Below are positions 1 to 64,000 of a stretch of 64,000 nt of DNA, piece after piece (the first letter of the stretch is position 1; every line of letters starts with the position of its first letter). The position numbers and the translations under genes were made by a program. The DNA is from Secundilactobacillus angelensis. GTDB lineage: Bacteria > Bacillota > Bacilli > Lactobacillales > Lactobacillaceae. The stretch covers positions 62,001 through 126,000 of the forward strand of contig NZ_JAAXLJ010000003.1 in NCBI RefSeq assembly GCF_012641075.1. Direction: 5' to 3'. The notes beneath the pieces are model-generated. The model did no database searches and was not told where the DNA came from. It saw only the letters and a list, made by a program, of their open reading frames with translations.

Positions 1-627
1 TAAGTCCACAGCAGTAACGCCAATCGCCATTAACTTTTGAACCGTTTTGGCTGTCATACCGAAGCCGACTTCTTTTACAATCACAGGGACGTTAAGTTTT
101 GCAACGATGGCCGCTAACTGATCCAACCAATAAAATTCCCGGTCGCCTTCAGGCATGATCAGTTCCTGCGCCACATTGATATGAACTTGTAAAGCGTCTG
201 CTGAGACCATTTCCACAACAGCCCGGGCATCATCAACACTGTGACCGGCACCAAGGTTAGCAATAACCATTCCGTCGTGGTTATAATTTCGTACAACCGT
301 GAACGTACTGCTCAAAGCGGGTTCCTTCAAGGCAACACTTTGTGAACCAACAGCCATTGGTAAATGGGCGGTGGCCGCTAACTGCGCCAGTTGTGCATTC
401 AATTTGCCAGTTCGCTCACTACCACCAGTCATGGCTTCAATCAAAATAGGGTAGTCAATCCGCCGTTGTTCAAACAGCGTTGTCGTATCAATATCCGATA
501 ATGCTAACTCAGGTAAACTCTGATGAAGTATCCGGACCTGATCAAAACTACTGAATTCAGCAGGCCGGTGGAATTTTTCAGCCAGTGAGACGTGTTCATC
601 TTTGCGATGGGATTGCTGTGAAGTCAT
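1..627 (-). CDS. fni: Type 2 isopentenyl-diphosphate delta-isomerase (N-terminal part)
   Basis: FMN- and NADPH-dependent isomerase that interconverts isopentenyl and dimethylallyl diphosphate, the last step of the mevalonate route in Gram-positive cocci and lactobacilli. The ATG at 627 is followed by a frame that stays open to the left window edge (209 codons; the family is about 340-350 residues, so the C terminus lies outside). The N terminus reads MTSQQSHRKDEHVSLAEKF, and the region with IEAMTGGSER is typical of Fni. It starts only 4 nt after the mvaK2 stop, so it is the fourth gene of the minus-strand mevalonate operon. The identification is firm; the length cannot be judged. Confidence 0.93.
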   Translation of the reverse strand, partial: MTSQQSHRKDEHVSLAEKFHRPAEFSSFDQVRILHQSLPELALSDIDTTTLFEQRRIDYPILIEAMTGGSERTGKLNAQLAQLAATAHLPMAVGSQSVALKEPALSSTFTVVRNYNHDGMVIANLGAGHSVDDARAVVEMVSADALQVHINVAQELIMPEGDREFYWLDQLAAIVAKLNVPVIVKEVGFGMTAKTVQKLMAIGVTAVDL

Positions 628-631
628 GTCG

Positions 632-1705
632 TCACTCCTCTACGTGGTGAACGTTGAAACTTAAGGGAATAATTTGGTTAGACGCCCATTTTGACACTAA
701 ATCTTTTAACTGCTTACGAGAATCAATAATGGCGATGCCGCAATCTCCGCCACCAGCGCCAGAGGTTTTGGCAATACCGCCAAATTCTTCAGCAATGTCA
801 CACAATTTTGTTAGCAGCGGCGTTTCGATGTGCGCGTGAGTAAATTGATCTAATTCGTTTAACAGTTTACGGTTGATTGCAATTTCTGCTTGAATGGCAT
901 GCAGATCTTGATTCCGAAACCCAGCAATCATCCGTTTCAGACAGGCTTTACTATTTGCTAGAAAATCCAGATAGGCTTGCTGACGCTTGGCCTTATTTAG
1001 GGCTACTCGGTCAACCAAATGAGAGGTGGAAGCTGGTGAACCCGTCCAACCAACTAATAATTTCAAATTCCTAGGCGGGGTTAGTAATTCAATGTCCAAA
1101 CCAGGCCAATCCATTGATAACATCTCGGCAAAATTGTAGTTTTTTTCTGCTAACTTGAGCCAGTCGCGATCAAAGGAACGGTAGGCAATCCAGCCACCAT
1201 AAACACTGGCGGCAATATCACCTAGTGAGCCGTTGCCTTGAACGTGGAAATGGGCAATTGCAGCTAATTTAAATAATTTATCGTGGTTAACTGGTAAATC
1301 ATAGAACTTGCAAAGTGCTTTAATCGTGGCAACGGTGACGGCTGCTGATGAACCTAAGCCATACTTTCGGCCGTCCTTGCTATCAAGATCACTTTCAACG
1401 GTGAGGTGGTAAATGCCAAGTTCCTTGCCCACAGTTTTGGCGTAATCTTCAGTCACCTTGATGGCAGACAGAATATAGTGGAAAGGGTTATCCCGATTAT
1501 CGAAAACCATTTCACCATCTTCACGGCGCCAATAGATCGAATTTTCTTGGTACTGACTGGAAACGATACTGCCAATTTGGTCGGCGGATTGAATTGTCAC
1601 CGTTACAAATTGATCCAATGCAACGATGATCGCAGGGAAGCCGGTCTCAACGACAGCGTACTCACCTGCAATATAAAGTTTGCCTGGGGCTTTCACGGAA
1701 ATCAA
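632..1705 (-). CDS. mvaK2: Phosphomevalonate kinase
   Basis: GHMP-family kinase that phosphorylates mevalonate 5-phosphate to the diphosphate in the cytosol. Visible motifs are APGKLYIAGEYAVVE at the N terminus, the phosphate-binding KYGLGSSAAVTVA near one third of the chain, GNGSLGDIAASVYGGW, and the C-terminal KTSGAGGGDCGIA. The frame can be read from an ATG at 1723, but AAAGGA lies inside that extension about 9 nt before a TTG at 1705, and homologues start close to ISVKAPGK, so I prefer TTG 1705 (357 residues). It lies 60 nt downstream of mvaD and 4 nt before fni in one operon. Confidence 0.95.
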   Translation of the reverse strand: MISVKAPGKLYIAGEYAVVETGFPAIIVALDQFVTVTIQSADQIGSIVSSQYQENSIYWRREDGEMVFDNRDNPFHYILSAIKVTEDYAKTVGKELGIYHLTVESDLDSKDGRKYGLGSSAAVTVATIKALCKFYDLPVNHDKLFKLAAIAHFHVQGNGSLGDIAASVYGGWIAYRSFDRDWLKLAEKNYNFAEMLSMDWPGLDIELLTPPRNLKLLVGWTGSPASTSHLVDRVALNKAKRQQAYLDFLANSKACLKRMIAGFRNQDLHAIQAEIAINRKLLNELDQFTHAHIETPLLTKLCDIAEEFGGIAKTSGAGGGDCGIAIIDSRKQLKDLVSKWASNQIIPLSFNVHHVEE

Positions 1706-1765
1706 AACATCATGTCCTTTCATTAGCAGGTTAAAAAAACACCGCTAATAGTACTAATACAATTA

Positions 1766-2752
1766 TTAATTTGAAATTGAAATGCCCGTTCCTGATCGGG
1801 TAACGAGTACTTGATCTTGACCAAATGATGACTGAAAATAGCAACGGATACGCTCTGCATCAGCACCTTGGCAGATAATTTTAACGTTCGGTCCAGCATC
1901 CATTGTAAAGTAACAGGATATCCCTTGCAAACGTAACTCTTTAACCATATTCATTGCTTGAATACTATCGGCATTGAAATAGGTGAAATTTGGGTCCGAA
2001 CTCAAGGTCAGGGCGTGCATCCGCATGGCATTTTGTTCAGAAGTATGGCCAAGTAATTCAAAATCCTCATTTTGAATGGCCGTTTTAACCGTCTCAAAAT
2101 CCGCTTGGCTAGCCTTGATCCACGCTGAATAAAAGGGACTGGTTTCAACGGCTAGCCGCATGCCAACGCGACTGGAAATTTTCTTTTGCTTTGCGTTCAA
2201 CACCAATGCCACAACCGCGATATCCCAAGTGGGTTGTTCATCGATAGGATACGCATAAGAAGTGGCATCATCTTGACCTTGTTGCCAAGCTGCAAAACCA
2301 CCAAAAATGGAACGGGTTGCGGAGCCGGATCCACGGCGAGCTAGCCTTGATAGGTCACGACGGTTTAAATTCAGTCCAGCCGCGCGACTTGCAGCACCTG
2401 CTAAGGCAGCAAAGCCAGAAGCAGAAGAAGCTAAACCTGCAGCGGTGGGCACAAAATTCTTGGTTATTACCCTGGCGTGAAAGTTGATTCCAGCTAGCTG
2501 CCGAACGTGATCCAAAAATGTTCGTACGCGCTTGCTAGCACTTTCTGATAAGCGTTCATTATCGAAAATAACTTCATCCGCCGATAATTCCGGTAGAAAT
2601 TGAACGGTCGTTTGTGTATAAAATTCGTCTAGGGTAAGCGACAAACTGTCATTTTGTGGAATGATCAATTGATTATCTAACTTACCCCAGTATTTGACCA
2701 AGGCAATATTAGTATGTGCCTTGGCTGTAATTGGATGATCTGCAATGACCAT
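1766..2752 (-). CDS. mvaD: Diphosphomevalonate decarboxylase
   Basis: ATP-dependent decarboxylation of mevalonate 5-diphosphate to isopentenyl diphosphate. The 328-residue protein has the expected KYWGK motif near residue 20, the glycine/serine-rich AAGLASSASGFAALA loop, and GSGSATRSIFGGFAAW. The ATG at 2752 has a GAGGAA ribosome-binding site that lies within the last codons of mvk, only 2 nt separating the two genes, which indicates translational coupling. Length is normal for the family. Confidence 0.96.
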   Translation of the reverse strand: MVIADHPITAKAHTNIALVKYWGKLDNQLIIPQNDSLSLTLDEFYTQTTVQFLPELSADEVIFDNERLSESASKRVRTFLDHVRQLAGINFHARVITKNFVPTAAGLASSASGFAALAGAASRAAGLNLNRRDLSRLARRGSGSATRSIFGGFAAWQQGQDDATSYAYPIDEQPTWDIAVVALVLNAKQKKISSRVGMRLAVETSPFYSAWIKASQADFETVKTAIQNEDFELLGHTSEQNAMRMHALTLSSDPNFTYFNADSIQAMNMVKELRLQGISCYFTMDAGPNVKIICQGADAERIRCYFQSSFGQDQVLVTRSGTGISISN

Positions 2753-2754
2753 GA

Positions 2755-3699
2755 TTAATGTTCCTCACTTTTTAAGGGTTGAAGCCAGGTTTGCGCCACA
2801 CCGGATTTGGCTAGAGCTAAACGGATTTGAGTTGCCGTGGCTTCATTCGCTGCCAAACAAATCATGCAGCCACCCATGCCACCGCCAGTTAACTTCGCTC
2901 CCAAAGCACCATTTTGCTTGGCAATGCCAATCATTTCATCTAAACGAACATGACTGACACCCAGTCGCTGCAAAAAGACTTGAGATTGATCAAAGACCTT
3001 GCCCAAGTCAGCCAGGCGATCATTAGCAAGTGCTGATTTGGCAGTGTAGGCCAATCGGCCAAGACCTTTAATGGCCTGATCCGCTAAAAACGGATCAGTT
3101 TCACGAAGCTGAGCAACTGCTCTGACAGCCTTGCCCGTTTGACCATGGATGCCGCTATCGGCTATTACCAAGTACCCATGAAGGTGGAAGGGAATGCTAA
3201 CGGGCTGAGTGCCAGCCATAAACCAGATTGGATTTTCTGCGCTGGCGGTTGCCACATCAATACCACTGGGATTACCATGAATGATTTTTTCTGAAATATT
3301 AGCATCCACTAGCAGTTGTTCGTGTGACAACGGTTGGTCGAAGAAACGGTAAAGTGCCCGAATAATGGCCACTGCGGTAGCGGCTGAAGATCCCATACCG
3401 CGTTCAGCAGGAAGGTGACTGTTAATTGTCAGGTCAAACCCAGCGTCAGCAGCGTTAAAGCGCACTAACAGCTCGTCAACCAGCTGATTGATACCTTGTA
3501 ATTGTTGGGGGCCGTCATGCCTGGCACCTGTGTAATATCGGCTGATCAATTGCTGAACGTTATCCGAACGCAGCGTCAGCGTCACACTTTCCCGCACGGC
3601 AGGCAATGGCAGCGCGATGGCGGGCTGATGATAAACCACACTGTGCTCACCGATTAATATAATTTTTGCGTGACTACTGCCACTAGCCGGTGTGTTCAA
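2755..3699 (-). CDS. mvk: Mevalonate kinase
   Basis: First kinase of the mevalonate pathway, converting mevalonate to mevalonate 5-phosphate. GHMP signature ERGMGSSAATAVAI, HGNPSGIDVATA, and the C-terminal KLTGGGMGGCM are all present. The frame extends to a TTG at 3717, but GAGGGGAG sits inside that extension about 8 nt before another TTG at 3699, giving a 314-residue protein that starts just before SHAKIILIGEHSVVY, as in homologues. It is the promoter-proximal gene of mvk-mvaD-mvaK2-fni. The promoter must lie in the 300 bp shared with divergent dinG. Confidence 0.95.
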   Translation of the reverse strand: MNTPASGSSHAKIILIGEHSVVYHQPAIALPLPAVRESVTLTLRSDNVQQLISRYYTGARHDGPQQLQGINQLVDELLVRFNAADAGFDLTINSHLPAERGMGSSAATAVAIIRALYRFFDQPLSHEQLLVDANISEKIIHGNPSGIDVATASAENPIWFMAGTQPVSIPFHLHGYLVIADSGIHGQTGKAVRAVAQLRETDPFLADQAIKGLGRLAYTAKSALANDRLADLGKVFDQSQVFLQRLGVSHVRLDEMIGIAKQNGALGAKLTGGGMGGCMICLAANEATATQIRLALAKSGVAQTWLQPLKSEEH

Positions 3700-4009
3700 C
3701 AAAATTGCTCCCCTCAATTAACATGAATATTATCATTCGAAAGATTACAAACACATGGTATCATACGACAAATAGGCCACTGTTACAAGATACAGCGGGT
3801 CAGCAACTCGACAAATCATATAAATTTAATCCTTTGTTAAGATTGAATGACGCAAATATCTGACCCCTGACTTGGAATTTATGTTTCTTTGCGTCAATTT
3901 ATTATTCGGACAGCCAGTTAATTGTCTCTTCTATAAAGGTCTGCTTCCGCCTACGAACCAAGTGTAGTATGATATACGGAGAAAGATAATAGAGAATTTG
4001 GTGAAATTA

Positions 4010-6838
4010 ATGGATGCAAATACAATTTATGCCGTCGTTGATATTGAAACGACTGGCACCAACGTTGCTGAAGGCAACCGCATGATTCAATTTGGATGCG
4101 TGCTGGTGCAAAATGGTAAAATCATTAACCATTTCAATACCGACGTCAATCCACAAACTTCAATTCCACAATCTATCCAGGCACTTACTGGCATCTCCGA
4201 AGCTCAGGTCAAACGGGCGCCACTGTTTGATGATGTAGCCGGAACTATCTACAGTTTGCTGTCGGATACGGTCTTTGTGGCACATAATGTTAACTTTGAC
4301 TTTCCATTTGTCAATGCTGAACTAGAACGGGTGGGCTATCCCCATCTGGACATTCAAGCCATTGATACGGTGACTTTAAGTCAGATATTGCTGCCCACGG
4401 TACCCAGTTACCGGCTGCACGATCTGACCCAGTACCTTGATATTGAACACGATCATCCCCACACCGCTAACGATGACGCGTTGGTCACCGGTGAATTACT
4501 GATTGTCCTCTTTAAGCGAATGCTCGCACTGCCAATTGTGACGCTGCAGCAGATAGTAGCCGAGGATGCTGATTTACCGCAAAACACCGCTGAGGTATTT
4601 AAATGGGGTTTGGCAGAAGTTCGCAAAAATCCGGGCAGTCTGCCCGATTATTTGTACGTTTCTCATGGTCTGGCTCTACGCAAAACACCGGTATTAACGG
4701 CTAGCGACGATCGCGAGTATACATATCCGCGAACAAAGAAGAACAAATTAAAACGATTCCCCAAAAATTTCGAATGGCGCGCTGACCAGGCCAAAATGAT
4801 GAACCTCGTTTACCGCCAGTACACCGACACGGAAACGGCCAATCAACCACTGATTGTCGAAGCGCCAACGGGGACGGGGAAAACCTTGGGCTACGCTTTG
4901 CCAATGGCTTACCTGGCACAAAAGTTTGATAAACAAGTGGTGATTGCAACTGACACGGTGCTGCTTCAAAACCAGCTGGTCAACCAAACCATGCCATTGC
5001 TAGAACGCATGTTACCCTTTGAAACGCACGCTGAAGTGGTCAAGGGTAATGCGCACTACCTGGATCTGTCACGTTTTAAGGTCTCTTTGAGTCAGGCAGA
5101 TCATTCAAAACAGACCCAACTCATTAAACTCAGGCTCCTAGTTTGGTTGACGCAAACGATAACTGGCGATCTTGACGAGCTGCACTTTAAAAACGAACCG
5201 CCGTATTTAGACAGTGTCTACCATCATGGCATGACGGATCTATCCGATACTGACCCGTTCTATGATGACGATTTTCTGAGACGACTCTATAAGCGCTTAA
5301 ACTATACTCGCTTCATCATCGTCAACCATGCGTTTTTGATTCAGCACGCGGATTTGTTAGGCTACAACTTCCATCAGCCATACTTGGTAGTGGATGAAGC
5401 CCAACACTTAGCAGATTATGCCTTAAAAACTCAGCGGCAAAAATTTGACTTCCAAGTATCATTATCAACCAATCGCCGGTTAATGGAATTGTTAGATTCG
5501 GAGAATGAGTATGGTTTAACCGCTGCAACGGAGGGATTGACTCTTAACAGCGAGCTGAATGCGTTTTATCGTTGGCTGATTGAATTTAGTCGGCAACTCC
5601 ACGCGCTCGGTGATTATTTAACCAACCATTTCAAACCACAATTTGGTGGCAAATTCACGAAGCCATACAAGGAAATCGTGATTTCTGAGACTGACTGGGT
5701 GGGCTTTCTCAAACAGCGTGAAGGCTTATTCGAACAGCTCGATATTCTCGTAGCTAAGTTTCAAGACCAGCTGGCCAAAATCACCGATTCATTTTATCAG
5801 CAGTCTAATCGGTGGCTCAAAAGCGACGAAGAATTATTCATGCGATTTAGTCACGCTGTTAACGCGTTAACGGATGCTTGGAACACATTGTCAGCCATTC
5901 GTCAGGCGCCACAGCGGGAAGATGACGGCAAAGGCAGTTACCTTTACTGGTTGACGGTCAGCAATGATCTCAGTCATATCATGGTGGCCTCAAATCTGAT
6001 GACCGTTGAAGGCTTTTTATCTCAGCAGATCTACTCGCATTTTCAAGCACCGACATTTACTGGGGCAACACTCTTTTCTTCCAATCGTTCTCAATACCTT
6101 TACGATCAGTTGGACTTGGATCGTAGTACCGTTAAAATGCGGCGGCTTAAATCCGATTTCAACTTTGAAACTCAGGCCAAAATGTACATTAGTAATGATG
6201 CGCCGGATATTAAAGATGAAGAAACGTACAACCAATACGTTTCACAAACCCTGATCAAGGCACTGGTCAAAACGAATCGACCAACATTGGTTCTCTTCAA
6301 TTCGTTAGCAACCATCGAGTCAGTTTATGATAAGTTGACTCATGCAATCCACCCTAAAGAACGCTTGATTTTAGCGCAAGGAATTTCGGGTTCAAAACAA
6401 AAATTGATCAAGCGGTTCATGGACGAAGATAATGCTGTTTTACTTGGTGCTGCCAGTTTTTGGGAAGGCATTGATCTTCCCCAGGATAAACTGCAGCTGC
6501 TAGTGATTGCCCGGTTGCCTTTTGACTCACCAGAGCAATTAGAAACTAAGGTCCAATATGAACGCATGAAAGCCAAGGGCAAAAACCCGTTTTATAACCT
6601 CTCGTTACCGAAAGCAACCTTGCGACTTCGACAGGGAGTGGGCCGGTTAATCAGGACTCGGCAAGACTATGGGGCGGTCATTGTCCTGGATAGTCGGTTA
6701 GTCACGCGGCACTACGGTCAAACAATGCTGAAAACTTTACCCGCTTCCTTGCCGATCATGACTGGCACTGTACCAGAATTGCTCGGTGATATGACTAAAT
6801 TTTTTAAAAAACACAAAAGTATCGGCCATGTTGACTGA
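4010..6838 (+). CDS. dinG: DinG-type helicase with N-terminal 3'-5' exonuclease domain
   Basis: Putative DNA-repair protein of the Firmicute DinG type: a DnaQ-like DEDD exonuclease domain (VVDIETTG near residue 15, a second acidic cluster around VAHNVNFDF, and the HTANDDA segment) followed by a superfamily 2 helicase core with Walker A EAPTGTGKT and a DEAQ box (VVDEAQHL), then late motifs including QGVGRLIRT. About 942 residues, normal for this architecture. No obvious iron-sulfur cysteine cluster is visible. The start is uncertain: TTG 3998, GTG 4001 and ATG 4010 are in frame; I chose the ATG because GGTG lies at good spacing before it. It is divergent from the mevalonate operon. Confidence 0.92.
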   Translation: MDANTIYAVVDIETTGTNVAEGNRMIQFGCVLVQNGKIINHFNTDVNPQTSIPQSIQALTGISEAQVKRAPLFDDVAGTIYSLLSDTVFVAHNVNFDFPFVNAELERVGYPHLDIQAIDTVTLSQILLPTVPSYRLHDLTQYLDIEHDHPHTANDDALVTGELLIVLFKRMLALPIVTLQQIVAEDADLPQNTAEVFKWGLAEVRKNPGSLPDYLYVSHGLALRKTPVLTASDDREYTYPRTKKNKLKRFPKNFEWRADQAKMMNLVYRQYTDTETANQPLIVEAPTGTGKTLGYALPMAYLAQKFDKQVVIATDTVLLQNQLVNQTMPLLERMLPFETHAEVVKGNAHYLDLSRFKVSLSQADHSKQTQLIKLRLLVWLTQTITGDLDELHFKNEPPYLDSVYHHGMTDLSDTDPFYDDDFLRRLYKRLNYTRFIIVNHAFLIQHADLLGYNFHQPYLVVDEAQHLADYALKTQRQKFDFQVSLSTNRRLMELLDSENEYGLTAATEGLTLNSELNAFYRWLIEFSRQLHALGDYLTNHFKPQFGGKFTKPYKEIVISETDWVGFLKQREGLFEQLDILVAKFQDQLAKITDSFYQQSNRWLKSDEELFMRFSHAVNALTDAWNTLSAIRQAPQREDDGKGSYLYWLTVSNDLSHIMVASNLMTVEGFLSQQIYSHFQAPTFTGATLFSSNRSQYLYDQLDLDRSTVKMRRLKSDFNFETQAKMYISNDAPDIKDEETYNQYVSQTLIKALVKTNRPTLVLFNSLATIESVYDKLTHAIHPKERLILAQGISGSKQKLIKRFMDEDNAVLLGAASFWEGIDLPQDKLQLLVIARLPFDSPEQLETKVQYERMKAKGKNPFYNLSLPKATLRLRQGVGRLIRTRQDYGAVIVLDSRLVTRHYGQTMLKTLPASLPIMTGTVPELLGDMTKFFKKHKSIGHVD

Positions 6839-6891
6839 CATTTTGATATAATTATTGGCAGTGCAAACTGAAAGAAGGCGTTTTAAAACAA

Positions 6892-7398
6892 ATGAGAAGG
6901 GAACATGCAAGCAGGCGAGGGCTCAGTAACCGCGTTTGGCTCACCATACTTGGCATTGTTGTGGTTTTGCTGCTTGTCATTTTTGGTGGCATTCACCATG
7001 CAACATCCCCGGTGACAAAAGCCAAAGCACAATCAGTTCAAATCGCAAAAAAGTATGCCGGTTTGAAAACGACCAATGGCTTTTACTGGACCAATCTTAA
7101 CCAGACCTATTACACGGTTGCTGGTAAGAACAATCAAAACCAATCCGTGTACATCATTGTTCCTCAAAAGGGTGGCAACGTGAGAGTTTTGCAGCAAAGC
7201 AATGGCTTAACTCGCAACCAAGCGCTTAGCCGAATTTGGTCAAAACACAATCCCAAAAAGGTATTGTCTGCAGCGCTCAGCGTGTTTAACGGCAAACCCG
7301 CTTGGGTGATTAGCTACATGAATCAAAAGGGACAGCTATGTTACGAAACGTTAAACTTTAAATCAGGTCGTGTTCTACAGGCCATCGAAAATATCTAG
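6892..7398 (+). CDS. YpmB-like membrane-anchored protein (DUF5590)
   Basis: 168 residues: a short basic N terminus, one hydrophobic segment (about residues 17-38, rich in V, L, I), then an extracytoplasmic part without cysteine clusters. Its position between dinG and the aspartate aminotransferase gene is the standard place of the ypmB-type gene in Bacillales and Lactobacillales. GAAAGAAGGCG precedes the ATG. The function is unknown; an envelope role is only inferred from topology. The gap to the aminotransferase gene is 21 nt, so they are likely co-transcribed. Confidence 0.75.
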   Translation: MRREHASRRGLSNRVWLTILGIVVVLLLVIFGGIHHATSPVTKAKAQSVQIAKKYAGLKTTNGFYWTNLNQTYYTVAGKNNQNQSVYIIVPQKGGNVRVLQQSNGLTRNQALSRIWSKHNPKKVLSAALSVFNGKPAWVISYMNQKGQLCYETLNFKSGRVLQAIENI

Positions 7399-7419
7399 TT
7401 ATTCAGGGAGGTCAATCTT

Positions 7420-8607
7420 TTGAAGATTTCACAGCGTGCACAACAGCTTCAGCCATCTGCGACCATGAAAGTATCTGCTCAAGCCAAAAAGATGATTGCT
7501 TCGGGTATTGATGTTATCAATCTGGGCATTGGTGAACCAGATTTTGAAACGCCTAAGAACATTGAAGAGGCCGCAATCAATGCCATAAAAGCTGGTAAGG
7601 CTAGCTTTTACACACCGGCGGCAGGAATTCCACAACTCCGGACAGCCGTTGCTGACCGAACAGCCAGCGATTATCATTTGCAAGGATTGACCGCGCAAAA
7701 TGTCGCGATTACGACTGGTGCTAAAATGGCATTGTTTAGTGCTTTTCAAACCATTCTTGATCCCGGTGATGAAGTTTTGCTGCCAGAACCCTATTGGGTC
7801 AGCTACTCTGAACAAATCAAGTTAGCGGGTGGCGTGCCCGTTGCTGTGCCCGTTGGTGACAGCTTTAAAGCAACTCCGGCCGATTTAGAAAGTAAGCTGA
7901 CTGACAAAACAGTCGCTTTCGTGTTGAATAGTCCCGAAAACCCAACTGGTGTGATCTATGATCAGTCAGATTTGACCGCGCTTAACGACTGGACTAAAAA
8001 ACACGACATCATGGTGATTACGGATGACATTTATGGTCAATTGGTTTATAACGGGGCTGGCTTTACCTCTATCGCTCAATTAAGCGACCATTTAGACCCT
8101 CGGATCATTATTATTTCTGGTGGGAGTAAAACCTACTCAATGACCGGCTGGCGGATGGGTTACGTCGTTGCGGATGATCAGTTAATTAGCAAAATTTCAG
8201 CGTTTCTGTCCCATGCTACCGGTAATCCAACCGCAGTAAGCCAGTATGCATTGCTGGAGGCCTTTACGGGTGATCAAAGTCAAACTGAAGTGATGCGTAA
8301 AGCGTTCGAAGACCGGTTGAACACTATTTATCCGCTTTTGAATGATATCCCTGGATTCAAACTGCAAATCAAGCCACAAGGGGCTTTCTATTTGTTCCCA
8401 GACGTGAGTGATGCGCTAAAGTTGAGTGGCATTGCCACCGCAGGAGAACTCGTTAGCCGACTATTGACTGAAGCCCACGTGGCATTAGTTGATGGGTCAG
8501 CATTTGGTGTGGCCAATCACGTCCGGATCAGTTACGCAACGGATCTTGAATCGCTCAAAACAGCTATGGCTAGAATCAAAGCTTTCATGGTACAATTTAA
8601 AAACTAA
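7420..8607 (+). CDS. aspB: PLP-dependent aminotransferase, aspartate aminotransferase type
   Basis: Fold-type I class I/II aminotransferase, 395 residues. Visible: MKVSAQAKKM and INLGIGEPDF at the N terminus, NSPENPTG, the DDIYGQLVY segment, and the PLP lysine in SGGSKTYSMTGWRMGY. It probably transfers the amino group between aspartate and 2-oxoglutarate, which fits its position directly before asparaginyl-tRNA synthetase, though substrate cannot be read from the sequence. Start is TTG 7420 behind GGGAGG. It lies between the ypmB-like gene and asnS, the usual order. Confidence 0.9.
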   Translation: MKISQRAQQLQPSATMKVSAQAKKMIASGIDVINLGIGEPDFETPKNIEEAAINAIKAGKASFYTPAAGIPQLRTAVADRTASDYHLQGLTAQNVAITTGAKMALFSAFQTILDPGDEVLLPEPYWVSYSEQIKLAGGVPVAVPVGDSFKATPADLESKLTDKTVAFVLNSPENPTGVIYDQSDLTALNDWTKKHDIMVITDDIYGQLVYNGAGFTSIAQLSDHLDPRIIIISGGSKTYSMTGWRMGYVVADDQLISKISAFLSHATGNPTAVSQYALLEAFTGDQSQTEVMRKAFEDRLNTIYPLLNDIPGFKLQIKPQGAFYLFPDVSDALKLSGIATAGELVSRLLTEAHVALVDGSAFGVANHVRISYATDLESLKTAMARIKAFMVQFKN

Positions 8608-8628
8608 TTATTCATTGGAGGTTACATC

Positions 8629-9924
8629 GTGCAACAGATTAACATCATTAACGCAAAAGACCACGTTGACGAAAAAGTCAAAATTGGTGTGTGGCTGACT
8701 AATAAACGTTCCAGCGGGAAAATTACTTTCTTACAATTACGAGATGGGACTGCCTTTTTCCAAGGAGTTGTCCTAAAAAATAACGTTTCCGAAGAAGTTT
8801 TTGAACTTGCAAAAGAGCTTCGGCAAGAAACGAGTATGTGGATTACTGGTGTGATTCATGAAGATAGCCGGTCTAAATTTGGCTACGAGATTGCGGTAGA
8901 AGACATCGAGGTCATCGGTGAAAGTGAAGATTACCCCATTACACCAAAGGATCACGGGGTTGATTTTTTGATGGACCATCGGCATTTATGGTTACGTTCA
9001 TCCCGTCCTCATGCAACTATGGTCATTCGTAACGAAGTCATCCGTGCGACTTATGAGTTCTTCAATAAAGAAGGGTTCACTAAAATTGACGCACCTATCT
9101 TAACTGGTAGTGCGCCTGAAGGTACGACTGATCTGTTCCATACGGAATACTTCGACCGGGATGCCTATTTATCACAATCTGGTCAATTATACGAAGAAGC
9201 CGGCGCCATGGCGTTTGATAAGGTCTTTTCGTTTGGACCAACTTTCCGGGCTGAAAAATCCAAGACCCGCCGTCATTTAATCGAGTTTTGGATGATTGAA
9301 CCTGAGATGGCATTCATGCATCAGGAACAAAGCTTGGAAATTCAGGAGCAGTACATTGCTTTCTTAGTTCAAAATGTGATTGATCACTGTAAGGATGCAC
9401 TGGATGTTTTAGGACGTGACATTGATACGCTGAAACAGTATACTCAGCTGCCATATCCGCGAATTAGTTATGATGAAGCGGTAGAAATGCTGAAACAAAA
9501 CGGTTTTGACGTTGACTGGGGCGTTGATTTTGGCTCTCCAGAAGAGACCTTCTTGGCGGATCAGTTCAAGCAACCAGTCTTTGTTTTGAATTATCCAAAA
9601 GCCATCAAAGCTTTCTACATGTTGGAACACCCAACGCGTAAGGACGTTGTAATCTGTGCTGATTTACTAGCACCTGAAGGTTATGGCGAAATTATTGGCG
9701 GTTCTGAACGGGCCACCGATTATGACTACCTTTACAATCAAATCGTGAAATCTGGTTTAGATCCTAAAGAATACAGTTGGTATTTAGATCTTCGAAAGTA
9801 CGGCAGTGTGCCTCACTCAGGATTCGGTCTTGGCCTGGAAAGAGCCATTACGTGGATCACAGGTGAAGATCACGTTCGGGAAGCTATTCCATTCCCACGT
9901 CTGCTTAACCGGATTTATCCATAA
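8629..9924 (+). CDS. asnS: Asparaginyl-tRNA synthetase
   Basis: Class IIb synthetase, 431 residues, charging tRNA-Asn. The N-terminal OB fold (about residues 1-110) begins [20 protein letters not shown]; the catalytic domain shows motif 2 ([21 protein letters not shown]) in separate pieces and motif 3 [16 protein letters not shown]. Start is GTG 8629 with TTGGAGG ahead. No T-box leader is visible in the 21 nt between aspB and asnS, so it appears to be read through from upstream. Confidence 0.96.
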
Positions 9925-10029
9925 ACTCACTTGTTGAAACCAAAACTTCTCCAGAGCCTGATTGAATGACGGCAAGATGGGGAAGTTTCTTCATCTTGAA
10001 AGTAAATTAAAAGGATTGGAGGAGACGCT

Positions 10030-10746
10030 ATGGATGCATTTTCAAATGCCTTGATTAAGTCAGGGCAGACGAACGTTGCCACGTTATTGCTGGAACACTA
10101 TCGTGAGCTTGGCATGAGCAATACCGAATTCTTAATCTATTTGCAAATTAAAAGTTATAACGACCGCGGCATCAGCTTTCCACAGACTGAGACGATTGCG
10201 AAGTCTGTTGGTCTAACTGATAATCAAATCTTTCAGGAGTTACACACCATGATTGGGAAGCGATTGATGCAAATTGATACGGTACAACAGCCCGGCCAAC
10301 TCGCGCGAGATTCCTATGATTTTACGCTCCTATACGAAAAACTGGCACAGTATGTCAAAAAACTACAGACTGAGACTGTCACTAGCCAGGTAAATAACGA
10401 TCGCGAGACCATCTTTAATCAGATTGAAACTGAATTCGGTAGACCGTTATCGCCAATTGAACTGGAAATGATTTCTCAGTGGTTGGATAAAGACCACTAC
10501 CAAGTGGGGGTCATTCGATTGGCACTAAAGGAGGCTGTCCTCAATCAGGTTTATAACTTAAAGTACATGGATCGGATCCTTCTTAGCTGGCAAAAAAAGC
10601 ACCTGACGACTCCTGAACAGGTTCAGCAAGAACGAGAGCACCGTCAACAAAATCAGGCACCTACAAGCACTAATAAGAGCCTTAAAAAGCAAAACAACTT
10701 ACCAGATATTCCCATCTTCAAAATTGGTGAAAAGCCAAAGCAGTAA
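10030..10746 (+). CDS. dnaD: DnaD-like replication initiation protein
   Basis: 238-residue protein matching the DnaD layout: N-terminal winged-helix domain (about 1-100, with NVATLLLEHYRELGMSNTEF), then a DnaB/DnaD C-terminal domain around residues 135-200 with EFGRPLSPIELEMISQWL and the YxxxIL-like YMDRILLSW motif, and a polar tail. It helps load the replicative helicase at origins and restart sites. GGAGGAG precedes the ATG. It is followed by a bidirectional terminator, not by nth as in many relatives. Confidence 0.92.
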   Translation: MDAFSNALIKSGQTNVATLLLEHYRELGMSNTEFLIYLQIKSYNDRGISFPQTETIAKSVGLTDNQIFQELHTMIGKRLMQIDTVQQPGQLARDSYDFTLLYEKLAQYVKKLQTETVTSQVNNDRETIFNQIETEFGRPLSPIELEMISQWLDKDHYQVGVIRLALKEAVLNQVYNLKYMDRILLSWQKKHLTTPEQVQQEREHRQQNQAPTSTNKSLKKQNNLPDIPIFKIGEKPKQ

Positions 10747-10764
10747 GCCTAAGCAGAAGACCAC

Positions 10765-10804
10765 AAAAAAATGCTCGATATCACAATAGATATCAAGCAT
10801 TTTT
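10765..10804. terminator. Bidirectional terminator between dnaD and pbp1A
   Basis: Arms AATGCTCGATATC and GATATCAAGCATT around a 6-nt loop, with A-run on the left and T-run on the right, serving the convergent dnaD and pbp1A genes. Confidence 0.8.
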
Positions 10805-10822
10805 ATTTAGACTTGAAGCGAT

Positions 10823-13120
10823 TTAGCTGTTCGCATTCTTTGATGCATTGGAATTAGTTTTGCCAGAATCAGCATTTGTATTAGGCGTGCTTTCCGTTGA
10901 TGCTGAATTGGTATCCTTGGTGTCATTACCGTTGCCACTGCCACCATTACCACCAGTAGGACGTTGTTCAGTAGAAGTGGATGAACTCTCGCTAGAACTA
11001 GAAGTTCTCGATGAAGTATTGGTATTGGCCTGATTATTGCCAGTTGTGTCATTGGTATTGGTGTTGCTGCTAGTACCATCATTCGTAGCGGTAGAAGCAT
11101 CACCTGGATAACCAGCAACATAGTACTCAGTCGTTCCGTTTCGACGGGTAGCAACAACGTCCGATGGGGCAGTCCAGTCAGTGTTGCTTGCATTCTGTTG
11201 GACATAACTCATTTCTGAACGGTAAATCTCTTGGGCAATCCTGGTTTGTGCCTCAGGGATGTAATGACCCGTCTGGAACTGTTTATCATATCCAGTCCAA
11301 ACGGAAAGTGAATAATTCTTGGTATAGCCAGTAAACCAAGAATCCATGGCTGCATCAGCTGGTACCTGTGAAGCGTAATTATCAGGATAAGCCGTTGTTC
11401 CGGTTTTACCAGCTTGGTACAGGCCGGAAATATTGGCAGCAGTACCAGACCCGTTCGAACTAGTCATGACGCCCTTCAACATATCAGTAATCATAAACGC
11501 GGTAGCCGGCGACATCGCTCGGGTCCCTTTGACGCCATAAGAATGCGATTTACCATCAGCCGTCACAACTCGGTTAAGCATATGAGGCTTGTAGTAAGTC
11601 CCACCGTTAGCGAAGGCTGCATATGCGGCGGCTTCTTGTTCGGTAGAAATGTAGAGGCCAATCCCGTTTTGCAAGGTCAGCTTGTCGTTGAACGTCATTC
11701 CCAGCTTACCAAGGAAGTTCGTCGCACGGTTAATGCCAACAGCATCCAAAGTTCTCACTGCCGGGATGTTCCGGGATTCAACCAAGGCTTTACGCATGGT
11801 GATCGTTCCTTCATGCCGATTATCAAAATCATTCAGTTCTCGAGTTGAACCTGGGTAATAATACTGGGTATCTTGAACGGGTTGATAGGTAGGGTACTTC
11901 AAATATTGGATTGCTGGACCATAATCAGCGATTGGCTTAGCTGTCGAACCACTGGAACGATCAGTCTGAACGGCCCGGTTTAGACCGAAAGTGACGTTAC
12001 CAGTCTTTCGACCACCCAGCATAGCAACTACTTTACCGTTTTTCGGATTAACCATGGTAGCACCCAATTGAAATTTACTGCTTGGATAGGCAACGTAATT
12101 GTTGCTGTTGGCAATACTGTACAAGTGTTTTTGAGCTGACATGTTCAAGTTGGTGTAGACTCTCAAGCCATCCGTATTGGTATTGTACCCATCACTCTTC
12201 AATTCGGCATAAACTTGTTTCAGATATGAATCAATGTATTTTTGGTTGGTTAAGTTAATTGTGCTAACGGGGTGGGTTTTCGCTAAGCCGCTTTGAACAC
12301 TAGTGGCTTTTGCGGCCGCTGCTTGACCAGCCGTGATCTGCTTGTTGGACACCATGGCATCCAGCACCTGATTCCGACGATACTTGGCGTATTGTGGATG
12401 GTGAATAGGATCATAATTGGTTGGGCTCTGAGGCATCCCAGCAACCATTGCCATTTCCTGCAAATTTAACTTTGAAAGGGACTTGCCATAGTAATATTTG
12501 GCCGCTGTTTCCATCCCATAAACGCCGTTACCCATGTAAACTTTATTGATGTAGAACTCCAGAATCTGCTGTTTACTGTAGGTTTGATCAACCTTTACAG
12601 CTAACCAAGCTTCTTGCGCCTTCCGTTTTAAGGTTTGGTCAGACTTGGCTGTAGAAAAGACTGACAGTTTTACCAGTTGCTGTGTCAGTGTACTACCACC
12701 CTGAAGGCCAAGCGAAGATCCCGTGACATTATGCACGGCAGCACTAACGATACGGAGTGGATCAACACCATGGTTTTTATAGAACCGACGATCTTCAATG
12801 GAAACCACTGCTGATTTTAACTGTGCAGGGATGTTCTTGGATTTGACGTAATCACGGTTCTGCGCACCAGCTCTTGAAATCACATCGTTATTCGAATCGT
12901 ACACTTTGGTAGACGTATCACTCTCCAAAGCTGATTGTGAAATATTCGGGGCACCTTGAGCGTAGTAAAAGAACACCACTGCGCCTAATAAGATAAATGC
13001 TAGAAACAGAACAATCAACCATTTGATGATTGTCCATAAAGTATGATGCCCCTTAGGACCGCGACCACGTTCAGAACGCAACTCTGAACGTGTCTGAGGA
13101 TTGGATTGATTACTTGACAT
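10823..13120 (-). CDS. pbp1A: Class A penicillin-binding protein 1A
   Basis: Bifunctional peptidoglycan synthase, 765 residues. A basic cytoplasmic N terminus and one membrane anchor (about residues 30-52) lead to a GT51 glycosyltransferase domain (IEDRRFYKNHGVDP, GGSTLTQQLVKL) and a transpeptidase domain with SxxK in GSTAKP, SRN in VESRNIPAV and KTG in AGKTGTT. The last 95 residues or so are a low-complexity Ser/Thr/Asn/Gly tail that probably spans the wall. GGAG precedes the ATG at 13120. It follows recU by 24 nt, the conserved recU-pbp1A pairing. Confidence 0.95.
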   Translation of the reverse strand: MSSNQSNPQTRSELRSERGRGPKGHHTLWTIIKWLIVLFLAFILLGAVVFFYYAQGAPNISQSALESDTSTKVYDSNNDVISRAGAQNRDYVKSKNIPAQLKSAVVSIEDRRFYKNHGVDPLRIVSAAVHNVTGSSLGLQGGSTLTQQLVKLSVFSTAKSDQTLKRKAQEAWLAVKVDQTYSKQQILEFYINKVYMGNGVYGMETAAKYYYGKSLSKLNLQEMAMVAGMPQSPTNYDPIHHPQYAKYRRNQVLDAMVSNKQITAGQAAAAKATSVQSGLAKTHPVSTINLTNQKYIDSYLKQVYAELKSDGYNTNTDGLRVYTNLNMSAQKHLYSIANSNNYVAYPSSKFQLGATMVNPKNGKVVAMLGGRKTGNVTFGLNRAVQTDRSSGSTAKPIADYGPAIQYLKYPTYQPVQDTQYYYPGSTRELNDFDNRHEGTITMRKALVESRNIPAVRTLDAVGINRATNFLGKLGMTFNDKLTLQNGIGLYISTEQEAAAYAAFANGGTYYKPHMLNRVVTADGKSHSYGVKGTRAMSPATAFMITDMLKGVMTSSNGSGTAANISGLYQAGKTGTTAYPDNYASQVPADAAMDSWFTGYTKNYSLSVWTGYDKQFQTGHYIPEAQTRIAQEIYRSEMSYVQQNASNTDWTAPSDVVATRRNGTTEYYVAGYPGDASTATNDGTSSNTNTNDTTGNNQANTNTSSRTSSSSESSSTSTEQRPTGGNGGSGNGNDTKDTNSASTESTPNTNADSGKTNSNASKNANS

Positions 13121-13144
13121 AAATAGACTCCTTTGGTTAAGGCG

Positions 13145-13762
13145 TTAAATGATTTGGTCAACCGCATCAAGGTAAGCGATGGTAGGGTTGAGTGAATACT
13201 TAATTGGAACGGCACGTGATTCAAAGACGGCAAGTGGAATCGATTTTCGGCCCTTTGCCTGTTCCTGTGCATCCCAGTATGTGATTAAATCAGTTGCCTT
13301 CAATAAATATAGCTGATCTAGGGTAACAAACTTGATCAAGCCAAAACAAATGCCACCCTGTTTTAAACAACTACGCATATGCTCAACTTGATGCTGATGG
13401 AAATTATCCAGTGGAAACCGGGTAGTTTCCTTGGTTTCCTTTGCATCAAAATCGATATACCGGCCACGATAAACTCCGTTATAATCAGTAGTAGAGGCTT
13501 GTCGGAAATAGGCTTCCCGAATAACTGCCGCACTACGCTTGGGATAATCTACCTTGACGATTTGAACAGGAGTCGGTTTTTTATGGATAACTGCAATATC
13601 ATGACTAAGATAGTATTGATTGCTCTCGTTAATTTCCTGTTCTAATGTCATACCACGGCCACCATGCTTAATCAATGAGGGTTTAACGTGTCCTGAATGA
13701 TTGTCCGACTGTGGTTGGAATTTTACCCCATTAGGATAATGGATTGTCACTGGCTGGATCAT
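13145..13762 (-). CDS. recU: Holliday junction resolvase RecU
   Basis: Mg-dependent structure-specific nuclease, about 205 residues. The catalytic core is visible as the DYNG/RGRYIDFDAKET segment, with NHGGRGM-like KHGGRGMTLE at the N terminus. The frame opens at an ATG at 13798, but a TATAAT box lies just upstream of that codon and the ATG at 13762 follows AAAAGAG, so I prefer 13762. It is the first gene of the recU-pbp1A unit and divergent from ypsA. Confidence 0.92.
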   Translation of the reverse strand: MIQPVTIHYPNGVKFQPQSDNHSGHVKPSLIKHGGRGMTLEQEINESNQYYLSHDIAVIHKKPTPVQIVKVDYPKRSAAVIREAYFRQASTTDYNGVYRGRYIDFDAKETKETTRFPLDNFHQHQVEHMRSCLKQGGICFGLIKFVTLDQLYLLKATDLITYWDAQEQAKGRKSIPLAVFESRAVPIKYSLNPTIAYLDAVDQII

Positions 13763-13937
13763 CTCTTTTCTATAGTAAAATGTTGAAAAAAAGTGCATAC
13801 CCAGTTACGGTTATTATACCAAGTTGCTTCACGAATAAAAACTGGAATATGAAACTATTAACTTAAGTATTATGTAAGAAATTAGTTTTCGCACAACACT
13901 CATGCTTGAAATGATACCACAAAAAGGAGGGATACGA

Positions 13938-14507
13938 ATGCAACGGGTTTGGATAACTGGCTATCGAGCCTATGAATTAGGCGTTTTCTCGGAAAAAGAA
14001 CCTAAATTTTTAGTTTTGCAGTACGCCTTAAAGAAGCTCATTACTCAAGCAATCGATGACGGGACAACTTGGGTGATTACTGGCGGGCAAATGGGAATTG
14101 AACAGTGGGCTGCGCAAGTTGGCATTGATTTGAAAAAAGACTATCCGGAGTTGCAAGTGGCCATGATGACACCCTTTACGCACTTTGGCAGTCAGTGGAA
14201 GCCGGATAATCAAGCCAAATTAGCAACTTTACTCTCACAAGTCGATTTTCAGGCAAGTGTCAGTACTCATGACTATACTTCACCACAACAGTTAAGAAAT
14301 TACCAAGAATTTATGCTGAGTCACACTGACGGCGCAATTTTAGTGTACGATGTAGACAATGAAGGCAAATCGAGGTACGATTATAATGCAATTGTGAAGT
14401 GGCAGGATAAACATGATTATCCGTTACAAATGATAGATTTCGACCAATTGCAGGAATTTTCGTATGAATTTGCAGAAAATTCAAATAAAGGTTTCAATTC
14501 TAACTAA
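13938..14507 (+). CDS. ypsA: YpsA family SLOG-domain protein (DUF1273)
   Basis: 189 residues in the YpsA/SLOG (Rossmann-like nucleotide-binding) family. Seen: WITGYRAYELGVF at the start, a glycine-containing ITGGQMGIEQWAA loop near residue 50, and a C-terminal RYDYNAI segment. In Bacillus the family affects cell division when overproduced; the ligand is unknown. The open frame could start at 13902, but AAAGGAGG precedes the ATG at 13938. It sits directly before gpsB, its usual partner. Confidence 0.9.
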   Translation: MQRVWITGYRAYELGVFSEKEPKFLVLQYALKKLITQAIDDGTTWVITGGQMGIEQWAAQVGIDLKKDYPELQVAMMTPFTHFGSQWKPDNQAKLATLLSQVDFQASVSTHDYTSPQQLRNYQEFMLSHTDGAILVYDVDNEGKSRYDYNAIVKWQDKHDYPLQMIDFDQLQEFSYEFAENSNKGFNSN

Positions 14508-14560
14508 AATTTGATAACATCTTAAATGTTGGTGTTGAATAAATGATGAGGTGTATTTAA

Positions 14561-14908
14561 ATGGCAACCATTAATTATAATCCTAAAGACATCCTTCAAA
14601 AAGAATTTCGACAGAAGATGCGGGGCTATGATCCTGCTGACGTTGATAGCTTTTTAGATAATGTGATCAAGGACTATGAAACATTTACAAAAGATAATCA
14701 GCACCTCCAAGACGAGAACGAACGTCTGCGTGCAAAAGTTGATGAATTGACGAAACAATTATCCGTTGGTGGCACCGCTACGGCGCAACCAAGTCAGCCA
14801 GCAGCTAACGTGACTAACATGGATATTTTGAAGCGTCTCTCTAACTTGGAACGTCACGTCTTCGGTTCTCAAGTAGACAGTGGTGCTAACGCATCTCACC
14901 GTCTTTAA
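14561..14908 (+). CDS. gpsB: Cell-cycle protein GpsB
   Basis: 115-residue DivIVA-like protein that couples septal and peripheral wall synthesis and binds class A PBPs. The N-terminal lipid-binding domain shows [24 protein letters not shown], followed by a coiled coil to about residue 70, a short Pro/Ala/Thr linker and a C-terminal NLERHVFG segment typical of GpsB trimers. It precedes rnpB by a few nucleotides, the order seen widely in Lactobacillales. Confidence 0.95.
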
Positions 14909-14919
14909 CAATTTGATAG

Positions 14920-15320
14920 TAACTTGTAAATCTCGGGTAATCGCGGTCGGCTTATGTCGGCTGAGGAAAGTCCATGCTCGCACAAGCTGAGATGCTTGTA
15001 GTGTTCGTGCTCGGTGAAAAAATAAGCCGGGGGACTTCGCAAGAAGTTACGGCGGGAAAACGCGCTAAGGTTTCGGCTATGCGTTAATATCCCTGAAAAG
15101 TGCCACAGCGACGATGACGTATTCGGAAACGGGTACGGTGGAACGTTGGTAAACCCCTCGAGCGGGCAACCCAAACTATGGTAGGGGAGCTTCACATCTG
15201 GAAATGAACTAAATGTGGGGGAAGAGTTTTTACTCTTGAGATAGATGATTACCGCTTTATTAGACTGTCCCTGACATCTAATAAAGTACGGAACATGGCT
15301 TACAGAGATTTACAGTTCAG
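14920..15320 (+). ncRNA. rnpB: RNase P RNA, type B
   Basis: Catalytic RNA that trims tRNA 5' ends. The conserved GAGGAAAGTCCATGCTC core lies near 14961, and the 3' conserved segment GGCTTACAG near 15297. The closing P1 helix is visible as 14922-14934 pairing with 15305-15317 (12 of 13 positions pair). The length near 400 nt and the region after P1 fit the Bacillus-type (B) RNA. The ends are set from P1, so they may be off by a few bases. Confidence 0.95.
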
Positions 15321-15324
15321 GATT

Positions 15325-15351
15325 GGTGAGAGGTGACTCTCACCTTTTTTT
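15325..15351 (+). terminator. rnpB terminator
   Basis: Perfect 8-bp stem GGTGAGAG/CTCTCACC with a GTGA loop followed by seven T residues. Confidence 0.9.
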
Positions 15352-15393
15352 ATGCATTTAACTGGCCACTCACCATACAGAAAGAGGCAAAAC

Positions 15394-16530
15394 ATGGCAG
15401 AACAAAAATTTCAATTATACGCAGCAACCGCTAGCGGCTTGGAAGCACTAGCAGGTCAAGAATTACGGGATCTTGGTTATGAGGTTCGTGTCGACAACGG
15501 TCGAATCTACTTCGAAGGTGATATGCACGATATTTTGCGGGCCAATATTTGGCTGCGAACTGCAGATCGAATCAAAATTATTTTAAACACGTTTAAGGCC
15601 ACTACCTTTGACGATATCTTCGACACGGTTACCGCGATGCCTTGGGATCAATGGCTGCCCATGGATGCCAAATTTCCTGTGAATGGTCGTTCTAAAAATT
15701 CTAAACTGTTTAGTGTTCCTGATATCCAAGCCGTCACCAAAAAAGCAATTGTTAATCAAATGGCTGGCGCTTACCACCGAAGAACCCGTTTTCCTGAAAC
15801 GGGAGCGCTTTTTACCCTTGAAATAGCTTTAAATAAGGATGAGGCAACCCTGACGTTGGATACAACTGGTGATAGCTTATTCAAGCGAGGCTACCGTCAA
15901 GAAAAGGGTGAAGCGCCGCTGAAGGAAAACTTTGCGGCTGCCTTAATTATGCTGACAAATTGGCACACCGATATGCCATTCGTTGACCCGATGTGCGGTT
16001 CTGGTACATTGCCAATCGAAGCAGCATTGATGGCTCGAAACATTGCGCCAGGTCTTAATCGTCATTTCTCATGTGAGAACTGGCACCCTGACAATCTTAA
16101 GATTTCAAACGAACTGAAAGAAGAAGCCAAAACCAAGCAAAACGATGATGTGGTTGATATCACTGGCTGCGATATTGATGGCTCTATGATTGATATTGCA
16201 AAGTTAAACGCGAATGGTGCCGATGTATTACACGATATTACGTTTAAGCAGGTAGCGGTTAAAGACTTCAAGACTGACAAAGAAGACGGTGTCATCATCG
16301 CCAACCCACCATATGGTAAGCGAATGGGTGACCAAAAGAGCGTTCGTAAGCTCTACGAACAAATGGGACAAGTATTCAAACCATTAACAACTTGGTCCAA
16401 GTACATTTTGACTGCCGATCTTGAATTTGAAACGTTCTATGGTCAAAAGGCCACTAAACGCCGTAAGCTTTACAACGGTGCATTGAGAACGGATTATTTC
16501 CAGTATTGGGCACAACGCTCACATAAATAA
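15394..16530 (+). CDS. THUMP-domain 23S rRNA guanine-N2 methyltransferase (RlmL/YpsC type)
   Basis: 378 residues. N-terminal ferredoxin-like and THUMP RNA-binding region (about 1-165), then a class I SAM-dependent methyltransferase with FVDPMCGSGTLPIEAA (SAM loop) and the IANPPYGKRMG catalytic NPPY motif. Family members methylate N2 of a guanine in 23S rRNA. The frame opens at 15352 inside the rnpB terminator, but AAAGAGG precedes ATG 15394. The gpsB-rnpB-methyltransferase order matches the ypsB-rnpB-ypsC order of Firmicutes. Confidence 0.92.
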   Translation: MAEQKFQLYAATASGLEALAGQELRDLGYEVRVDNGRIYFEGDMHDILRANIWLRTADRIKIILNTFKATTFDDIFDTVTAMPWDQWLPMDAKFPVNGRSKNSKLFSVPDIQAVTKKAIVNQMAGAYHRRTRFPETGALFTLEIALNKDEATLTLDTTGDSLFKRGYRQEKGEAPLKENFAAALIMLTNWHTDMPFVDPMCGSGTLPIEAALMARNIAPGLNRHFSCENWHPDNLKISNELKEEAKTKQNDDVVDITGCDIDGSMIDIAKLNANGADVLHDITFKQVAVKDFKTDKEDGVIIANPPYGKRMGDQKSVRKLYEQMGQVFKPLTTWSKYILTADLEFETFYGQKATKRRKLYNGALRTDYFQYWAQRSHK

Positions 16531-16549
16531 ATAACTTCGCGCAAAAACA

Positions 16550-16592
16550 GGTGATACGACTAATCTAAGAATTAGTCATATCACCTTTTTTT
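16550..16592 (+). terminator. Terminator of the methyltransferase gene
   Basis: 15-nt arms 16550-16564 and 16571-16585 (one mismatch), 6-nt loop, then a seven-T run. Confidence 0.9.
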
Positions 16593-16763
16593 ACGCTTAA
16601 ATCCATTTCCACCATTGTGATGTACCGAAACCTAACATGTTTGCGACAATCCTTAAAATATTTTAATCTCTTTCTCATATAGAACCCACGCCGTTTACAA
16701 GTAAACCTCTTGATTTTCTGAGGTAACATCTGATAAATAGCGCTGGAATAGTGTTTTAAACCA

Positions 16764-16780
16764 TGTTAGAATTTATGACA
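16764..16780 (+). promoter_or_regulatory. GlnR-like operator overlapping the amtB promoter
   Basis: TGTTA-N7-TGACA fits the GlnR/TnrA consensus TGTNA-N7-TNACA exactly. It ends 23 nt before the amtB ATG and runs into a possible -10 box CATAAT at 16779-16784, a position that suits repression when glutamine is plentiful. The match is seen in the sequence; regulation is inferred from the known GlnR regulon. Confidence 0.65.
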
Positions 16781-16803
16781 TAATAAAAGAGAGAAGTGAT
16801 TTT

Positions 16804-18117
16804 ATGAATCTTGCTAACGTTGCATTCATGATTCTATCCAGTATTCTAGTCTTGTTCATGACACCAGGTTTAGCCTTTTTCTATGGTGGCTTGGTATCAA
16901 AGCGCAACGTTGTCAATACGATGCTGTCAGTATTTATTATGACTGGTGTAGCCATTATTTTATGGATCTTAATTGGATACTCATTATCATTCGTTGGCGA
17001 TCATGGTGGGTTATTTGGTAGTTGGGCGCATCCGTTTATGCGTGGTTTAAACTTAAACACGCTGACCAGCACCCATATTCCAACCAGTTTGTATTCACTA
17101 TTTCAAATGATGTTTGCTATCATCACACCAGCATTATTCGTTGGGGCGGTCGTTGGCCGAATCCGGTTTAAATTTCTACTTTCCTTCCTAGTGGTTTGGT
17201 CAATTTTTATTTACTACCCAATGGTGCACATGGTGTGGAGTCCTTCTGGCATCCTCGCAAAACTTGGTACCCTAGATTTCGCGGGTGGGACGGTTGTTCA
17301 CATTAACGCAGGGGTCACGGCTTTCGTACTATCAGCCTTCCTGGGTAAGCGAATTAAGTTTGGCGACATTCCGCACACCCATTACAACTTACCTTGGGTA
17401 CTGCTTGGTGCCACGATTCTTTGGATCGGCTGGTACGGTTTTAACGCTGGGTCAGCCCTTGGTGTTAATAACGTGGCGGTTCAAGCGACGATAACGACCA
17501 CGGTGGCAACCGCAACGGCAATGGTTGCTTGGATGTTTCTGGATATTTTTGTGAAGGGTAAGCCAACGTTGGTCGGTGTTTGTACAGGAACGCTGTGTGG
17601 CTTAGTTGGTATTACACCTGGCGCTGGTTTTGTTACGATTGCGGGTTCCTTCTGGATCGGTCTGATTGCCACTTGCGGCAGCTACTTCTTCGTGAACGTC
17701 TTGAAGGACCGAATCGGTGTTGATGATGCGTTGGACGCGTTCGGCTGTCATGGTGTCAGCGGTATTATTGGCAGTATTGCCACTGGTTTGTTTGCCACTA
17801 AATCAGTTAACAGCTTCGTCACAACTAACGGTGTCTTTTACGGTGGTGGTGCCCACCTGTTTCTCGTGCAATTAGCAGCTACGGCAATTACCATTGTGTT
17901 TGTGACGATCATGGGCATTATCCTCATCAAGGCACTTCAGCTTGTGATGCCAATGCGGGTTGACCGCGATGAAGAAGCACTTGGATTGGACATCGGTGAA
18001 CATGGTGAAGAAGCTGATTATACCGTTGATTTGAGTGATGATGTTGCTAAAGCTCAAAGCGATATGAAAATTTACGCCAACGAGTTTAAGGGACAAACTG
18101 CCCGTTTACGGGAATGA
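16804..18117 (+). CDS. amtB: Ammonium transporter
   Basis: 437-residue Amt/MEP/Rh channel with about eleven transmembrane helices. Family marks: LFMTPGLAFFYGGLV at the N terminus, DFAGGTVVHINAG, and DALDAFGCHGVSGIIG with the pore histidines. The cytoplasmic C-terminal tail of about 45 residues is acidic. GAGAAG precedes the ATG. No glnK gene follows, so the usual PII partner is not encoded here. A GlnR-like box overlaps the promoter. Confidence 0.95.
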   Translation: MNLANVAFMILSSILVLFMTPGLAFFYGGLVSKRNVVNTMLSVFIMTGVAIILWILIGYSLSFVGDHGGLFGSWAHPFMRGLNLNTLTSTHIPTSLYSLFQMMFAIITPALFVGAVVGRIRFKFLLSFLVVWSIFIYYPMVHMVWSPSGILAKLGTLDFAGGTVVHINAGVTAFVLSAFLGKRIKFGDIPHTHYNLPWVLLGATILWIGWYGFNAGSALGVNNVAVQATITTTVATATAMVAWMFLDIFVKGKPTLVGVCTGTLCGLVGITPGAGFVTIAGSFWIGLIATCGSYFFVNVLKDRIGVDDALDAFGCHGVSGIIGSIATGLFATKSVNSFVTTNGVFYGGGAHLFLVQLAATAITIVFVTIMGIILIKALQLVMPMRVDRDEEALGLDIGEHGEEADYTVDLSDDVAKAQSDMKIYANEFKGQTARLRE

Positions 18118-18163
18118 GTTGCTTCCCTTATAATGGAACCATCAAAGTAAATGGGGTGGTTTC

Positions 18164-18649
18164 ATGGGAGTCAATCGCACTGAAAGAGTCGAACTTGTCA
18201 ATATGTGTATGATTTATGACAGAGCAACCAAGCAAGTGCTAGTGGAGGATAAAACGGACGTTGACTGGAAATTTGGTCACACCTTCCCTGGTGGTCACGT
18301 TGAACCTGGTGAGCCAGTAGCCGATGCCATGATTAGGGAAGTGTTCGAAGAAACCGGCCTGCACATTACCCAGCTTGAAGCTTGTGGCTGTGTTGAATGG
18401 TTCGATCAGCAAGCGGGATACCGTAAAATAGGGTTTTTGTACCGGACCAGCCACTTTTCTGGCCAGTTGAAACAGAGTAGCGAAGGCCGGATCTTTTGGC
18501 TACCGTTAGCTGATTTGAGCGAAAAAAATACGGCTGAAAGTTTCATGGAAATGTTAGCCATTTTCACGGAACCGACAACCGTATCGGCAGTTTCTTCAGT
18601 TATGAACGGCCAGTTGCATCTAACCGCCAATCAAAAGCACGATCAATAG
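18164..18649 (+). CDS. Nudix hydrolase
   Basis: 161 residues with a clear Nudix box GGHVEPGEPVADAMIREVFEETGL at residues about 44-66 (read here as GX5EX7REVFEETG). It probably hydrolyses an oxidised or non-canonical nucleoside diphosphate derivative; MutT/8-oxo-dGTPase annotation is common in relatives but not proven. GGGGTGG lies before ATG 18164 and a TATAAT box lies about 35 nt upstream. Its last 30 bp overlap the 3' end of the convergent CPBP gene. Confidence 0.85.
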   Translation: MGVNRTERVELVNMCMIYDRATKQVLVEDKTDVDWKFGHTFPGGHVEPGEPVADAMIREVFEETGLHITQLEACGCVEWFDQQAGYRKIGFLYRTSHFSGQLKQSSEGRIFWLPLADLSEKNTAESFMEMLAIFTEPTTVSAVSSVMNGQLHLTANQKHDQ

Positions 18650-19288
18650 ATCCCAGACCGAGTGAACAATAATTCCTGGCCACAGGGAACGGCTTCTAAG
18701 AAAGAGCCAGCCGAATAGGTAGCCAAGAATCGCCACCGTGACCAATTGACCCAGAATCGTCAATACTGAAGGTACTGGGTAAGTCGTAAGGTATTTGGGT
18801 AAATGAACCAACGCAAACAAGATTGCTTGGATGATCAAGGCGGATTGCTCAGAGTCAACGATTTTCCGCAACCGATTTAACAAGTAGCCGCGGAAGACCG
18901 TTTCTTCACAAATTCCCACAACCAGAAAATCCTGTAGCAGCATAGTTGGATTAAAAGTTGCGACGATACCAATACTATGTCGCTGAATAAACGCTGAAAC
19001 CAGCATGTAAATCACAATTGCCGCAAGGGTAATATACAGCGGTTTAAACTTTAAATTCACCTGGAAGGGCCGTTCAACTTCGAACTGGTTCTTTTTGGTA
19101 CGATGGATCATGAATAGGCCAATCCCAAGCCAGATTAGTATCTTAACGCCATCCGTCAGTAACTCCTGAGTCCACCCTCGACTCAAATTAATAATTGGTA
19201 CATTCACAAAGACTTGTATAACAAACCATAAAACTAAAAAGTAGCCGTACTGACTTAGCAGCTGACGGCCAGCTCGTTGATGAAGCAT
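18620..19288 (-). CDS. CPBP family intramembrane metalloprotease
   Basis: Multi-spanning membrane protein (222 residues from ATG 19288, behind AAGGACG; the frame opens at 19315). The Abi/CPBP signature is present: EETVFRGYLLNRL (EExxxR), a later ALVHLPKYL histidine, and HSVWDLL. Relatives include CAAX-processing-like enzymes and bacteriocin self-immunity proteins; no bacteriocin gene is adjacent, so the role is open. Stop overlaps the Nudix gene tail-to-tail. Confidence 0.85.
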   Translation of the reverse strand: MLHQRAGRQLLSQYGYFLVLWFVIQVFVNVPIINLSRGWTQELLTDGVKILIWLGIGLFMIHRTKKNQFEVERPFQVNLKFKPLYITLAAIVIYMLVSAFIQRHSIGIVATFNPTMLLQDFLVVGICEETVFRGYLLNRLRKIVDSEQSALIIQAILFALVHLPKYLTTYPVPSVLTILGQLVTVAILGYLFGWLFLRSRSLWPGIIVHSVWDLLIVLLIGG

Positions 19289-19389
19289 AACGTCACGTCC
19301 TTCATTGGCATTCAATGGTTATAAGTGTAGCATGCAGCCCTGCCGAGAACAAATTGAAACAAATATATTAACTAAAAGTGAAATTATAC

Positions 19390-19418
19390 TTTACTAACAA
19401 AAAGTAAGCTGTTATACT
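19390..19418 (+). promoter_or_regulatory. Candidate promoter of the nitroreductase gene
   Basis: TTTACT, 17-bp spacer, TATACT. A short inverted repeat TTACT-N7-AGTAA begins inside the -35 box and could be an operator. Confidence 0.5.
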
Positions 19419-19464
19419 AATTTTTGTAAATTAATTAATGAAACCTATCGGAGGATTTTATCAC

Positions 19465-20067
19465 ATGAAAGAACAACTTTTAAACTTAGCAAAACAACGC
19501 CGCTCAATCTACGCTCTAGGCCGTAATGTCAACGCCAGTGAAGATGAATTGGCTAGCTTGATCAAGGAAACGATCAAGTGGGCACCAACCTCATTCAACA
19601 ACCAAACTACCCGTGCCGTAATTTTGTTCGGTGATAGCCACGAAAAGCTTTGGGACATTGTTGCTAAGCGACTAAAGTCTGAAGTACCAACTGAAGAAGC
19701 TTACCAAAAGACGCTCCAAAAAATCAACGCCTTTAAGTCAGCGTTTGGGACAGTGATGTTCTATACCGACATGGATATCGTTCACCGCTTTGAAAGTGAC
19801 TTCGCGCTTTATGCAGATAACTTCAAAGACTGGGCAGAACAAGGTCAAGGCTATGCACAATTTGCAGTTTGGACTGCTTTAGCTGAAAATGGCTTGGGTG
19901 CCAACCTGCAACATTACAATCCTCTGATTGATGAAGAAGTAAAAGCAGCTTTCAACATTCCTGATAGCTGGCAATTGCGCGCCGAAATGGACTTCGGTTC
20001 AATCGAAGCACCAGCTGGCGAAAAGGAATTCATGGCTGATGACGACCGGTTCAAAGTACTTAAATAA
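19465..20067 (+). CDS. Nitroreductase family protein (Frm2/Hbn1-like)
   Basis: FMN-dependent NAD(P)H oxidoreductase, 200 residues from ATG 19465 (GGAGG ahead; an ATG at 19438 is in frame but lacks a site). The N-terminal RRSIYALGRN and KWAPTSFNNQ segments and the C-terminal LQHYNPLIDEEVKAAF are characteristic of the small Frm2-type subgroup. It probably reduces nitro compounds, enones or quinones; the physiological substrate is unknown. Single gene with its own promoter and terminator. Confidence 0.85.
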   Translation: MKEQLLNLAKQRRSIYALGRNVNASEDELASLIKETIKWAPTSFNNQTTRAVILFGDSHEKLWDIVAKRLKSEVPTEEAYQKTLQKINAFKSAFGTVMFYTDMDIVHRFESDFALYADNFKDWAEQGQGYAQFAVWTALAENGLGANLQHYNPLIDEEVKAAFNIPDSWQLRAEMDFGSIEAPAGEKEFMADDDRFKVLK

Positions 20068-20089
20068 TTAAATTTATTGTTTGACAAGA

Positions 20090-20126
20090 AAACCCTTTAC
20101 GTGTGTCAGCGTAAGGGGATTTTTTG
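20090..20126 (+). terminator. Terminator of the nitroreductase gene
   Basis: CCCTTTACG and CGTAAGGGG pair with one bulge, followed by six T residues. Confidence 0.75.
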
Positions 20127-20242
20127 CGTCAAAAATTACTTTTTCAATAAACTTTCAAGATAGTCTAGTCTAATCTTGAAAGCGATAGTATGCTAGAATT
20201 ACGCTATGAAACAAAACTGTATTCAGGAGTGTGGTTAGCATA

Positions 20243-21355
20243 ATGAATAAGAAAGTTGCAATTATTGGCGGCGGTATCGTTGGTGCCAGTGCTGCTTATT
20301 ACCTCAGTAGTTTACCTGGCGGCGACCAGATCAATGTCACTTTATTTGACGATGGTGCTGGTCAGGCAACTAAGGCAGCAGCTGGAATCATTTCACCCTG
20401 GCTGTCAAAGAGAAGAAATCAGCGTTGGTATCAGTTAGCTAAAGATGGCGCCACCACGTTAATGACCTTGGCCAGGCGTGCAAACCTTTCGACTGATATT
20501 TATCAACAAACAGGAACGATCATCACCCGAACCAACGAAAAGGACCTTCACGATTTATACGTATTAGCTCAGGAGCGACATGAAGAAGCCCCCGATATGG
20601 GCGAGATTGAGTTACTCTCCGCTAACGATGTCAAGGAGCGACTGCCGCTGCTGACCAACCCGCAACCGGGAGTTTACGTTAGTGGTGGCGCCAGAATTGA
20701 CGGTGAAGCCCTGGTTGAGTCATTACTAGAACAGGCTCAACAAGTCAACTTAACGGTGAAGCACCAACGCGTCTCTCTGGATAACCGCGGCAACATTGTG
20801 GCAGCAAACGGCTTACAACGCTTCGATGACATCATTATCGCTGCCGGTCCTTGGCTAACCGACTTGGTTGCACCCCTAGGGATCAAAGTCGCAGTGCGTC
20901 CACAAAAGGGGCAATTAATTGAATTGTCAGTGCCCGCTTATGAATCACAAGAAAACATGCCGGTACTTATGCCAGAGGGTGAACGAGACTTTATTCCGTT
21001 TGGGCACGGCAAACTCATTGTGGGAGCGACTCACGATGATGAAGCTGGCTTTAATTTGACAGCGACACCAGAGGCTACCGAAGATTTACTGAGTAGTGCC
21101 AAACAGTTTGCTGACTATTTAACTGAAGATAATATTACCCGAACTAAAGTCGGCACACGAGCTTACACACCCGATTTTGCACCGTTCTTTGGTCGGCTAA
21201 AGAACTACCCGAAGCTCTTGGTCGCTAGCGGTCTGGGTGCTTCTGGGTTAACAACGGGACCATTGATTGGTCGGCTACTAGCTGGAACGCTCATTTATGG
21301 CGGAACCCCTGACTGGTCAAACTACGAAAAACCACTAGCGACTTATTTAAGTTAA
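20243..21355 (+). CDS. FAD-dependent oxidoreductase of the DAO family
   Basis: 370 residues with an N-terminal dinucleotide-binding loop VAIIGGGIVGASAAYYLS and a C-terminal GLGASGLTTGPLIGRLLAG FAD-contacting segment, the layout of D-amino-acid dehydrogenases and glycine oxidases. The exact amine substrate cannot be told. I chose ATG 20243 over GTG 20231 because AGGAG at 20225 is too close to the GTG. Its TAA stop overlaps the TAA of the convergent RNase H-like gene in the four bases TTAA. Confidence 0.85.
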   Translation: MNKKVAIIGGGIVGASAAYYLSSLPGGDQINVTLFDDGAGQATKAAAGIISPWLSKRRNQRWYQLAKDGATTLMTLARRANLSTDIYQQTGTIITRTNEKDLHDLYVLAQERHEEAPDMGEIELLSANDVKERLPLLTNPQPGVYVSGGARIDGEALVESLLEQAQQVNLTVKHQRVSLDNRGNIVAANGLQRFDDIIIAAGPWLTDLVAPLGIKVAVRPQKGQLIELSVPAYESQENMPVLMPEGERDFIPFGHGKLIVGATHDDEAGFNLTATPEATEDLLSSAKQFADYLTEDNITRTKVGTRAYTPDFAPFFGRLKNYPKLLVASGLGASGLTTGPLIGRLLAGTLIYGGTPDWSNYEKPLATYLS

Positions 21356-21750
21356 TCATGTTCATGTAAGGCCTGCTGGGCGAGATGATGGGCGCCTTGG
21401 TTCTGTTTTTCCGGCACCCATTGTGTGATCACTAAGTTAAATTGAGCTTGTTTAGCTAGTAATTGGTCAACCAACTCTTGATAATGTTTCGCATAGCGCT
21501 TTTCAACGCTATCTGCAACAATTTTAGAATCGGTAAAATACTGGACAGTAAGCGATTGTGCCGTTCCGTTCACTAATTGTAGCAGCGCATCAAAGCCTGC
21601 CAATGCAGCGTGGAATTCGGCAAGGTGATTATCGCTATCTGGTAAACCCGCACGTAATTGCTGCTGGACACCATTGTGAACAATCAAGATGCCTGCAGCA
21701 CTGTGGTTGGTCACATTATTGGTTGCTGCATCTGTGTATAATGTATACAT
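21352..21750 (-). CDS. RNase HI-like protein
   Basis: 132 residues from ATG 21750 (GAAAGG ahead). RNase H fold residues are visible: LYTDAATN (first Asp), HLAEFHAALAG (Glu), QYFTDSKIV (Asp). The last motif reads HHLAQQALHEHD, so the usual terminal Asp of type 1 enzymes is displaced or missing. In enterococci a related protein (EbsB) is encoded beside ebsA, and here too the ebsA gene is adjacent, divergently. Whether it cleaves RNA-DNA hybrids is uncertain. Confidence 0.8.
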   Translation of the reverse strand: MYTLYTDAATNNVTNHSAAGILIVHNGVQQQLRAGLPDSDNHLAEFHAALAGFDALLQLVNGTAQSLTVQYFTDSKIVADSVEKRYAKHYQELVDQLLAKQAQFNLVITQWVPEKQNQGAHHLAQQALHEHD

Positions 21751-21784
21751 GGAATCAAGCCTTTCGAAATGAGGTATTTCTATC

Positions 21785-22189
21785 ATAAATCAAAAACGAA
21801 AATTTTTATATCAGCCGGCCCCGTTAAGCAGCATCATTTTGTGGAGCTGGACGCTGTGCATCCTTTTTCTGGCGCTGATCATCGGGCTAGAAGTCTCGGC
21901 AAAATTTCAATGGATCGCCTATAGTTTTGGGGCCCTGTTTGTCATTTTGACTTGGGCACAAATCCACTATCGTCATATCTATCTCGATAACGGCATTATT
22001 CGGGTCAGCCGAGTCATCAATCATAATTGGGTCAAAATCAGGTTAAAGGACGTTCAAGAGTTAAACGTGTCAAAATACCGACTAGGTTTCATTTACGGCG
22101 GAAAAATTTATCAGTTCATCATGCCTGTCAATTCAACCATTGAACTGAATAATATTATTGGCGAAACTAAGGAACAAGCACTGAAATAA
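21785..22189 (+). CDS. ebsA: EbsA family membrane protein, apparent AUA start
   Basis: About 134 residues: a short basic head ([17 protein letters not shown]), two adjacent hydrophobic segments, then a PH-like beta-rich tail (residues about 60-125). The head is in frame between the stop TGA at 21770 and the first conventional start (TTG 21839), and matches the way EbsA-type proteins begin. GAGGT at 21771-21775 lies 9 nt before ATA 21785 and 6 nt before ATC 21782, so initiation probably uses a non-ATG codon. Starting at TTG 21839 would remove 18 residues and has no ribosome-binding site. Likely co-transcribed with fhs, 16 nt downstream. EbsA function is poorly known. Confidence 0.7.
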
Positions 22190-22205
22190 AACGGAGGTTG
22201 TAAAA

Positions 22206-23864
22206 TTGAACGATATTGAGATCTCACAAGCTGCAAAGGAAGAACCCATCACAAAAATTGCCGCCCAATTAGGCCTTTCAGCTGATGAAATTGAACCCTA
22301 TGGCGCCGACAAAGCAAAAATCAAATTGCCAGTTCAAGGCGATACTAAAAATTCTAAGCTCATCCTGGTCACTTCAATTAACCCGACGCCAGCTGGGGAA
22401 GGAAAATCAACGGTAACAGTTGGTTTAGGTGATGCACTTAAGCGGCAGGGTAAAAAAGTGGCGATTGCGTTAAGAGAACCTTCCTTAGGCCCCGTAATGG
22501 GCATGAAGGGTGGTGCCACAGGTGGCGGTTACGCTCAAGTCATCCCCATGGAAGACATTAACCTCCATTTTACTGGTGACATGCACGCACTCACGGAAGC
22601 TCACGATACATTAGCAGCGCTCATCGATAATCATATTCAGCAAGGTAATGAACTTAATATTGACCCTCGCCAGGTGATCTGGAAACGGGTCTTAGACATT
22701 AACGACCGGGCGTTGCGCCAAACTGTTATTGGCCTCGGTGGCAGAACTTCAGGTGTGCCTCGTCAGGATGGCTTTGATATCACCGTGGCAAGTGAATTAA
22801 TGGCGATTTTATGTCTCAGCAAGGATCTGGCTGATTTAAAGACGCGCATTAATCGCATCGTGATTGGCTACACCTACGATAAAGAACCAGTGACAGTAGC
22901 TGACTTAAAAGTCGCTGGTGCCATTACTTTATTGTTGAAGGATGCCATTAAACCTAATCTAGTACAAACTTTGGAACACACGCCGGCAATCATTCACGGT
23001 GGTCCCTTTGCCAACATCGCTCACGGCTGCAACTCAGTTCTGGCAACGCAAACCGCCCTTAAGCTAGCTGATTATGTGGTTACTGAAGCTGGTTTTGGTG
23101 CCGATCTTGGCGGCGAAAAGTTTATGGATATCAAGACGCCCGTACTAGGTAAAACTCCAGATGCAGTTGTGATCGTCGCCACCGTTCGTGCTTTGAAATA
23201 CAACGGCGGTGTCAATAAGAATGAGCTTGAAACTGAAAACTTGGACGCACTAGCTGCTGGGTCCGTTAACTTGAAACGTCACGTGGACAGCATGCAACAG
23301 TACGGTGTGCCCGTAGTCGTGGCAGTCAACCGATTCACTTCGGATACGGATGCTGAGATTGCTCAGTTACTGGACTACATTAAGACTGAACTCCACGTCC
23401 CAGCTTATGACACGACGGTTTGGGCAAATGGCGGTGGTGGGGCATTAGACCTGGCAGATGCCGTGGTTAATGCTAGTGATCAAACCAGTCATTTTAAGTC
23501 GCTCTATCAGCCGGACGACGACGTAGTAGCTAAGATGACCACCATTGTTCAAAAAATCTATGGCGGCAAAGACGTTGTGCTGGAACCTAAAGCTAAACGG
23601 CAATTACGGCAATATGCCAAGTACGGCTGGGATAAGTTGCCAGTTTGCATGGCTAAAACGCAATACTCATTATCCGACAACGCCAAAGCCCTTGGTGCAC
23701 CAACCAACTTTACCATCCATGTTCGGGAATTCGTTCCCAAATTAGGGGCTGGATTCCTCGTTGCAATGACCGGCAACGTCTTAACCATGCCGGGATTACC
23801 CAAACATCCAGCGGCTTTAAACATGGATATTGATGCAGATGGCACAATTACGGGTCTCTTTTAA
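22206..23864 (+). CDS. fhs: Formate-tetrahydrofolate ligase
   Basis: 552-residue ATP-dependent ligase forming 10-formyl-THF from formate. The P-loop region [41 protein letters not shown] and the C-terminal [15 protein letters not shown]-like [17 protein letters not shown] are diagnostic. Start is TTG 22206 with GGAGG ahead. With folD at 46 kb it completes the one-carbon interconversions seen in this window. Confidence 0.96.
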
Positions 23865-23872
23865 CAATTAAC

Positions 23873-23914
23873 TTAAGCGGATCGATAACATTTTAGTTTG
23901 TCGGCCGCTTTTTT
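23873..23914 (+). terminator. fhs terminator
   Basis: Outer arms AAGCGG/CCGCTT with partial inner pairing, then a T-run; a TATAAT box for lspA follows immediately. Confidence 0.65.
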
Positions 23915-23994
23915 GATATAATGGAAGTTACTTAAATGAACAGCTGCCATTTTCGGCTAGGCAGACAAACTTAAACACAAAGGAAGTTGCGAAC

Positions 23995-24459
23995 GTGTTA
24001 ATTGGGCTCACTACAGCATTTATCATCTTACTATTCTTCATTGATCAATGGATCAAACACTTCGTTGTGGCAACGATTGCCTTAGGTGGGACCCACACAG
24101 TCATCCCAGGAGTGTTTTCCCTGACTTACATTCGCAATGACGGGGCAGCCTGGAGTATGTTAGCTGGGCAGCAGTGGTTCTTTCTGGTGATTTCAGTGGT
24201 TGCTCTCGCGGTGATGGTCTGGTTTTTAATCCGTTATCGTACCAGCTGGCCGTATGAAATTGGGCTGGCATTCATGATTGCGGGTACGCTGGGAAATTTT
24301 TACGACCGGGTCGTTAATGGTTTTGTCGTGGATATGTTCCAGCTAGATTTCATCAATTTTCCCATCTTCAATTTTGCGGATAGTTGTTTAACCGTTGGCG
24401 TCATCTGGATCATGGTGGTGCTATTTATGGAAGACAAAGCGGGTGGACCACATGCCTAG
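23995..24459 (+). CDS. lspA: Lipoprotein signal peptidase II
   Basis: 154-residue integral membrane aspartyl protease with four helices. The catalytic regions are visible: RNDGAAWSML, GTLGNFYDRVVNGFVVDM (first Asp in the D-R pair) and FNFADSCLTVGV (second Asp). Start is GTG 23995 after AAGGAAG. The stop overlaps the start of the next gene by 8 nt, the common lspA-rluD coupling. Confidence 0.95.
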   Translation: MLIGLTTAFIILLFFIDQWIKHFVVATIALGGTHTVIPGVFSLTYIRNDGAAWSMLAGQQWFFLVISVVALAVMVWFLIRYRTSWPYEIGLAFMIAGTLGNFYDRVVNGFVVDMFQLDFINFPIFNFADSCLTVGVIWIMVVLFMEDKAGGPHA

Positions 24460-25369
24460 GTCGGAAGAATTAACCATTACGAATCAATCTGGCCGTTTGG
24501 ACAAGGTTCTCAGCGATATGATGCCCGATGAAAGCCGGTCACAGCTTAAGCAAGCGATTGATGAAAACCGCGTATTGGTCAATCAGAAGGTGGAAAAGCC
24601 AAAGTATCAGGTGCAACCAGGCGATCATATTGAAGTCACCATTCCTGATCCCGTGGCCCTTGATTTAGAGCCCGAAAATATCCCGTTGGACATCGTTTAC
24701 GAAGATGATGACGTGATTGTGGTCAACAAGCCAGCTGGGATGGTCGTTCATCCTTCACCGGGACACCCTGACCATACGTTGGTGAATGCATTACTCTATC
24801 ATTCACCACTTTCGACCATCAACGGCACGTACCGACCGGGCATCGTGCACCGAATCGATAAAGACACCTCGGGTTTATTGATGGTTGCCAAAAACGATAA
24901 CGCCCACCGCTCCTTGGCTAAACAACTCAAGGACAAGACTAATTTGCGGGAATACATTGCTCTGGTTCACGGGGTGATCAAGCAAGATACTGGTGTCATT
25001 GATGCGCCGATTGGTCGCTCACCAAGGGATCGCAAGCGGCAGGCCATCGTAGCAGACGGGCGCCATGCCGTGACGCATTTTAAGGTGATAGAACGGTATT
25101 TAAACTACACGTTGATCTCATGCTGGCTGGAAACGGGTCGCACCCATCAGATTCGGGTGCACATGAAGTCAATTGGTCATCCTTTAGCAGGCGACCCACT
25201 CTACGGACCGCGCAAAACGATTGCCGGTTCTGGCCAATTTCTTCATGCTAAAAAGTTAGGCTTTCGACATCCAGTAACTGGTAAGCAATTAGTTTTTGAA
25301 GCCCCTTTACCTTCGGATTTTCAACGCGTGATCAATCGGCTCAGGGAACAGACGCCCGGCTTACAATAA
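24452..25369 (+). CDS. RluA/RluD-type 23S rRNA pseudouridine synthase
   Basis: 305 residues. N-terminal S4-like RNA-binding domain (GRLDKVLSDM, about 10-70) and a catalytic domain with HRIDKDTSGLLMVAK, which holds the catalytic Asp, then the C-terminal GRTHQIRVHM motif. It overlaps lspA at ATG 24452. Homologues here are usually annotated RluD or YlyB; the modified positions cannot be deduced from sequence alone. Confidence 0.92.
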   Translation: MPRSEELTITNQSGRLDKVLSDMMPDESRSQLKQAIDENRVLVNQKVEKPKYQVQPGDHIEVTIPDPVALDLEPENIPLDIVYEDDDVIVVNKPAGMVVHPSPGHPDHTLVNALLYHSPLSTINGTYRPGIVHRIDKDTSGLLMVAKNDNAHRSLAKQLKDKTNLREYIALVHGVIKQDTGVIDAPIGRSPRDRKRQAIVADGRHAVTHFKVIERYLNYTLISCWLETGRTHQIRVHMKSIGHPLAGDPLYGPRKTIAGSGQFLHAKKLGFRHPVTGKQLVFEAPLPSDFQRVINRLREQTPGLQ

Positions 25370-25379
25370 TATGACTTGC

Positions 25380-25994
<615 letters not shown>

Positions 25995-26022
25995 TACAGT
26001 AATCAGGATTGGAATGATATAA

Positions 26023-27093
26023 ATGGCACAACGTTTTTTAATATTGGAAGATGGTTCAATCTACCCAGGCCAAGGCTTTGGTGCGGGTGCAACCACCACC
26101 GGCGAGATTGTCTTTAACACCAGTATGTTGGGCTATCAAGAAATCGTAACGAACCAAATTTACCACAATCAGATTATTGTCTTTTCTCAACCGATTGTTG
26201 GTAGCATTGGTATCGCTCATGACGCATACGAATCCATTTTGCCAACTGCCAAGGGAATGGTTGTGCGCGATGTCACTGACATTTCCAAAAACCGCCAGCG
26301 GTCACTATCACTGGACCAATTTTTAAAACAGCATAATATTCCTGGTATTAGTGGTATTGATACCAGACATTTAATTCGCCAAATTAATCAGACGGGAACG
26401 ATTAAGGGGAGTATTGTTGACGTCGCTGACGATCACGCCTTTGATCAGTTACATGCCACTGTTCTGACCAATCAGCAAGTTGCGCAAGTCGCAACGCCAC
26501 GACCATATCCGAATCCCAATCAGGGTTATAACGTGGTGGTCATTGATTTTGGTCTGAAACATGGTATTTTACGCCAGTTGTCTAAGCGCGACTGTAACGT
26601 CACTGTGCTGCCTTGGGATGCGAGTGCCCAAGACGTGATCAATCTGGATCCGGATGGTGTTTTACTGTCAACTGGTCCCGGTTCACCCCTGGATTTGCCG
26701 GAGAGTGTCCTGGACATGATTCGAACCATTCAGGAACGCATCCCATTATTTGCCATTGGCCTGGGTCATGAACTTTTTGCCTTAGCCAATGGATCCGAAA
26801 TCACTAAGCTCAAATTATCTCATCAGGGTGCCAATCACCCGATTCGCAAAATTATTACGAACGAGATTATTTACGCGATGGAGAGTGAAGAGTACGTGGT
26901 TGATCCCGATACGATCAATCGTGATCGGTTAATAACGACTTATCTTGATTTGATTGATGGATCAATTCAGGGATTACGACACCGGGACTACCCAGCGTTT
27001 TCTGTCCAATTTTTCCCGGATGGCGCACCGGGTCCTAACGATTCGGTTGACATTTTTGATGAGTTTATTGAAATTATGGGGACACGGGAGTGA
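26023..27093 (+). CDS. CarA-like protein with inactive glutaminase site
   Basis: 356 residues, collinear with carbamoyl-phosphate synthetase small subunits: FLILEDGSIYPGQGFG, TTGEIVFNTSMLGYQEI and GISGIDTRHLIRQI in the N-terminal domain, then a class I glutamine amidotransferase domain. The nucleophile motif, normally GICLGHQ, reads AIGLGHE: Gly246 (GGC 26758-26760) replaces the Cys. The second site, normally QYHPEA, reads QFFPDG, so the catalytic His is Phe331 and Glu is Asp333. SNGPG is STGPG. All three triad residues are therefore lost while the frame is open and the fold motifs remain. It cannot hydrolyse glutamine by the known mechanism. Confidence 0.85.
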   Translation: MAQRFLILEDGSIYPGQGFGAGATTTGEIVFNTSMLGYQEIVTNQIYHNQIIVFSQPIVGSIGIAHDAYESILPTAKGMVVRDVTDISKNRQRSLSLDQFLKQHNIPGISGIDTRHLIRQINQTGTIKGSIVDVADDHAFDQLHATVLTNQQVAQVATPRPYPNPNQGYNVVVIDFGLKHGILRQLSKRDCNVTVLPWDASAQDVINLDPDGVLLSTGPGSPLDLPESVLDMIRTIQERIPLFAIGLGHELFALANGSEITKLKLSHQGANHPIRKIITNEIIYAMESEEYVVDPDTINRDRLITTYLDLIDGSIQGLRHRDYPAFSVQFFPDGAPGPNDSVDIFDEFIEIMGTRE

Positions 27094-27097
27094 TCAG

Positions 27098-29602
27098 ATG
27101 GCTACTGAAATTCAAAAAATACTCATAATCGGTGGCGGGCCTACTGAAATTGGTCATGAAACTGAGCTGGATGCTGCTTGTGTTCAGATCATCCAGGCCT
27201 TAAAAAAGTATGGTATTCGCTCACTGTTGATTGATAATAATCCGTTTTCAGCTGCTCTAGAGGACGTTCAGCCCGCAAACATGTTCATTCAAGCAGTTAC
27301 CGCTGACAACGTCCAGCGCATCATCGAAAAGGAACATCCAGATGCCATCCTCGCTACGGTTGGTGGTGTCACTGCCATTAGTGTGATTCAAGAATTACAG
27401 GAGAATGGTGTGCTGGCCGATAATGAGGTGCAGACCTTGGGGATTCCTGCTGATGCCATGATGGATATCAATAATCCGGATCGGCTGAATGATGTGATGC
27501 GAAACGTTGGTATGCCGGTGATTGCTTCTGAAACTGTCGGGACGCTGGATGAGGCCATCAACGTGGCCAATAAAATTGGCTACCCGGTAATCGTCAAACC
27601 AATTGCACCAAGAATCGATACAAACCGGATGCTGTGTGAAACTGAAGCTGATATGATCAGCGCGGTTTCGCGAGGATTATCTTGGTCTCGATTTAAACAG
27701 TGTGTCATCGAACAAAGTATTGTGGGTTACAAAGAAATCGAATTAGTCTCGATGCGTGACACGATGGGGACTCAGGTACTAGTTGCTGGGTTGGAAAATA
27801 TCGATCCAATTGGGATTCACTCTGGGGACTCGATGGTCGTGACACCCACATTGACCTTAAGTAACGCAGAATACGAGGCACTCCGAGATACCGCTTTTGC
27901 CATTAATAATCAGTTCAGATTTACAGGAGTGGTTCACACCCATTTTGCTCTACGCGCAGACGGCGAAAGCTTTTACGTCACTAAAGTTACCCCTTACAAT
28001 GATCGGGGAACCTCTTTGGCAGCCACTGCTACGGGCTATCCGATTGCCTACGTCGCGGCCAGTTTGTATTTGAATCAGAAACTGACCGACGTCCATCTTC
28101 CAGATATTTATCATTTTAAACAAACTGCGCTATTAGAACCCAGCTTAGATCACGTGGTGGTCCGAATTCCGCTGTGGCCATTTGAGGATGTTACCAATGC
28201 TGATCAGCATCTGGGCACGGTCATGAAATCAGTGGGGTCAACGATTGGTGTTGGCCGAAGTGCTGAGGAGGCAATTCTGAAGGCGCTACGATCCTCTCAG
28301 TTCAGTCCGCAAGATGAATTGCCATCTATGAGCAATTTGACTGACACGCAAATTATTTCCCAGTTAATTCATCCGTTATCCAACCGTATTTTGGTCCTTT
28401 TGGAAGCTTTGCGCCGCGGCTATCAAGTTGACGAGTTGAACGAATTAACTAAAATTGATCCGTTTTATTTTGTTAAATTTAAACACATTCTCGATATTGA
28501 AGAAGACATTCGCATGCATCCGATGACCATTGATGCATTACACGAAGGCCGCTATTATGGTTTCGGTGATGGCATGATCGCAAGAATGTGGCAAACAGAT
28601 ATTGATCAGGTTCGCCAACTCGGTCGCAATAATCAGATTTCACCGACGTATAAGGGCATTGAACCCTCAGCCGGTGAACTGCAGGACTTGCCAACCGCTT
28701 ATTACAGTACCTTTGAGCTGGAAAATGAAAGTGAGCAGCTTTCGGATAAAACCATTCTGGTATTAGGTCGCGGGGGCAATCAGCTGGGGCCAAATGCTTC
28801 AGCGGATTATTTCACGACGGAAATGCTTAAACAGCTGAGAAAATCTGGCTATCAAACCGTGATCATGAATACTAATCCCAATGCTGGCTCATTAACCGCA
28901 ACCTTGTCCGACAAACAGATTATTGATCCCGTGCAACTAGGTGACATCATGAACGTGATTGGGATTGAGCATCCCGTTAAAATCTTTGTGCCAGGTAACC
29001 GGCACTATCTGACCCGAGAATTACGACGCCGTGATTACTCAATTTCAATCTTGCCGCCTGATCAAGAAAAGCGCAGTGAATTGCTAAATGACCACGCCAA
29101 TATCGGTCTCGATTTATTTGTTGCGGAAGATCACATTGTGCCGATTCTAGCCAGCGATTTGCGTTCGGATCAGGGAATTGCAACCACTTTGGATCAAATC
29201 ACACTGATGCGGACGCCGGCAACGCTGACAGACCAGCAGTTGGACAAGATCCTTGCACATGCCAAGGAATACTTAGGTGCGCATAAACGGACCGGAATGG
29301 TTCAAATGTTATATACAACTAATGGTAAACAAGCGCCGCAATTTGCTGGTGTTCGACCAACTCGATTGACAACCATTGCCTATCTCAACAAGGTAACGGG
29401 CATTAACTGGGTGCGGATGCTAGTTCGGCAAGCGTTAGGGGAACTCGACGAAGACCTCATCGCGAAGTGGGCGGTGGACATCTATTCAGATCGTCGTTCA
29501 CAGGTTCGGGGAACATTTCCATTCAAGCAGTTACAGTTACCAGACCAATTGGGACTGACAACTCAAGAAGTCGGTGCCAGAATTAGTTTCGAAACTTTCT
29601 AA
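27098..29602 (+). CDS. CarB-like protein, shortened and lacking ATP-site residues
   Basis: 834 residues against about 1060 for CarB. The first synthetase half is recognisable (KILIIGGGPTEIG, IEQSIVGYKEIE, DPIGIHSGDSMVV, ATGYPIAYVAA), but the glycine-rich ATP loop is replaced by KPIAPRIDTNRM (167-178) and the metal-binding E-x-N-P-R by K-V-T-P-Y (296-300). The oligomerisation region (GYQVDELNELTKID) is kept. The second half starts at ILVLGRGGNQLGPN, lacks most of its ATP-grasp core, has G-V-R-P-T at the equivalent metal site, and the C-terminal allosteric domain is absent. ATG 27098 lies 4 nt after the carA-like stop. Carbamoyl phosphate synthesis is very unlikely. Confidence 0.85.
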   Translation: MATEIQKILIIGGGPTEIGHETELDAACVQIIQALKKYGIRSLLIDNNPFSAALEDVQPANMFIQAVTADNVQRIIEKEHPDAILATVGGVTAISVIQELQENGVLADNEVQTLGIPADAMMDINNPDRLNDVMRNVGMPVIASETVGTLDEAINVANKIGYPVIVKPIAPRIDTNRMLCETEADMISAVSRGLSWSRFKQCVIEQSIVGYKEIELVSMRDTMGTQVLVAGLENIDPIGIHSGDSMVVTPTLTLSNAEYEALRDTAFAINNQFRFTGVVHTHFALRADGESFYVTKVTPYNDRGTSLAATATGYPIAYVAASLYLNQKLTDVHLPDIYHFKQTALLEPSLDHVVVRIPLWPFEDVTNADQHLGTVMKSVGSTIGVGRSAEEAILKALRSSQFSPQDELPSMSNLTDTQIISQLIHPLSNRILVLLEALRRGYQVDELNELTKIDPFYFVKFKHILDIEEDIRMHPMTIDALHEGRYYGFGDGMIARMWQTDIDQVRQLGRNNQISPTYKGIEPSAGELQDLPTAYYSTFELENESEQLSDKTILVLGRGGNQLGPNASADYFTTEMLKQLRKSGYQTVIMNTNPNAGSLTATLSDKQIIDPVQLGDIMNVIGIEHPVKIFVPGNRHYLTRELRRRDYSISILPPDQEKRSELLNDHANIGLDLFVAEDHIVPILASDLRSDQGIATTLDQITLMRTPATLTDQQLDKILAHAKEYLGAHKRTGMVQMLYTTNGKQAPQFAGVRPTRLTTIAYLNKVTGINWVRMLVRQALGELDEDLIAKWAVDIYSDRRSQVRGTFPFKQLQLPDQLGLTTQEVGARISFETF

Positions 29603-29611
29603 TAGATAAGT

Positions 29612-29651
29612 AAAAGCCATGATTCCAGTAATTACTGAAATCATGGCTTTT
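29612..29651. terminator. Bidirectional terminator between carB-like gene and rqcH
   Basis: 13-bp arms 29612-29624 and 29639-29651 with further inner pairing, A-run left and T-run right. Confidence 0.85.
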
Positions 29652-29661
29652 GTTAATGGTG

Positions 29662-31380
29662 TTATTCTTGCGCACTCAATCGTGCAACGAATTCTCTATC
29701 CGGGGTAACAAAAAGGGTTTTTTGACCTTCATAAATCACGTAACCCGGTTTAGTACCGTTTGGTTTACGTATTTTTTTCACCTGAACGTAGTCAACTGGA
29801 ACTGAACTAGACTGGCGTGCCTTAGAATAGTAGGCCGCAATCGTCGCCGCTTCCACCAAGGTTTGCTCAGAAGGATCAGCATCGTGAATAATCACGTGAG
29901 ACCCCGGCATGTTTTTAACGTGCAACCAAATATCGGTTTTGGCCGCGCTATGCAAGGTTAACTTTTCGTTTTGCAAGTTATTCTTACCGACCTCAATCTT
30001 GGTGCCATCACTGGCGGTAAAAATTTCCGGTTTGGAAACTTGTCGCCGTTTCTTCTTACCGCTACGCTGGTTATGTTCGTGGTCTCGTAAATAACCGCCT
30101 TGCTGCAACTCAGCCTTAATATCGGCTAGATCTTTAGGTGCGGCCAGTTCAATTTGTGAACTGATATTGTCAAGGTAATCAATTTCAGCGTTAGTTTTGG
30201 CCATCTGGTCATTCACATAGCTTACCGACGCCTTTAACTTATTGTACTTTTTGAAGTATTTTTGAGCGTTTTGTGACGGGCTGATTTGATTCGATAAGCT
30301 GATTGTTAAAGGCTTTTCGTCATCATAGAAATTCGGCAGGGTGATACTGGTCATTCCGCGCGTCACTTGAGCCAAGTAGGTCGTGAGAAGTTCACCTTTG
30401 ACCCGGTACTCGTCGGCATCATCCGCAGACTTAAGTGTAGCCTGCAATTTCTTTAACTTCGTGCGGTTCTTTTTAAGCTCATTGCGAACCACGTGAATCA
30501 GCGTGCTGCCTTGTTGCTGTACACGGTCACGTTCTGCGCGATCCTGATAGTAAAAATCCAGCATGGCACTTAAACTGTCAAACGACTTACTGGTAACGTG
30601 CTCTTGGCCATAGGGGAAAGCGTTGAAACCGGTCTTACCCTTATCAGTAGTCACCAAGACTGGCTCAGGAGTATTGAACCGTTGGAAGAAGGTTTTAAAA
30701 TTATCAGTCGGATCACCAGGTTGATGTAACGCCTTGGCGAGTCCCAACGCCGTATCTTGGCCTAATCCTTGATAAGTATGGCGTAGCTTTTGCGCTAACA
30801 CGTCCTCGTTAGGATAATCGCGTACCAGCGCGCTTACGACCTGACTGGCATCCGGCTCAAACGGATTAATGAGATCCTGTGCCGGTGGATTAATATAATG
30901 CCCACCAGGTAACAGGGTTCGATAACGGTTTTGGTCAGAGCCAACGTGCTTGATCGTATCCAGGATGGTACTAGAAGCAAGGTCAATCAAAATGACGTTA
31001 CTGTGTCTCGCCATAATTTCGATAATCAAGCGTAATGTGACTTGGTCACCCAGTTCGTTGCGACTGGTGAAATCTAGGTGAACTACCCGGTCATTTTCAG
31101 CTTGACTAACACCAGTTAAAATGGCACCACTCAGATATTTTCTCATCATCATGGTAAAGTTGGTGGGCGTCACTGGATTGACATACGGGATAGCCGTAAT
31201 TTGAATTCGGGCAAAGGTCGGGTTGGCCGACAGTAATAACGGTAAGCTTTTGCGGTTTGCTCGAATGGTTAAAATGACTTCATTATTATACGGTTGGTTG
31301 ATCTTTGAGACGCGACCGCCAACCAGTTGCTGGCTTAACTCGCCAACCATTGCGTGGGTGAATGCACCATCAAATGACAT
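29662..31380 (-). CDS. rqcH: RqcH (NFACT family, fibronectin-binding protein A homologue)
   Basis: 572 residues. NFACT-N domain (MSFDGAFTHAMVGELSQQL onward), a helix-hairpin and coiled-coil middle region (about 280-430), and a C-terminal NFACT-R domain with WLHVKNMPGSHVII. In Bacillus, RqcH binds stalled 50S subunits and directs alanine tailing. Older annotation calls it FbpA/FbpB because some homologues bind fibronectin; no signal peptide is present, consistent with a cytosolic role. Its promoter region is shared with the divergent marR gene. Confidence 0.93.
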   Translation of the reverse strand: MSFDGAFTHAMVGELSQQLVGGRVSKINQPYNNEVILTIRANRKSLPLLLSANPTFARIQITAIPYVNPVTPTNFTMMMRKYLSGAILTGVSQAENDRVVHLDFTSRNELGDQVTLRLIIEIMARHSNVILIDLASSTILDTIKHVGSDQNRYRTLLPGGHYINPPAQDLINPFEPDASQVVSALVRDYPNEDVLAQKLRHTYQGLGQDTALGLAKALHQPGDPTDNFKTFFQRFNTPEPVLVTTDKGKTGFNAFPYGQEHVTSKSFDSLSAMLDFYYQDRAERDRVQQQGSTLIHVVRNELKKNRTKLKKLQATLKSADDADEYRVKGELLTTYLAQVTRGMTSITLPNFYDDEKPLTISLSNQISPSQNAQKYFKKYNKLKASVSYVNDQMAKTNAEIDYLDNISSQIELAAPKDLADIKAELQQGGYLRDHEHNQRSGKKKRRQVSKPEIFTASDGTKIEVGKNNLQNEKLTLHSAAKTDIWLHVKNMPGSHVIIHDADPSEQTLVEAATIAAYYSKARQSSSVPVDYVQVKKIRKPNGTKPGYVIYEGQKTLFVTPDREFVARLSAQE

Positions 31381-31540
31381 GGTCTCACTTCCTTCGTTCG
31401 TTTTTTCGCACGGCTACTAGTATAACGGTGTTCACAGGCTTAGTAAAGCAGATTGAAACTTATTTAAGGGTAAAATTAGAGGCATTTCAACCAAAAAGAT
31501 GTATAATACAAGTAAATACTCATGAAAGGGGACGTGCGCC

Positions 31541-31981
31541 TTGGAGGGAATCTTAGATAATTTAAGTCTTGCTGCCAAATCATTGCAGACGCAAACCACT
31601 AAAATTACGAAACATTATCACGTCACGATTGCTGAATGGCGACTATTGCGCCAAATTGAAAATCAAGTCATCACGCAAGATGCCATGGCAGATGCGCTGC
31701 AGTTGGATACCTCGACGTTAAGCCGCCAATTAAAAAGCCTCACTACAAAGGAGCTCGTCTCAAAGACCGCGGTAGGTAAGGATCGCCGTCAGTTGGAATA
31801 CGCTCTGACAACCACGGGCCAGGATACGTTGAAGCACATCAATACTGACTATGACGCGCTAATCGATGCCGTCTTCCATTATTGGCCGGAAGACGAGCAG
31901 CAGATGATGAAAATCATGCTGAATCGACTCAGTCGTAGCCTTGATCGCGCTGACAGTATCTTGGAGGAAAACAAACAGTAG
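31541..31981 (+). CDS. MarR family transcriptional regulator
   Basis: 146 residues with a winged helix-turn-helix: ITQDAMADALQLDTSTLSRQLKSLTTKELV followed by a wing with KDRRQLEYALTTTGQ. Start is TTG 31541 after AAAGGGG; no better start is in frame. It stands alone between divergent rqcH and degV, so its ligand and targets are not evident; autoregulation is usual in the family. Confidence 0.85.
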   Translation: MEGILDNLSLAAKSLQTQTTKITKHYHVTIAEWRLLRQIENQVITQDAMADALQLDTSTLSRQLKSLTTKELVSKTAVGKDRRQLEYALTTTGQDTLKHINTDYDALIDAVFHYWPEDEQQMMKIMLNRLSRSLDRADSILEENKQ

Positions 31982-31985
31982 TACT

Positions 31986-32027
31986 AACGTAGCGATTACC
32001 TAAAATTTAAGCAATCGTTACGTTTTT
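31986..32027 (+). terminator. marR terminator
   Basis: AACGTAGCGATT and AATCGTTACGTT pair with one mismatch, then five T residues. Confidence 0.8.
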
Positions 32028-32121
32028 GTATGTGCTTGCTTTCATGCTGGCTATTAGTTACAATTAATCCCAGACTAAAACAGTAGGTTACTTAAATCGA
32101 AGAAAGAAACGGGTGTTTACA

Positions 32122-32988
32122 ATGAAAATAGCTGTCGTCACTGATAGTACCAGCTATTTGTCCCAAGAAGACATTGAGCGCTATCACATTCACGTCGTTC
32201 CGATCCCAGTGATCATTGACGGCCGTTCCTACAATGAAGGTGTGGATATCAGCACCGAAGAATTTTGGGATAAATTGCGATCCTCAAAATCATTTCCAAG
32301 TACCTCTCAGCCACCGCTGGGGGAAATGATTCAATTGTATCAACAGTTAGGTGATGAAGGCTACGACACCATCATAAGTATTCACTTAGCCAGTACGATT
32401 TCCGGTTTCGTGAATTCGCTGGCACAGGCCAATGATGAGTTAACCAATACGCACGTGGTGGTCTACGATTCACAGATTACCGTGAAACTCATGGGCTACT
32501 TAGCTATTGAAGCGTCTAAAATGGCCGCGGCTGGTAAGGACGTGGATGAAATCATCTCACGTTTAAATGCCGTGCGAGCAACTATTGACGAAGTCTTTGT
32601 TGTTGACGATTTACAAAACTTAGTTCGTGGCGGCCGGTTATCCAATGCTTCCGGATTTGTGGGCAGCTTATTAAAAATCAAGCCACTCTTAACTTTTGAT
32701 GACCAAAGTCACGAGATCGTCGCCTTTGAAAAAGTTCGCTCTCGTAAAAAGGCGTTACTGCGGGTAGAAGATATTTTTGCTGAAGCAATTGAAAGTGCTG
32801 ATTACCCAATCCGAGCCATCATTATTGATGGTAATGACCCTGAAGGCGGGGATAACTGGCAAAAACAAATTAACAATAAGTTTCCAGAAATTCCCGTGGA
32901 ACGCAGCTATTTCGGCCCCGTTATTGGGACTCATTTAGGCGAGAAATCACTGGCGTTAGCTTGGCTCATGGATACAGATAAGGCTTAA
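32122..32988 (+). CDS. DegV family fatty-acid-binding protein
   Basis: 288 residues. The N terminus MKIAVVTDSTSYLSQE and the segments TSQPPLGEM and ISIHLASTISGF are typical of DegV/FakB proteins, which hold a fatty acid for phosphorylation by FakA. GTG 32113 is in frame, but ATG 32122 gives the family N terminus. Which fatty acid it prefers is unknown. The gene just downstream encodes oleate hydratase, which also acts on unsaturated fatty acids. Confidence 0.9.
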   Translation: MKIAVVTDSTSYLSQEDIERYHIHVVPIPVIIDGRSYNEGVDISTEEFWDKLRSSKSFPSTSQPPLGEMIQLYQQLGDEGYDTIISIHLASTISGFVNSLAQANDELTNTHVVVYDSQITVKLMGYLAIEASKMAAAGKDVDEIISRLNAVRATIDEVFVVDDLQNLVRGGRLSNASGFVGSLLKIKPLLTFDDQSHEIVAFEKVRSRKKALLRVEDIFAEAIESADYPIRAIIIDGNDPEGGDNWQKQINNKFPEIPVERSYFGPVIGTHLGEKSLALAWLMDTDKA

Positions 32989-32989
32989 T

Positions 32990-33060
32990 TTTCTGCAATT
33001 ATAATTTCATATTTTGGGGGTGTCGCACATTGTTGCGTCATCCCTTTTCTTTTGCAGAAA
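32990..33060 (+). terminator. degV terminator inside a larger inverted repeat
   Basis: Inner hairpin GGGTGTCGCA/TGCGTCATCCC with a T-rich tail, enclosed by outer arms TTTCTGCAA and TTGCAGAAA. Confidence 0.6.
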
Positions 33061-33127
33061 GGTTTAGTATTTGATGGAAGCGCTTTATAATGGATTTGTA
33101 AGTATTAAAGCTCAAGGAGGGTTTCGC

Positions 33128-34822
33128 ATGGTAAAAACAAAGGCAATCATGATCGGCGCCGGCTTAGCCAATATGGCAAGTGCCGTGTATCTCATTCAAG
33201 AAGCACACTGGTCTGGCAATCAGATCACGTTTTATTCAATTGATGACCATGGCTCAAACGATGGTGATGAGGCCAAGTATGCTAAAGACGATTACTGGAA
33301 TAAGAATCATCCCACCGAAAATCATGAGGGCTACATTGCTCGTGGTGGGCGGATGCTGAATTATCGAACCTACGTTGATTTAATGGATCTGTTAGGCCGA
33401 ATTCCTTCGGGGACGGAAACTGGGATGACCGCCGCCGCTGACACCCGGGAGTTCGACGCTCGGCACCGCACCTTTGATAGAGCTAGGCTGCTTCAGGGCG
33501 GCAAAGGGATTATCAATGGCGGCAAATTGGGGCTGAATAATCGGGACCGCGCGCTACTAACCAAGCTGATCCTCATGCCTGACGACCAAGAACAACGGTT
33601 GGATAACGTTACCATTGCGGACTACTTTAAGGATGATCCGCACATGTTTCAGACCAATTTCTGGTACATGTGGGAAACCACCTTTGCCTTTCGGATTCAA
33701 AGCTCGGCGCAAGAACTCCGTCGTTACATGCACCAAATGATTTATGAATTTACGCAGATTGAACATTTAGTTGGGGTTAACCGAACCCGCTATAATCAAT
33801 ACGAAAGTATCATGTTGCCACTGATCAATTATCTGAAAGACCAGGGCTGCAAGATTGTTTTGAATCGGCGAGTTACCGACTGGCGCTTCAAGGAAACGCC
33901 ATTGCAAGACGAAATCACCGTTACTGGCCTAGTGATGACTAACACAGAGACCGGTGAAGAAGAAACCGTCGATGTTGATGAACAGACCGCCGTTATTTTC
34001 ACCAATGGTTCAATCACGGATTCAGCAACCATGGGCGACTTCAACACTCCAGCTGCTGAGAATATGGATTACGGCGCAGCTTCAAGCCTCTGGAAAAAGG
34101 CTACGGAACACTTCTATAACCTTGGCAATCCTGATAAGTTTTTTGCGGATCGAAACGCCAGTGAGTGGAGTAGTTTCACGCTAACGACTAAAAATCATCT
34201 ACTATTAAATGAAATCACGCGAATCACAACGCAAGTACCTGGCAATGCGCTGAATTCATTTCTTTCAACAACACCGATTACTGACCTCGGACAAAATGAC
34301 GTCAACATGTCCATCGTGGTTCACCATCAACCGCATTTCACCACTCAAAAGCCGAACGAATCAGTCATTTGGGGCTACTTCCTGTATCCTCGACGTCACG
34401 GTGAATTCGTGGATAAACCCTACATTAAAATGACCGGTAAAGAAATGGCTGAGGAACTTATTGGTCAGTTGTCAAAAGTTGACCCCGGTCCCGGCAATAT
34501 TATGGATAAAAAGGCTGACATCATGGAGAGTATCATCAATTGCATCCCAGTTTACATGCCGTATGCCTCAGCACTCTTTAATAACCGGGCCAAAACTGAT
34601 CGGCCAAAGGTCATTCCAGATCACAGTACTAATTTGGCATTTACCGGTGAATTTGCGGAACAACCTTATCAAATGGTCTTCACCGAACAAAGTGCCGTTC
34701 GCTCAGGTGAAATCGCGGCTTATCATTTTGCGGGCATTCCAATGAGTAAACTCGTTCATAATCCACGTTATGATAAGGATTTGAAGACATTGGCTAAAGC
34801 CACTAAGAAACTGTTTTCTTAG
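33128..34822 (+). CDS. ohyA: Oleate hydratase
   Basis: FAD-containing enzyme (formerly myosin cross-reactive antigen) that adds water to cis-9 double bonds, giving 10-hydroxy fatty acids. 564 residues from ATG 33128, with AAGGAGGG ahead; the longer frame from 33071 is unlikely. Visible: the nucleotide-binding loop IGAGLANMASAVYLI, EGYIARGGRMLN, FWYMWETTFAF, and the C-terminal GEFAEQPYQMVFTEQSAVRSGE. Length and motifs look complete. Next come an SDR and an OYE-type reductase on the same strand, after a likely terminator. Confidence 0.95.
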   Translation: MVKTKAIMIGAGLANMASAVYLIQEAHWSGNQITFYSIDDHGSNDGDEAKYAKDDYWNKNHPTENHEGYIARGGRMLNYRTYVDLMDLLGRIPSGTETGMTAAADTREFDARHRTFDRARLLQGGKGIINGGKLGLNNRDRALLTKLILMPDDQEQRLDNVTIADYFKDDPHMFQTNFWYMWETTFAFRIQSSAQELRRYMHQMIYEFTQIEHLVGVNRTRYNQYESIMLPLINYLKDQGCKIVLNRRVTDWRFKETPLQDEITVTGLVMTNTETGEEETVDVDEQTAVIFTNGSITDSATMGDFNTPAAENMDYGAASSLWKKATEHFYNLGNPDKFFADRNASEWSSFTLTTKNHLLLNEITRITTQVPGNALNSFLSTTPITDLGQNDVNMSIVVHHQPHFTTQKPNESVIWGYFLYPRRHGEFVDKPYIKMTGKEMAEELIGQLSKVDPGPGNIMDKKADIMESIINCIPVYMPYASALFNNRAKTDRPKVIPDHSTNLAFTGEFAEQPYQMVFTEQSAVRSGEIAAYHFAGIPMSKLVHNPRYDKDLKTLAKATKKLFS

Positions 34823-34847
34823 TTATCATAAACCGTAAAAAGTATCT

Positions 34848-34888
34848 AATGGTCTGACTTCCAATGACAAGTGGTGATCAGGCCATTT
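34848..34888 (+). terminator. Candidate oleate hydratase terminator
   Basis: AATGGTCTGA and TCAGGCCATT pair with one G-T wobble, followed by TTTGTT. Confidence 0.6.
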
Positions 34889-34932
34889 TGTTGATGATAC
34901 ATTAAAATATTTTTCAATAAAGAGGTCTTTAA

Positions 34933-35658
34933 ATGTCAGAAACAGTATTGATCACCGGTGCTAACAAGGGAATCGGCTTTGAAATTGCCCGGCAATTAGG
35001 ACAAAAGGGCTGGACGATCCTGTTAGGTGCCCGGAACAAAGAACGGGGATTAGCGGCGGTTAAAAAATTACAGACGCAAGGTGTAGAAGTTGAATGGGTG
35101 CCAATTGATCTCAACGACTTAGCAACCATTCACACTGCAGCCGATAAAATTGCTACGGTTCACCCCGAAATAAAGGTACTTGTCAATAATGCCGGTATTG
35201 CCGGTGATATGGATGCCGAACCACTGGCTACCAAGACGGCGGATCTAAAAGCGACACTGGATGTTAATGTTATCGGTAACTTTGAACTGATCAAGACGTT
35301 TACCCCGATTTTGGAACGTCATCATGGCCGCATCGTTAACATGACAATTCCAGCGGCTGGTAACCGATTCTTTCATCCATTTGCCTACTGTACCAGTAAA
35401 TCAGCTTTAAACCAGATGACGAAAATGTTTGGTGAAAGTTTCAAGTCACAGCACATTCCAGTGGAGATCTTCGGTGCGGTTCCAGGTGGCGTCACCACCG
35501 ACTTGAATAACCACATGGATAACCGCTTTATGCGTTCCGTTGAGGATGGTGCCGGTTCCGTGGTTAAGTTGATCCTCGATAAGCATCACCATCAGGGTAA
35601 AATTGTCACGCGATTTGGCGGTTTAAAATTGGTTAAGAAAGTCATTACTGGGCATTAA
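34933..35658 (+). CDS. Short-chain dehydrogenase/reductase
   Basis: 241 residues. Rossmann motif TGANKGIGFEIARQLG at the N terminus, NNAG near residue 88, and catalytic YCTSK. The strand before the active site reads GRIVNMTIPAAGNR, where classical enzymes have a VSS; the catalytic Ser is therefore replaced or shifted, and the nearby Thr may serve. AAAGAGG precedes the ATG. It is 18 nt upstream of the OYE-type gene, so the two are an operon. Substrate unknown; an alcohol/ketone pair is expected. Confidence 0.88.
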   Translation: MSETVLITGANKGIGFEIARQLGQKGWTILLGARNKERGLAAVKKLQTQGVEVEWVPIDLNDLATIHTAADKIATVHPEIKVLVNNAGIAGDMDAEPLATKTADLKATLDVNVIGNFELIKTFTPILERHHGRIVNMTIPAAGNRFFHPFAYCTSKSALNQMTKMFGESFKSQHIPVEIFGAVPGGVTTDLNNHMDNRFMRSVEDGAGSVVKLILDKHHHQGKIVTRFGGLKLVKKVITGH

Positions 35659-35676
35659 TTTGTGGAGGGGGAAAAC

Positions 35677-36777
35677 ATGACAACTTATCAAGACTCATTT
35701 ACATTTCAATCCGGCGTCACCGTTAAGAATCGCTTAATGATGCCGCCCATGACGACGTTACAAAGTTTCTACGATGGCACGATTACCACCGACGAAATCA
35801 ATTACTATGCAGAACGCTCTAAAGGCGTTGGCGCCGTGATCACTGGAGCAGCCAACGTCACCGATTTAGGTAAGGGATGGCCAGGTGAACTGAGTATTGC
35901 TCATGACGCGGATCTACCTGGACTAACTGAGCTAGCAAGTGGGATAAAAGCGCAGGGAGCCAAGGCGTTCGTTCAAATTTTCCATGGCGGACGGATGAGT
36001 GATCCGAAAGCGTTAAACGGGAAACAGCCCGTTTCTGCCAGCGCAATAGCAGCAGAACATAGTGATGGCTCACCAAAGACCGGCATCCCTCGTGAAATGA
36101 CCACTGAAGAAATTCACGAAACCATTGCTGGCTTTGGTAACGCTACAAGGCGCGCTATTGAAGCTGGTTTTGATGGCGTTGAAATTCACGGTGCGAACCT
36201 GTATCTGATCCAGCAGTTCTACTCACCGCAATCCAATCGACGAACGGATAAATACGGTGGTGACCGGACAGGCCGATATACGTTCATTAAAGAAGTGCTC
36301 GACAGTGTCTTCACAGCAGTGAAACAATACGCTGACCGGCCATTTGTGGTGGGGTACCGGTTTTCTCCAGAGGAGTTCACCAATCCTGGCATTATATTGG
36401 AAGATACATTTTACCTAGTTGACCAGCTTGTGCAGACGCCATTAGATTATCTGCACGTTTCGTTGGATAACTTTGCCCGAGTTCCTCAAGCTAAGGCATA
36501 CCAGGATCAGTCGATCCTTGCTTATTTGCACGAACGAATCGACGGCCGTAAACCACTAGTGGGCGTTGGTGGTGTGCGAACCCGGCAAGATGTGACAGAC
36601 CTCCTGAAGCATGCTGAATTTGCAGCAGTGGGGCAGCAGCTCTTGATCGATCCAACTTGGGTTCAAAAGCTAGAAAATAAACAAGATGACGATATGATCA
36701 CCGGTAAATTTGCTGATGCGATTCAATGTACGCCGTTTACGCATCCGTTGTATCAATTCTTGGTGCGAAGATATTAA
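35677..36777 (+). CDS. NADH:flavin oxidoreductase, Old Yellow Enzyme type
   Basis: 366-residue FMN-binding TIM barrel. NRLMMPPMTTLQ at the N terminus, the VEIHGANLYLIQQFYSPQSNRRTD stretch (HGAN pair for substrate binding), and the FMN-phosphate region VGVGGVRT. ATG 35677 follows GGAGGGGG. OYE enzymes of this group reduce activated C=C bonds; some larger relatives carry an iron-sulfur cluster, but the length and lack of a cysteine cluster exclude that here. Pairs with the SDR upstream. Confidence 0.9.
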   Translation: MTTYQDSFTFQSGVTVKNRLMMPPMTTLQSFYDGTITTDEINYYAERSKGVGAVITGAANVTDLGKGWPGELSIAHDADLPGLTELASGIKAQGAKAFVQIFHGGRMSDPKALNGKQPVSASAIAAEHSDGSPKTGIPREMTTEEIHETIAGFGNATRRAIEAGFDGVEIHGANLYLIQQFYSPQSNRRTDKYGGDRTGRYTFIKEVLDSVFTAVKQYADRPFVVGYRFSPEEFTNPGIILEDTFYLVDQLVQTPLDYLHVSLDNFARVPQAKAYQDQSILAYLHERIDGRKPLVGVGGVRTRQDVTDLLKHAEFAAVGQQLLIDPTWVQKLENKQDDDMITGKFADAIQCTPFTHPLYQFLVRRY

Positions 36778-36824
36778 GCATTAGGCAACAACCAAGCTGA
36801 ACGATTTAATATTTGAAAACATCA

Positions 36825-36861
36825 AGCGCCCAAGCAGACGTGACTGCTTGGGCGCTTTTTT
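36825..36861 (+). terminator. Terminator of the SDR-OYE operon
   Basis: Perfect 13-bp stem AGCGCCCAAGCAG/CTGCTTGGGCGCT, 6-nt loop, six T residues; it probably also ends the convergent XRE gene. Confidence 0.9.
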
Positions 36862-36867
36862 CATTAT

Positions 36868-37389
36868 TCACTTCTTTAAGAAATCCTGTGCCCACCAGCC
36901 GAAGATAGGGCTAAAACCGAGGCTGATAAAAACGATAAACAGTTCAGAAAGGTAATTAATAGACAGATCATGGTCAAAGATATAGCTGATAGCAAGCTGC
37001 AAAACGAGCAACATGAGATTCATGTATACTGCAAACGTAATGGTGAACAGCCAAAAGATATAATTACCTTTTCCCCATTTGGGATGATTGCCAAAGTGAA
37101 CAAATAGGTAAGCGCCTATAATGCCAAACCGATACCGTATCCGTCTTAAATAGTGTAAATCCTGCGAATCCGTCTGAAATTTTGTCATGAGTTCTTGATC
37201 CCCCTTTAATAGCGTATCCAGTGAAATTTGGTAGAGATCACTGATTTTAATGAGGGTTGGTATGTCAGGATAATTATTGCCATTTTCCCAGTTTGAAATG
37301 GCTTGCCGGGTGACGTTCAGTAATTCAGCCGCTTGCTGCTGAGTTAATCCCAATGATTTGCGTTGTGCCTTTAACTTATCCTTTAACAT
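36868..37389 (-). CDS. XRE-family regulator with C-terminal membrane segments
   Basis: 173 residues from ATG 37389 (GAGG ahead; ATG 37401 is also in frame). HTH_3 domain at residues 1-60 with LGLTQQQAAELLNVTRQAISNWENG; a linker; then about three hydrophobic helices from residue 90 to the C terminus. Proteins with this build sense membrane or envelope signals or interact with neighbouring membrane proteins. The neighbours are small secreted/membrane proteins, which fits, but no target is shown. Confidence 0.8.
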   Translation of the reverse strand: MLKDKLKAQRKSLGLTQQQAAELLNVTRQAISNWENGNNYPDIPTLIKISDLYQISLDTLLKGDQELMTKFQTDSQDLHYLRRIRYRFGIIGAYLFVHFGNHPKWGKGNYIFWLFTITFAVYMNLMLLVLQLAISYIFDHDLSINYLSELFIVFISLGFSPIFGWWAQDFLKK

Positions 37390-37621
37390 CCTAATCCTCA
37401 TCTCTATTATTAATTCATTGATGCTATTATACTAGCAAGTAGTCGTTACAGCACGACAGGTTTTCTTGCATCCGCGTTAGATGGGGGATTCTGGTTGTTG
37501 CGGATGGTATTGAAATCTTCAAATTCATTTAAACCATATTCTGCGTGAACAGCATTTAGAATCAGTCATCTTGTAAAATAATGGAGGGGCTATATACTAA
37601 CTTTGAAGGGGGTAAATCGAA

Positions 37622-38296
37622 ATGAAATTAAAAAATTTAATCGTTACAGTGGCTGGACTAGTCTTAGGATTAGCGGGCTTTGTCGGCACCGCTAATGCGG
37701 CAACTAAAACGCCGATTATGAGTGGCCCTCAAGTAATCACAAAGACGGTGAAAGTCGGTAAAGTAACCATTCCTGCCAATACGCGAGTATTCGTCTCTCG
37801 TTTTACTAAAAAGGGGAACAAGCAATATGTATCGGTTGCTTTGGATAATTTAACCTATCAGCTTAGACACGTCACGAAGGCAACCAGTATTACTGTTCGC
37901 GTTAACCATAACTTTAAGTCATCCAAGTACACCGCAATGGATCAATTATCAAGAATGACTAAGGGCAAAACGTTTAGTAGTGACGCGAGTTATCATCAAG
38001 CTCCAACCATCATGTTTACGGCCAACCAGTACGTGGAATACTTTAGTTCAGGCAATGTTAACAAGAAGCCGCTTTCTTCAACGAAAATCACCAAGGTGAG
38101 AAAAAGCGGCAATACCACATACTTATACGCTAAGAAAAACATGCTGAAACTTCCTGACAAACGCGTTAGTAAGAAGGGCAATTATCAGTATCGTCTAACA
38201 ATCCACTATAACGGTGCTAAAGAAGATGGGATTTTCCCTTACGCTAGCTACTCGGTGGGCTCGACTTATTTCTACACACCAACGGGCAAGGCCTAA
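37622..38296 (+). CDS. Secreted protein of unknown function
   Basis: 224 residues with a clean signal peptide (MKLKNLIVTVAGLVLGLAGFVGTANA, cleavage after ANA about residue 26). The mature part is basic, rich in Lys, Thr, Tyr and Ser, and has beta-strand patterns such as KVTIPANTRVFV and NKQYVSVAL, reminiscent of lactobacillar surface-layer-associated/SH3-like modules, though I cannot assign a family. No LPXTG or transmembrane anchor. GAAGGGGG precedes the ATG. Confidence 0.7.
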   Translation: MKLKNLIVTVAGLVLGLAGFVGTANAATKTPIMSGPQVITKTVKVGKVTIPANTRVFVSRFTKKGNKQYVSVALDNLTYQLRHVTKATSITVRVNHNFKSSKYTAMDQLSRMTKGKTFSSDASYHQAPTIMFTANQYVEYFSSGNVNKKPLSSTKITKVRKSGNTTYLYAKKNMLKLPDKRVSKKGNYQYRLTIHYNGAKEDGIFPYASYSVGSTYFYTPTGKA

Positions 38297-38339
38297 GCAC
38301 CATTCATAAGATAAATCAAATAGCGTTTGTTTCAGCGTT

Positions 38340-38372
38340 AACGTCCTAATCATAGCGATTGGGGCGTTTTTC
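38340..38372. terminator. Terminator between the secreted and small membrane protein genes
   Basis: AACGTCCTAATC and GATTGGGGCGTT pair imperfectly around a short loop, followed by TTTTT on the plus strand. Confidence 0.6.
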
Positions 38373-38383
38373 TTCAGCTAAAA

Positions 38384-38608
38384 CTAGCTTTTCTTTTGGT
38401 GTTTTAAAGCCAGAGATATGCCTTCTAAAATTGCGAAAAATATAACCGTGCCAAGCATTTCGTGAATGAGAGAAAGGGTGTATTTCCAAAGGTAAAGGTG
38501 TCCACTAGAAAATAAATCATAAGCACCTTTTCCAATCGTAGCCACGATTAGCAGCACTAATATGATTGAAGAATCGAACAGAACTTCATTTATATACTTT
38601 CGCCACAT
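38384..38608 (-). CDS. Small membrane protein of unknown function
   Basis: 74 residues with two predicted membrane helices (about 12-30 and 46-65) and a basic tail HQKKS. GGAGG lies 8 nt before ATG 38608. I recognise no family. The size and two-helix build resemble bacteriocin-immunity or transporter-accessory proteins, but nothing adjacent supports a bacteriocin locus. Confidence 0.55.
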   Translation of the reverse strand: MWRKYINEVLFDSSIILVLLIVATIGKGAYDLFSSGHLYLWKYTLSLIHEMLGTVIFFAILEGISLALKHQKKS

Positions 38609-38611
38609 CAA

Positions 38612-38933
38612 TGAATCCTCCAGTTATTAATGATTTAGTCTGGTTAAGACAGTTATCCTCTACAACCATGCCGGTTTTGAGTGCTTCCATAATTAACATA
38701 TCATACAAAATTGTTTGGAGGAAGACGGATGCGTCACTAAGATTCATCTTTTAAACAAATGACCAGAGAGATGCATATCTATTTCGGTCTAAACTAAGAA
38801 GGCAGGTAATCTTAATAATGCATTAAACTTGTCTTGAGGTAATTATTACTGAAAATAGCGGTGTTAAAATATGAATGAATAATCAGGGGGATTAGCATTA
38901 GGCTTCGGCCAAATAAAGGAGTGTATTTCGATA
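38612..38933. other. Intergenic region without a convincing gene
   Basis: 322 bp between divergent genes. Short open frames on both strands lack ribosome-binding sites with proper spacing or family resemblance. It should hold promoters for the small membrane protein (minus) and the secreted protein (plus). Confidence 0.5.
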
Positions 38934-39698
38934 ATGAAATCTAATTTGAAAAAATCTTTATATATTGGTTTAGCTGCAGCATCAATGGTTGGTGCAGCTG
39001 ATTTAACACCGCAAACAGCAAATGCGAGTGCCGCTTATCGGACGATTCAGACGAAAACCTACTATGGTAATGTCTATCACGCTGTAAGTAAAACTAAATC
39101 CGTTTACATGTGGAATAGCACTCACACTAAGAAGTTGCATAATTTAAAGAATTATCCCAAGACTACTTGGTATGTGCAGAAGAGTGTTAAGCTGACCAAT
39201 GGTAAAACAACAGCGGTTTATTACTACGTTCAAAATCATAATAAAACCGTTAGTGGCTACGTTTGGCACGGTTATTTAACTAAAGGTTTTAACTCAGCTA
39301 ACCCTAATACTAAGCCAACCGCTCAAAGTCTCGCTCAGGATGCAGCTTTCACTCATCAGATTGCAACCCTGTTTCCACAAGCCCGTGAGTCTACAGCTTT
39401 AAATACTTACGCCAAGAACGTCAATACCCATGATATTAATGCTTATCAGGCTACTGTTGGGATTCAGAAGGATCTCAATGTTAAAGACGTCTATATTCTA
39501 AATGTGAAAGGTGTAAGCCGACCAGCAACACTTTCAAAGATTAAGACTCAGTTTGGTAAAGACACTCAGGTTTGGAAGAATGATAAGCTTGTGACCTATA
39601 ATGCCGCTGATCACTTAAATGATTTTAAGGGTGGTTATGTTGGATCATATATACTTTCTAGCACCGGCGTTTATCTGACAATTATCCTAGCAAAGTAA
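38934..39698 (+). CDS. Secreted surface protein of unknown function
   Basis: 254 residues. Signal peptide MKSNLKKSLYIGLAAASMVGAA followed by a region ending in ANASA, likely cleaved there. Residues about 35-120 form a Tyr/Lys/Thr-rich domain with repeats of the type TKSVYMWN, TWYVQKSVKL and YYYVQNHNKTVSGYVWHGYL, like the GW/SH3-type cell-wall-binding modules of lactobacilli. After a Pro/Asn/Thr linker comes a separate C-terminal domain (about 130-254) that I do not recognise. AAGGAGTG is the ribosome-binding site. Confidence 0.7.
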   Translation: MKSNLKKSLYIGLAAASMVGAADLTPQTANASAAYRTIQTKTYYGNVYHAVSKTKSVYMWNSTHTKKLHNLKNYPKTTWYVQKSVKLTNGKTTAVYYYVQNHNKTVSGYVWHGYLTKGFNSANPNTKPTAQSLAQDAAFTHQIATLFPQARESTALNTYAKNVNTHDINAYQATVGIQKDLNVKDVYILNVKGVSRPATLSKIKTQFGKDTQVWKNDKLVTYNAADHLNDFKGGYVGSYILSSTGVYLTIILAK

Positions 39699-39783
39699 GA
39701 TTGAATGATACTAAATTTGTGAGCCTTTAGATTACCAGCCCGGTGACATTATTCGCTATTGCCGGAAGAAAATGACAATTAAC

Positions 39784-39836
39784 GTGCAAAAGTCGACAAA
39801 AGCCAGATTCCCTTTTCTAAGGAAACCTGGCTTTTG
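39784..39836 (+). repeat. Terminator-like hairpin, left copy of a flanking repeat
   Basis: AAAAGCCAG/CTGGCTTTT outer stem and TTCC/GGAA inner stem. Shares CCAGA, TTCCCTTT, CTAA, GGAAA, CTGG and the preceding GTGCAAAA with the hairpin at 41197-41245, on the other side of the DUF4143 gene. Confidence 0.65.
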
Positions 39837-39848
39837 TCATTACATTGC

Positions 39849-39948
39849 AATATGAAGTATAGTTCATATTTTGAATTATTTTTGCGGAATATGAAGTATA
39901 CTTCATATTTTATGGAAAATCTTAATAATGTGAAGTATACTTCATATT
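39849..39948. promoter_or_regulatory. Array of three 22-bp palindromes at 39-bp spacing
   Basis: Copies at 39849-39870, 39888-39909 and 39927-39948, all with core TGAAGTATACTTCA (first copy has one arm mismatch, third copy one outer mismatch, middle copy perfect). Centres are 39 bp apart both times. The third abuts the GAGGTG ribosome-binding site of the DUF4143 ATPase gene. Probably operators for a dimeric repressor, perhaps cooperative; the binding protein is not identified. Confidence 0.75.
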
Positions 39949-39959
39949 GAGGTGATACC

Positions 39960-41162
39960 ATGATTGAACGACCGGAATATTTAGAACAGTTAATTAGGTT
40001 GAAAGATAACGATATGATTAAAGTGATCACCGGTGTCAGAAGGTCTGGCAAGTCTGTATTACTCATGTTGTATCGTGATTATTTGTTAGCCCAGGGAATT
40101 ATAGACGAAAACATTATCTATTATAATTTTGAAAGTTTAGAAGTTCTCAATGTTAGGGACGCAGATCAGTTGAGAGATTTGCTATTGAGTAAATTAAAAA
40201 AAGGCGTCCATCAATATGTGATGTTAGATGAAATTCAAATGGTTGCGGAATGGCAACAAATCGTGAACGCTATTAGGGTGAGTTATGATTGTGATATTGT
40301 CATTACTGGCTCAAACGCCAAAATGCTATCTGGCGAATTGGCTACTTTACTTAGCGGTAGGTATGTTGAAATTAGAATCTATCCGTTTTCGTTTAAAGAA
40401 TATCTTGCTGCAATTGGTGTTGATAAGGACTCTAATCAAATTTCCAAGGCTTTTGACAACTTTGAACGATTTGGGGGGTTCCCAGCAGTAGTATTGAGTG
40501 GTCAAACAATAAAAGATACCATGCTTCAAGGAATATCAGATTCCATTATTTTGAACGATGTGGCCACACGAGCGAATATTCGAGATGTGGAAACTCTGAA
40601 AGCGCTAGTCAGCTTTCTAACTGATAATATCGGCCAGCTTGTTAATCTGACGAAGATTGCAAACACCTTGAAGAGTGAAGGTATCAACACCAACGTTCAT
40701 ACGTTAGAAAATTATTTGACTGCACTTGAGAACGCGTTTCTGTTCTACCGAGTTCGACAATATAATATTAGGGGCAGAGCGTACTTAAAGACCTCTGGCA
40801 AGTACTTTATAGTGGATCCTGGCTTGAGACGCATTGGTATCAGTAGGCGTCCCGGAAATTTTGCGGGGCAATTAGAAAATATTGTGTATATCGAACTGTT
40901 ACGGCGTGGTTATGCTGTAGATGTGGGAAAGATTGATCAGCAAGAAATCGATTTTGTTGCGAGAAAAAGTGAAGATCTCAGATATATTCAAGTTACCTAC
41001 GAATTACCGCAGAATACTCATGAAACAGATAACTTGCTGAAAATTACTGATAACTACAAGAAAACGCTGATTACACAGCAATACTATCCTGATATTAAGC
41101 TGATTGATGGGGTTGAGGTTGTTAATGTAATGGACTGGTTGTTAGACGATGAGCGCTATTGA
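39960..41162 (+). CDS. AAA-type ATP-binding protein with DUF4143 domain
   Basis: 400 residues. N-terminal P-loop ATPase: Walker A GVRRSGKSV at 25-33, Walker B VMLDEIQ near 81, ITGSNAKMLSGELATLLSGRY (sensor-like), then RIYPFSFKEYL. The C-terminal half is the DUF4143 region with a restriction-endonuclease-like core (VDVGKIDQQEIDFVA). These proteins are scattered, sometimes in many paralogues, across Firmicutes and Bacteroidetes; function is unknown, with defence or mobile-element links often suspected. It is a single-gene unit between the palindrome array and a terminator. Confidence 0.85.
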   Translation: MIERPEYLEQLIRLKDNDMIKVITGVRRSGKSVLLMLYRDYLLAQGIIDENIIYYNFESLEVLNVRDADQLRDLLLSKLKKGVHQYVMLDEIQMVAEWQQIVNAIRVSYDCDIVITGSNAKMLSGELATLLSGRYVEIRIYPFSFKEYLAAIGVDKDSNQISKAFDNFERFGGFPAVVLSGQTIKDTMLQGISDSIILNDVATRANIRDVETLKALVSFLTDNIGQLVNLTKIANTLKSEGINTNVHTLENYLTALENAFLFYRVRQYNIRGRAYLKTSGKYFIVDPGLRRIGISRRPGNFAGQLENIVYIELLRRGYAVDVGKIDQQEIDFVARKSEDLRYIQVTYELPQNTHETDNLLKITDNYKKTLITQQYYPDIKLIDGVEVVNVMDWLLDDERY

Positions 41163-41196
41163 ATCGCGTATGGACAAGCAGAAAGTATCTAGAATG

Positions 41197-41245
41197 GTGC
41201 AAAAAACCAGACTTCCCTTTCTAATAGGGAAATCTGGTTTTTTTG
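41197..41245 (+). terminator. Terminator after DUF4143 gene, right copy of a flanking repeat
   Basis: AAAACCAGA/TCTGGTTTT and TTCCC/GGGAA stems with seven T residues; resembles the hairpin at 39784-39836. Confidence 0.75.
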
Positions 41246-41260
41246 AATTTCACATTGTTC

Positions 41261-41545
41261 TTAAGAAACCGGACTAAATTGAATAGTTAATCGTTGATTA
41301 GTTGCCTGGGCAATCTCAGATAACAGCCTAGTCGAAGCATTCATTGAGCCATTTTCAATTCTAGCAATAGTCGATTGAGGTTTACCAACTAGACTAGCAA
41401 AATCACGTTGACTCATCCCCATATTTTCTCGTAGCTCACGTACTTTAACCGCAACCTCTAGGTTAATATTTTCCTGCTCAACGAGTTTTGCAAACTCAGG
41501 ATTGTTTTTACTTCTTTCAGCTACATACTCATCAATTTTACTCAT
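41261..41545 (-). CDS. HigA-type XRE antitoxin, orphan
   Basis: 94 residues. Residues about 30-85 form an HTH (VRELRENMGMSQRDFASLVG, STIARIENG) preceded by an N-terminal segment typical of HigA-like antitoxins (SKNNPEFAKLVEQEN). GGAG precedes the ATG 41545. Upstream, overlapping by 4 nt (ATGA), is what looks like the tail of its toxin gene, without a start. So the antitoxin seems to have outlived its toxin. Confidence 0.8.
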   Translation of the reverse strand: MSKIDEYVAERSKNNPEFAKLVEQENINLEVAVKVRELRENMGMSQRDFASLVGKPQSTIARIENGSMNASTRLLSEIAQATNQRLTIQFSPVS

Positions 41546-41691
41546 TGCTTATTCTCCTTATTAAAATACTGGCTGCGCCGATTTCGAGCAATCCGCTTTT
41601 CGCTTTCCGGGGTTCTATATCCATATGATAGCCTATTTGCTATCAAGAAAACAAAATTTCTGCCTCCCGTTTCTTTTCCACAAGGGAGGGA
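41542..41691 (-). pseudogene. Remnant of a HigB/RelE-type toxin gene (C-terminal end)
   Basis: On the minus strand a frame of about 49 codons opens after a TGA (41694-41692), has no usable start, and ends with TGA 41544-41542 overlapping the antitoxin ATG. Its translation includes GRNFVFLIANRL and YGYRTPESEKRIARNRR, matching the pattern of HigB C termini (a beta strand followed by R/KTP-xx-E-xxx-A-xx-R). The order toxin-antitoxin with ATGA overlap is the normal higBA layout. Resemblance judged by eye. Confidence 0.5.
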
Positions 41692-41839
41692 TCAAACAAA
41701 CATACTTCACTAAAATAATACCGGAATTTTGTTTAGCCCTAAAATATAAAAGTATTCAAAATAGGGATAATAAAAATTCAATTTGTCTTTATTTTTACCC
41801 CGAAAATTTTTTTTACTTATTCTCATTATTTTACTTATT

Positions 41840-42925
41840 TTACTTATACCGGTGCAACTGATTCAACGCCTCACGCTGTTGCGTATCAATAATATGCGTA
41901 TAGAGTCCAGTAGCTGACGTTGAGCTTTGGCCCAATTGCGTGGCTACCAAATGTTCATTTTTTGTCTCCAGATACAATTTAGATGCTAGGGTATGCCGCA
42001 ACTTATGCGGCGTGATCCGCACATGGTTGAAGGCAGTTGAATACTTAGCTACTAACAATTCAACCGTCGCTGGTGTAATTCGGCGGGGCTCAGCCGTACT
42101 CTTGGTTAGAAACAGTGCCGGTGTTGCGGCAGTGGCGTGGTAACGTGACTGGCGGATGCGCACGTAGCTCGCAATATAGGGCAGCACCCATCGAGCAATT
42201 GGCACCGAATCCCACTTACCGCCTTTACGTCGAACGGTCACATTGGCCGTTTTCAGACTGAGGTGGCCAACATCCATGTTCGTCAGCTCAGAAACCCGAA
42301 TACCCGTTCCCAGCATCAGCGCGTTAATGGCCACGTCCCGCTCTCGGTCACGCTGATAATAGCGCAACCGCTTGGCATCCAGCTGCTGACCATACTCATC
42401 CTGAATGAAGTTCAAGTAAGCCTTATCCTGATCACCTAACATCAACTGATCTTTAATGTGGCTGGCACGGGTAGCGTAGGTTTCATTATCTTGTACCAGC
42501 GAAATTTTTTTCATCACGTTGCGGTAAAAATAGGGTTCGCCGTCACTATTTTCCGATTCAGCGGTTAGGAAGCGAAACAGTGCTGATAGGGCGTTTAACG
42601 ACCGGTTAACTGTGCGGTGGGATAACGCGCCTTGCGGATGTTGAGCCGTCTGCTTACCCCGGTTCAACAAGTAGGATTTGTAGAGTTCAACATCTTGCTT
42701 TTTCAGATGTTCAAGCTCCTTTAAGCCAACTTGTTTAATCGACTTAGCAGGGGACACGCCAGCTTCAATCAGCCATTCAAAGAACCGTTTAAATTCGTTT
42801 AGATACTGATACAAGGTGGCCGGTGATAAGGGCACAGCAGATTTAGCTAAATAGTAGTCACCAACGTAATCTGGCAGCTGGGCGACTAGTTTTTCATTGT
42901 GGGCAACATAGGTGGCTTGATCCAC
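41840..42925 (-). CDS. xerS: XerS-type tyrosine recombinase
   Basis: 361 residues. N-terminal SAM-like core-binding domain (about 20-160), catalytic domain with Arg in GTGIRVSEL, Lys in RRKGGK, HKLRH in ITPHKLRHTLAS, and the Tyr in ATGLYTHI. Length and N-terminal layout match the single-recombinase XerS of streptococci and lactobacilli, which resolves chromosome dimers. xerC is also present at 62 kb, so both types are encoded. GTG 42925 follows AAAGGAGG. An SOS-like box overlaps its presumed promoter. No phage genes adjoin it. Confidence 0.85.
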   Translation of the reverse strand: MDQATYVAHNEKLVAQLPDYVGDYYLAKSAVPLSPATLYQYLNEFKRFFEWLIEAGVSPAKSIKQVGLKELEHLKKQDVELYKSYLLNRGKQTAQHPQGALSHRTVNRSLNALSALFRFLTAESENSDGEPYFYRNVMKKISLVQDNETYATRASHIKDQLMLGDQDKAYLNFIQDEYGQQLDAKRLRYYQRDRERDVAINALMLGTGIRVSELTNMDVGHLSLKTANVTVRRKGGKWDSVPIARWVLPYIASYVRIRQSRYHATAATPALFLTKSTAEPRRITPATVELLVAKYSTAFNHVRITPHKLRHTLASKLYLETKNEHLVATQLGQSSTSATGLYTHIIDTQQREALNQLHRYK

Positions 42926-42949
42926 GTTACAATCCTCCTTTAAAGTTAA

Positions 42950-42963
42950 AGAACATATGTTCT
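42950..42963 (-). promoter_or_regulatory. LexA (SOS) box upstream of xerS
   Basis: AGAACATATGTTCT is a perfect 14-bp palindrome containing GAAC-N4-GTTC, the Gram-positive LexA box. It lies 25 nt before the xerS GTG and just downstream of a possible -10 TACAAT (minus strand, 42970-42965). Confidence 0.6.
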
Positions 42964-42989
42964 AATTGTACCATGAATGCCATCAAGAA

Positions 42990-44960
42990 TCACTTAGCAC
43001 GGGAAAAGGTATAAACGAACGACCAGTATGGATACTTGTGCTGATCGATTTCCAGCGGATAAGGGGCCAAGCGGTATGACATTGTCTTCGTAATCAAGAC
43101 AGACTGTGACCGCTGCAAATCATTTCTGAGCTGAATCCGGTACATGCCTTCTGGCAAAGTCCTTTTCAGCATGAGAGCGTCTTCTGTCCGCTTTAATTCG
43201 TAGTGCTGATGAGTCTGTTCGTTAATTAAAGTACCACTGAATTCAGCGGCGGGGTTCAAAGAAACGTCGAAGTGCCGTGCGGTGTGATTCAGTTTAACTT
43301 GTTGACTCAACGTGTCATAGGGGCGAATCTTAGTTTTTTTAGCGTCAAATTGCAGGGATAACTGGCTTTGCTGTTCAGCAACGTAATGACCACGTGCACT
43401 ATAAAGCGATGGCGCAACTACGAATACAGCTAGTGACGCTACGACAGCGCCAAGTGTAAACCAGCCCTCCTGCTTCGTCCGCTGCCGGATTCGTCGTTCG
43501 GATTCAAGTGCCAAGCTCGGAATGGAACAGAGAATCCCCAGCAACGGAACCATAACCTGGCCGTAACGGCTTTCGGTTTCCCATAAAAGGGTGTGAAAGG
43601 CAAGATAGCCTAAAGCAGTCAAAATAGTGAGCATAATCCGTGGATCATCCGTGGATTGAAAGCGTCTTTTCCACAATCTCAGGCAGCGGAAAAAGGTTTC
43701 AGCGTAGAGTAGGGTAAAACCGATTCGCATGACGATCATACCGATTGCCGACAGCTGTAGTTCAAATTTCTGATAGAGCTTCGGCGCGGCAATAAAACTG
43801 CCGGAATAAGCATTTGGCATAAAGGAGACGTTCAGCAGAATGCTGGCCTTTACAAACCAGCGCTTGAGGATGCCTAAGGGGCCTAATTGCTCCAGCCGCT
43901 CCGGTAAGGCCTTTTTTAAGTATTCTTGTTTAGCCTGCTTACCCTGAATCGAACTGAGCGTCTGAACATCGCTAAAACTATACCTGCCGGTAGTTCTGGG
44001 GTTATAGCTCATCCAGATCCAGTGTGCGGTTGGAAAGGCATACTCATTATTATTTTTGAAATGACCAGCTGACTTTAGCCCGGCAGCCGTTGGAACTGCT
44101 AAAACAAAACCTAGAACAATAAGAATCAGCGGCATTTTAATCAGATTTAACTGCTGACGATTTTTAATCAGCAGCCAGATCCCGACTAGCGAGACAGCTA
44201 CCAGTAAAACAATTAAGTTAGGCTTAACCACTTCGCCGACAATCACTGACAGCACTAAACCAATACCCGTCACGATTTTCTTTGTCCGATTAAACGACGA
44301 CCAGCCAATTAGAACGTTAAACACGATGGCTAAACTCAGCAAGGTGGGTAAATCGGAATAAAAAACCTGTAAGTAATACGTATACGCAAACGGACTAACC
44401 AAAAAGAACATTGCTGCTAATAAAGCGGCACCGTGCTGGTGACTTAAACGCCGAACCGAACGTAAAATAGCAAAAATAAAGATATCAAGCAAAATAAAGG
44501 ATAATAAATGGATGCCCCAGTAAGTATCCATATGAAGGAAGTTCGTCAGTTTAAGCCAATAGCTCAGTAAAATAGTTAGTGAAACGTTGTTGGGGAACCG
44601 CCAAAAATATAGCGAATCGTTCCAGCTCAGGTTACCGTGGCTAAGCTGTTCAGCCTGGACAAGTACCCGGAATGGATCGTGGTAAACAGAAGTTGGTAGG
44701 AAACGAAGAACCAGCAACTGAACGATCATAATCGCAATAAAAACCAAGGTTAGAATCCTAGTCACCGTTTTTTCGGATAACGATTTGTCCCATTTAAGGT
44801 AAAGCGGTTTTAAATACCAGATCGTTAAACAGCCGATTAAAACTAAACAGGTCGCTTTGATGTCGAAGGGCCGTAGCAGGTTTGAAATAATCCCAATGAT
44901 CATCGCAAAAGCTAATATTAAAGCTAAAATCGATGTAATACTTAATTTCTTAATTCGCAT
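42990..44960 (-). CDS. Multi-spanning membrane glycosyltransferase (GT39/PMT-like)
   Basis: 656 residues with roughly eleven to twelve hydrophobic helices over the first 510 residues and an extracytoplasmic C-terminal beta-rich part of about 140 residues. The first outer loop contains VYHDPFRVLVQAEQL, the acidic catalytic-type region of GT-C fold transferases that use polyprenyl-phosphate sugars. Probably decorates a wall polymer or lipid. AGGAG precedes the ATG. It follows the PAP2 phosphatase by 24 nt; such phosphatases recycle polyprenyl carriers, so the pairing makes sense. Acceptor unknown. Confidence 0.75.
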   Translation of the reverse strand: MRIKKLSITSILALILAFAMIIGIISNLLRPFDIKATCLVLIGCLTIWYLKPLYLKWDKSLSEKTVTRILTLVFIAIMIVQLLVLRFLPTSVYHDPFRVLVQAEQLSHGNLSWNDSLYFWRFPNNVSLTILLSYWLKLTNFLHMDTYWGIHLLSFILLDIFIFAILRSVRRLSHQHGAALLAAMFFLVSPFAYTYYLQVFYSDLPTLLSLAIVFNVLIGWSSFNRTKKIVTGIGLVLSVIVGEVVKPNLIVLLVAVSLVGIWLLIKNRQQLNLIKMPLILIVLGFVLAVPTAAGLKSAGHFKNNNEYAFPTAHWIWMSYNPRTTGRYSFSDVQTLSSIQGKQAKQEYLKKALPERLEQLGPLGILKRWFVKASILLNVSFMPNAYSGSFIAAPKLYQKFELQLSAIGMIVMRIGFTLLYAETFFRCLRLWKRRFQSTDDPRIMLTILTALGYLAFHTLLWETESRYGQVMVPLLGILCSIPSLALESERRIRQRTKQEGWFTLGAVVASLAVFVVAPSLYSARGHYVAEQQSQLSLQFDAKKTKIRPYDTLSQQVKLNHTARHFDVSLNPAAEFSGTLINEQTHQHYELKRTEDALMLKRTLPEGMYRIQLRNDLQRSQSVLITKTMSYRLAPYPLEIDQHKYPYWSFVYTFSRAK

Positions 44961-44984
44961 GGTGTAGTGTACTCCTAATAATCA

Positions 44985-45638
44985 TTATTCTTGTTGATTT
45001 GGTATGACTCGGCCAAATGCTAGTCGAAGAATCCCCCACCAGCCCAGAGCTAAACACAGGCCGGCTAATACATCACTTGGATAGTGAACAAATAAATAAA
45101 TGCGGTCAAACCCCATCAGACCTAACCAAATAAAACTCATGATACTCAAAATTAATCGCCATGACAGACGTTGGCACATTGGCAGCACAATCAAAATAAT
45201 GATCAGTACCATTGTGGCAGTGGAAGTGGTATGCCCACTGGGAAAACTGAACCCACCCTGGGCAACTAACTTACCAAGTGGTCTTGGGCGTTGAAAGGCC
45301 ATTTTAAGGATCCCGGTTAATATATTGATACCAACTTGGGCAGTCAGCACCCAGCCGGCCACAAAGTGTTGATGATGTTGCCAGAGCCACCAACTGGCAA
45401 TTAAGCAAATGATTAAATTCGCGGTTGGTGTCCCCAGCAGTGCGAACCATTTGAAAAAAGCAGTCGTTTCTGGCTGTCGAAACATGGTTGCGAACTGTTG
45501 AATTCCGCGGTCAAAATGACTGAGCCAGTTGGCTTGAAATTGAAGGCTAACAGCAATTGCTGCGAACCCGAGCCAAGCCAGTAAGGTAACTACCCACCAA
45601 GAATGATTAGCCTGTTGATGTCGATGCACAACTATCAA
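44985..45638 (-). CDS. PAP2 family membrane phosphatase
   Basis: 217 residues, about six helices. The three phosphatase signatures are visible: KMAFQRPRPLG (C1, KxxxxxxRP), FSFPSGHTTS (C2, PSGH), and DRIYLFVHYPSDVLAG (C3, R-x5-H-x3-D). Likely an undecaprenyl-diphosphate or phosphatidate phosphatase acting outside the membrane. Start TTG 45638 or GTG 45629; I kept the longer. First gene of the unit with the glycosyltransferase. Confidence 0.85.
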   Translation of the reverse strand: MIVVHRHQQANHSWWVVTLLAWLGFAAIAVSLQFQANWLSHFDRGIQQFATMFRQPETTAFFKWFALLGTPTANLIICLIASWWLWQHHQHFVAGWVLTAQVGINILTGILKMAFQRPRPLGKLVAQGGFSFPSGHTTSTATMVLIIILIVLPMCQRLSWRLILSIMSFIWLGLMGFDRIYLFVHYPSDVLAGLCLALGWWGILRLAFGRVIPNQQE

Positions 45639-45967
45639 ATCCCATCTTAATATTAGGTATGGTCATAACTTCCCTTATTCATAATCTTACACAGTATTAA
45701 GTTTTTCAATGGTTATCCACTTTAAGTGATGCATTAATTTTAAGCTAAAAGGGTGGACAGTAACCATTTTTAATAGAAAAATTAACCACCTTTGCTAAAA
45801 ATTAATAAACTTTTAGACGAATAACAGGTAATTTTCACGATTAATCAGGTATAATACGAATATTCAACAAATTTATTGAAATAGAGTTCTTATTTTAATA
45901 GATGGATAAGTAAACAAGCATAAGAGAGCTAGAATTTCCCGCAGAATCCGAAAGGGTGGAGAGAAGA
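45639..45967. other. Divergent intergenic region with imperfect inverted repeat
   Basis: No gene seen. Contains an imperfect inverted repeat (AATGGTTA at 45709 region against TAACCATT before 45770) and a TATAAT box at 45850-45855, about 110 nt before folD, which may be its promoter. Confidence 0.4.
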
Positions 45968-46837
45968 TTGATTATTGATGGTAAAGGTTTATCCAATCAA
46001 TTAGATAATAGTATGAAAGCTGAAGTTGACGCAATGCATGAGGCGGGGATTGAACCCAAGCTCGTGGTGATTATTGTGGGCAACGATCCCGCTAGTCAAA
46101 TCTACGTCCGAAATAAGCACCGTAAAGCGATTAAGCTTGGTATCACGTCAATTATCGAGCGTCGGCCGCAAGACTTTACACAGGCCGAATTATTGGCTCT
46201 AATTGACCAATATAACCGTGACGATAGTGTCCATGGTATTCTGGTTCAATTGCCATTACCCAAACAGATTGATGAAACAACGATTATCCGGGCAATTGCC
46301 ATTGAAAAAGACGTTGATGGCTTCCGACCTGAAAATATCGGTAAGCTTTTTAATAATAGTCAAGGTTACTATCCAGTTTCATGTACGCCAAAGGGCATTA
46401 TGACAATGCTATCGCACTATGAGATTGATCCTCGAGGCCAGCACGCCGTCATCGTGGGCGATTCGAACATCGTGGGACGACCAATGGGGGCCTTGCTGCT
46501 GAATGCTGGTGCAACCGTCACATACACCCATATTTTAACCAAGGATCTCGCGTCATTTACACGAACCGCGGACATTTTGATTGTTGCCACCGGGGTCGCT
46601 CATTTAATTAAAGCGGCTGCAATCAAGCCAGGTGCGACCGTTATCGATGTTGGAATGGATCGAGATGAAAACGGTAAGTTAGTGGGTGATGTGGATTACG
46701 ATCACGCCAAGGATGTCGCTGGTGCCATTACCCCAGTTCCAGGTGGGGTGGGGCCAATGACGATCACGGCCCTGATGCAGCAAACACTCGAACTAACAAA
46801 ACTCGCTACCCAGCGAACCCTTGAAACGGTTAAGTAA
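45968..46837 (+). CDS. folD: Bifunctional methylene-THF dehydrogenase/cyclohydrolase
   Basis: 289 residues from TTG 45968 (GGTGGAG ahead); GTG 45956 also in frame. Family marks: VGNDPASQIYVRNKHRKAIKLG with the catalytic Lys, GILVQLPLPKQID, DVDGFRPENIG, the nucleotide loop VGDSNIVGRPMGALL, and the C-terminal GGVGPMTITALM. Converts 5,10-methylene-THF to 10-formyl-THF, feeding purine synthesis together with fhs. Confidence 0.95.
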   Translation: MIIDGKGLSNQLDNSMKAEVDAMHEAGIEPKLVVIIVGNDPASQIYVRNKHRKAIKLGITSIIERRPQDFTQAELLALIDQYNRDDSVHGILVQLPLPKQIDETTIIRAIAIEKDVDGFRPENIGKLFNNSQGYYPVSCTPKGIMTMLSHYEIDPRGQHAVIVGDSNIVGRPMGALLLNAGATVTYTHILTKDLASFTRTADILIVATGVAHLIKAAAIKPGATVIDVGMDRDENGKLVGDVDYDHAKDVAGAITPVPGGVGPMTITALMQQTLELTKLATQRTLETVK

Positions 46838-46953
46838 TTCAACTCTAAACCTGTAAACTAGCGGCTAGTTTTCGTTGCCAAAGTTCAATTTTCCCTGTTT
46901 TCTTATCTACTTTTGCGGTAATGTAAAAGTATTATGAAACTGGGGGATAACGT

Positions 46954-48408
46954 ATGAACTGGACGCTATTTTATTTCGTCATTTTTATCATTTTTACTTT
47001 GAACACTATCGCAGCGGTTTTTACCGTGTTTCGTGAACGCCGTGACATCGCTGCCACCTGGGCTTGGCTGCTAGTTTTAAACCTGTTACCGATCATCGGC
47101 TTTTTGATCTACGCCTTCTTTGGGCGCAAGCTAACACATAAACAGTTAGGTAAAGTTAAACGGCAACCCAACGCAGAATTGACCAATGCTTTATCTAAAC
47201 AACAAGCCGCAATTCCGCCTTATTCTGCTGATGACACCCATCAGGAATCCTCTGTGAAAAACATGATTCACTTGTTTCAAAACGTGGATCATGCCTTTGT
47301 GACGTTGAATAATGCCACTGAGATTTTCATTGAAGGCAACGTTTTATTTAAAAATATTCAACAGGAAATCTTGAACGCTCAACACGTGGTCTACGTCGAA
47401 TTTTACACTTTCTATAACGACCAGTTGGGGCGAGAAATGCTCAGCACTTTGATCGCCAAAGCGCAGGAGGGGGTCACCGTTCGAGTTCTATATGATTCAT
47501 GGGGCTCAATGGGGACTAAACGGGAATTCTTTGAACCGTTACGTGAAGCCGGTGGGTTTGCTGAACCATTCTTGGGGATCCATTCCAATTGGCGCGATTT
47601 CAGACTCAACTTCCGGGATCACCGTAAAATCGTTGCAATCGATGGCTGGACAGGGTATATCGGTGGTTTCAACATCGGTGACCAATATGTAGGCCGTTCA
47701 AAGAAGTTCGGTCACTGGCGCGATACGCACATGAAAGTTGTCGGCGATGCGGCATTGGCCTTGCAAGAGCAATTCATTCGCGACTGGAACGCCACTGTGC
47801 CAGAAAACGAATTGGAACGCACAATGCAGCATTTTCCAAAAGAAGTTGATGAAGTTGGCAAGACGATGATGCAAATCGTCGTCAGTGGTCCAGACTCAGA
47901 CGTAGAAAAAATCAAATTAGGCTATTTGCGAATGATCAACAGCGCTAGAAAACGGCTCTATATTCAGACGCCATATTTGATTCCAGATGACAGTGTGCTC
48001 AACGCTTTACGCAGTGTTATTTTGTCTGGTGTAGATGTTCGAATCATGGTACCTCACATGCCAGATCATCCCTTCGTCTATCGGGCGACTCAGTATTACG
48101 CCCGGCTATTAGCTGAAGATGGGGCTAAAATTTATTTCTACCAAAATGGTTTTCTACACGCCAAAGTAGTAATGATTGACGATGCCATCACGTCTATTGG
48201 TTCTGCTAACTTAGATTTCCGTAGCTTTAAGCTTAATTTTGAAGCCAATGCCTTTGTCTACGACTTTGACGTTGCCAAGAAGCAGCGGGCTATCTTTGAA
48301 GGGGATATCAAAGAAAGTGAGTTAGTGACAGCAGAAGACTTCCACAACATGTCGCTCTGGCTGCGGTTTAAACAGGCGGGGTCAAGGTTGTTGTCACCAA
48401 TTTTATAA
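46954..48408 (+). CDS. cls: Cardiolipin synthase
   Basis: 484-residue phospholipase D superfamily enzyme. Two N-terminal membrane helices (about 1-30 and 38-56), then two HKD motifs: HRKIVAID followed by GYIGGFNIGDQYVG, and HAKVVMID followed by SIGSANLDFRSF. Joins phosphatidylglycerol molecules to cardiolipin at the membrane. Length is standard. Ends in a weak terminator at 48431-48457. Confidence 0.94.
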   Translation: MNWTLFYFVIFIIFTLNTIAAVFTVFRERRDIAATWAWLLVLNLLPIIGFLIYAFFGRKLTHKQLGKVKRQPNAELTNALSKQQAAIPPYSADDTHQESSVKNMIHLFQNVDHAFVTLNNATEIFIEGNVLFKNIQQEILNAQHVVYVEFYTFYNDQLGREMLSTLIAKAQEGVTVRVLYDSWGSMGTKREFFEPLREAGGFAEPFLGIHSNWRDFRLNFRDHRKIVAIDGWTGYIGGFNIGDQYVGRSKKFGHWRDTHMKVVGDAALALQEQFIRDWNATVPENELERTMQHFPKEVDEVGKTMMQIVVSGPDSDVEKIKLGYLRMINSARKRLYIQTPYLIPDDSVLNALRSVILSGVDVRIMVPHMPDHPFVYRATQYYARLLAEDGAKIYFYQNGFLHAKVVMIDDAITSIGSANLDFRSFKLNFEANAFVYDFDVAKKQRAIFEGDIKESELVTAEDFHNMSLWLRFKQAGSRLLSPIL

Positions 48409-48430
48409 TTGTATGTTAGTAGTGCGTAAG

Positions 48431-48457
48431 CCGGCCAAATTGAGGTCGGTTTTTTTA
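48431..48457 (+). terminator. cls terminator
   Basis: CCGGCC and GGTCGG (one G-T pair) with a 7-nt loop and seven T residues. Confidence 0.7.
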
Positions 48458-48724
48458 ATTTCAGGATGAAAATGGCAACTAAAGCTAGTGGTGAAAGATA
48501 GATTGATAAACTCAGTAAAATATAGGTTTTATTAAGTTTACTTTTTAAATTGTCATGACCCTTCCCCTAGCGATATTTTCATTCGAGGGGAGTTAAAACC
48601 CGTTTTGTCAGTAATTCACCACCAAACAAACAACTAACAACGGCTTGAAAACGGTGTTTTGAGCCACATTTGCAAAAAGTTAAACATAAAATCAATAGCA
48701 GATTGAAGCGTTGGCAAGTATTAA

Positions 48725-48913
48725 ATTCAAGGTACTAATATACCTAAAATTGCTGTTATAAAGCCATTTGTAGGAGTAATCACACTGGCAAATGACTTCG
48801 GTGAATCGTCAATTGCAAACTATGCTATGCAAGCTGAACCCATATGTGAGCGTTCAGTTGAATCTAAACTAGTTGGTAATCAAATAATGATCAATGCGTC
48901 GTTCAGATTTTAA
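48725..48913 (+). pseudogene. Possible remnant of an aldehyde dehydrogenase gene
   Basis: An open stretch without start between stops, translating to GVITLANDFGESSIANYAM and, further on, GNQIMINASF. The order and spacing resemble the ANDxxFGLxxSVF ... GMVFIN region of succinate-semialdehyde dehydrogenase C termini. The surrounding 48.5-49.2 kb carries stops in all frames. Weak, judged by eye; it could be chance. Confidence 0.25.
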
Positions 48914-49215
48914 ATAGCTGCTAACAGTCCAAGAATAATATCAAATATGGTATTCGGGCAGAATGAGGTCAGAATTCAACAAATCAGACGTCCATACGAC
49001 ACACGTTCGTTAATCTTAATGAGTAATTCTCCGAGTGGTATTTTCTAGTTCACCAACGAGAATTGAATTTGCTGCTGAAATTACCAAAGTGAGTTGTATG
49101 TTTTCACGAGCTGAACAAATAAAACGGGGGAGATATTTTTTTGCTACATTTGAGTGTGTTTTGGTTTTCTTTCTCTACTTTACATAATATATATTATTCA
49201 AAGTAATGATAAAGC
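48914..49215. other. Gene-poor region
   Basis: AT-rich, no open frame with a ribosome-binding site on either strand. With the part from 48458 it forms the longest empty stretch in the window; probably a decayed locus. Confidence 0.5.
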
Positions 49216-49217
49216 AA

Positions 49218-49256
49218 AAAAATGCAGCATCCAATTTTATAATCAAATGCTGCACA
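49218..49256 (-). terminator. msrA terminator
   Basis: On the minus strand GCAGCAT and ATGCTGC pair across a 16-nt loop, followed by ATTTTTTTGC. Confidence 0.75.
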
Positions 49257-49273
49257 TCTAACATGTTTTTTAA

Positions 49274-49792
49274 CTAATCAGTCCATTGTTGTTTGATGAA
49301 CTTTTCTCGACCTCCCATTTCCTCAATTTGATAACGGAACGGATTTTTCTTGTAAAAGTCTTGATGTTCTTCTTCAGCAGGATAAAATGGTTTGGCGTCT
49401 TCAATCTGAGTCACGATTGGTTCATCAAATCGGCCACTTTTAACCAACTGTTCTTTTGACGCTTCCGCAATGGCACGTTCTTCGTCATTATTAACGAAAA
49501 TAACTGGCCGGTACGAATCACCACGATCTTGGAATTGGCCCATAGCATCAGTTGGATCTGTTTGTCGCCAGTATATTTCAACTAAGTCAGCGTATGAGAT
49601 GACTTCTGGATCATAGGTAATCTCAACGGCTTCAGTATGGCCAGTTTGATGACTGGCTACTTGTTCATACGTTGGATTGGCTACGTGACCGCCAGTATAG
49701 CCTGAAACAACTTTTTCAATACCCGGTTGGGAATCAAACGGCTTCACCATACACCAGAAACAGCCACCAGCAAAGATTGCTTTTGCACTCAT
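49274..49792 (-). CDS. msrA: Peptide methionine-S-sulfoxide reductase
   Basis: 172 residues. The catalytic GGCFWC motif lies at 9-14, followed by [24 protein letters not shown] in separate conserved blocks, and [12 protein letters not shown] near the C terminus. Repairs the S epimer of oxidised methionine. AGGAG precedes the ATG. Last gene of a probable msrB-membrane protein-msrA operon. Confidence 0.96.
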
Positions 49793-49830
49793 TAAAATTT
49801 CTCCTCTTAGTTAAAAACACCAGAATTTTG

Positions 49831-50196
49831 CTAGTGCTCATTAGAATTATTTTTTTCAAATCGATTGTTATACCAGATTGCCATAATACCCGTTATTGCG
49901 CCAATGATTGACACAATCAGTAATAATATCATCATGAATGCTGAAAAACTTCTCACAGCATTGACCATCATTGCCACCAACATAGCAACAGCAAGTACGT
50001 TCACAAATGTAAGAATAATTTTTTCTGAACCGTTGTGTTTCGCCAAATATAGTGAAATTGCATAGACACCGATGTAGCTTAAAATGCTCACCAGCGTTTG
50101 ATATGACAGATTATGCTTACTCATTGCTGAAATCAGCGTGATCAAACACAGCGCTACTGCGGTGATCCATGACGTTATAGCCGTTTTTTCATACAT
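49831..50196 (-). CDS. Small four-helix membrane protein between msrB and msrA
   Basis: 121 residues, almost entirely hydrophobic with about four membrane helices and short polar loops; ends NNRFEKNNSNEH. GGGGAG precedes the ATG 50196. No family recognised. Gaps of 67 nt to msrB and 38 nt to msrA on the same strand suggest co-transcription with the methionine sulfoxide reductases, but no heme- or quinone-binding motif is evident to make it an MsrQ-like partner. Confidence 0.6.
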   Translation of the reverse strand: MYEKTAITSWITAVALCLITLISAMSKHNLSYQTLVSILSYIGVYAISLYLAKHNGSEKIILTFVNVLAVAMLVAMMVNAVRSFSAFMMILLLIVSIIGAITGIMAIWYNNRFEKNNSNEH

Positions 50197-50263
50197 AGAA
50201 ACAACTCCCCAATCAAGGTATATATACTCTATTATCGTTGATTTTTAGGGATTTGCAAAGTAA

Positions 50264-50701
50264 TTATTCAAATAACGATTGATACTGTCCATAGCCGGCT
50301 TGTTCGAGCTGATCGACAGGAATAAATTTCAACGCAGCACTGTTAATGCAATATCGTAATCCACCTTCATCAACGGGTCCATCGGTGAAAACATGTCCTA
50401 AGTGTGATGTCGATTCAGTTGAGCGTACCTCAGTCCGGAACATGCCGTGAGAAGTGTCTAAATGCCGCTTAACTGCCTTCTTTTCAATTGGTTTGGTAAA
50501 TGATGGCCAGCCACAGCCAGCGTCATACTTATCCAGCGAACTAAACAGTGGTTCGCCACTAACAACGTCAACGTAAATGCCCGGTTGATCAAACTGATCA
50601 TATTCACCACTAAATGGTGCTTCTGTTGCGGCATGTTGTGTCACTTCATAAGCGGTTTCAGACAGTTGCTCCCGAAGCTCTTGATCGTCTTGTTTTGCCA
50701 T
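50264..50701 (-). CDS. msrB: Peptide methionine-R-sulfoxide reductase
   Basis: 145 residues from ATG 50701, which follows AAGGAG; the open frame runs up to 50788 without a site. Motifs: [38 protein letters not shown] and the catalytic Cys in RYCINSAAL. The zinc-binding CxxC pairs are absent, as in many Gram-positive MsrB proteins. Repairs the R epimer. Confidence 0.95.
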
Positions 50702-50808
50702 TTTTTCAGCTCCTTGACTATTCAAACAAATAGATTGTGTACAATTGATTAGTTCCATTATACCAACTAGCAGATGAATAACAACCAAATTGCCTGTAAA
50801 TCAAACCA

Positions 50809-50864
50809 AAATAAGACCAACTCCAACAAATTTTCGTCGGAATTGGTCTTATTTGCGTTGCACT
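50809..50864 (-). terminator. ppaC terminator
   Basis: AAATAAGACCAA and TTGGTCTTATTT pair perfectly, with further inner pairs, downstream of the ppaC stop. Confidence 0.75.
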
Positions 50865-50900
50865 GTGGAATCTATCGCGTTTTACGAATCGGTCTCTTAA

Positions 50901-51830
50901 TTATGCTTCAAAAGCATCTTGCAATGGTGGTACCACTTGCTTCTTACGTGATACGACACCTGGCAGATTTGCTCGGTCGTTCTTCAAAGTTGTGTTGAAG
51001 GCTTTTTCCACGATATCTTTAGGTTCACCAACAACGAATAATTCTGAATTACTGTCCAAAACATTGGTTGCTAACACCAGGAATAAATCATAACCCTGTG
51101 CAGCAGCTTCGTCGTTCATGGCCTTCTTAATACCATCTTCACGACTGATAACATCGTTTAAGTCAACGGTGTTGATCTGGTCGATACGAACATTCTTGCC
51201 AGCCATTGTAAATGACTTGGCGTCAGCTGACACTAATTCAGCATCAGTCTTAGCGGACAAGTTAGTACCAGCCTTTAGCATTTCAATCCCATAACTCTCA
51301 TAATCGATGTCAGCAATTTCAGCTAAAGCTTTAACAGCTTCACGATCTTTATCAGTTGTGGTTGGTGACTTGAGTAACAGCGTATCAGAAATGATAGCTG
51401 ACAGCATCAAACCAGCTAGTTGAGCTGGAATGTCGATCTTGTTTTCAGCAAACATGTTAGTGATGATGGTGCTAACACAGCCAACTGGTTCCGCACGGTA
51501 ATACAATGGCGCTGCCGTGTTAAAACCATTGATCCGATGATGGTCAACCACGTGAGTAACCGTCACTTTATCAATGTCATCAGCTGATTGCTGTGGTTCG
51601 TTGTGGTCAACTAGCATCACTGAATCGACTTCGTTAGAAACCGTCTTGACGACTCGTGGTGCAGCAACACCGAAGTGGCTTAAAACAAAGTTAGTTTCCA
51701 TGTTAGGTTCGCCAAGCGCTACAGCCTCAACGTCGTGACCTAATTTGGTTTGTAAATATGCGTATGCCATTGCAGCAACAATCGCATCAGTATCTGGACT
51801 CTTGTGCCCAAAAACGAGTTCTTTTGACAT
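50901..51830 (-). CDS. ppaC: Manganese-dependent inorganic pyrophosphatase
   Basis: 309-residue family II pyrophosphatase of the DHH superfamily. Metal-binding blocks visible: [27 protein letters not shown], the DHH motif in HVVDHHRI, and the C-terminal [10 protein letters not shown] substrate-binding loop. Drives biosynthetic reactions by removing pyrophosphate. Same strand as the LysR gene 50 nt upstream. Confidence 0.96.
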
Positions 51831-51880
51831 AAACTTATCGCTCCTCGTATCAATTGTGTTTTTACATACTAATCATACTA

Positions 51881-52840
51881 TTAATTTTGTTGGATTTCTT
51901 GCAAACGTGCCAAATAATCTTTGGTTTTCAGATATTGGTCGAATTGAGCTAAGAAGTGGCCAATACGTGGGATTTTATCCTTACCACTTCTGAAGACAAA
52001 GGCTAATTCAAAGCGGATGTTAGGTTCGAAACGCGCCGTCCAAGTATCCGGCTGAGCACCCTGCCCCACCACGAATGAATTTGGCAGTGCCGTATAAGCT
52101 CCCGTTTGATTGGAGAACCGCAACAGCTGACTAGGTGTTGTGAATTGCGCCACGCTGTTTGGCAAATCAACCATGGCGTTTTTGAACGATTCACGCATCA
52201 CGTGGTTCAAATAATATTCACCTGGATAAGTGACCCATGGACTGTTTGGCGTATCCGCAAACTTGATCCGCTTCTTTTTGCCGAGCTTCTCATCGTGGTG
52301 AATAAAGAGCAGATCATCACTAATTATTCGTTTGGATTCGTATGGTTTCCAGTTCTTAATCGACTCATCTGGCAAGTACATAATGGCCAGATCAATTTGG
52401 TTATTTTCCAACTTATCCCAAATTTCCTTACGAGTCAGCATGTGTAAAGTGATCTTGACTTCTGGATTTTCGCGGTAGGACTGAATAACGAAGTCCTCAA
52501 AGACGCTATCTTCAACCGATGCCAACATCCCAATATTAATGTCACCTTGAGTGGCACTAGTAGATTGCTGAATCTCATCAGTAGCATCGTTTAAAACGCC
52601 ATAAATCTTGTGGGTTGCATCTAGCATGGTATATCCAGCATCAGTTAACCGTAATTTTTTCCCAACTGAGTAGAATAAACGTGCACCAACTGTCCGTTCC
52701 AATTTTTTGATTTGCTGAGTTAATGCAGGTTGGGTAATTCCCAAAATCTGTGCGGCCTGCGTGTAATTCATCGTTTCAGATAATTGTAAAAAATAAGTCA
52801 GTGTTTTAGATGAAAAAATACTTTCTTGCTTGCTTTTCAT
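51881..52840 (-). CDS. LysR family transcriptional regulator
   Basis: 319 residues. N-terminal winged HTH (MNYTQAAQILGITQPALTQQIKKLE, about residues 20-60, with LFYSVGKKLRLTDAG wing), then a periplasmic-binding-like effector domain. The effector is unknown. Position directly before ppaC may place the two in one transcript, but LysR targets cannot be named from this. Confidence 0.88.
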   Translation of the reverse strand: MKSKQESIFSSKTLTYFLQLSETMNYTQAAQILGITQPALTQQIKKLERTVGARLFYSVGKKLRLTDAGYTMLDATHKIYGVLNDATDEIQQSTSATQGDINIGMLASVEDSVFEDFVIQSYRENPEVKITLHMLTRKEIWDKLENNQIDLAIMYLPDESIKNWKPYESKRIISDDLLFIHHDEKLGKKKRIKFADTPNSPWVTYPGEYYLNHVMRESFKNAMVDLPNSVAQFTTPSQLLRFSNQTGAYTALPNSFVVGQGAQPDTWTARFEPNIRFELAFVFRSGKDKIPRIGHFLAQFDQYLKTKDYLARLQEIQQN

Positions 52841-52954
52841 GTGGGCGCCTCCTAAATGGGTTGTCCTTAATGTTTTATTATCAAAACTATAATAACCATC
52901 TTCGGCCGAATACGCAATTATTGTAATCCGAAAATAACTAAATACTAATAAAAA

Positions 52955-55399
52955 TTAAGACAATGTTAAAATAGTTGGCTTATTTCGTAACACTTCGGGA
53001 ATACCTTCCGATTCTGTATCAATGACGAATGACCCATTAGAATAGCGATTATTCATTGGATGTTCAGCTGGTAAAATGTCGTGCAAGCGTCGTCTGTCAG
53101 TAATCACTTCAAGCGGTGAGGACTTATCACCTAATCTTAAGAAATCAACGACCTCATGTGGATTCGACTTCAACGCGTGTAGGACTAAGACACCCTTGCG
53201 TGCCCGACTAGTGACTGGTAATTCACTAACTGACATTTTCTTAAAGGCGCCACGTTGCGTAATTAACGCTACTGTATCATCATCGTTAACCAACTGCAGG
53301 TCTACCACTGAATCGCCTTCGCCAAGATTCATCGAACGCACCCCAGTCGTGCGGGCACCGTTAACGGAAACCTCTGCCAGGTCGTAACGTAAGGCTAACC
53401 CGAAGCGAGACATCAATAACACAGACGCCTTGGCAGGTTGTGGCAAGTAGGTGACATTCACAATTTTAGCTTGATCAGACTTTAATTTTTCGAAGACCTT
53501 AGCACTAGACTTATACGTCCGGCCAGGTAACAGATTCTCAAACGCTGTCCGTTTAATGTACCCATCATCAGTAGCAATCAGGAATTCACCAGGGGCTTTA
53601 AGAGAATTAAAGGCGTATGTGGCAATGATTTCTTCATCGTCTGCAAGGCCGATCGTTTGCGAGATATGTTCACCGGTATCCTTCCAGCGCGCATCGGTAA
53701 TTTCATGCACCGGCCGGTAAATTAAATTCCCTTTATTGGTGAACATAAACAAGTGATCCAAGGTACTGAGCTTTTCGGTAAAAATCGGATAATCCTCTTC
53801 CTTAAGCCCGTTATCTTCAGGGTCAGAAGCATTGTAAGACCGCACACCACTACGTTTCAGATATCCGTCACGGCTAACCATGACGACAACATCCTCATCG
53901 GGCACCATTACTTCCGTTGAAATCTTCAATGGTGTGATTTCAGCCTGAATCTCAGTGCGCCGATCATTACGGTACTGCTTGTTAATCTCACGCAGTTCTT
54001 TCCGTAAGACTTTGTTCAAAGCCTTAGGATCAGCCAAAATTTCTTTATACGTTGCGATGTTTTTGGCGAGCTCTACCGCTTCCTTTTCCAACGCGGTGAC
54101 ATCAGTGTTGGTCAACCGGTAAAGTTGTAAGGCAACAATGGCGTCGGCTTGCTCTTCGGAAAAATCGTAGGTAGCGACTAAGTTATCACGGGCATCTTTA
54201 CGGTTCTTGCTGGCTCGAATAGTCGCAATCACTTGATCAAGAATGGAAAGTGCCTTAATCAACCCTTCAACAATGTGTTGACGTTTAGCCGCTTTATCTA
54301 AGTCAAACTTAGTCCGGCGGGAAATGACGTCTTGTTGGTGTTCCAAATAAGCGGACAAAATAGTCTTCAGACCAACGTGTTCAGGCCGCATATGATTAAT
54401 GGCCACCATATTAAAGTTGTAGGTAACCTGGAGATCGGTATTCTTGAATAAGTAGTTCAAAATACCACTGGCATCCACGTCTCGCTTGAGTTCAATGGCA
54501 ATGGAGAGTCCATCCCGGTCGGATTCGTCACGAACTTCAGAAATACCATCCACTTTTTTGTTTAGCCGAAGCTCATCAATGCGCTTGACCAACGCGGCTT
54601 TATTGACCTCGTATGGAATCTCACTAACCCGAATCAACTGTTTGTTACCACGAAGTTCTTCAATGGCAGTCCGTGAACGTACGACCACTCGACCACGGCC
54701 GGTTTCGTACGCCTGTTTAACGCCATCGATCCCTTGCAGAATCCCACCAGTTGGAAAATCGGGGCCTTTAACAAATTGCATTAATTGTTCCAGATCAGCC
54801 TTAGGGTGGTCCAGCAAGTAAAGCAAGGCGTCAATGACTTCACCTAAATTGTGAGGTGGAATATCCGTTGCATAACCCGCGGAAATCCCGGTGGCACCGT
54901 TAACTAACAGGTTGGGGAACTTTGCTGGCAACACGGTTGGTTCATACTCTGTATCATCGAAATTAAGCACCATATCGACAGTTTCTTTATCGATATCCCG
55001 TAGCATTTCGCCAGCAATTTTACTCAAACGGGCCTCGGTGTAACGCATAGCTGCAGGCGGGTCACCGTCCATCGAACCGTTGTTACCGTGCATTTCAATC
55101 AACGGTTCCCGGACTTTCCAATCCTGACTCATACGGTTCAGTGCTTCATAAATGGAACTGTCACCATGGGGGTGAAAGTTACCCATGACGTTACCCACGG
55201 CTTTAGCGGACTTTCGGAAGGGCTTATCGTACGTATTGCCATCCTTGTTCATCGCAAATAAGATTCGTCGTTGAACGGGTTTTAAGCCATCGCGAATGTC
55301 TGGCAGTGCCCGTTCTTGGATAATTGATTTTGAATAGCGACCAAATCGATCACTCATAACTTCTTCTAATGTGAGCTCTTGAATCTTAGTTCCTGCCAC
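52955..55399 (-). CDS. parC: DNA topoisomerase IV subunit A
   Basis: 814 residues. Winged-helix region with the quinolone-determining segment GNFHPHGDSSIYEALNRMSQ and catalytic Tyr in AAMRYTEARLS; coiled-coil arm; C-terminal beta-pinwheel with repeats such as RDGYLKRSGVRSYN and TDDGYIKRTAF. Decatenates daughter chromosomes with ParE. It starts 20 nt after the parE stop. Ser/Asp at the quinolone hot-spot positions look wild-type (HGDSSIYE). Confidence 0.95.
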   Translation of the reverse strand: MAGTKIQELTLEEVMSDRFGRYSKSIIQERALPDIRDGLKPVQRRILFAMNKDGNTYDKPFRKSAKAVGNVMGNFHPHGDSSIYEALNRMSQDWKVREPLIEMHGNNGSMDGDPPAAMRYTEARLSKIAGEMLRDIDKETVDMVLNFDDTEYEPTVLPAKFPNLLVNGATGISAGYATDIPPHNLGEVIDALLYLLDHPKADLEQLMQFVKGPDFPTGGILQGIDGVKQAYETGRGRVVVRSRTAIEELRGNKQLIRVSEIPYEVNKAALVKRIDELRLNKKVDGISEVRDESDRDGLSIAIELKRDVDASGILNYLFKNTDLQVTYNFNMVAINHMRPEHVGLKTILSAYLEHQQDVISRRTKFDLDKAAKRQHIVEGLIKALSILDQVIATIRASKNRKDARDNLVATYDFSEEQADAIVALQLYRLTNTDVTALEKEAVELAKNIATYKEILADPKALNKVLRKELREINKQYRNDRRTEIQAEITPLKISTEVMVPDEDVVVMVSRDGYLKRSGVRSYNASDPEDNGLKEEDYPIFTEKLSTLDHLFMFTNKGNLIYRPVHEITDARWKDTGEHISQTIGLADDEEIIATYAFNSLKAPGEFLIATDDGYIKRTAFENLLPGRTYKSSAKVFEKLKSDQAKIVNVTYLPQPAKASVLLMSRFGLALRYDLAEVSVNGARTTGVRSMNLGEGDSVVDLQLVNDDDTVALITQRGAFKKMSVSELPVTSRARKGVLVLHALKSNPHEVVDFLRLGDKSSPLEVITDRRRLHDILPAEHPMNNRYSNGSFVIDTESEGIPEVLRNKPTILTLS

Positions 55400-55419
55400 T
55401 CAAAGGACTCCTTTCATAC

Positions 55420-57405
55420 CTATTTAGTTGAAGCTGGCTCGTGATGAGCCTCATTTGCTAAGTTATTATCGAGAATGCTGCCCTCTTCTTCCATGGTAAA
55501 GGCAACGTTGGCCTCGATCCACTTCCGTCTGGGTTCAACTTTATCGCCCATCAGCGTCGTAACTCGACGCTCTGCCAAAGCAGCATCATCGATTCGAACT
55601 CGAACCAACGTCCGGCCTTCCGGATTCATGGTTGTTTCCCAGAGCTGTTCAGCATCCATTTCACCAAGACCTTTAAACCGTTGCAATTTATAACCCTTCA
55701 ACCCCTTGGTCTTAACTGCCAGTTCTTCGTCAGTCCAAGCGTATTCGTCAACCTGCTTTTTGCCGTTCCCTTTTTGAATCATGTAGAGCGGTGGCAAGGC
55801 AATGTAGACCCGGCCAGCATCGATCATTGGCCGCATATACTTGTAGAAGAACGTCAGCAGCAAGATTTGGATGTGGGCGCCATCGTCATCGGCATCGGTC
55901 ATGATAATGATCTTGTCGTAATTAGCGTCTTCAATATTAAACTCAGAACCAACCCCCGCACCAATCGTGTAGATCATGGCATTCAGTTCTTCGTTTTTCA
56001 TCACGTCTTCCAACTTGGCTTTCTCGGTATTCAAAACTTTACCACGTAAGGGCAAAATTGCCTGGAATTTACGGTTTCGACCCTGCTTGGCAGATCCACC
56101 GGCAGAATCACCTTCAACTAAGAAAAGCTCGTTCTTATCGGCGTTCTTCGATTGTGCCGGAGTTAACTTACCCGACAACAATCGTTCCTTATGCTTATGC
56201 TTCTTACCTGAGCGGGATTCATCCCGCGCTTTCCGGGCCGCTTCACGGGCGGTTCGTGCCCGCAATGACTTGTGAACCAGCATTTGGGCGAATTCGCCGT
56301 TTTCCATCAGGTAGTAACCGAGTTGTTCGCTAACCACGTTATCCACGATGGCGCGGGCTTCCGGCGTACCCAATTTTTCCTTGGTTTGACCCTCAAACTG
56401 TAAAATTTCTTCTGGTACTCGAAGTGAAATGACAGCGGACAGTCCTTCTCGAACGTCGGAACCATCTAAATTCTTATCCTTTTCCTTAAGTAATCCCACT
56501 TTACGGGCATATTCATTGAAGGCTTTTGTCCAAGCACTGCGCATCCCAGCTTCATGTGTCCCACCATCTGGCGTGCGGACGTTGTTAACAAAGGAAAGTA
56601 AGTTTTCGGAATAACCGTCGTTGTACTGAGCAGCCACCTCAACTTCGACGCCTTGCTTGCTGCCATCGAAATACATGATGTCTCCGAGGGTTTCCTTATC
56701 TTCGTTCAAGTAGGCAACAAATTCCTTGATACCTTCTTCATAGTGGAAGACTTCTTCTTGTTCCTGGTCCTTACGCATATCAGTTAGCGTAATTTTAACG
56801 CCCTTTAATAAGAACGCGGACTCACGTAGTCGTTCTGAAAGTGTGTTGAAATTAAACACAGTGGTTGTAAAAATACTGCTATCCGGTTTGAAATGAATCT
56901 TGGTTCCAGTTGGCTTGCGGGTATTACCCTTCTTAACCAGTGTAGTGATTGGATGACCGCCATCTTTGAACTGCTGCTCATACATCTTGCCGTCACGAAC
57001 AATGTTAACCGTCAGTTCGGAAGACAGTGCGTTAACAACACTAGCGCCCACACCGTGTAACCCACCAGAGGTTTTATACCCCCCCTGACCGAATTTACCA
57101 CCAGCGTGCAGCACCGTTAAAATCACTTCAGGCGTTGGTTTCCCCGAAGCGTGCATTCCCACGGGCATCCCACGACCATGATCGGTTACAGTGATGCTAT
57201 TGTCTGCTTCGATGACAACGCTGATCTCGTCCCCATAACCAGCTAAAGCTTCATCCACAGCGTTATCAACTATTTCATATACTAAATGATGCAATCCACG
57301 GGCATCGGTAGAACCAATGTACATCCCAGGCCGTTTTCGAACAGCCTCAAGCCCTTCTAGAACCTGGATTGATGAATCATCATAAGTTGCTTTTTTACTC
57401 GGCAC
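55420..57405 (-). CDS. parE: DNA topoisomerase IV subunit B
   Basis: 661 residues from GTG 57405, which has AAAGGGG about 8 nt upstream; the frame also opens at GTG 57423. GHKL ATPase marks: EIVDNAVDEALAGYG, VTDHGRGMPVG, GLHGVGASVVNALS; Toprim marks: LFLVEGDSAGGSAKQGR, ADDDGAHIQILLLTFF and the C-terminal RFKGLGEMDAEQLWETT. Heterotetramer with ParC. Confidence 0.96.
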   Translation of the reverse strand: MPSKKATYDDSSIQVLEGLEAVRKRPGMYIGSTDARGLHHLVYEIVDNAVDEALAGYGDEISVVIEADNSITVTDHGRGMPVGMHASGKPTPEVILTVLHAGGKFGQGGYKTSGGLHGVGASVVNALSSELTVNIVRDGKMYEQQFKDGGHPITTLVKKGNTRKPTGTKIHFKPDSSIFTTTVFNFNTLSERLRESAFLLKGVKITLTDMRKDQEQEEVFHYEEGIKEFVAYLNEDKETLGDIMYFDGSKQGVEVEVAAQYNDGYSENLLSFVNNVRTPDGGTHEAGMRSAWTKAFNEYARKVGLLKEKDKNLDGSDVREGLSAVISLRVPEEILQFEGQTKEKLGTPEARAIVDNVVSEQLGYYLMENGEFAQMLVHKSLRARTAREAARKARDESRSGKKHKHKERLLSGKLTPAQSKNADKNELFLVEGDSAGGSAKQGRNRKFQAILPLRGKVLNTEKAKLEDVMKNEELNAMIYTIGAGVGSEFNIEDANYDKIIIMTDADDDGAHIQILLLTFFYKYMRPMIDAGRVYIALPPLYMIQKGNGKKQVDEYAWTDEELAVKTKGLKGYKLQRFKGLGEMDAEQLWETTMNPEGRTLVRVRIDDAALAERRVTTLMGDKVEPRRKWIEANVAFTMEEEGSILDNNLANEAHHEPASTK

Positions 57406-57471
57406 CAAAAAGACCCCTTTCACTGTTAATTACGGTATTTATTCAAAATCCATGATAACGATAAAATTATT

Positions 57472-57500
57472 CTGTCAAGTAGGCCGAAACATGCTAAAAT
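57472..57500 (+). promoter_or_regulatory. Candidate plsY promoter
   Basis: CTGTCA, 17-bp spacer, TAAAAT, about 40 nt before the plsY start. Confidence 0.5.
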
Positions 57501-57541
57501 ATTAGCCGTGACACGTCATCATGACAATGGAGGAATGAGAC

Positions 57542-58183
57542 TTGAAACTCGCACTTTTATTAATAATTGCCTACCTTTTAGGCGCGATTCCTAACGGCGT
57601 CTGGATTGGTAAGGGCTTCTTTCATACCGATATTAGAAAAGCTGGCTCCGGCAATATTGGAACCACTAACACGTATCGCGTACTCGGCCCAGTCGCCGGC
57701 ACCGCCGTTTTAATCTTAGATTTAGCAAAGGGAACGGTGGCAACGTTGCTGCCAGTATGGTTCCTCAATTTTCATCTAAGCCAACACTCCCCCATCCTCT
57801 TGCTCTTTGGCTTTATGGCCATCCTTGGTCACACCGTCTCGATCTTTGATCACTTTAAGGGCGGTAAGGCCGTTGCAACCAGTGCGGGCATGTTACTCGC
57901 TTACAATCCGCTGCTCTTCGTAATCGCGTCAGTGTGTTTTGTTAGCCTTATCTATTTAACCAGCATGGTTAGCCTTGCGTCAATGATTAGTTTTACGATC
58001 ATATCAATTTTATGCTTGGTGATTCAGGATTGGTATTTGTCTGCGCTAGCAATTTGCCTAACCGTTTTTGTTTACTGGCGTCACCGATCAAACATCAAGC
58101 GGATCATGAATGGGACGGAAAACATGGTGTCTTTTGGTCTAGGAAGTAAACGGCGAAAACGTCAGGAACCACATCAAGATTAA
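57542..58183 (+). CDS. plsY: Glycerol-3-phosphate acyltransferase PlsY
   Basis: 213-residue membrane enzyme that moves the acyl group from acyl-phosphate to glycerol 3-phosphate. Three cytosolic motifs are visible: KAGSGNIGTTNTYRVLG, GHTVSIFDHFKGGKAVATSAG, and the third in WRHRSNIKRIMNGTE. Start TTG 57542 after GGAGG. Divergent from parE, as is common in Lactobacillales. Confidence 0.95.
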   Translation: MKLALLLIIAYLLGAIPNGVWIGKGFFHTDIRKAGSGNIGTTNTYRVLGPVAGTAVLILDLAKGTVATLLPVWFLNFHLSQHSPILLLFGFMAILGHTVSIFDHFKGGKAVATSAGMLLAYNPLLFVIASVCFVSLIYLTSMVSLASMISFTIISILCLVIQDWYLSALAICLTVFVYWRHRSNIKRIMNGTENMVSFGLGSKRRKRQEPHQD

Positions 58184-58218
58184 TCGCTGCACGCATCACA
58201 AGTACTATCATATAAGTA

Positions 58219-58263
58219 AAAATAGAGCTGTGTCAAAATAATTTTTTGACACAGCTCTATTTT
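58219..58263. terminator. Bidirectional terminator between plsY and the epimerase gene
   Basis: Perfect 20-bp stem (58219-58238 with 58244-58263), 5-nt loop, A-run and T-run ends. Confidence 0.95.
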
Positions 58264-58272
58264 CGCGTAAAT

Positions 58273-59154
58273 TTAGAAAAAGCGGATCTGGAAACCAGCA
58301 TTAAATGATTCTTTAGGGCCCGTTTGATGAATGTCCATCTTGTGGGTAAATTCGCCGTCACTGGCAACGTTATCCGCAATTCCCCACCATGGTTCCAGAC
58401 AAACAAATGGTGCTCGCTTCGGATACGGCGACCAGATGCCCACGTAAGGCGCATTCTGAAGCGTCAAAGCAACCCCATGATCGTTTAATTGCGTGCTTAA
58501 CATCAGGGTCGTCTCAACGTGATCTAAATCAAGAATGAGTGCGTCCTGGTCAAATAAGTCGTGATCAAGAACCATTGGGGTGCTCAAGTTCAAGGTTTTC
58601 TCGTGTTGAACGTCATTATAGGGCCCCACCAACGGAATCTGCTGATAAGCCTTTTTAGGTGCAACGGTTACAAAATAATCAGAGAAATCACCATTCCCTG
58701 GTTCTAACGGCACGTTAAAGGCGGGGTGACCACCAATTGAAAATGGCAGTGTGACATCTTTGCTAGGATTGCTAACGGTATAGTGAACCGACAGCGTGTG
58801 CGCATCCAAGGTGAAAGTGACCTGTAACGTGAACTCAAAGGGATACTTCTCCCGAGTTTCGTCATCAGCTTCCAATTGAAAAACAGCGTGGTCATTTTCG
58901 TGCTCAATCACCATGAAATCCATGTCCCGCGCAAATCCGTGCTGCGTCATGTGATAGGTCTGCCCATTAACGGTGTACTGATCATCCTTTAAACGCCCCA
59001 CGATCGGAAACAAAACCGGCGCGTGGCGACCCCAAAATTTAGGATCCGCCTGCCACATGTATTCGTTCTGGTCATCAACGCTCTTAACACTAGCCAACTC
59101 AGCACCGTGTTCGTTTATCTTAACTTGTAACTCGTCATTTTTAAGTTCGATCAC
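58273..59154 (-). CDS. Aldose 1-epimerase family protein (LacX-like)
   Basis: About 293 residues. N terminus IELKNDELQVKINEHGAELASVK and segments MWQADPKFWGRHAPVLFPIVGRL and SIGGHPAFNVPLEPG are those of the LacX/GalM-like subgroup. Catalytic His and Glu positions (TQHGFARD; the late acidic strand) appear kept. GTG 59154 gives the usual N terminus; ATG 59175 is also open. Sugar specificity unknown. Confidence 0.88.
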   Translation of the reverse strand: MIELKNDELQVKINEHGAELASVKSVDDQNEYMWQADPKFWGRHAPVLFPIVGRLKDDQYTVNGQTYHMTQHGFARDMDFMVIEHENDHAVFQLEADDETREKYPFEFTLQVTFTLDAHTLSVHYTVSNPSKDVTLPFSIGGHPAFNVPLEPGNGDFSDYFVTVAPKKAYQQIPLVGPYNDVQHEKTLNLSTPMVLDHDLFDQDALILDLDHVETTLMLSTQLNDHGVALTLQNAPYVGIWSPYPKRAPFVCLEPWWGIADNVASDGEFTHKMDIHQTGPKESFNAGFQIRFF

Positions 59155-59337
59155 TGTTAAAACCCCATTTCTCATCAGTCTTCAAGATTAGTATAGACCA
59201 TTGGCTAGTTCCTTTCAATCACGAACTCAGTTTAACCAATCCGGATGACAATGCAAAGCCATCAGCTTGCGAAGTCTTGTGAAGGTGACTACAATTAAAT
59301 TAACTTGAAAGCTAGTCTTTCACAAGAGGCGATAATC

Positions 59338-60384
59338 ATGACGAAAGCAGTTTCTAATTTACCAACCACCATGCGCGCTTGGGCGGTTACTGAACCAGGT
59401 CCCATCGATGGCGACAAAAGTCCATTGGCATTTACGACCAAACCGGTGCCGACACCACAGCGCGGTGAAGTGTTAGTCCGGGTATTGACCTGTGGTGTCT
59501 GCCACACTGATTTACACGTGTCTGAGGGCGATTTGCCAGTGCATCAAGAACACGTTACCCCCGGTCACGAAATCGTCGGTGAGGTAGTCGCAATTGGACC
59601 TGACGCCCACCGCTTCGAACTTGGCGACCGGATTGGTGTGCCTTGGCTGCGCTGGACCTGCGGCGTTTGCCAATATTGCCGTTCCGGTCGCGAGAACCTG
59701 TGCCCTAATTCCCTCTATACTGGCTGGGATCACGATGGTGGTTACGCGGAATACACAACGGTACCTGAAGGTTTTGCCTACCGGATACCAGAGCGATTTG
59801 AGTCGCAAACGGCTTCACCGTTGCTTTGCGCCGGTATCATCGGTTACCGGGCCTTTCGCCGGGCCAACGTGCCAGCTGGTGGTCGACTGGGGCTGTATGG
59901 TTTCGGTGGCTCAGCACACATCACGGCACAGCTAGCCATCGACCAAGGGATTGAGGTTCATGTGTTAACACGCGGTAAGGATGCCCGTAAGTTCGCGCTT
60001 TCTCTGGGTGCCAAATCAGCTGCTGGCGCCTATGATCTGCCACCCGTTAAACTGGATTCCTCGATCATCTTTGCGCCAGTGGGCGACATTGTTCCCAAGG
60101 CACTGGAAGGCTTAGCTCCTGGTGGGACTTTAGCACTAGCTGGCATTCACTTAACGGACATCCCGTCCTTAAATTACCAGGATCACATTTTCCACGAGAA
60201 GAATTTAACCAGTGTTGAGTCCAACACCCGCCACGATGGCGAACAGTTCCTGAAACTAGCAGACCGGCTGGACATTCATCCTGAAACTACGCCGTACGCC
60301 TTTGATAAGGCGGATGAAGCTTTGCGCTACGTTAAAAAAGGCGATATTCGCGGGGCTTGTGTCTTGAAGATCGGCGAAGATTAA
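59338..60384 (+). CDS. Zinc-dependent alcohol dehydrogenase
   Basis: 348-residue MDR enzyme. Catalytic zinc ligands in TCGVCHTDLH and GHEIVG; structural zinc cysteines in CGVCQYCRSGRENLC; coenzyme loop LGLYGFGGSAH, a G-x-G-G-x-A variant typical of the AdhP-like YahK/Adh3 subgroup. ATG 59338 follows AAGAGG; the frame also opens at 59305. Likely reduces aldehydes to alcohols; NAD or NADP preference is not evident. Confidence 0.9.
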   Translation: MTKAVSNLPTTMRAWAVTEPGPIDGDKSPLAFTTKPVPTPQRGEVLVRVLTCGVCHTDLHVSEGDLPVHQEHVTPGHEIVGEVVAIGPDAHRFELGDRIGVPWLRWTCGVCQYCRSGRENLCPNSLYTGWDHDGGYAEYTTVPEGFAYRIPERFESQTASPLLCAGIIGYRAFRRANVPAGGRLGLYGFGGSAHITAQLAIDQGIEVHVLTRGKDARKFALSLGAKSAAGAYDLPPVKLDSSIIFAPVGDIVPKALEGLAPGGTLALAGIHLTDIPSLNYQDHIFHEKNLTSVESNTRHDGEQFLKLADRLDIHPETTPYAFDKADEALRYVKKGDIRGACVLKIGED

Positions 60385-60404
60385 GCCAAATCGCTTAGTT
60401 AATC

Positions 60405-60445
60405 AAAAACGTCTAATTACCATTTTTTGGTAATTAGACGTTTTT
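60405..60445. terminator. Bidirectional terminator between adh and hslU
   Basis: Perfect 18-bp stem AAAAACGTCTAATTACCA with its complement around five T residues. Confidence 0.95.
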
Positions 60446-60457
60446 AGTTTGTCGTCA

Positions 60458-61870
60458 TTAAAGAATATAACGTGACAGATCCTTGTTTTTTACAATGTTG
60501 CCGATTTTATCATTGACGTAGCTTTCGGTAATGGTAATATCACCCATCTGCATATCCGGCCCTTCATAGAGCAGGTCTTCCAGCAGTTTTTCAAGCACGG
60601 TATGCAGTCGACGAGCACCAATATTTTGGTTCTCGTGGTTCAACTGATAAGCCAGCTCCGCGATGCGGTTAATCGCTTCAATGGTGAAGGTCACCTTAAT
60701 GTTATCCGTGCCGATCAACGCAATGTATTGCTTAACTAAGGCGTTATTCGGTTCGGTCAAGATCTTAACGAAGTCTTCCTGACTTAATTCATCCAGTTCA
60801 ACCCGGATTGGGAACCGGCCTTGTAATTCAGCAATCAAATCGCTTGGTTTGCTTTCAGCAAAGGCACCGGCGGCAATAAACAGAATGTGATCAGTGTTAA
60901 TAGCACCGTACTTCGTCTGTACTTGGGTACCTTCAACGATTGGTAAAATATCACGCTGAACACCCTCACGGGAAACTTCACCGCTGTTTTTATCAGACTT
61001 TGAAGTGATCTTATCGATTTCATCAATGAAGATAATACCAGTATCTTGTGCCCGTTGAATGGCATCGTGGTTAATATCAGCATTATTAACCAGCTCTTCG
61101 GATTCTTCCTTAATCAAGATCTCACGGGCTTCTGAAACGGGCACCGTCCGCTTGATACGCTTTTTAGGCATCATTTGGCCTAACGTCGAACTTAAATCAA
61201 TACCCATTTGGTTCATCATCGGGTTATTACCCGCCATAGCTTGTTGCGGATCGTCCATTTCAATTTCAACTTCGGAGTTTTCCAGCAAACCGTGAGCCAA
61301 TTGGTCGGAAACTGACATACGCTGGTTCTTAATTTCGTCAGTGACTTCTTCCTTAGGTTCGTCAGCGGTTGGCATATCGCCTTTTTGCATTTGGGAGAAC
61401 ATGTTCATCAGGTTAGAAAAATCAGCCTGTTGGTTTTGCTTCGGCTTTTTGCCAGGTACCAATAATTTGACTAACCGGTTATTAGCACGCTTCGTGGCTT
61501 CAGCACGGACGTTTTCGAACTGGTTATCCTTTTCCATTTTGACGGATACGTCAACCAGGTTACGAACCATTGATTCCACGTCACCGCCAACGTAACCGAC
61601 TTCGGTAAATTTAGTGGCTTCAACCTTAACGAACGGTGCTTTCACAATTTTAGCTAAACGACGTGCCAGTTCTGTTTTACCAACCCCAGTGGGGCCAATC
61701 ATGAGCATGTTTTTAGGCGTAATTTCATCTTGCATGTCTTTTGACAGCTGCATACGCCGGTAACGATTCCGTAAAGCAATCGCAATCGACTTTTTAGCAT
61801 CGTCTTGACCAATAATGTACTGATCGAGAAGAGAAACGATTTCGCGTGGTGTTTTTGTAATTGGGTCCAA
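60458..61870 (-). CDS. hslU: ATP-dependent protease ATPase subunit HslU
   Basis: 470 residues of the HslU/ClpY AAA+ unfoldase. IIGQDDAKKSIAIALRNRYRR near the N terminus, Walker A IGPTGVGKTELARRLA, EVGYVGGDVESMVR pore motif, an I-domain of about 130 residues, Walker B GIIFIDEIDKI, and the C-terminal end DLSRYIL that docks into HslV. Start is TTG 61870. Follows hslV by 23 nt. Confidence 0.96.
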   Translation of the reverse strand: MDPITKTPREIVSLLDQYIIGQDDAKKSIAIALRNRYRRMQLSKDMQDEITPKNMLMIGPTGVGKTELARRLAKIVKAPFVKVEATKFTEVGYVGGDVESMVRNLVDVSVKMEKDNQFENVRAEATKRANNRLVKLLVPGKKPKQNQQADFSNLMNMFSQMQKGDMPTADEPKEEVTDEIKNQRMSVSDQLAHGLLENSEVEIEMDDPQQAMAGNNPMMNQMGIDLSSTLGQMMPKKRIKRTVPVSEAREILIKEESEELVNNADINHDAIQRAQDTGIIFIDEIDKITSKSDKNSGEVSREGVQRDILPIVEGTQVQTKYGAINTDHILFIAAGAFAESKPSDLIAELQGRFPIRVELDELSQEDFVKILTEPNNALVKQYIALIGTDNIKVTFTIEAINRIAELAYQLNHENQNIGARRLHTVLEKLLEDLLYEGPDMQMGDITITESYVNDKIGNIVKNKDLSRYIL

Positions 61871-61893
61871 TCAAATCCCTGCTTTCTGTTGGG

Positions 61894-62436
61894 TTATAAT
61901 TCTTCGGAAATGATGTTGTGGTTTGTAAAGATGTCGATGTCACCGGCAATGCCAATGGCGGTTTCGGCAATTTCTTTAGCACTCATGTCTTTAGCATGGT
62001 GATGTAGCGCAGTTGCGGCAGCTTGGGCAAAGTTGCCACCAGAACCGATGGCTAAGATGTCATCGTCTGGGGCAATCACTTCACCGGAACCAGAAACTAG
62101 CAGCATATCCTTATCATTCATGACGATGAGCAAAGCTTCCAGTTTCTGTAAGTTTTGGTCTGAGCGCCAGTCCTGGGCGAGTTCAACGGCTGCCCGTTCC
62201 AGGTTGCCGGAAAATTCATTCAGTCGGGCTTCAAATTTTTCTTCAAGTTTAAAGGCATCAGCCACACTGCCCGCAAAGCCGACGACCACTTGATCGTTGT
62301 AAATACGGCGGACCTTATGTGCCGTCCCCTTCATAATCACTTTTTCACCCATCGTAACTTGACCGTCTCCGGCCATGGCATTGTGCCCATTATGACGCAC
62401 GGCAACGATGGTAGTTGCCTCAAATTTTACTGGCAT
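61894..62436 (-). CDS. hslV: ATP-dependent protease subunit HslV
   Basis: 180 residues. The proteasome-like threonine protease core begins [10 protein letters not shown] after a seven-residue leader MPVKFEA, so activation should need removal of more than the initiator Met to expose the Thr nucleophile. [15 protein letters not shown] and [14 protein letters not shown] are typical. ATG 62436. Part of topA-xerC-hslV-hslU, an order kept across lactobacilli. Confidence 0.95.
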
Positions 62437-62456
62437 GTGTTAAACCCCTGCTTTCT

Positions 62457-63368
62457 TTAATCATGAGTGGCGCGTGGAAAGTAACGACGATAATCACGCT
62501 GCAGCTGTGACTTGGTAACGTGCGTATAGATTTGTGTCGTCGATAGACTGCTATGACCCAAAAGTTCCTGAACGGTTCGTAAATCAGCACCGTGATTCAG
62601 CAAATGAGTGGCAAAGGTATGCCGCAACATATGCGGGTGAATGTCACCCGTCAGTGTGCTACGAGCAATCATCTGATTCAAAACGTATTCAACTCCCGTA
62701 GACGTGATGGGATCTCCGTAATGGTTAATAAAGACAACCTCATGGTCCTTATGATACTGTTGCATCAATGGTTCCCTGGTTATTTTCAGATACGTTTGCA
62801 AAGCATCCTTCGCGTAGTGGCCAAATGGCACGTAGCGCTCCTTGTTACCCTTACCATGAATCAACATCAGCTGACCGTCAAAATCAACGTCAGTTAACGT
62901 CAGTCCGCATAATTCACTGACCCGAATACCAGTAGCATAAAGGACTTCCAATATCGCCGAGTCCCGTTTTGCAAGCATGGTATCAGGATTCTCGCTAGCG
63001 GCCTTGAACAGCGCCGTCATTTCCTTTTCGTAGAAAAATCGGGGTAATGGCTGGGGTCGCTTCTTTAAGGTCACGTACGCAAACGGATTAACCTTGACTT
63101 GATCCTCACGAATCAAGAAATCGTAAAATGACCGTAAGCTGGAAATCTTTCGAGCAATCGTGGTGCGTGCCTTATGGTCATCGTATAACTGACTCAGGTA
63201 CACTTGAACATCCAGCTTGGATACCGCTAATAAGTCAGTGTCGCCTCCAGTATCGACGAGAAACTTTTGGAAAGCGGCCAGATCTTCACGATAAGCCTTA
63301 ACAGTCTCAGGCGAATACTGCCGTTCACTTTCCAGGTAGGTGATAAACAATTCAACTGGTGTTGCCAT
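62457..63368 (-). CDS. xerC: Tyrosine recombinase XerC
   Basis: 303 residues from ATG 63368 (GGAGGCG ahead; the frame opens at 63383). N-terminal SAM-like domain, then catalytic Arg in ATGIRVSELCG, Lys in GKGNKERYVP, HMLRHTFATHLLNHGADLRTVQELLGHSS in conserved blocks and Tyr in TTQIYTHV. Lies between topA and hslV as in Bacillus codV. Confidence 0.95.
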   Translation of the reverse strand: MATPVELFITYLESERQYSPETVKAYREDLAAFQKFLVDTGGDTDLLAVSKLDVQVYLSQLYDDHKARTTIARKISSLRSFYDFLIREDQVKVNPFAYVTLKKRPQPLPRFFYEKEMTALFKAASENPDTMLAKRDSAILEVLYATGIRVSELCGLTLTDVDFDGQLMLIHGKGNKERYVPFGHYAKDALQTYLKITREPLMQQYHKDHEVVFINHYGDPITSTGVEYVLNQMIARSTLTGDIHPHMLRHTFATHLLNHGADLRTVQELLGHSSLSTTQIYTHVTKSQLQRDYRRYFPRATHD

Positions 63369-63394
63369 GAAAATCGCCTCCATGATTGTAATGT

Positions 63395-63440
63395 ATCAAA
63401 AAACCAACCCCGATGCAATACATTTGGTCAAGGTTGGTCA
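63395..63440 (-). terminator. topA terminator
   Basis: On the minus strand CCAACC and GGTTGG pair across a long loop, followed by six T residues. Confidence 0.55.
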
Positions 63441-63458
63441 AACTTAAACTTCTCGTAA

Positions 63459-64000
63459 CTATTTTTGAACGGGTTCTTCATAATCGCCGTTTGGACAAAC
63501 GACTTGAACGCCGCCTTTGATTTTCTTTTCTACTAGGAAGTGACCGTCTTTAGGACAATCACGGCCAACTGGTTTATCCCAGGTGACAAAATCACAATCA
63601 GGGTAGCGTGAACAGCCGTAGAATAAGCGGTTTTTCTTTGACTTGCGTTCGATAACTTGTCCTTCATGACACTTTGGACAGATGACGCCAATTTCTTTAA
63701 CGATTGGCTTGGTATTGCGACAATCTGGGAACCGTGAGCAAGCATAGAATTTACCGTAACGCCCCATTTTGATCACCATTGGTGCGCCACAGATATCGCA
63801 GTCAAAGCCAGCGGGTTCATCCTTAATTTGAATCTTCTCAATGGTATCTTGAGCATGACTGACTTCGTTTGAGAACGGTTTGTAGAAACTATCGACAACC
63901 TTCACCCAATCTTGGCTGCCCTCTTCAATACCGTCCAGTTGTTTCTCCAAATCAGCGGTAAAGTTAATATCCACCACGTCTGGGAAATAATCCTGAATAA
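63459..64000 (-). CDS. topA: DNA topoisomerase I (C-terminal part)
   Basis: The frame is open from the right window edge to the TAA at 63459 (about 180 codons), so the catalytic part lies outside. The visible end has topoisomerase I zinc ribbons: [27 protein letters not shown] and [13 protein letters not shown] with CSRYPDC in conserved blocks, and a third, degenerate one beginning [12 protein letters not shown]. Relaxes negative supercoils. Followed by xerC after 90 nt. Confidence 0.94.

Follow-up and report, generated by a model that had tools for sequence, protein, structure and literature searches.

What is known about the systems that most resemble a common prokaryotic ATPase with repeated palindromes before its start codon? 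The protein family itself is listed by PADLOC as the phage defence candidate PDC-S01, described as an ATPase joined to a PD-(D/E)xK-like part and reported as the fourth most common defence across prokaryotes, with 29,494 bacterial and 9,986 archaeal systems detected (PMC12988326); validation is said to be pending for most such candidates, and we saw no statement that S01 was validated and no mechanism for it. Self-repression through repeated palindromes is known from dedicated defence regulators such as RptR, which represses its own promoter through three palindrome-containing repeats overlapping the -10 (PMC12255303), and from toxin-antitoxin operators. Many archaeal Orc/Cdc6 genes, which combine AAA+ and winged-helix parts, have diverse origin recognition boxes next to them, with several such pairs per genome (PMC3528665). 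STAND NTPases (NLR, CED-4/Apaf-1, and archaeal SSO1545/PABY2304) share an NTPase-winged helix fold and include known immune sensors. We describe here a locus of Secundilactobacillus angelensis, and its relatives, in which genes of this very common, uncharacterized putative defence ATPase tend to carry their own private DNA sites over their own promoter; the letters of the sites follow a few amino acids in the protein's own DNA-reading helix, so that the protein most probably binds and controls its own gene.

The analyzed window, a 64,000-nucleotide stretch of a 2.6-Mb genome, contains three 22-bp palindromes whose centres are 39 and 39 bp apart, separated by unrelated 17-bp spacers, the last abutting a ribosome-binding site. 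The observation made in the initial annotation, three near-identical and evenly spaced palindromes before a DUF4143 ATPase gene, is confirmed. The features of the locus are as follows.

39847 to 41255, no strand: cassette (sites, gene, and terminator), absent at the same place in two congeners, which have about 40 bp there
39849 to 39870, no strand: palindrome P1, AATATGAAGTATAGTTCATATT, one arm mismatch
39871 to 39887, no strand: 17-bp spacer 1
39888 to 39909, no strand: palindrome P2, AATATGAAGTATACTTCATATT, perfect, overlapping a possible -35 (TTCATA from 39902)
39910 to 39926, no strand: 17-bp spacer 2, with a possible -10 (AATAAT) at its 3' end, up to 39929
39927 to 39948, no strand: palindrome P3, AATGTGAAGTATACTTCATATT, one arm mismatch, abutting the ribosome-binding site
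39949 to 39955, plus strand: ribosome-binding site GAGGTGA, read from the sequence
39960 to 41162, plus strand: AAA_14-wHTH-DUF4143 ATPase of 400 aa (PADLOC PDC-S01), with its ATG at 39960
40584 to 40817, plus strand: winged-helix domain, residues 209-286, read by us from the secondary structure of the model
40689 to 40703, plus strand: residues 244-248 (T N V H T) at the start of the recognition helix; H247 is the column best associated with the site letters
41207 to 41245, plus strand: intrinsic terminator of the cassette (core stem 41213-41231)
41264 to 41545, minus strand: XRE-type HTH gene, present in two congeners that lack the ATPase cassette and possibly part of a toxin-antitoxin pair with the sequence upstream of it
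41843 to 42925, minus strand: tyrosine recombinase XerS (NCBIfam equivalog), which places the cassette near a chromosome dimer resolution gene

Could the array be a chance feature? The upstream region reaches 106.2 in an array score built for the family, against a maximum of 52.3 in 300 dinucleotide shuffles. Within the window alone, a search allowing up to 3 mismatches found 7 matches against a mean of 3.2, which says little. In the whole genome, TGAAGTATACTTCA with up to one mismatch occurs only at these three places; with up to two mismatches there are 22 places in all against 16 for the reversed control pattern (i.e., little above chance). The gene product matches Pfam AAA_14 (E=3.5e-33) and DUF4143 (E=1.1e-19), matches the PDC-S01 profile over residues 1-397 of 400 (E=2.4e-151), and is single copy in this genome at E<=0.001; its nearest named hit is from S. 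yichangensis, at 98% protein identity. NCBIfam returned no match for the ATPase, a sequence search of the PDB gave four matches (best E=0.03), and Rfam gave only two matches, both far below threshold. The Walker A and B residues G25, R27, R28, G30, K31, D90, and E91 are each present in at least 310 of 312 aligned proteins. An active PD-(D/E)xK nuclease has an acidic pair plus a catalytic lysine, and this lysine is missing from its usual place: E306 (310/312), D331 (303/312), and Q344 (310/312) are near-invariant, but position 346 is S/T/A/C in 302 of 312 proteins, with no lysine among its six commonest residues, although a lysine moved elsewhere was not sought. This is an unusual conserved site.

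How general is this layout? The initial annotation had proposed searching this and related genomes for the motif, asking whether it always precedes DUF4143 genes at 39-bp spacing; it does not, as pairs of TGAAGTATACTTCA were found in only 1 of 15 genus genomes, which led us to examine geometry instead of letters. The best 80 of 199 relatives found in genome contigs, from Bacillota, Bacteroidota, archaea, and others, showed different inverted repeats just before their start codons. Inverted arms 9-11 bp from the dyad centre are perfect over 8 bp in 46-51% of 78 of these upstream regions, against 2.6-3.9% of 310 other ORF upstreams and about 3% of shuffles. Sixty more Lactobacillaceae copies were added to the loci of the search itself, from the 72 of 397 family genomes with a match (E<=1e-20), and showed arrays like that of the window with other letters, including TGGAAGTATACTTCCA, TGCAGTATACTGCA, TTTCAGTATACTGAAA, ATCGATTATAATCGAT, and GGAGTTAACTCC. 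In a first scoring, 139 of 251 genes, not thinned by identity, exceeded 95% of shuffles. With two scores together, 109 of 163 relatives (less than 80% identical) have such an array or dyad, against 11 of 217 other genes of the same loci and 2 of 326 shuffles; the other 54 relatives gave no call, and some have other layouts, such as nested repeats or, in loci L152 and L258 (L numbers denote the loci collected here), long direct repeats before the gene instead of inverted ones. The unit is a half-site, a 16-18 bp spacer, and the inverted half-site. In Lactobacillaceae each half-site usually also forms a palindrome, hence the 39-40 bp period, while many Clostridia and Bacteroidales have the bare dyad.

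We next asked whether copies within one genome share their sites. In 20 genomes searched whole there are 1 to 18 copies each. Among 24 genomes with two or more copies that gave a call, 86 of 87 within-genome paralog pairs have different cores; the exception is a pair that is 98% identical, and two more pairs differ only by a one-base shift (a third copy in the genome of the exception, L235, has the same letters shifted by one base). The genome with 18 copies gave nine calls, all different. The genome map behind these counts was compiled by hand, and some of its site calls are doubtful (L146 by eye looks like ATCGAT). Occurrence of the motif at random genomic places, which the initial annotation had named as the observation that would overturn its reading, was not what we found: in addition to the window's own three sites, two other site types searched in whole genomes sit almost only before their own gene. 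TATTCCGAAAA-n-TTTTCGGAATA occurs in 6 of the 8 genomes examined, once and just before the family gene in five of them and twice in one, where the extra copy is a promoter-like piece without an intact family gene behind it. TTTCCCAAA-n-TTTGGGAAA occurs once in 5 of 9 genomes, each time just before the family gene by position. This one extra site, at positions 1390-1460 of locus L375, is a second copy of the L201 promoter dyad without an intact gene behind it, about 5 kb from the intact copy (a solo site or remnant); positions 1480-1700 of L375 hold a roughly 200-bp stretch with long complementary ends, perhaps a small mobile repeat or structured RNA.

Which protein reads these sites? The AlphaFold2 model of the window protein (mean pLDDT 93.5) has a predicted AAA+ part, a winged helix (helices 210-222 and 230-239, recognition helix 246-258, wing 262-284), and a nuclease-like end. 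When genes are sorted by site letters, the start of the recognition helix sorts too: TN(V/A)HT with TGAAG, (S/T)NHT with GGAAG, SPHT with TGCA, S-x-NT with TTTCAG, DT with TCGAT, and NKT with TTGGAG, and then in the dyad group TNDKT with GCGAAA, TNHKT with GGGAAA, ITDKT with TCGGAA, and NHVT with TGAAAG. Exceptions exist in the full list (KDT once with TCCCTC, HNT with TGTTAA, PNT with TCTCAA, and FET with TTAGAC, i.e., A and not C at idx5), and a subfamily with a longer loop just before the recognition helix (L219, L317, L333, and similar) still fits H247 with TTGCA in some members (L219 and L333) but not in others (L318). The same residues nevertheless meet the same core in some distant proteins: S-x-N-T with TTTCAG at 28-38% identity, including an archaeal gene, NKT with TTGGAG at 40%, and DT with TCGAT at 49%.

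This link was also examined statistically. In 92 genes, with global identity controlled, site similarity correlates positively with the winged helix (partial r 0.20) but not with the AAA (-0.14) or nuclease-like part (-0.09), and the 12 best 9-residue windows all start between 225 and 268; the recognition helix taken alone (243-258), however, gave a partial r of 0.082 in this partial Mantel test, below the largest of 300 permutations (0.120). Over 3839 column-by-base pairs in 74 representatives, residue 247 with base idx5 is first (z 8.2), and column 247 leads in total (27.5, next 18.1), with H-G in 9 of 9, K-G in 11 of 15, R-G in 2 of 2, N-T in 8 of 9, Q-T in 3 of 3, P-A in 5 of 6, and a weak acidic class, D/E-C, in 8 of 17. 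In 66 disjoint nearest pairs, change at 247 goes with change at idx5 (19 of 25 against 5 of 41; table rows 36, 5 and 6, 19; p 2.2e-7) and with change at idx6 (p 1.5e-7), the two best places of 2124. Some columns outside the winged helix also reach z 6-7.7 (W393, V95) in the column-by-base analysis, and the nearest-pair analysis has such columns at p about 1e-5, so shared ancestry inflates the background. An earlier covariation run (74 genes, summed weight 41) ranked H247 first only when summed over site positions 4-8, with single pairs elsewhere scoring higher. On held-out plasmid and viral loci the fixed code hits 7 of 10 scorable loci (expected 3.5, p 0.012), most of the 41 loci kept having given no scorable site.

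The gene sets behind these tests were filtered as follows. The earlier covariation run left out 8 of 82 genes by eye as poorly called sites; the partial-correlation analysis left out a hand list of 22 genes with doubtful calls and 23 duplicate loci; and the column-by-base analysis added dyad genes only at a score of 11.4 or more (65 of 107 with any dyad, 133 genes having been tried). Two loci fetched twice (L222 = L060 and L201 = L057) stayed in the sets of 92 and 157 genes, while the representatives of the column-by-base, nearest-pair, and 163-relative analyses were thinned by identity. The thresholds 54 and 11.4, the favoured T at half-site position idx9, and the letter classes H/K/R-G, N/Q-T, P-A, and D/E-C were all read from these data, so these last three analyses are not blind; the held-out test used them fixed. 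That test left out loci at 65% or more identity to the training set and redundant ones (41 kept of 87 aligned), and 4 of the 77 viral loci were too short or lacked upstream DNA. Those 77 came from a profile scan of the viral contig collection, in which two scans with single proteins had found no relatives. Reading by eye of 14 plasmid and phage loci was kinder than the automatic scoring, which counts L292 as a miss and gives no call for L283 and L285.

Where do the sites lie relative to the promoter? In 92 array-type genes, TATAAT-like hexamers peak about 10-12 bp before the centre of the last palindrome (25 seen, 6.3 expected); the two largest peaks (38 and 39) are the palindrome cores themselves, which resemble a -10. 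In 65 dyad-type genes they peak about 27 bp after the dyad centre (36, expected 3.5), so that the right half-site would lie between -35 and -10. At the family level, then, the sites overlap the likely core promoter, as autorepressor operators do, though this rests on consensus matches only. In the window the candidate -35 lies in P2 and the -10 ends at P3, but this match (9 of 12; 7 promoter-like sites in the region against 5.6 in shuffles) is not by itself above chance. A bound protein would cover the promoter, and repression of its own gene is the simplest reading.

Our preferred explanation, held with reasonable but not full confidence, is that the array is the gene's own private operator. 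In this view, the AAA+/STAND-like ATPase binds the half-sites (here AATATGAAGTA) with its own winged helix, residues 245-247 reading the core, as a dimer or larger oligomer on half-sites paired across a 17-bp spacer and across each palindrome. Because the sites overlap the likely -35, -10, and start of transcription, binding would most likely repress the gene and keep this putative defence ATPase at a low, self-limited level until nucleotide state or an unknown trigger changes occupancy. Across the family the geometry is kept while letters and reading residues change together, so that copies, including most paralogs in one cell, would be insulated from each other. The geometry, its enrichment, the genome-wide privacy in the cases tested, the covariation with the winged helix, and the family-level promoter overlap come directly from the data, whereas binding, the oligomer, repression, the trigger, and the defence role are inferences: binding rests on covariation alone, and neither transcription, the sign of regulation, nor protection against phage was measured. 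The interpretation in the initial annotation, a dedicated operator array for this gene, is supported, with the correction that it is the geometry that is general, while the letters are private to each gene and follow the protein's own recognition helix. A cognate site that can be read from the sequence of about two thirds of the copies examined gives a direct assay (binding, reporter, and knock-out) and a way to predict partner sites from three residues; it also suggests how many paralogs can share a cell, and offers a natural set of orthogonal repressor-operator pairs with a simple code.

How does this compare with the systems described above? RptR is a dedicated small repressor with a conserved short palindrome, whereas here the ATPase itself would be the binder and the site differs from gene to gene. 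For PDC-S01, no description of cognate sites, a winged-helix code, or self-regulation was found; searches on DUF4143, COG1373, PDC-S01, guilt-by-embedding, phage defence candidates, and orc/cdc6 origins, which reached few subscription papers, returned no cognate sites for this family, those on PF13635 and on AAA_14 with inverted repeats returned nothing, and the papers listed for PF13173/AAA_14 were unrelated. The model aligns to the STAND-type structures 2qen (Z 18.3, rmsd 3.4, 263 aligned) and 2fna (Z 17.4, rmsd 3.9, 265 aligned) and to NLR/CED-4 chains (Z about 15-17), a fold match only, oligomerization not having been examined; the winged helix here appears to read specific DNA, and there are no sensor repeats in the 400 residues. 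Unlike the Orc/Cdc6 boxes, the sites lie on the likely core promoter with a fixed 16-18 bp spacer, and the protein has an extra C-terminal DUF4143 part. What appears new is a defence-candidate ATPase as its own diversifying, private DNA binder.

Other explanations were considered, and we regard each as unlikely. Operators are usually bound by dedicated repressors, and the XRE-type protein encoded just downstream of the ATPase might be the regulator. However, a tblastn search with that protein (E<=1e-3) against 110 loci (L006-L115, flanks up to 1.5-2.5 kb) hit only the window's own locus and the two copies of the S. yichangensis locus, and the XRE gene is present in the two congeners that lack the cassette; other kinds of neighbouring regulator were not searched for, but a common regulator would not explain why site letters follow the ATPase's own recognition helix. 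Alternatively, the ATPase and its array may form, or derive from, a replication initiator and its origin, the palindromes being loading sites rather than, or besides, an operator. Consistent with this, the order AAA+ then winged helix is the same, Foldseek and VIA list Orc1/Cdc6 bound to origin DNA (2qby, 2v1u), several paralogs each with private inverted boxes parallel the orc/cdc6-adjacent origins, and homologs occur on plasmids. Yet the STAND-type folds rank higher, the sites sit on the likely core promoter, 6 of the 12 plasmid records opened have a replicon type assigned, and the cassette is absent from two congeners; there is no evidence of origin function, which was not assayed.

The private site might also be an immune target or incompatibility tag, such that the protein detects a second copy of its site on an incoming plasmid or phage with a related cassette, the promoter site being the safe, occupied self copy. 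Private, diversifying sites among paralogs in one cell, the STAND-like fold, relatives on plasmids and phage-collection records, and the site without its gene in one genome are compatible with this idea, but no exact copy of two tested arrays (that of the window and GGAAGTATACTTCC pairs) was found in the viral contig collection, and the nuclease-like part lacks the catalytic lysine at its usual place. Least likely is that the repeats act as RNA hairpins (attenuator or terminator) or are a chance feature of AT-rich promoters. Inverted repeats near start codons often are hairpins, flanking terminators exist, and 11 of 217 other genes pass the same score. However, if the -10 peaks mark the promoters, left half-sites and P1/P2 lie upstream of them and are not transcribed; the spacing is fixed while the letters change; only 5% of control genes and 0.6% of shuffles pass; and no Rfam match came near a gathering score. 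A more far-reaching reading, which we consider doubtful although it is not excluded, is that PDC-S01 is a family of self-addressed immune ATPases whose winged helix has a nearly one-residue-one-base reading code. New copies would diversify residues 245-247 and their promoter sites together, so that many orthogonal copies coexist in a cell, and the private site would serve both as operator and as an identity tag by which a copy tells its own cassette from an incoming one.

We regard the cassette as mobile. The stretch 39847-41255 is replaced by about 40 bp in the two congeners, with matching flanks, and the hexamer ACATTG flanks both of its ends, which may be chance or a small duplication. Only 2 of 15 genus genomes have a match at E<=1e-20, and a class-wide search found relatives at E<=1e-60 in 5 of 398 Bacilli genomes. 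Relatives lie on 18 phage-collection records and on 230 plasmid records, of which 173 are Acinetobacter; neighbours in some of the opened records are Fic proteins and recombinases.
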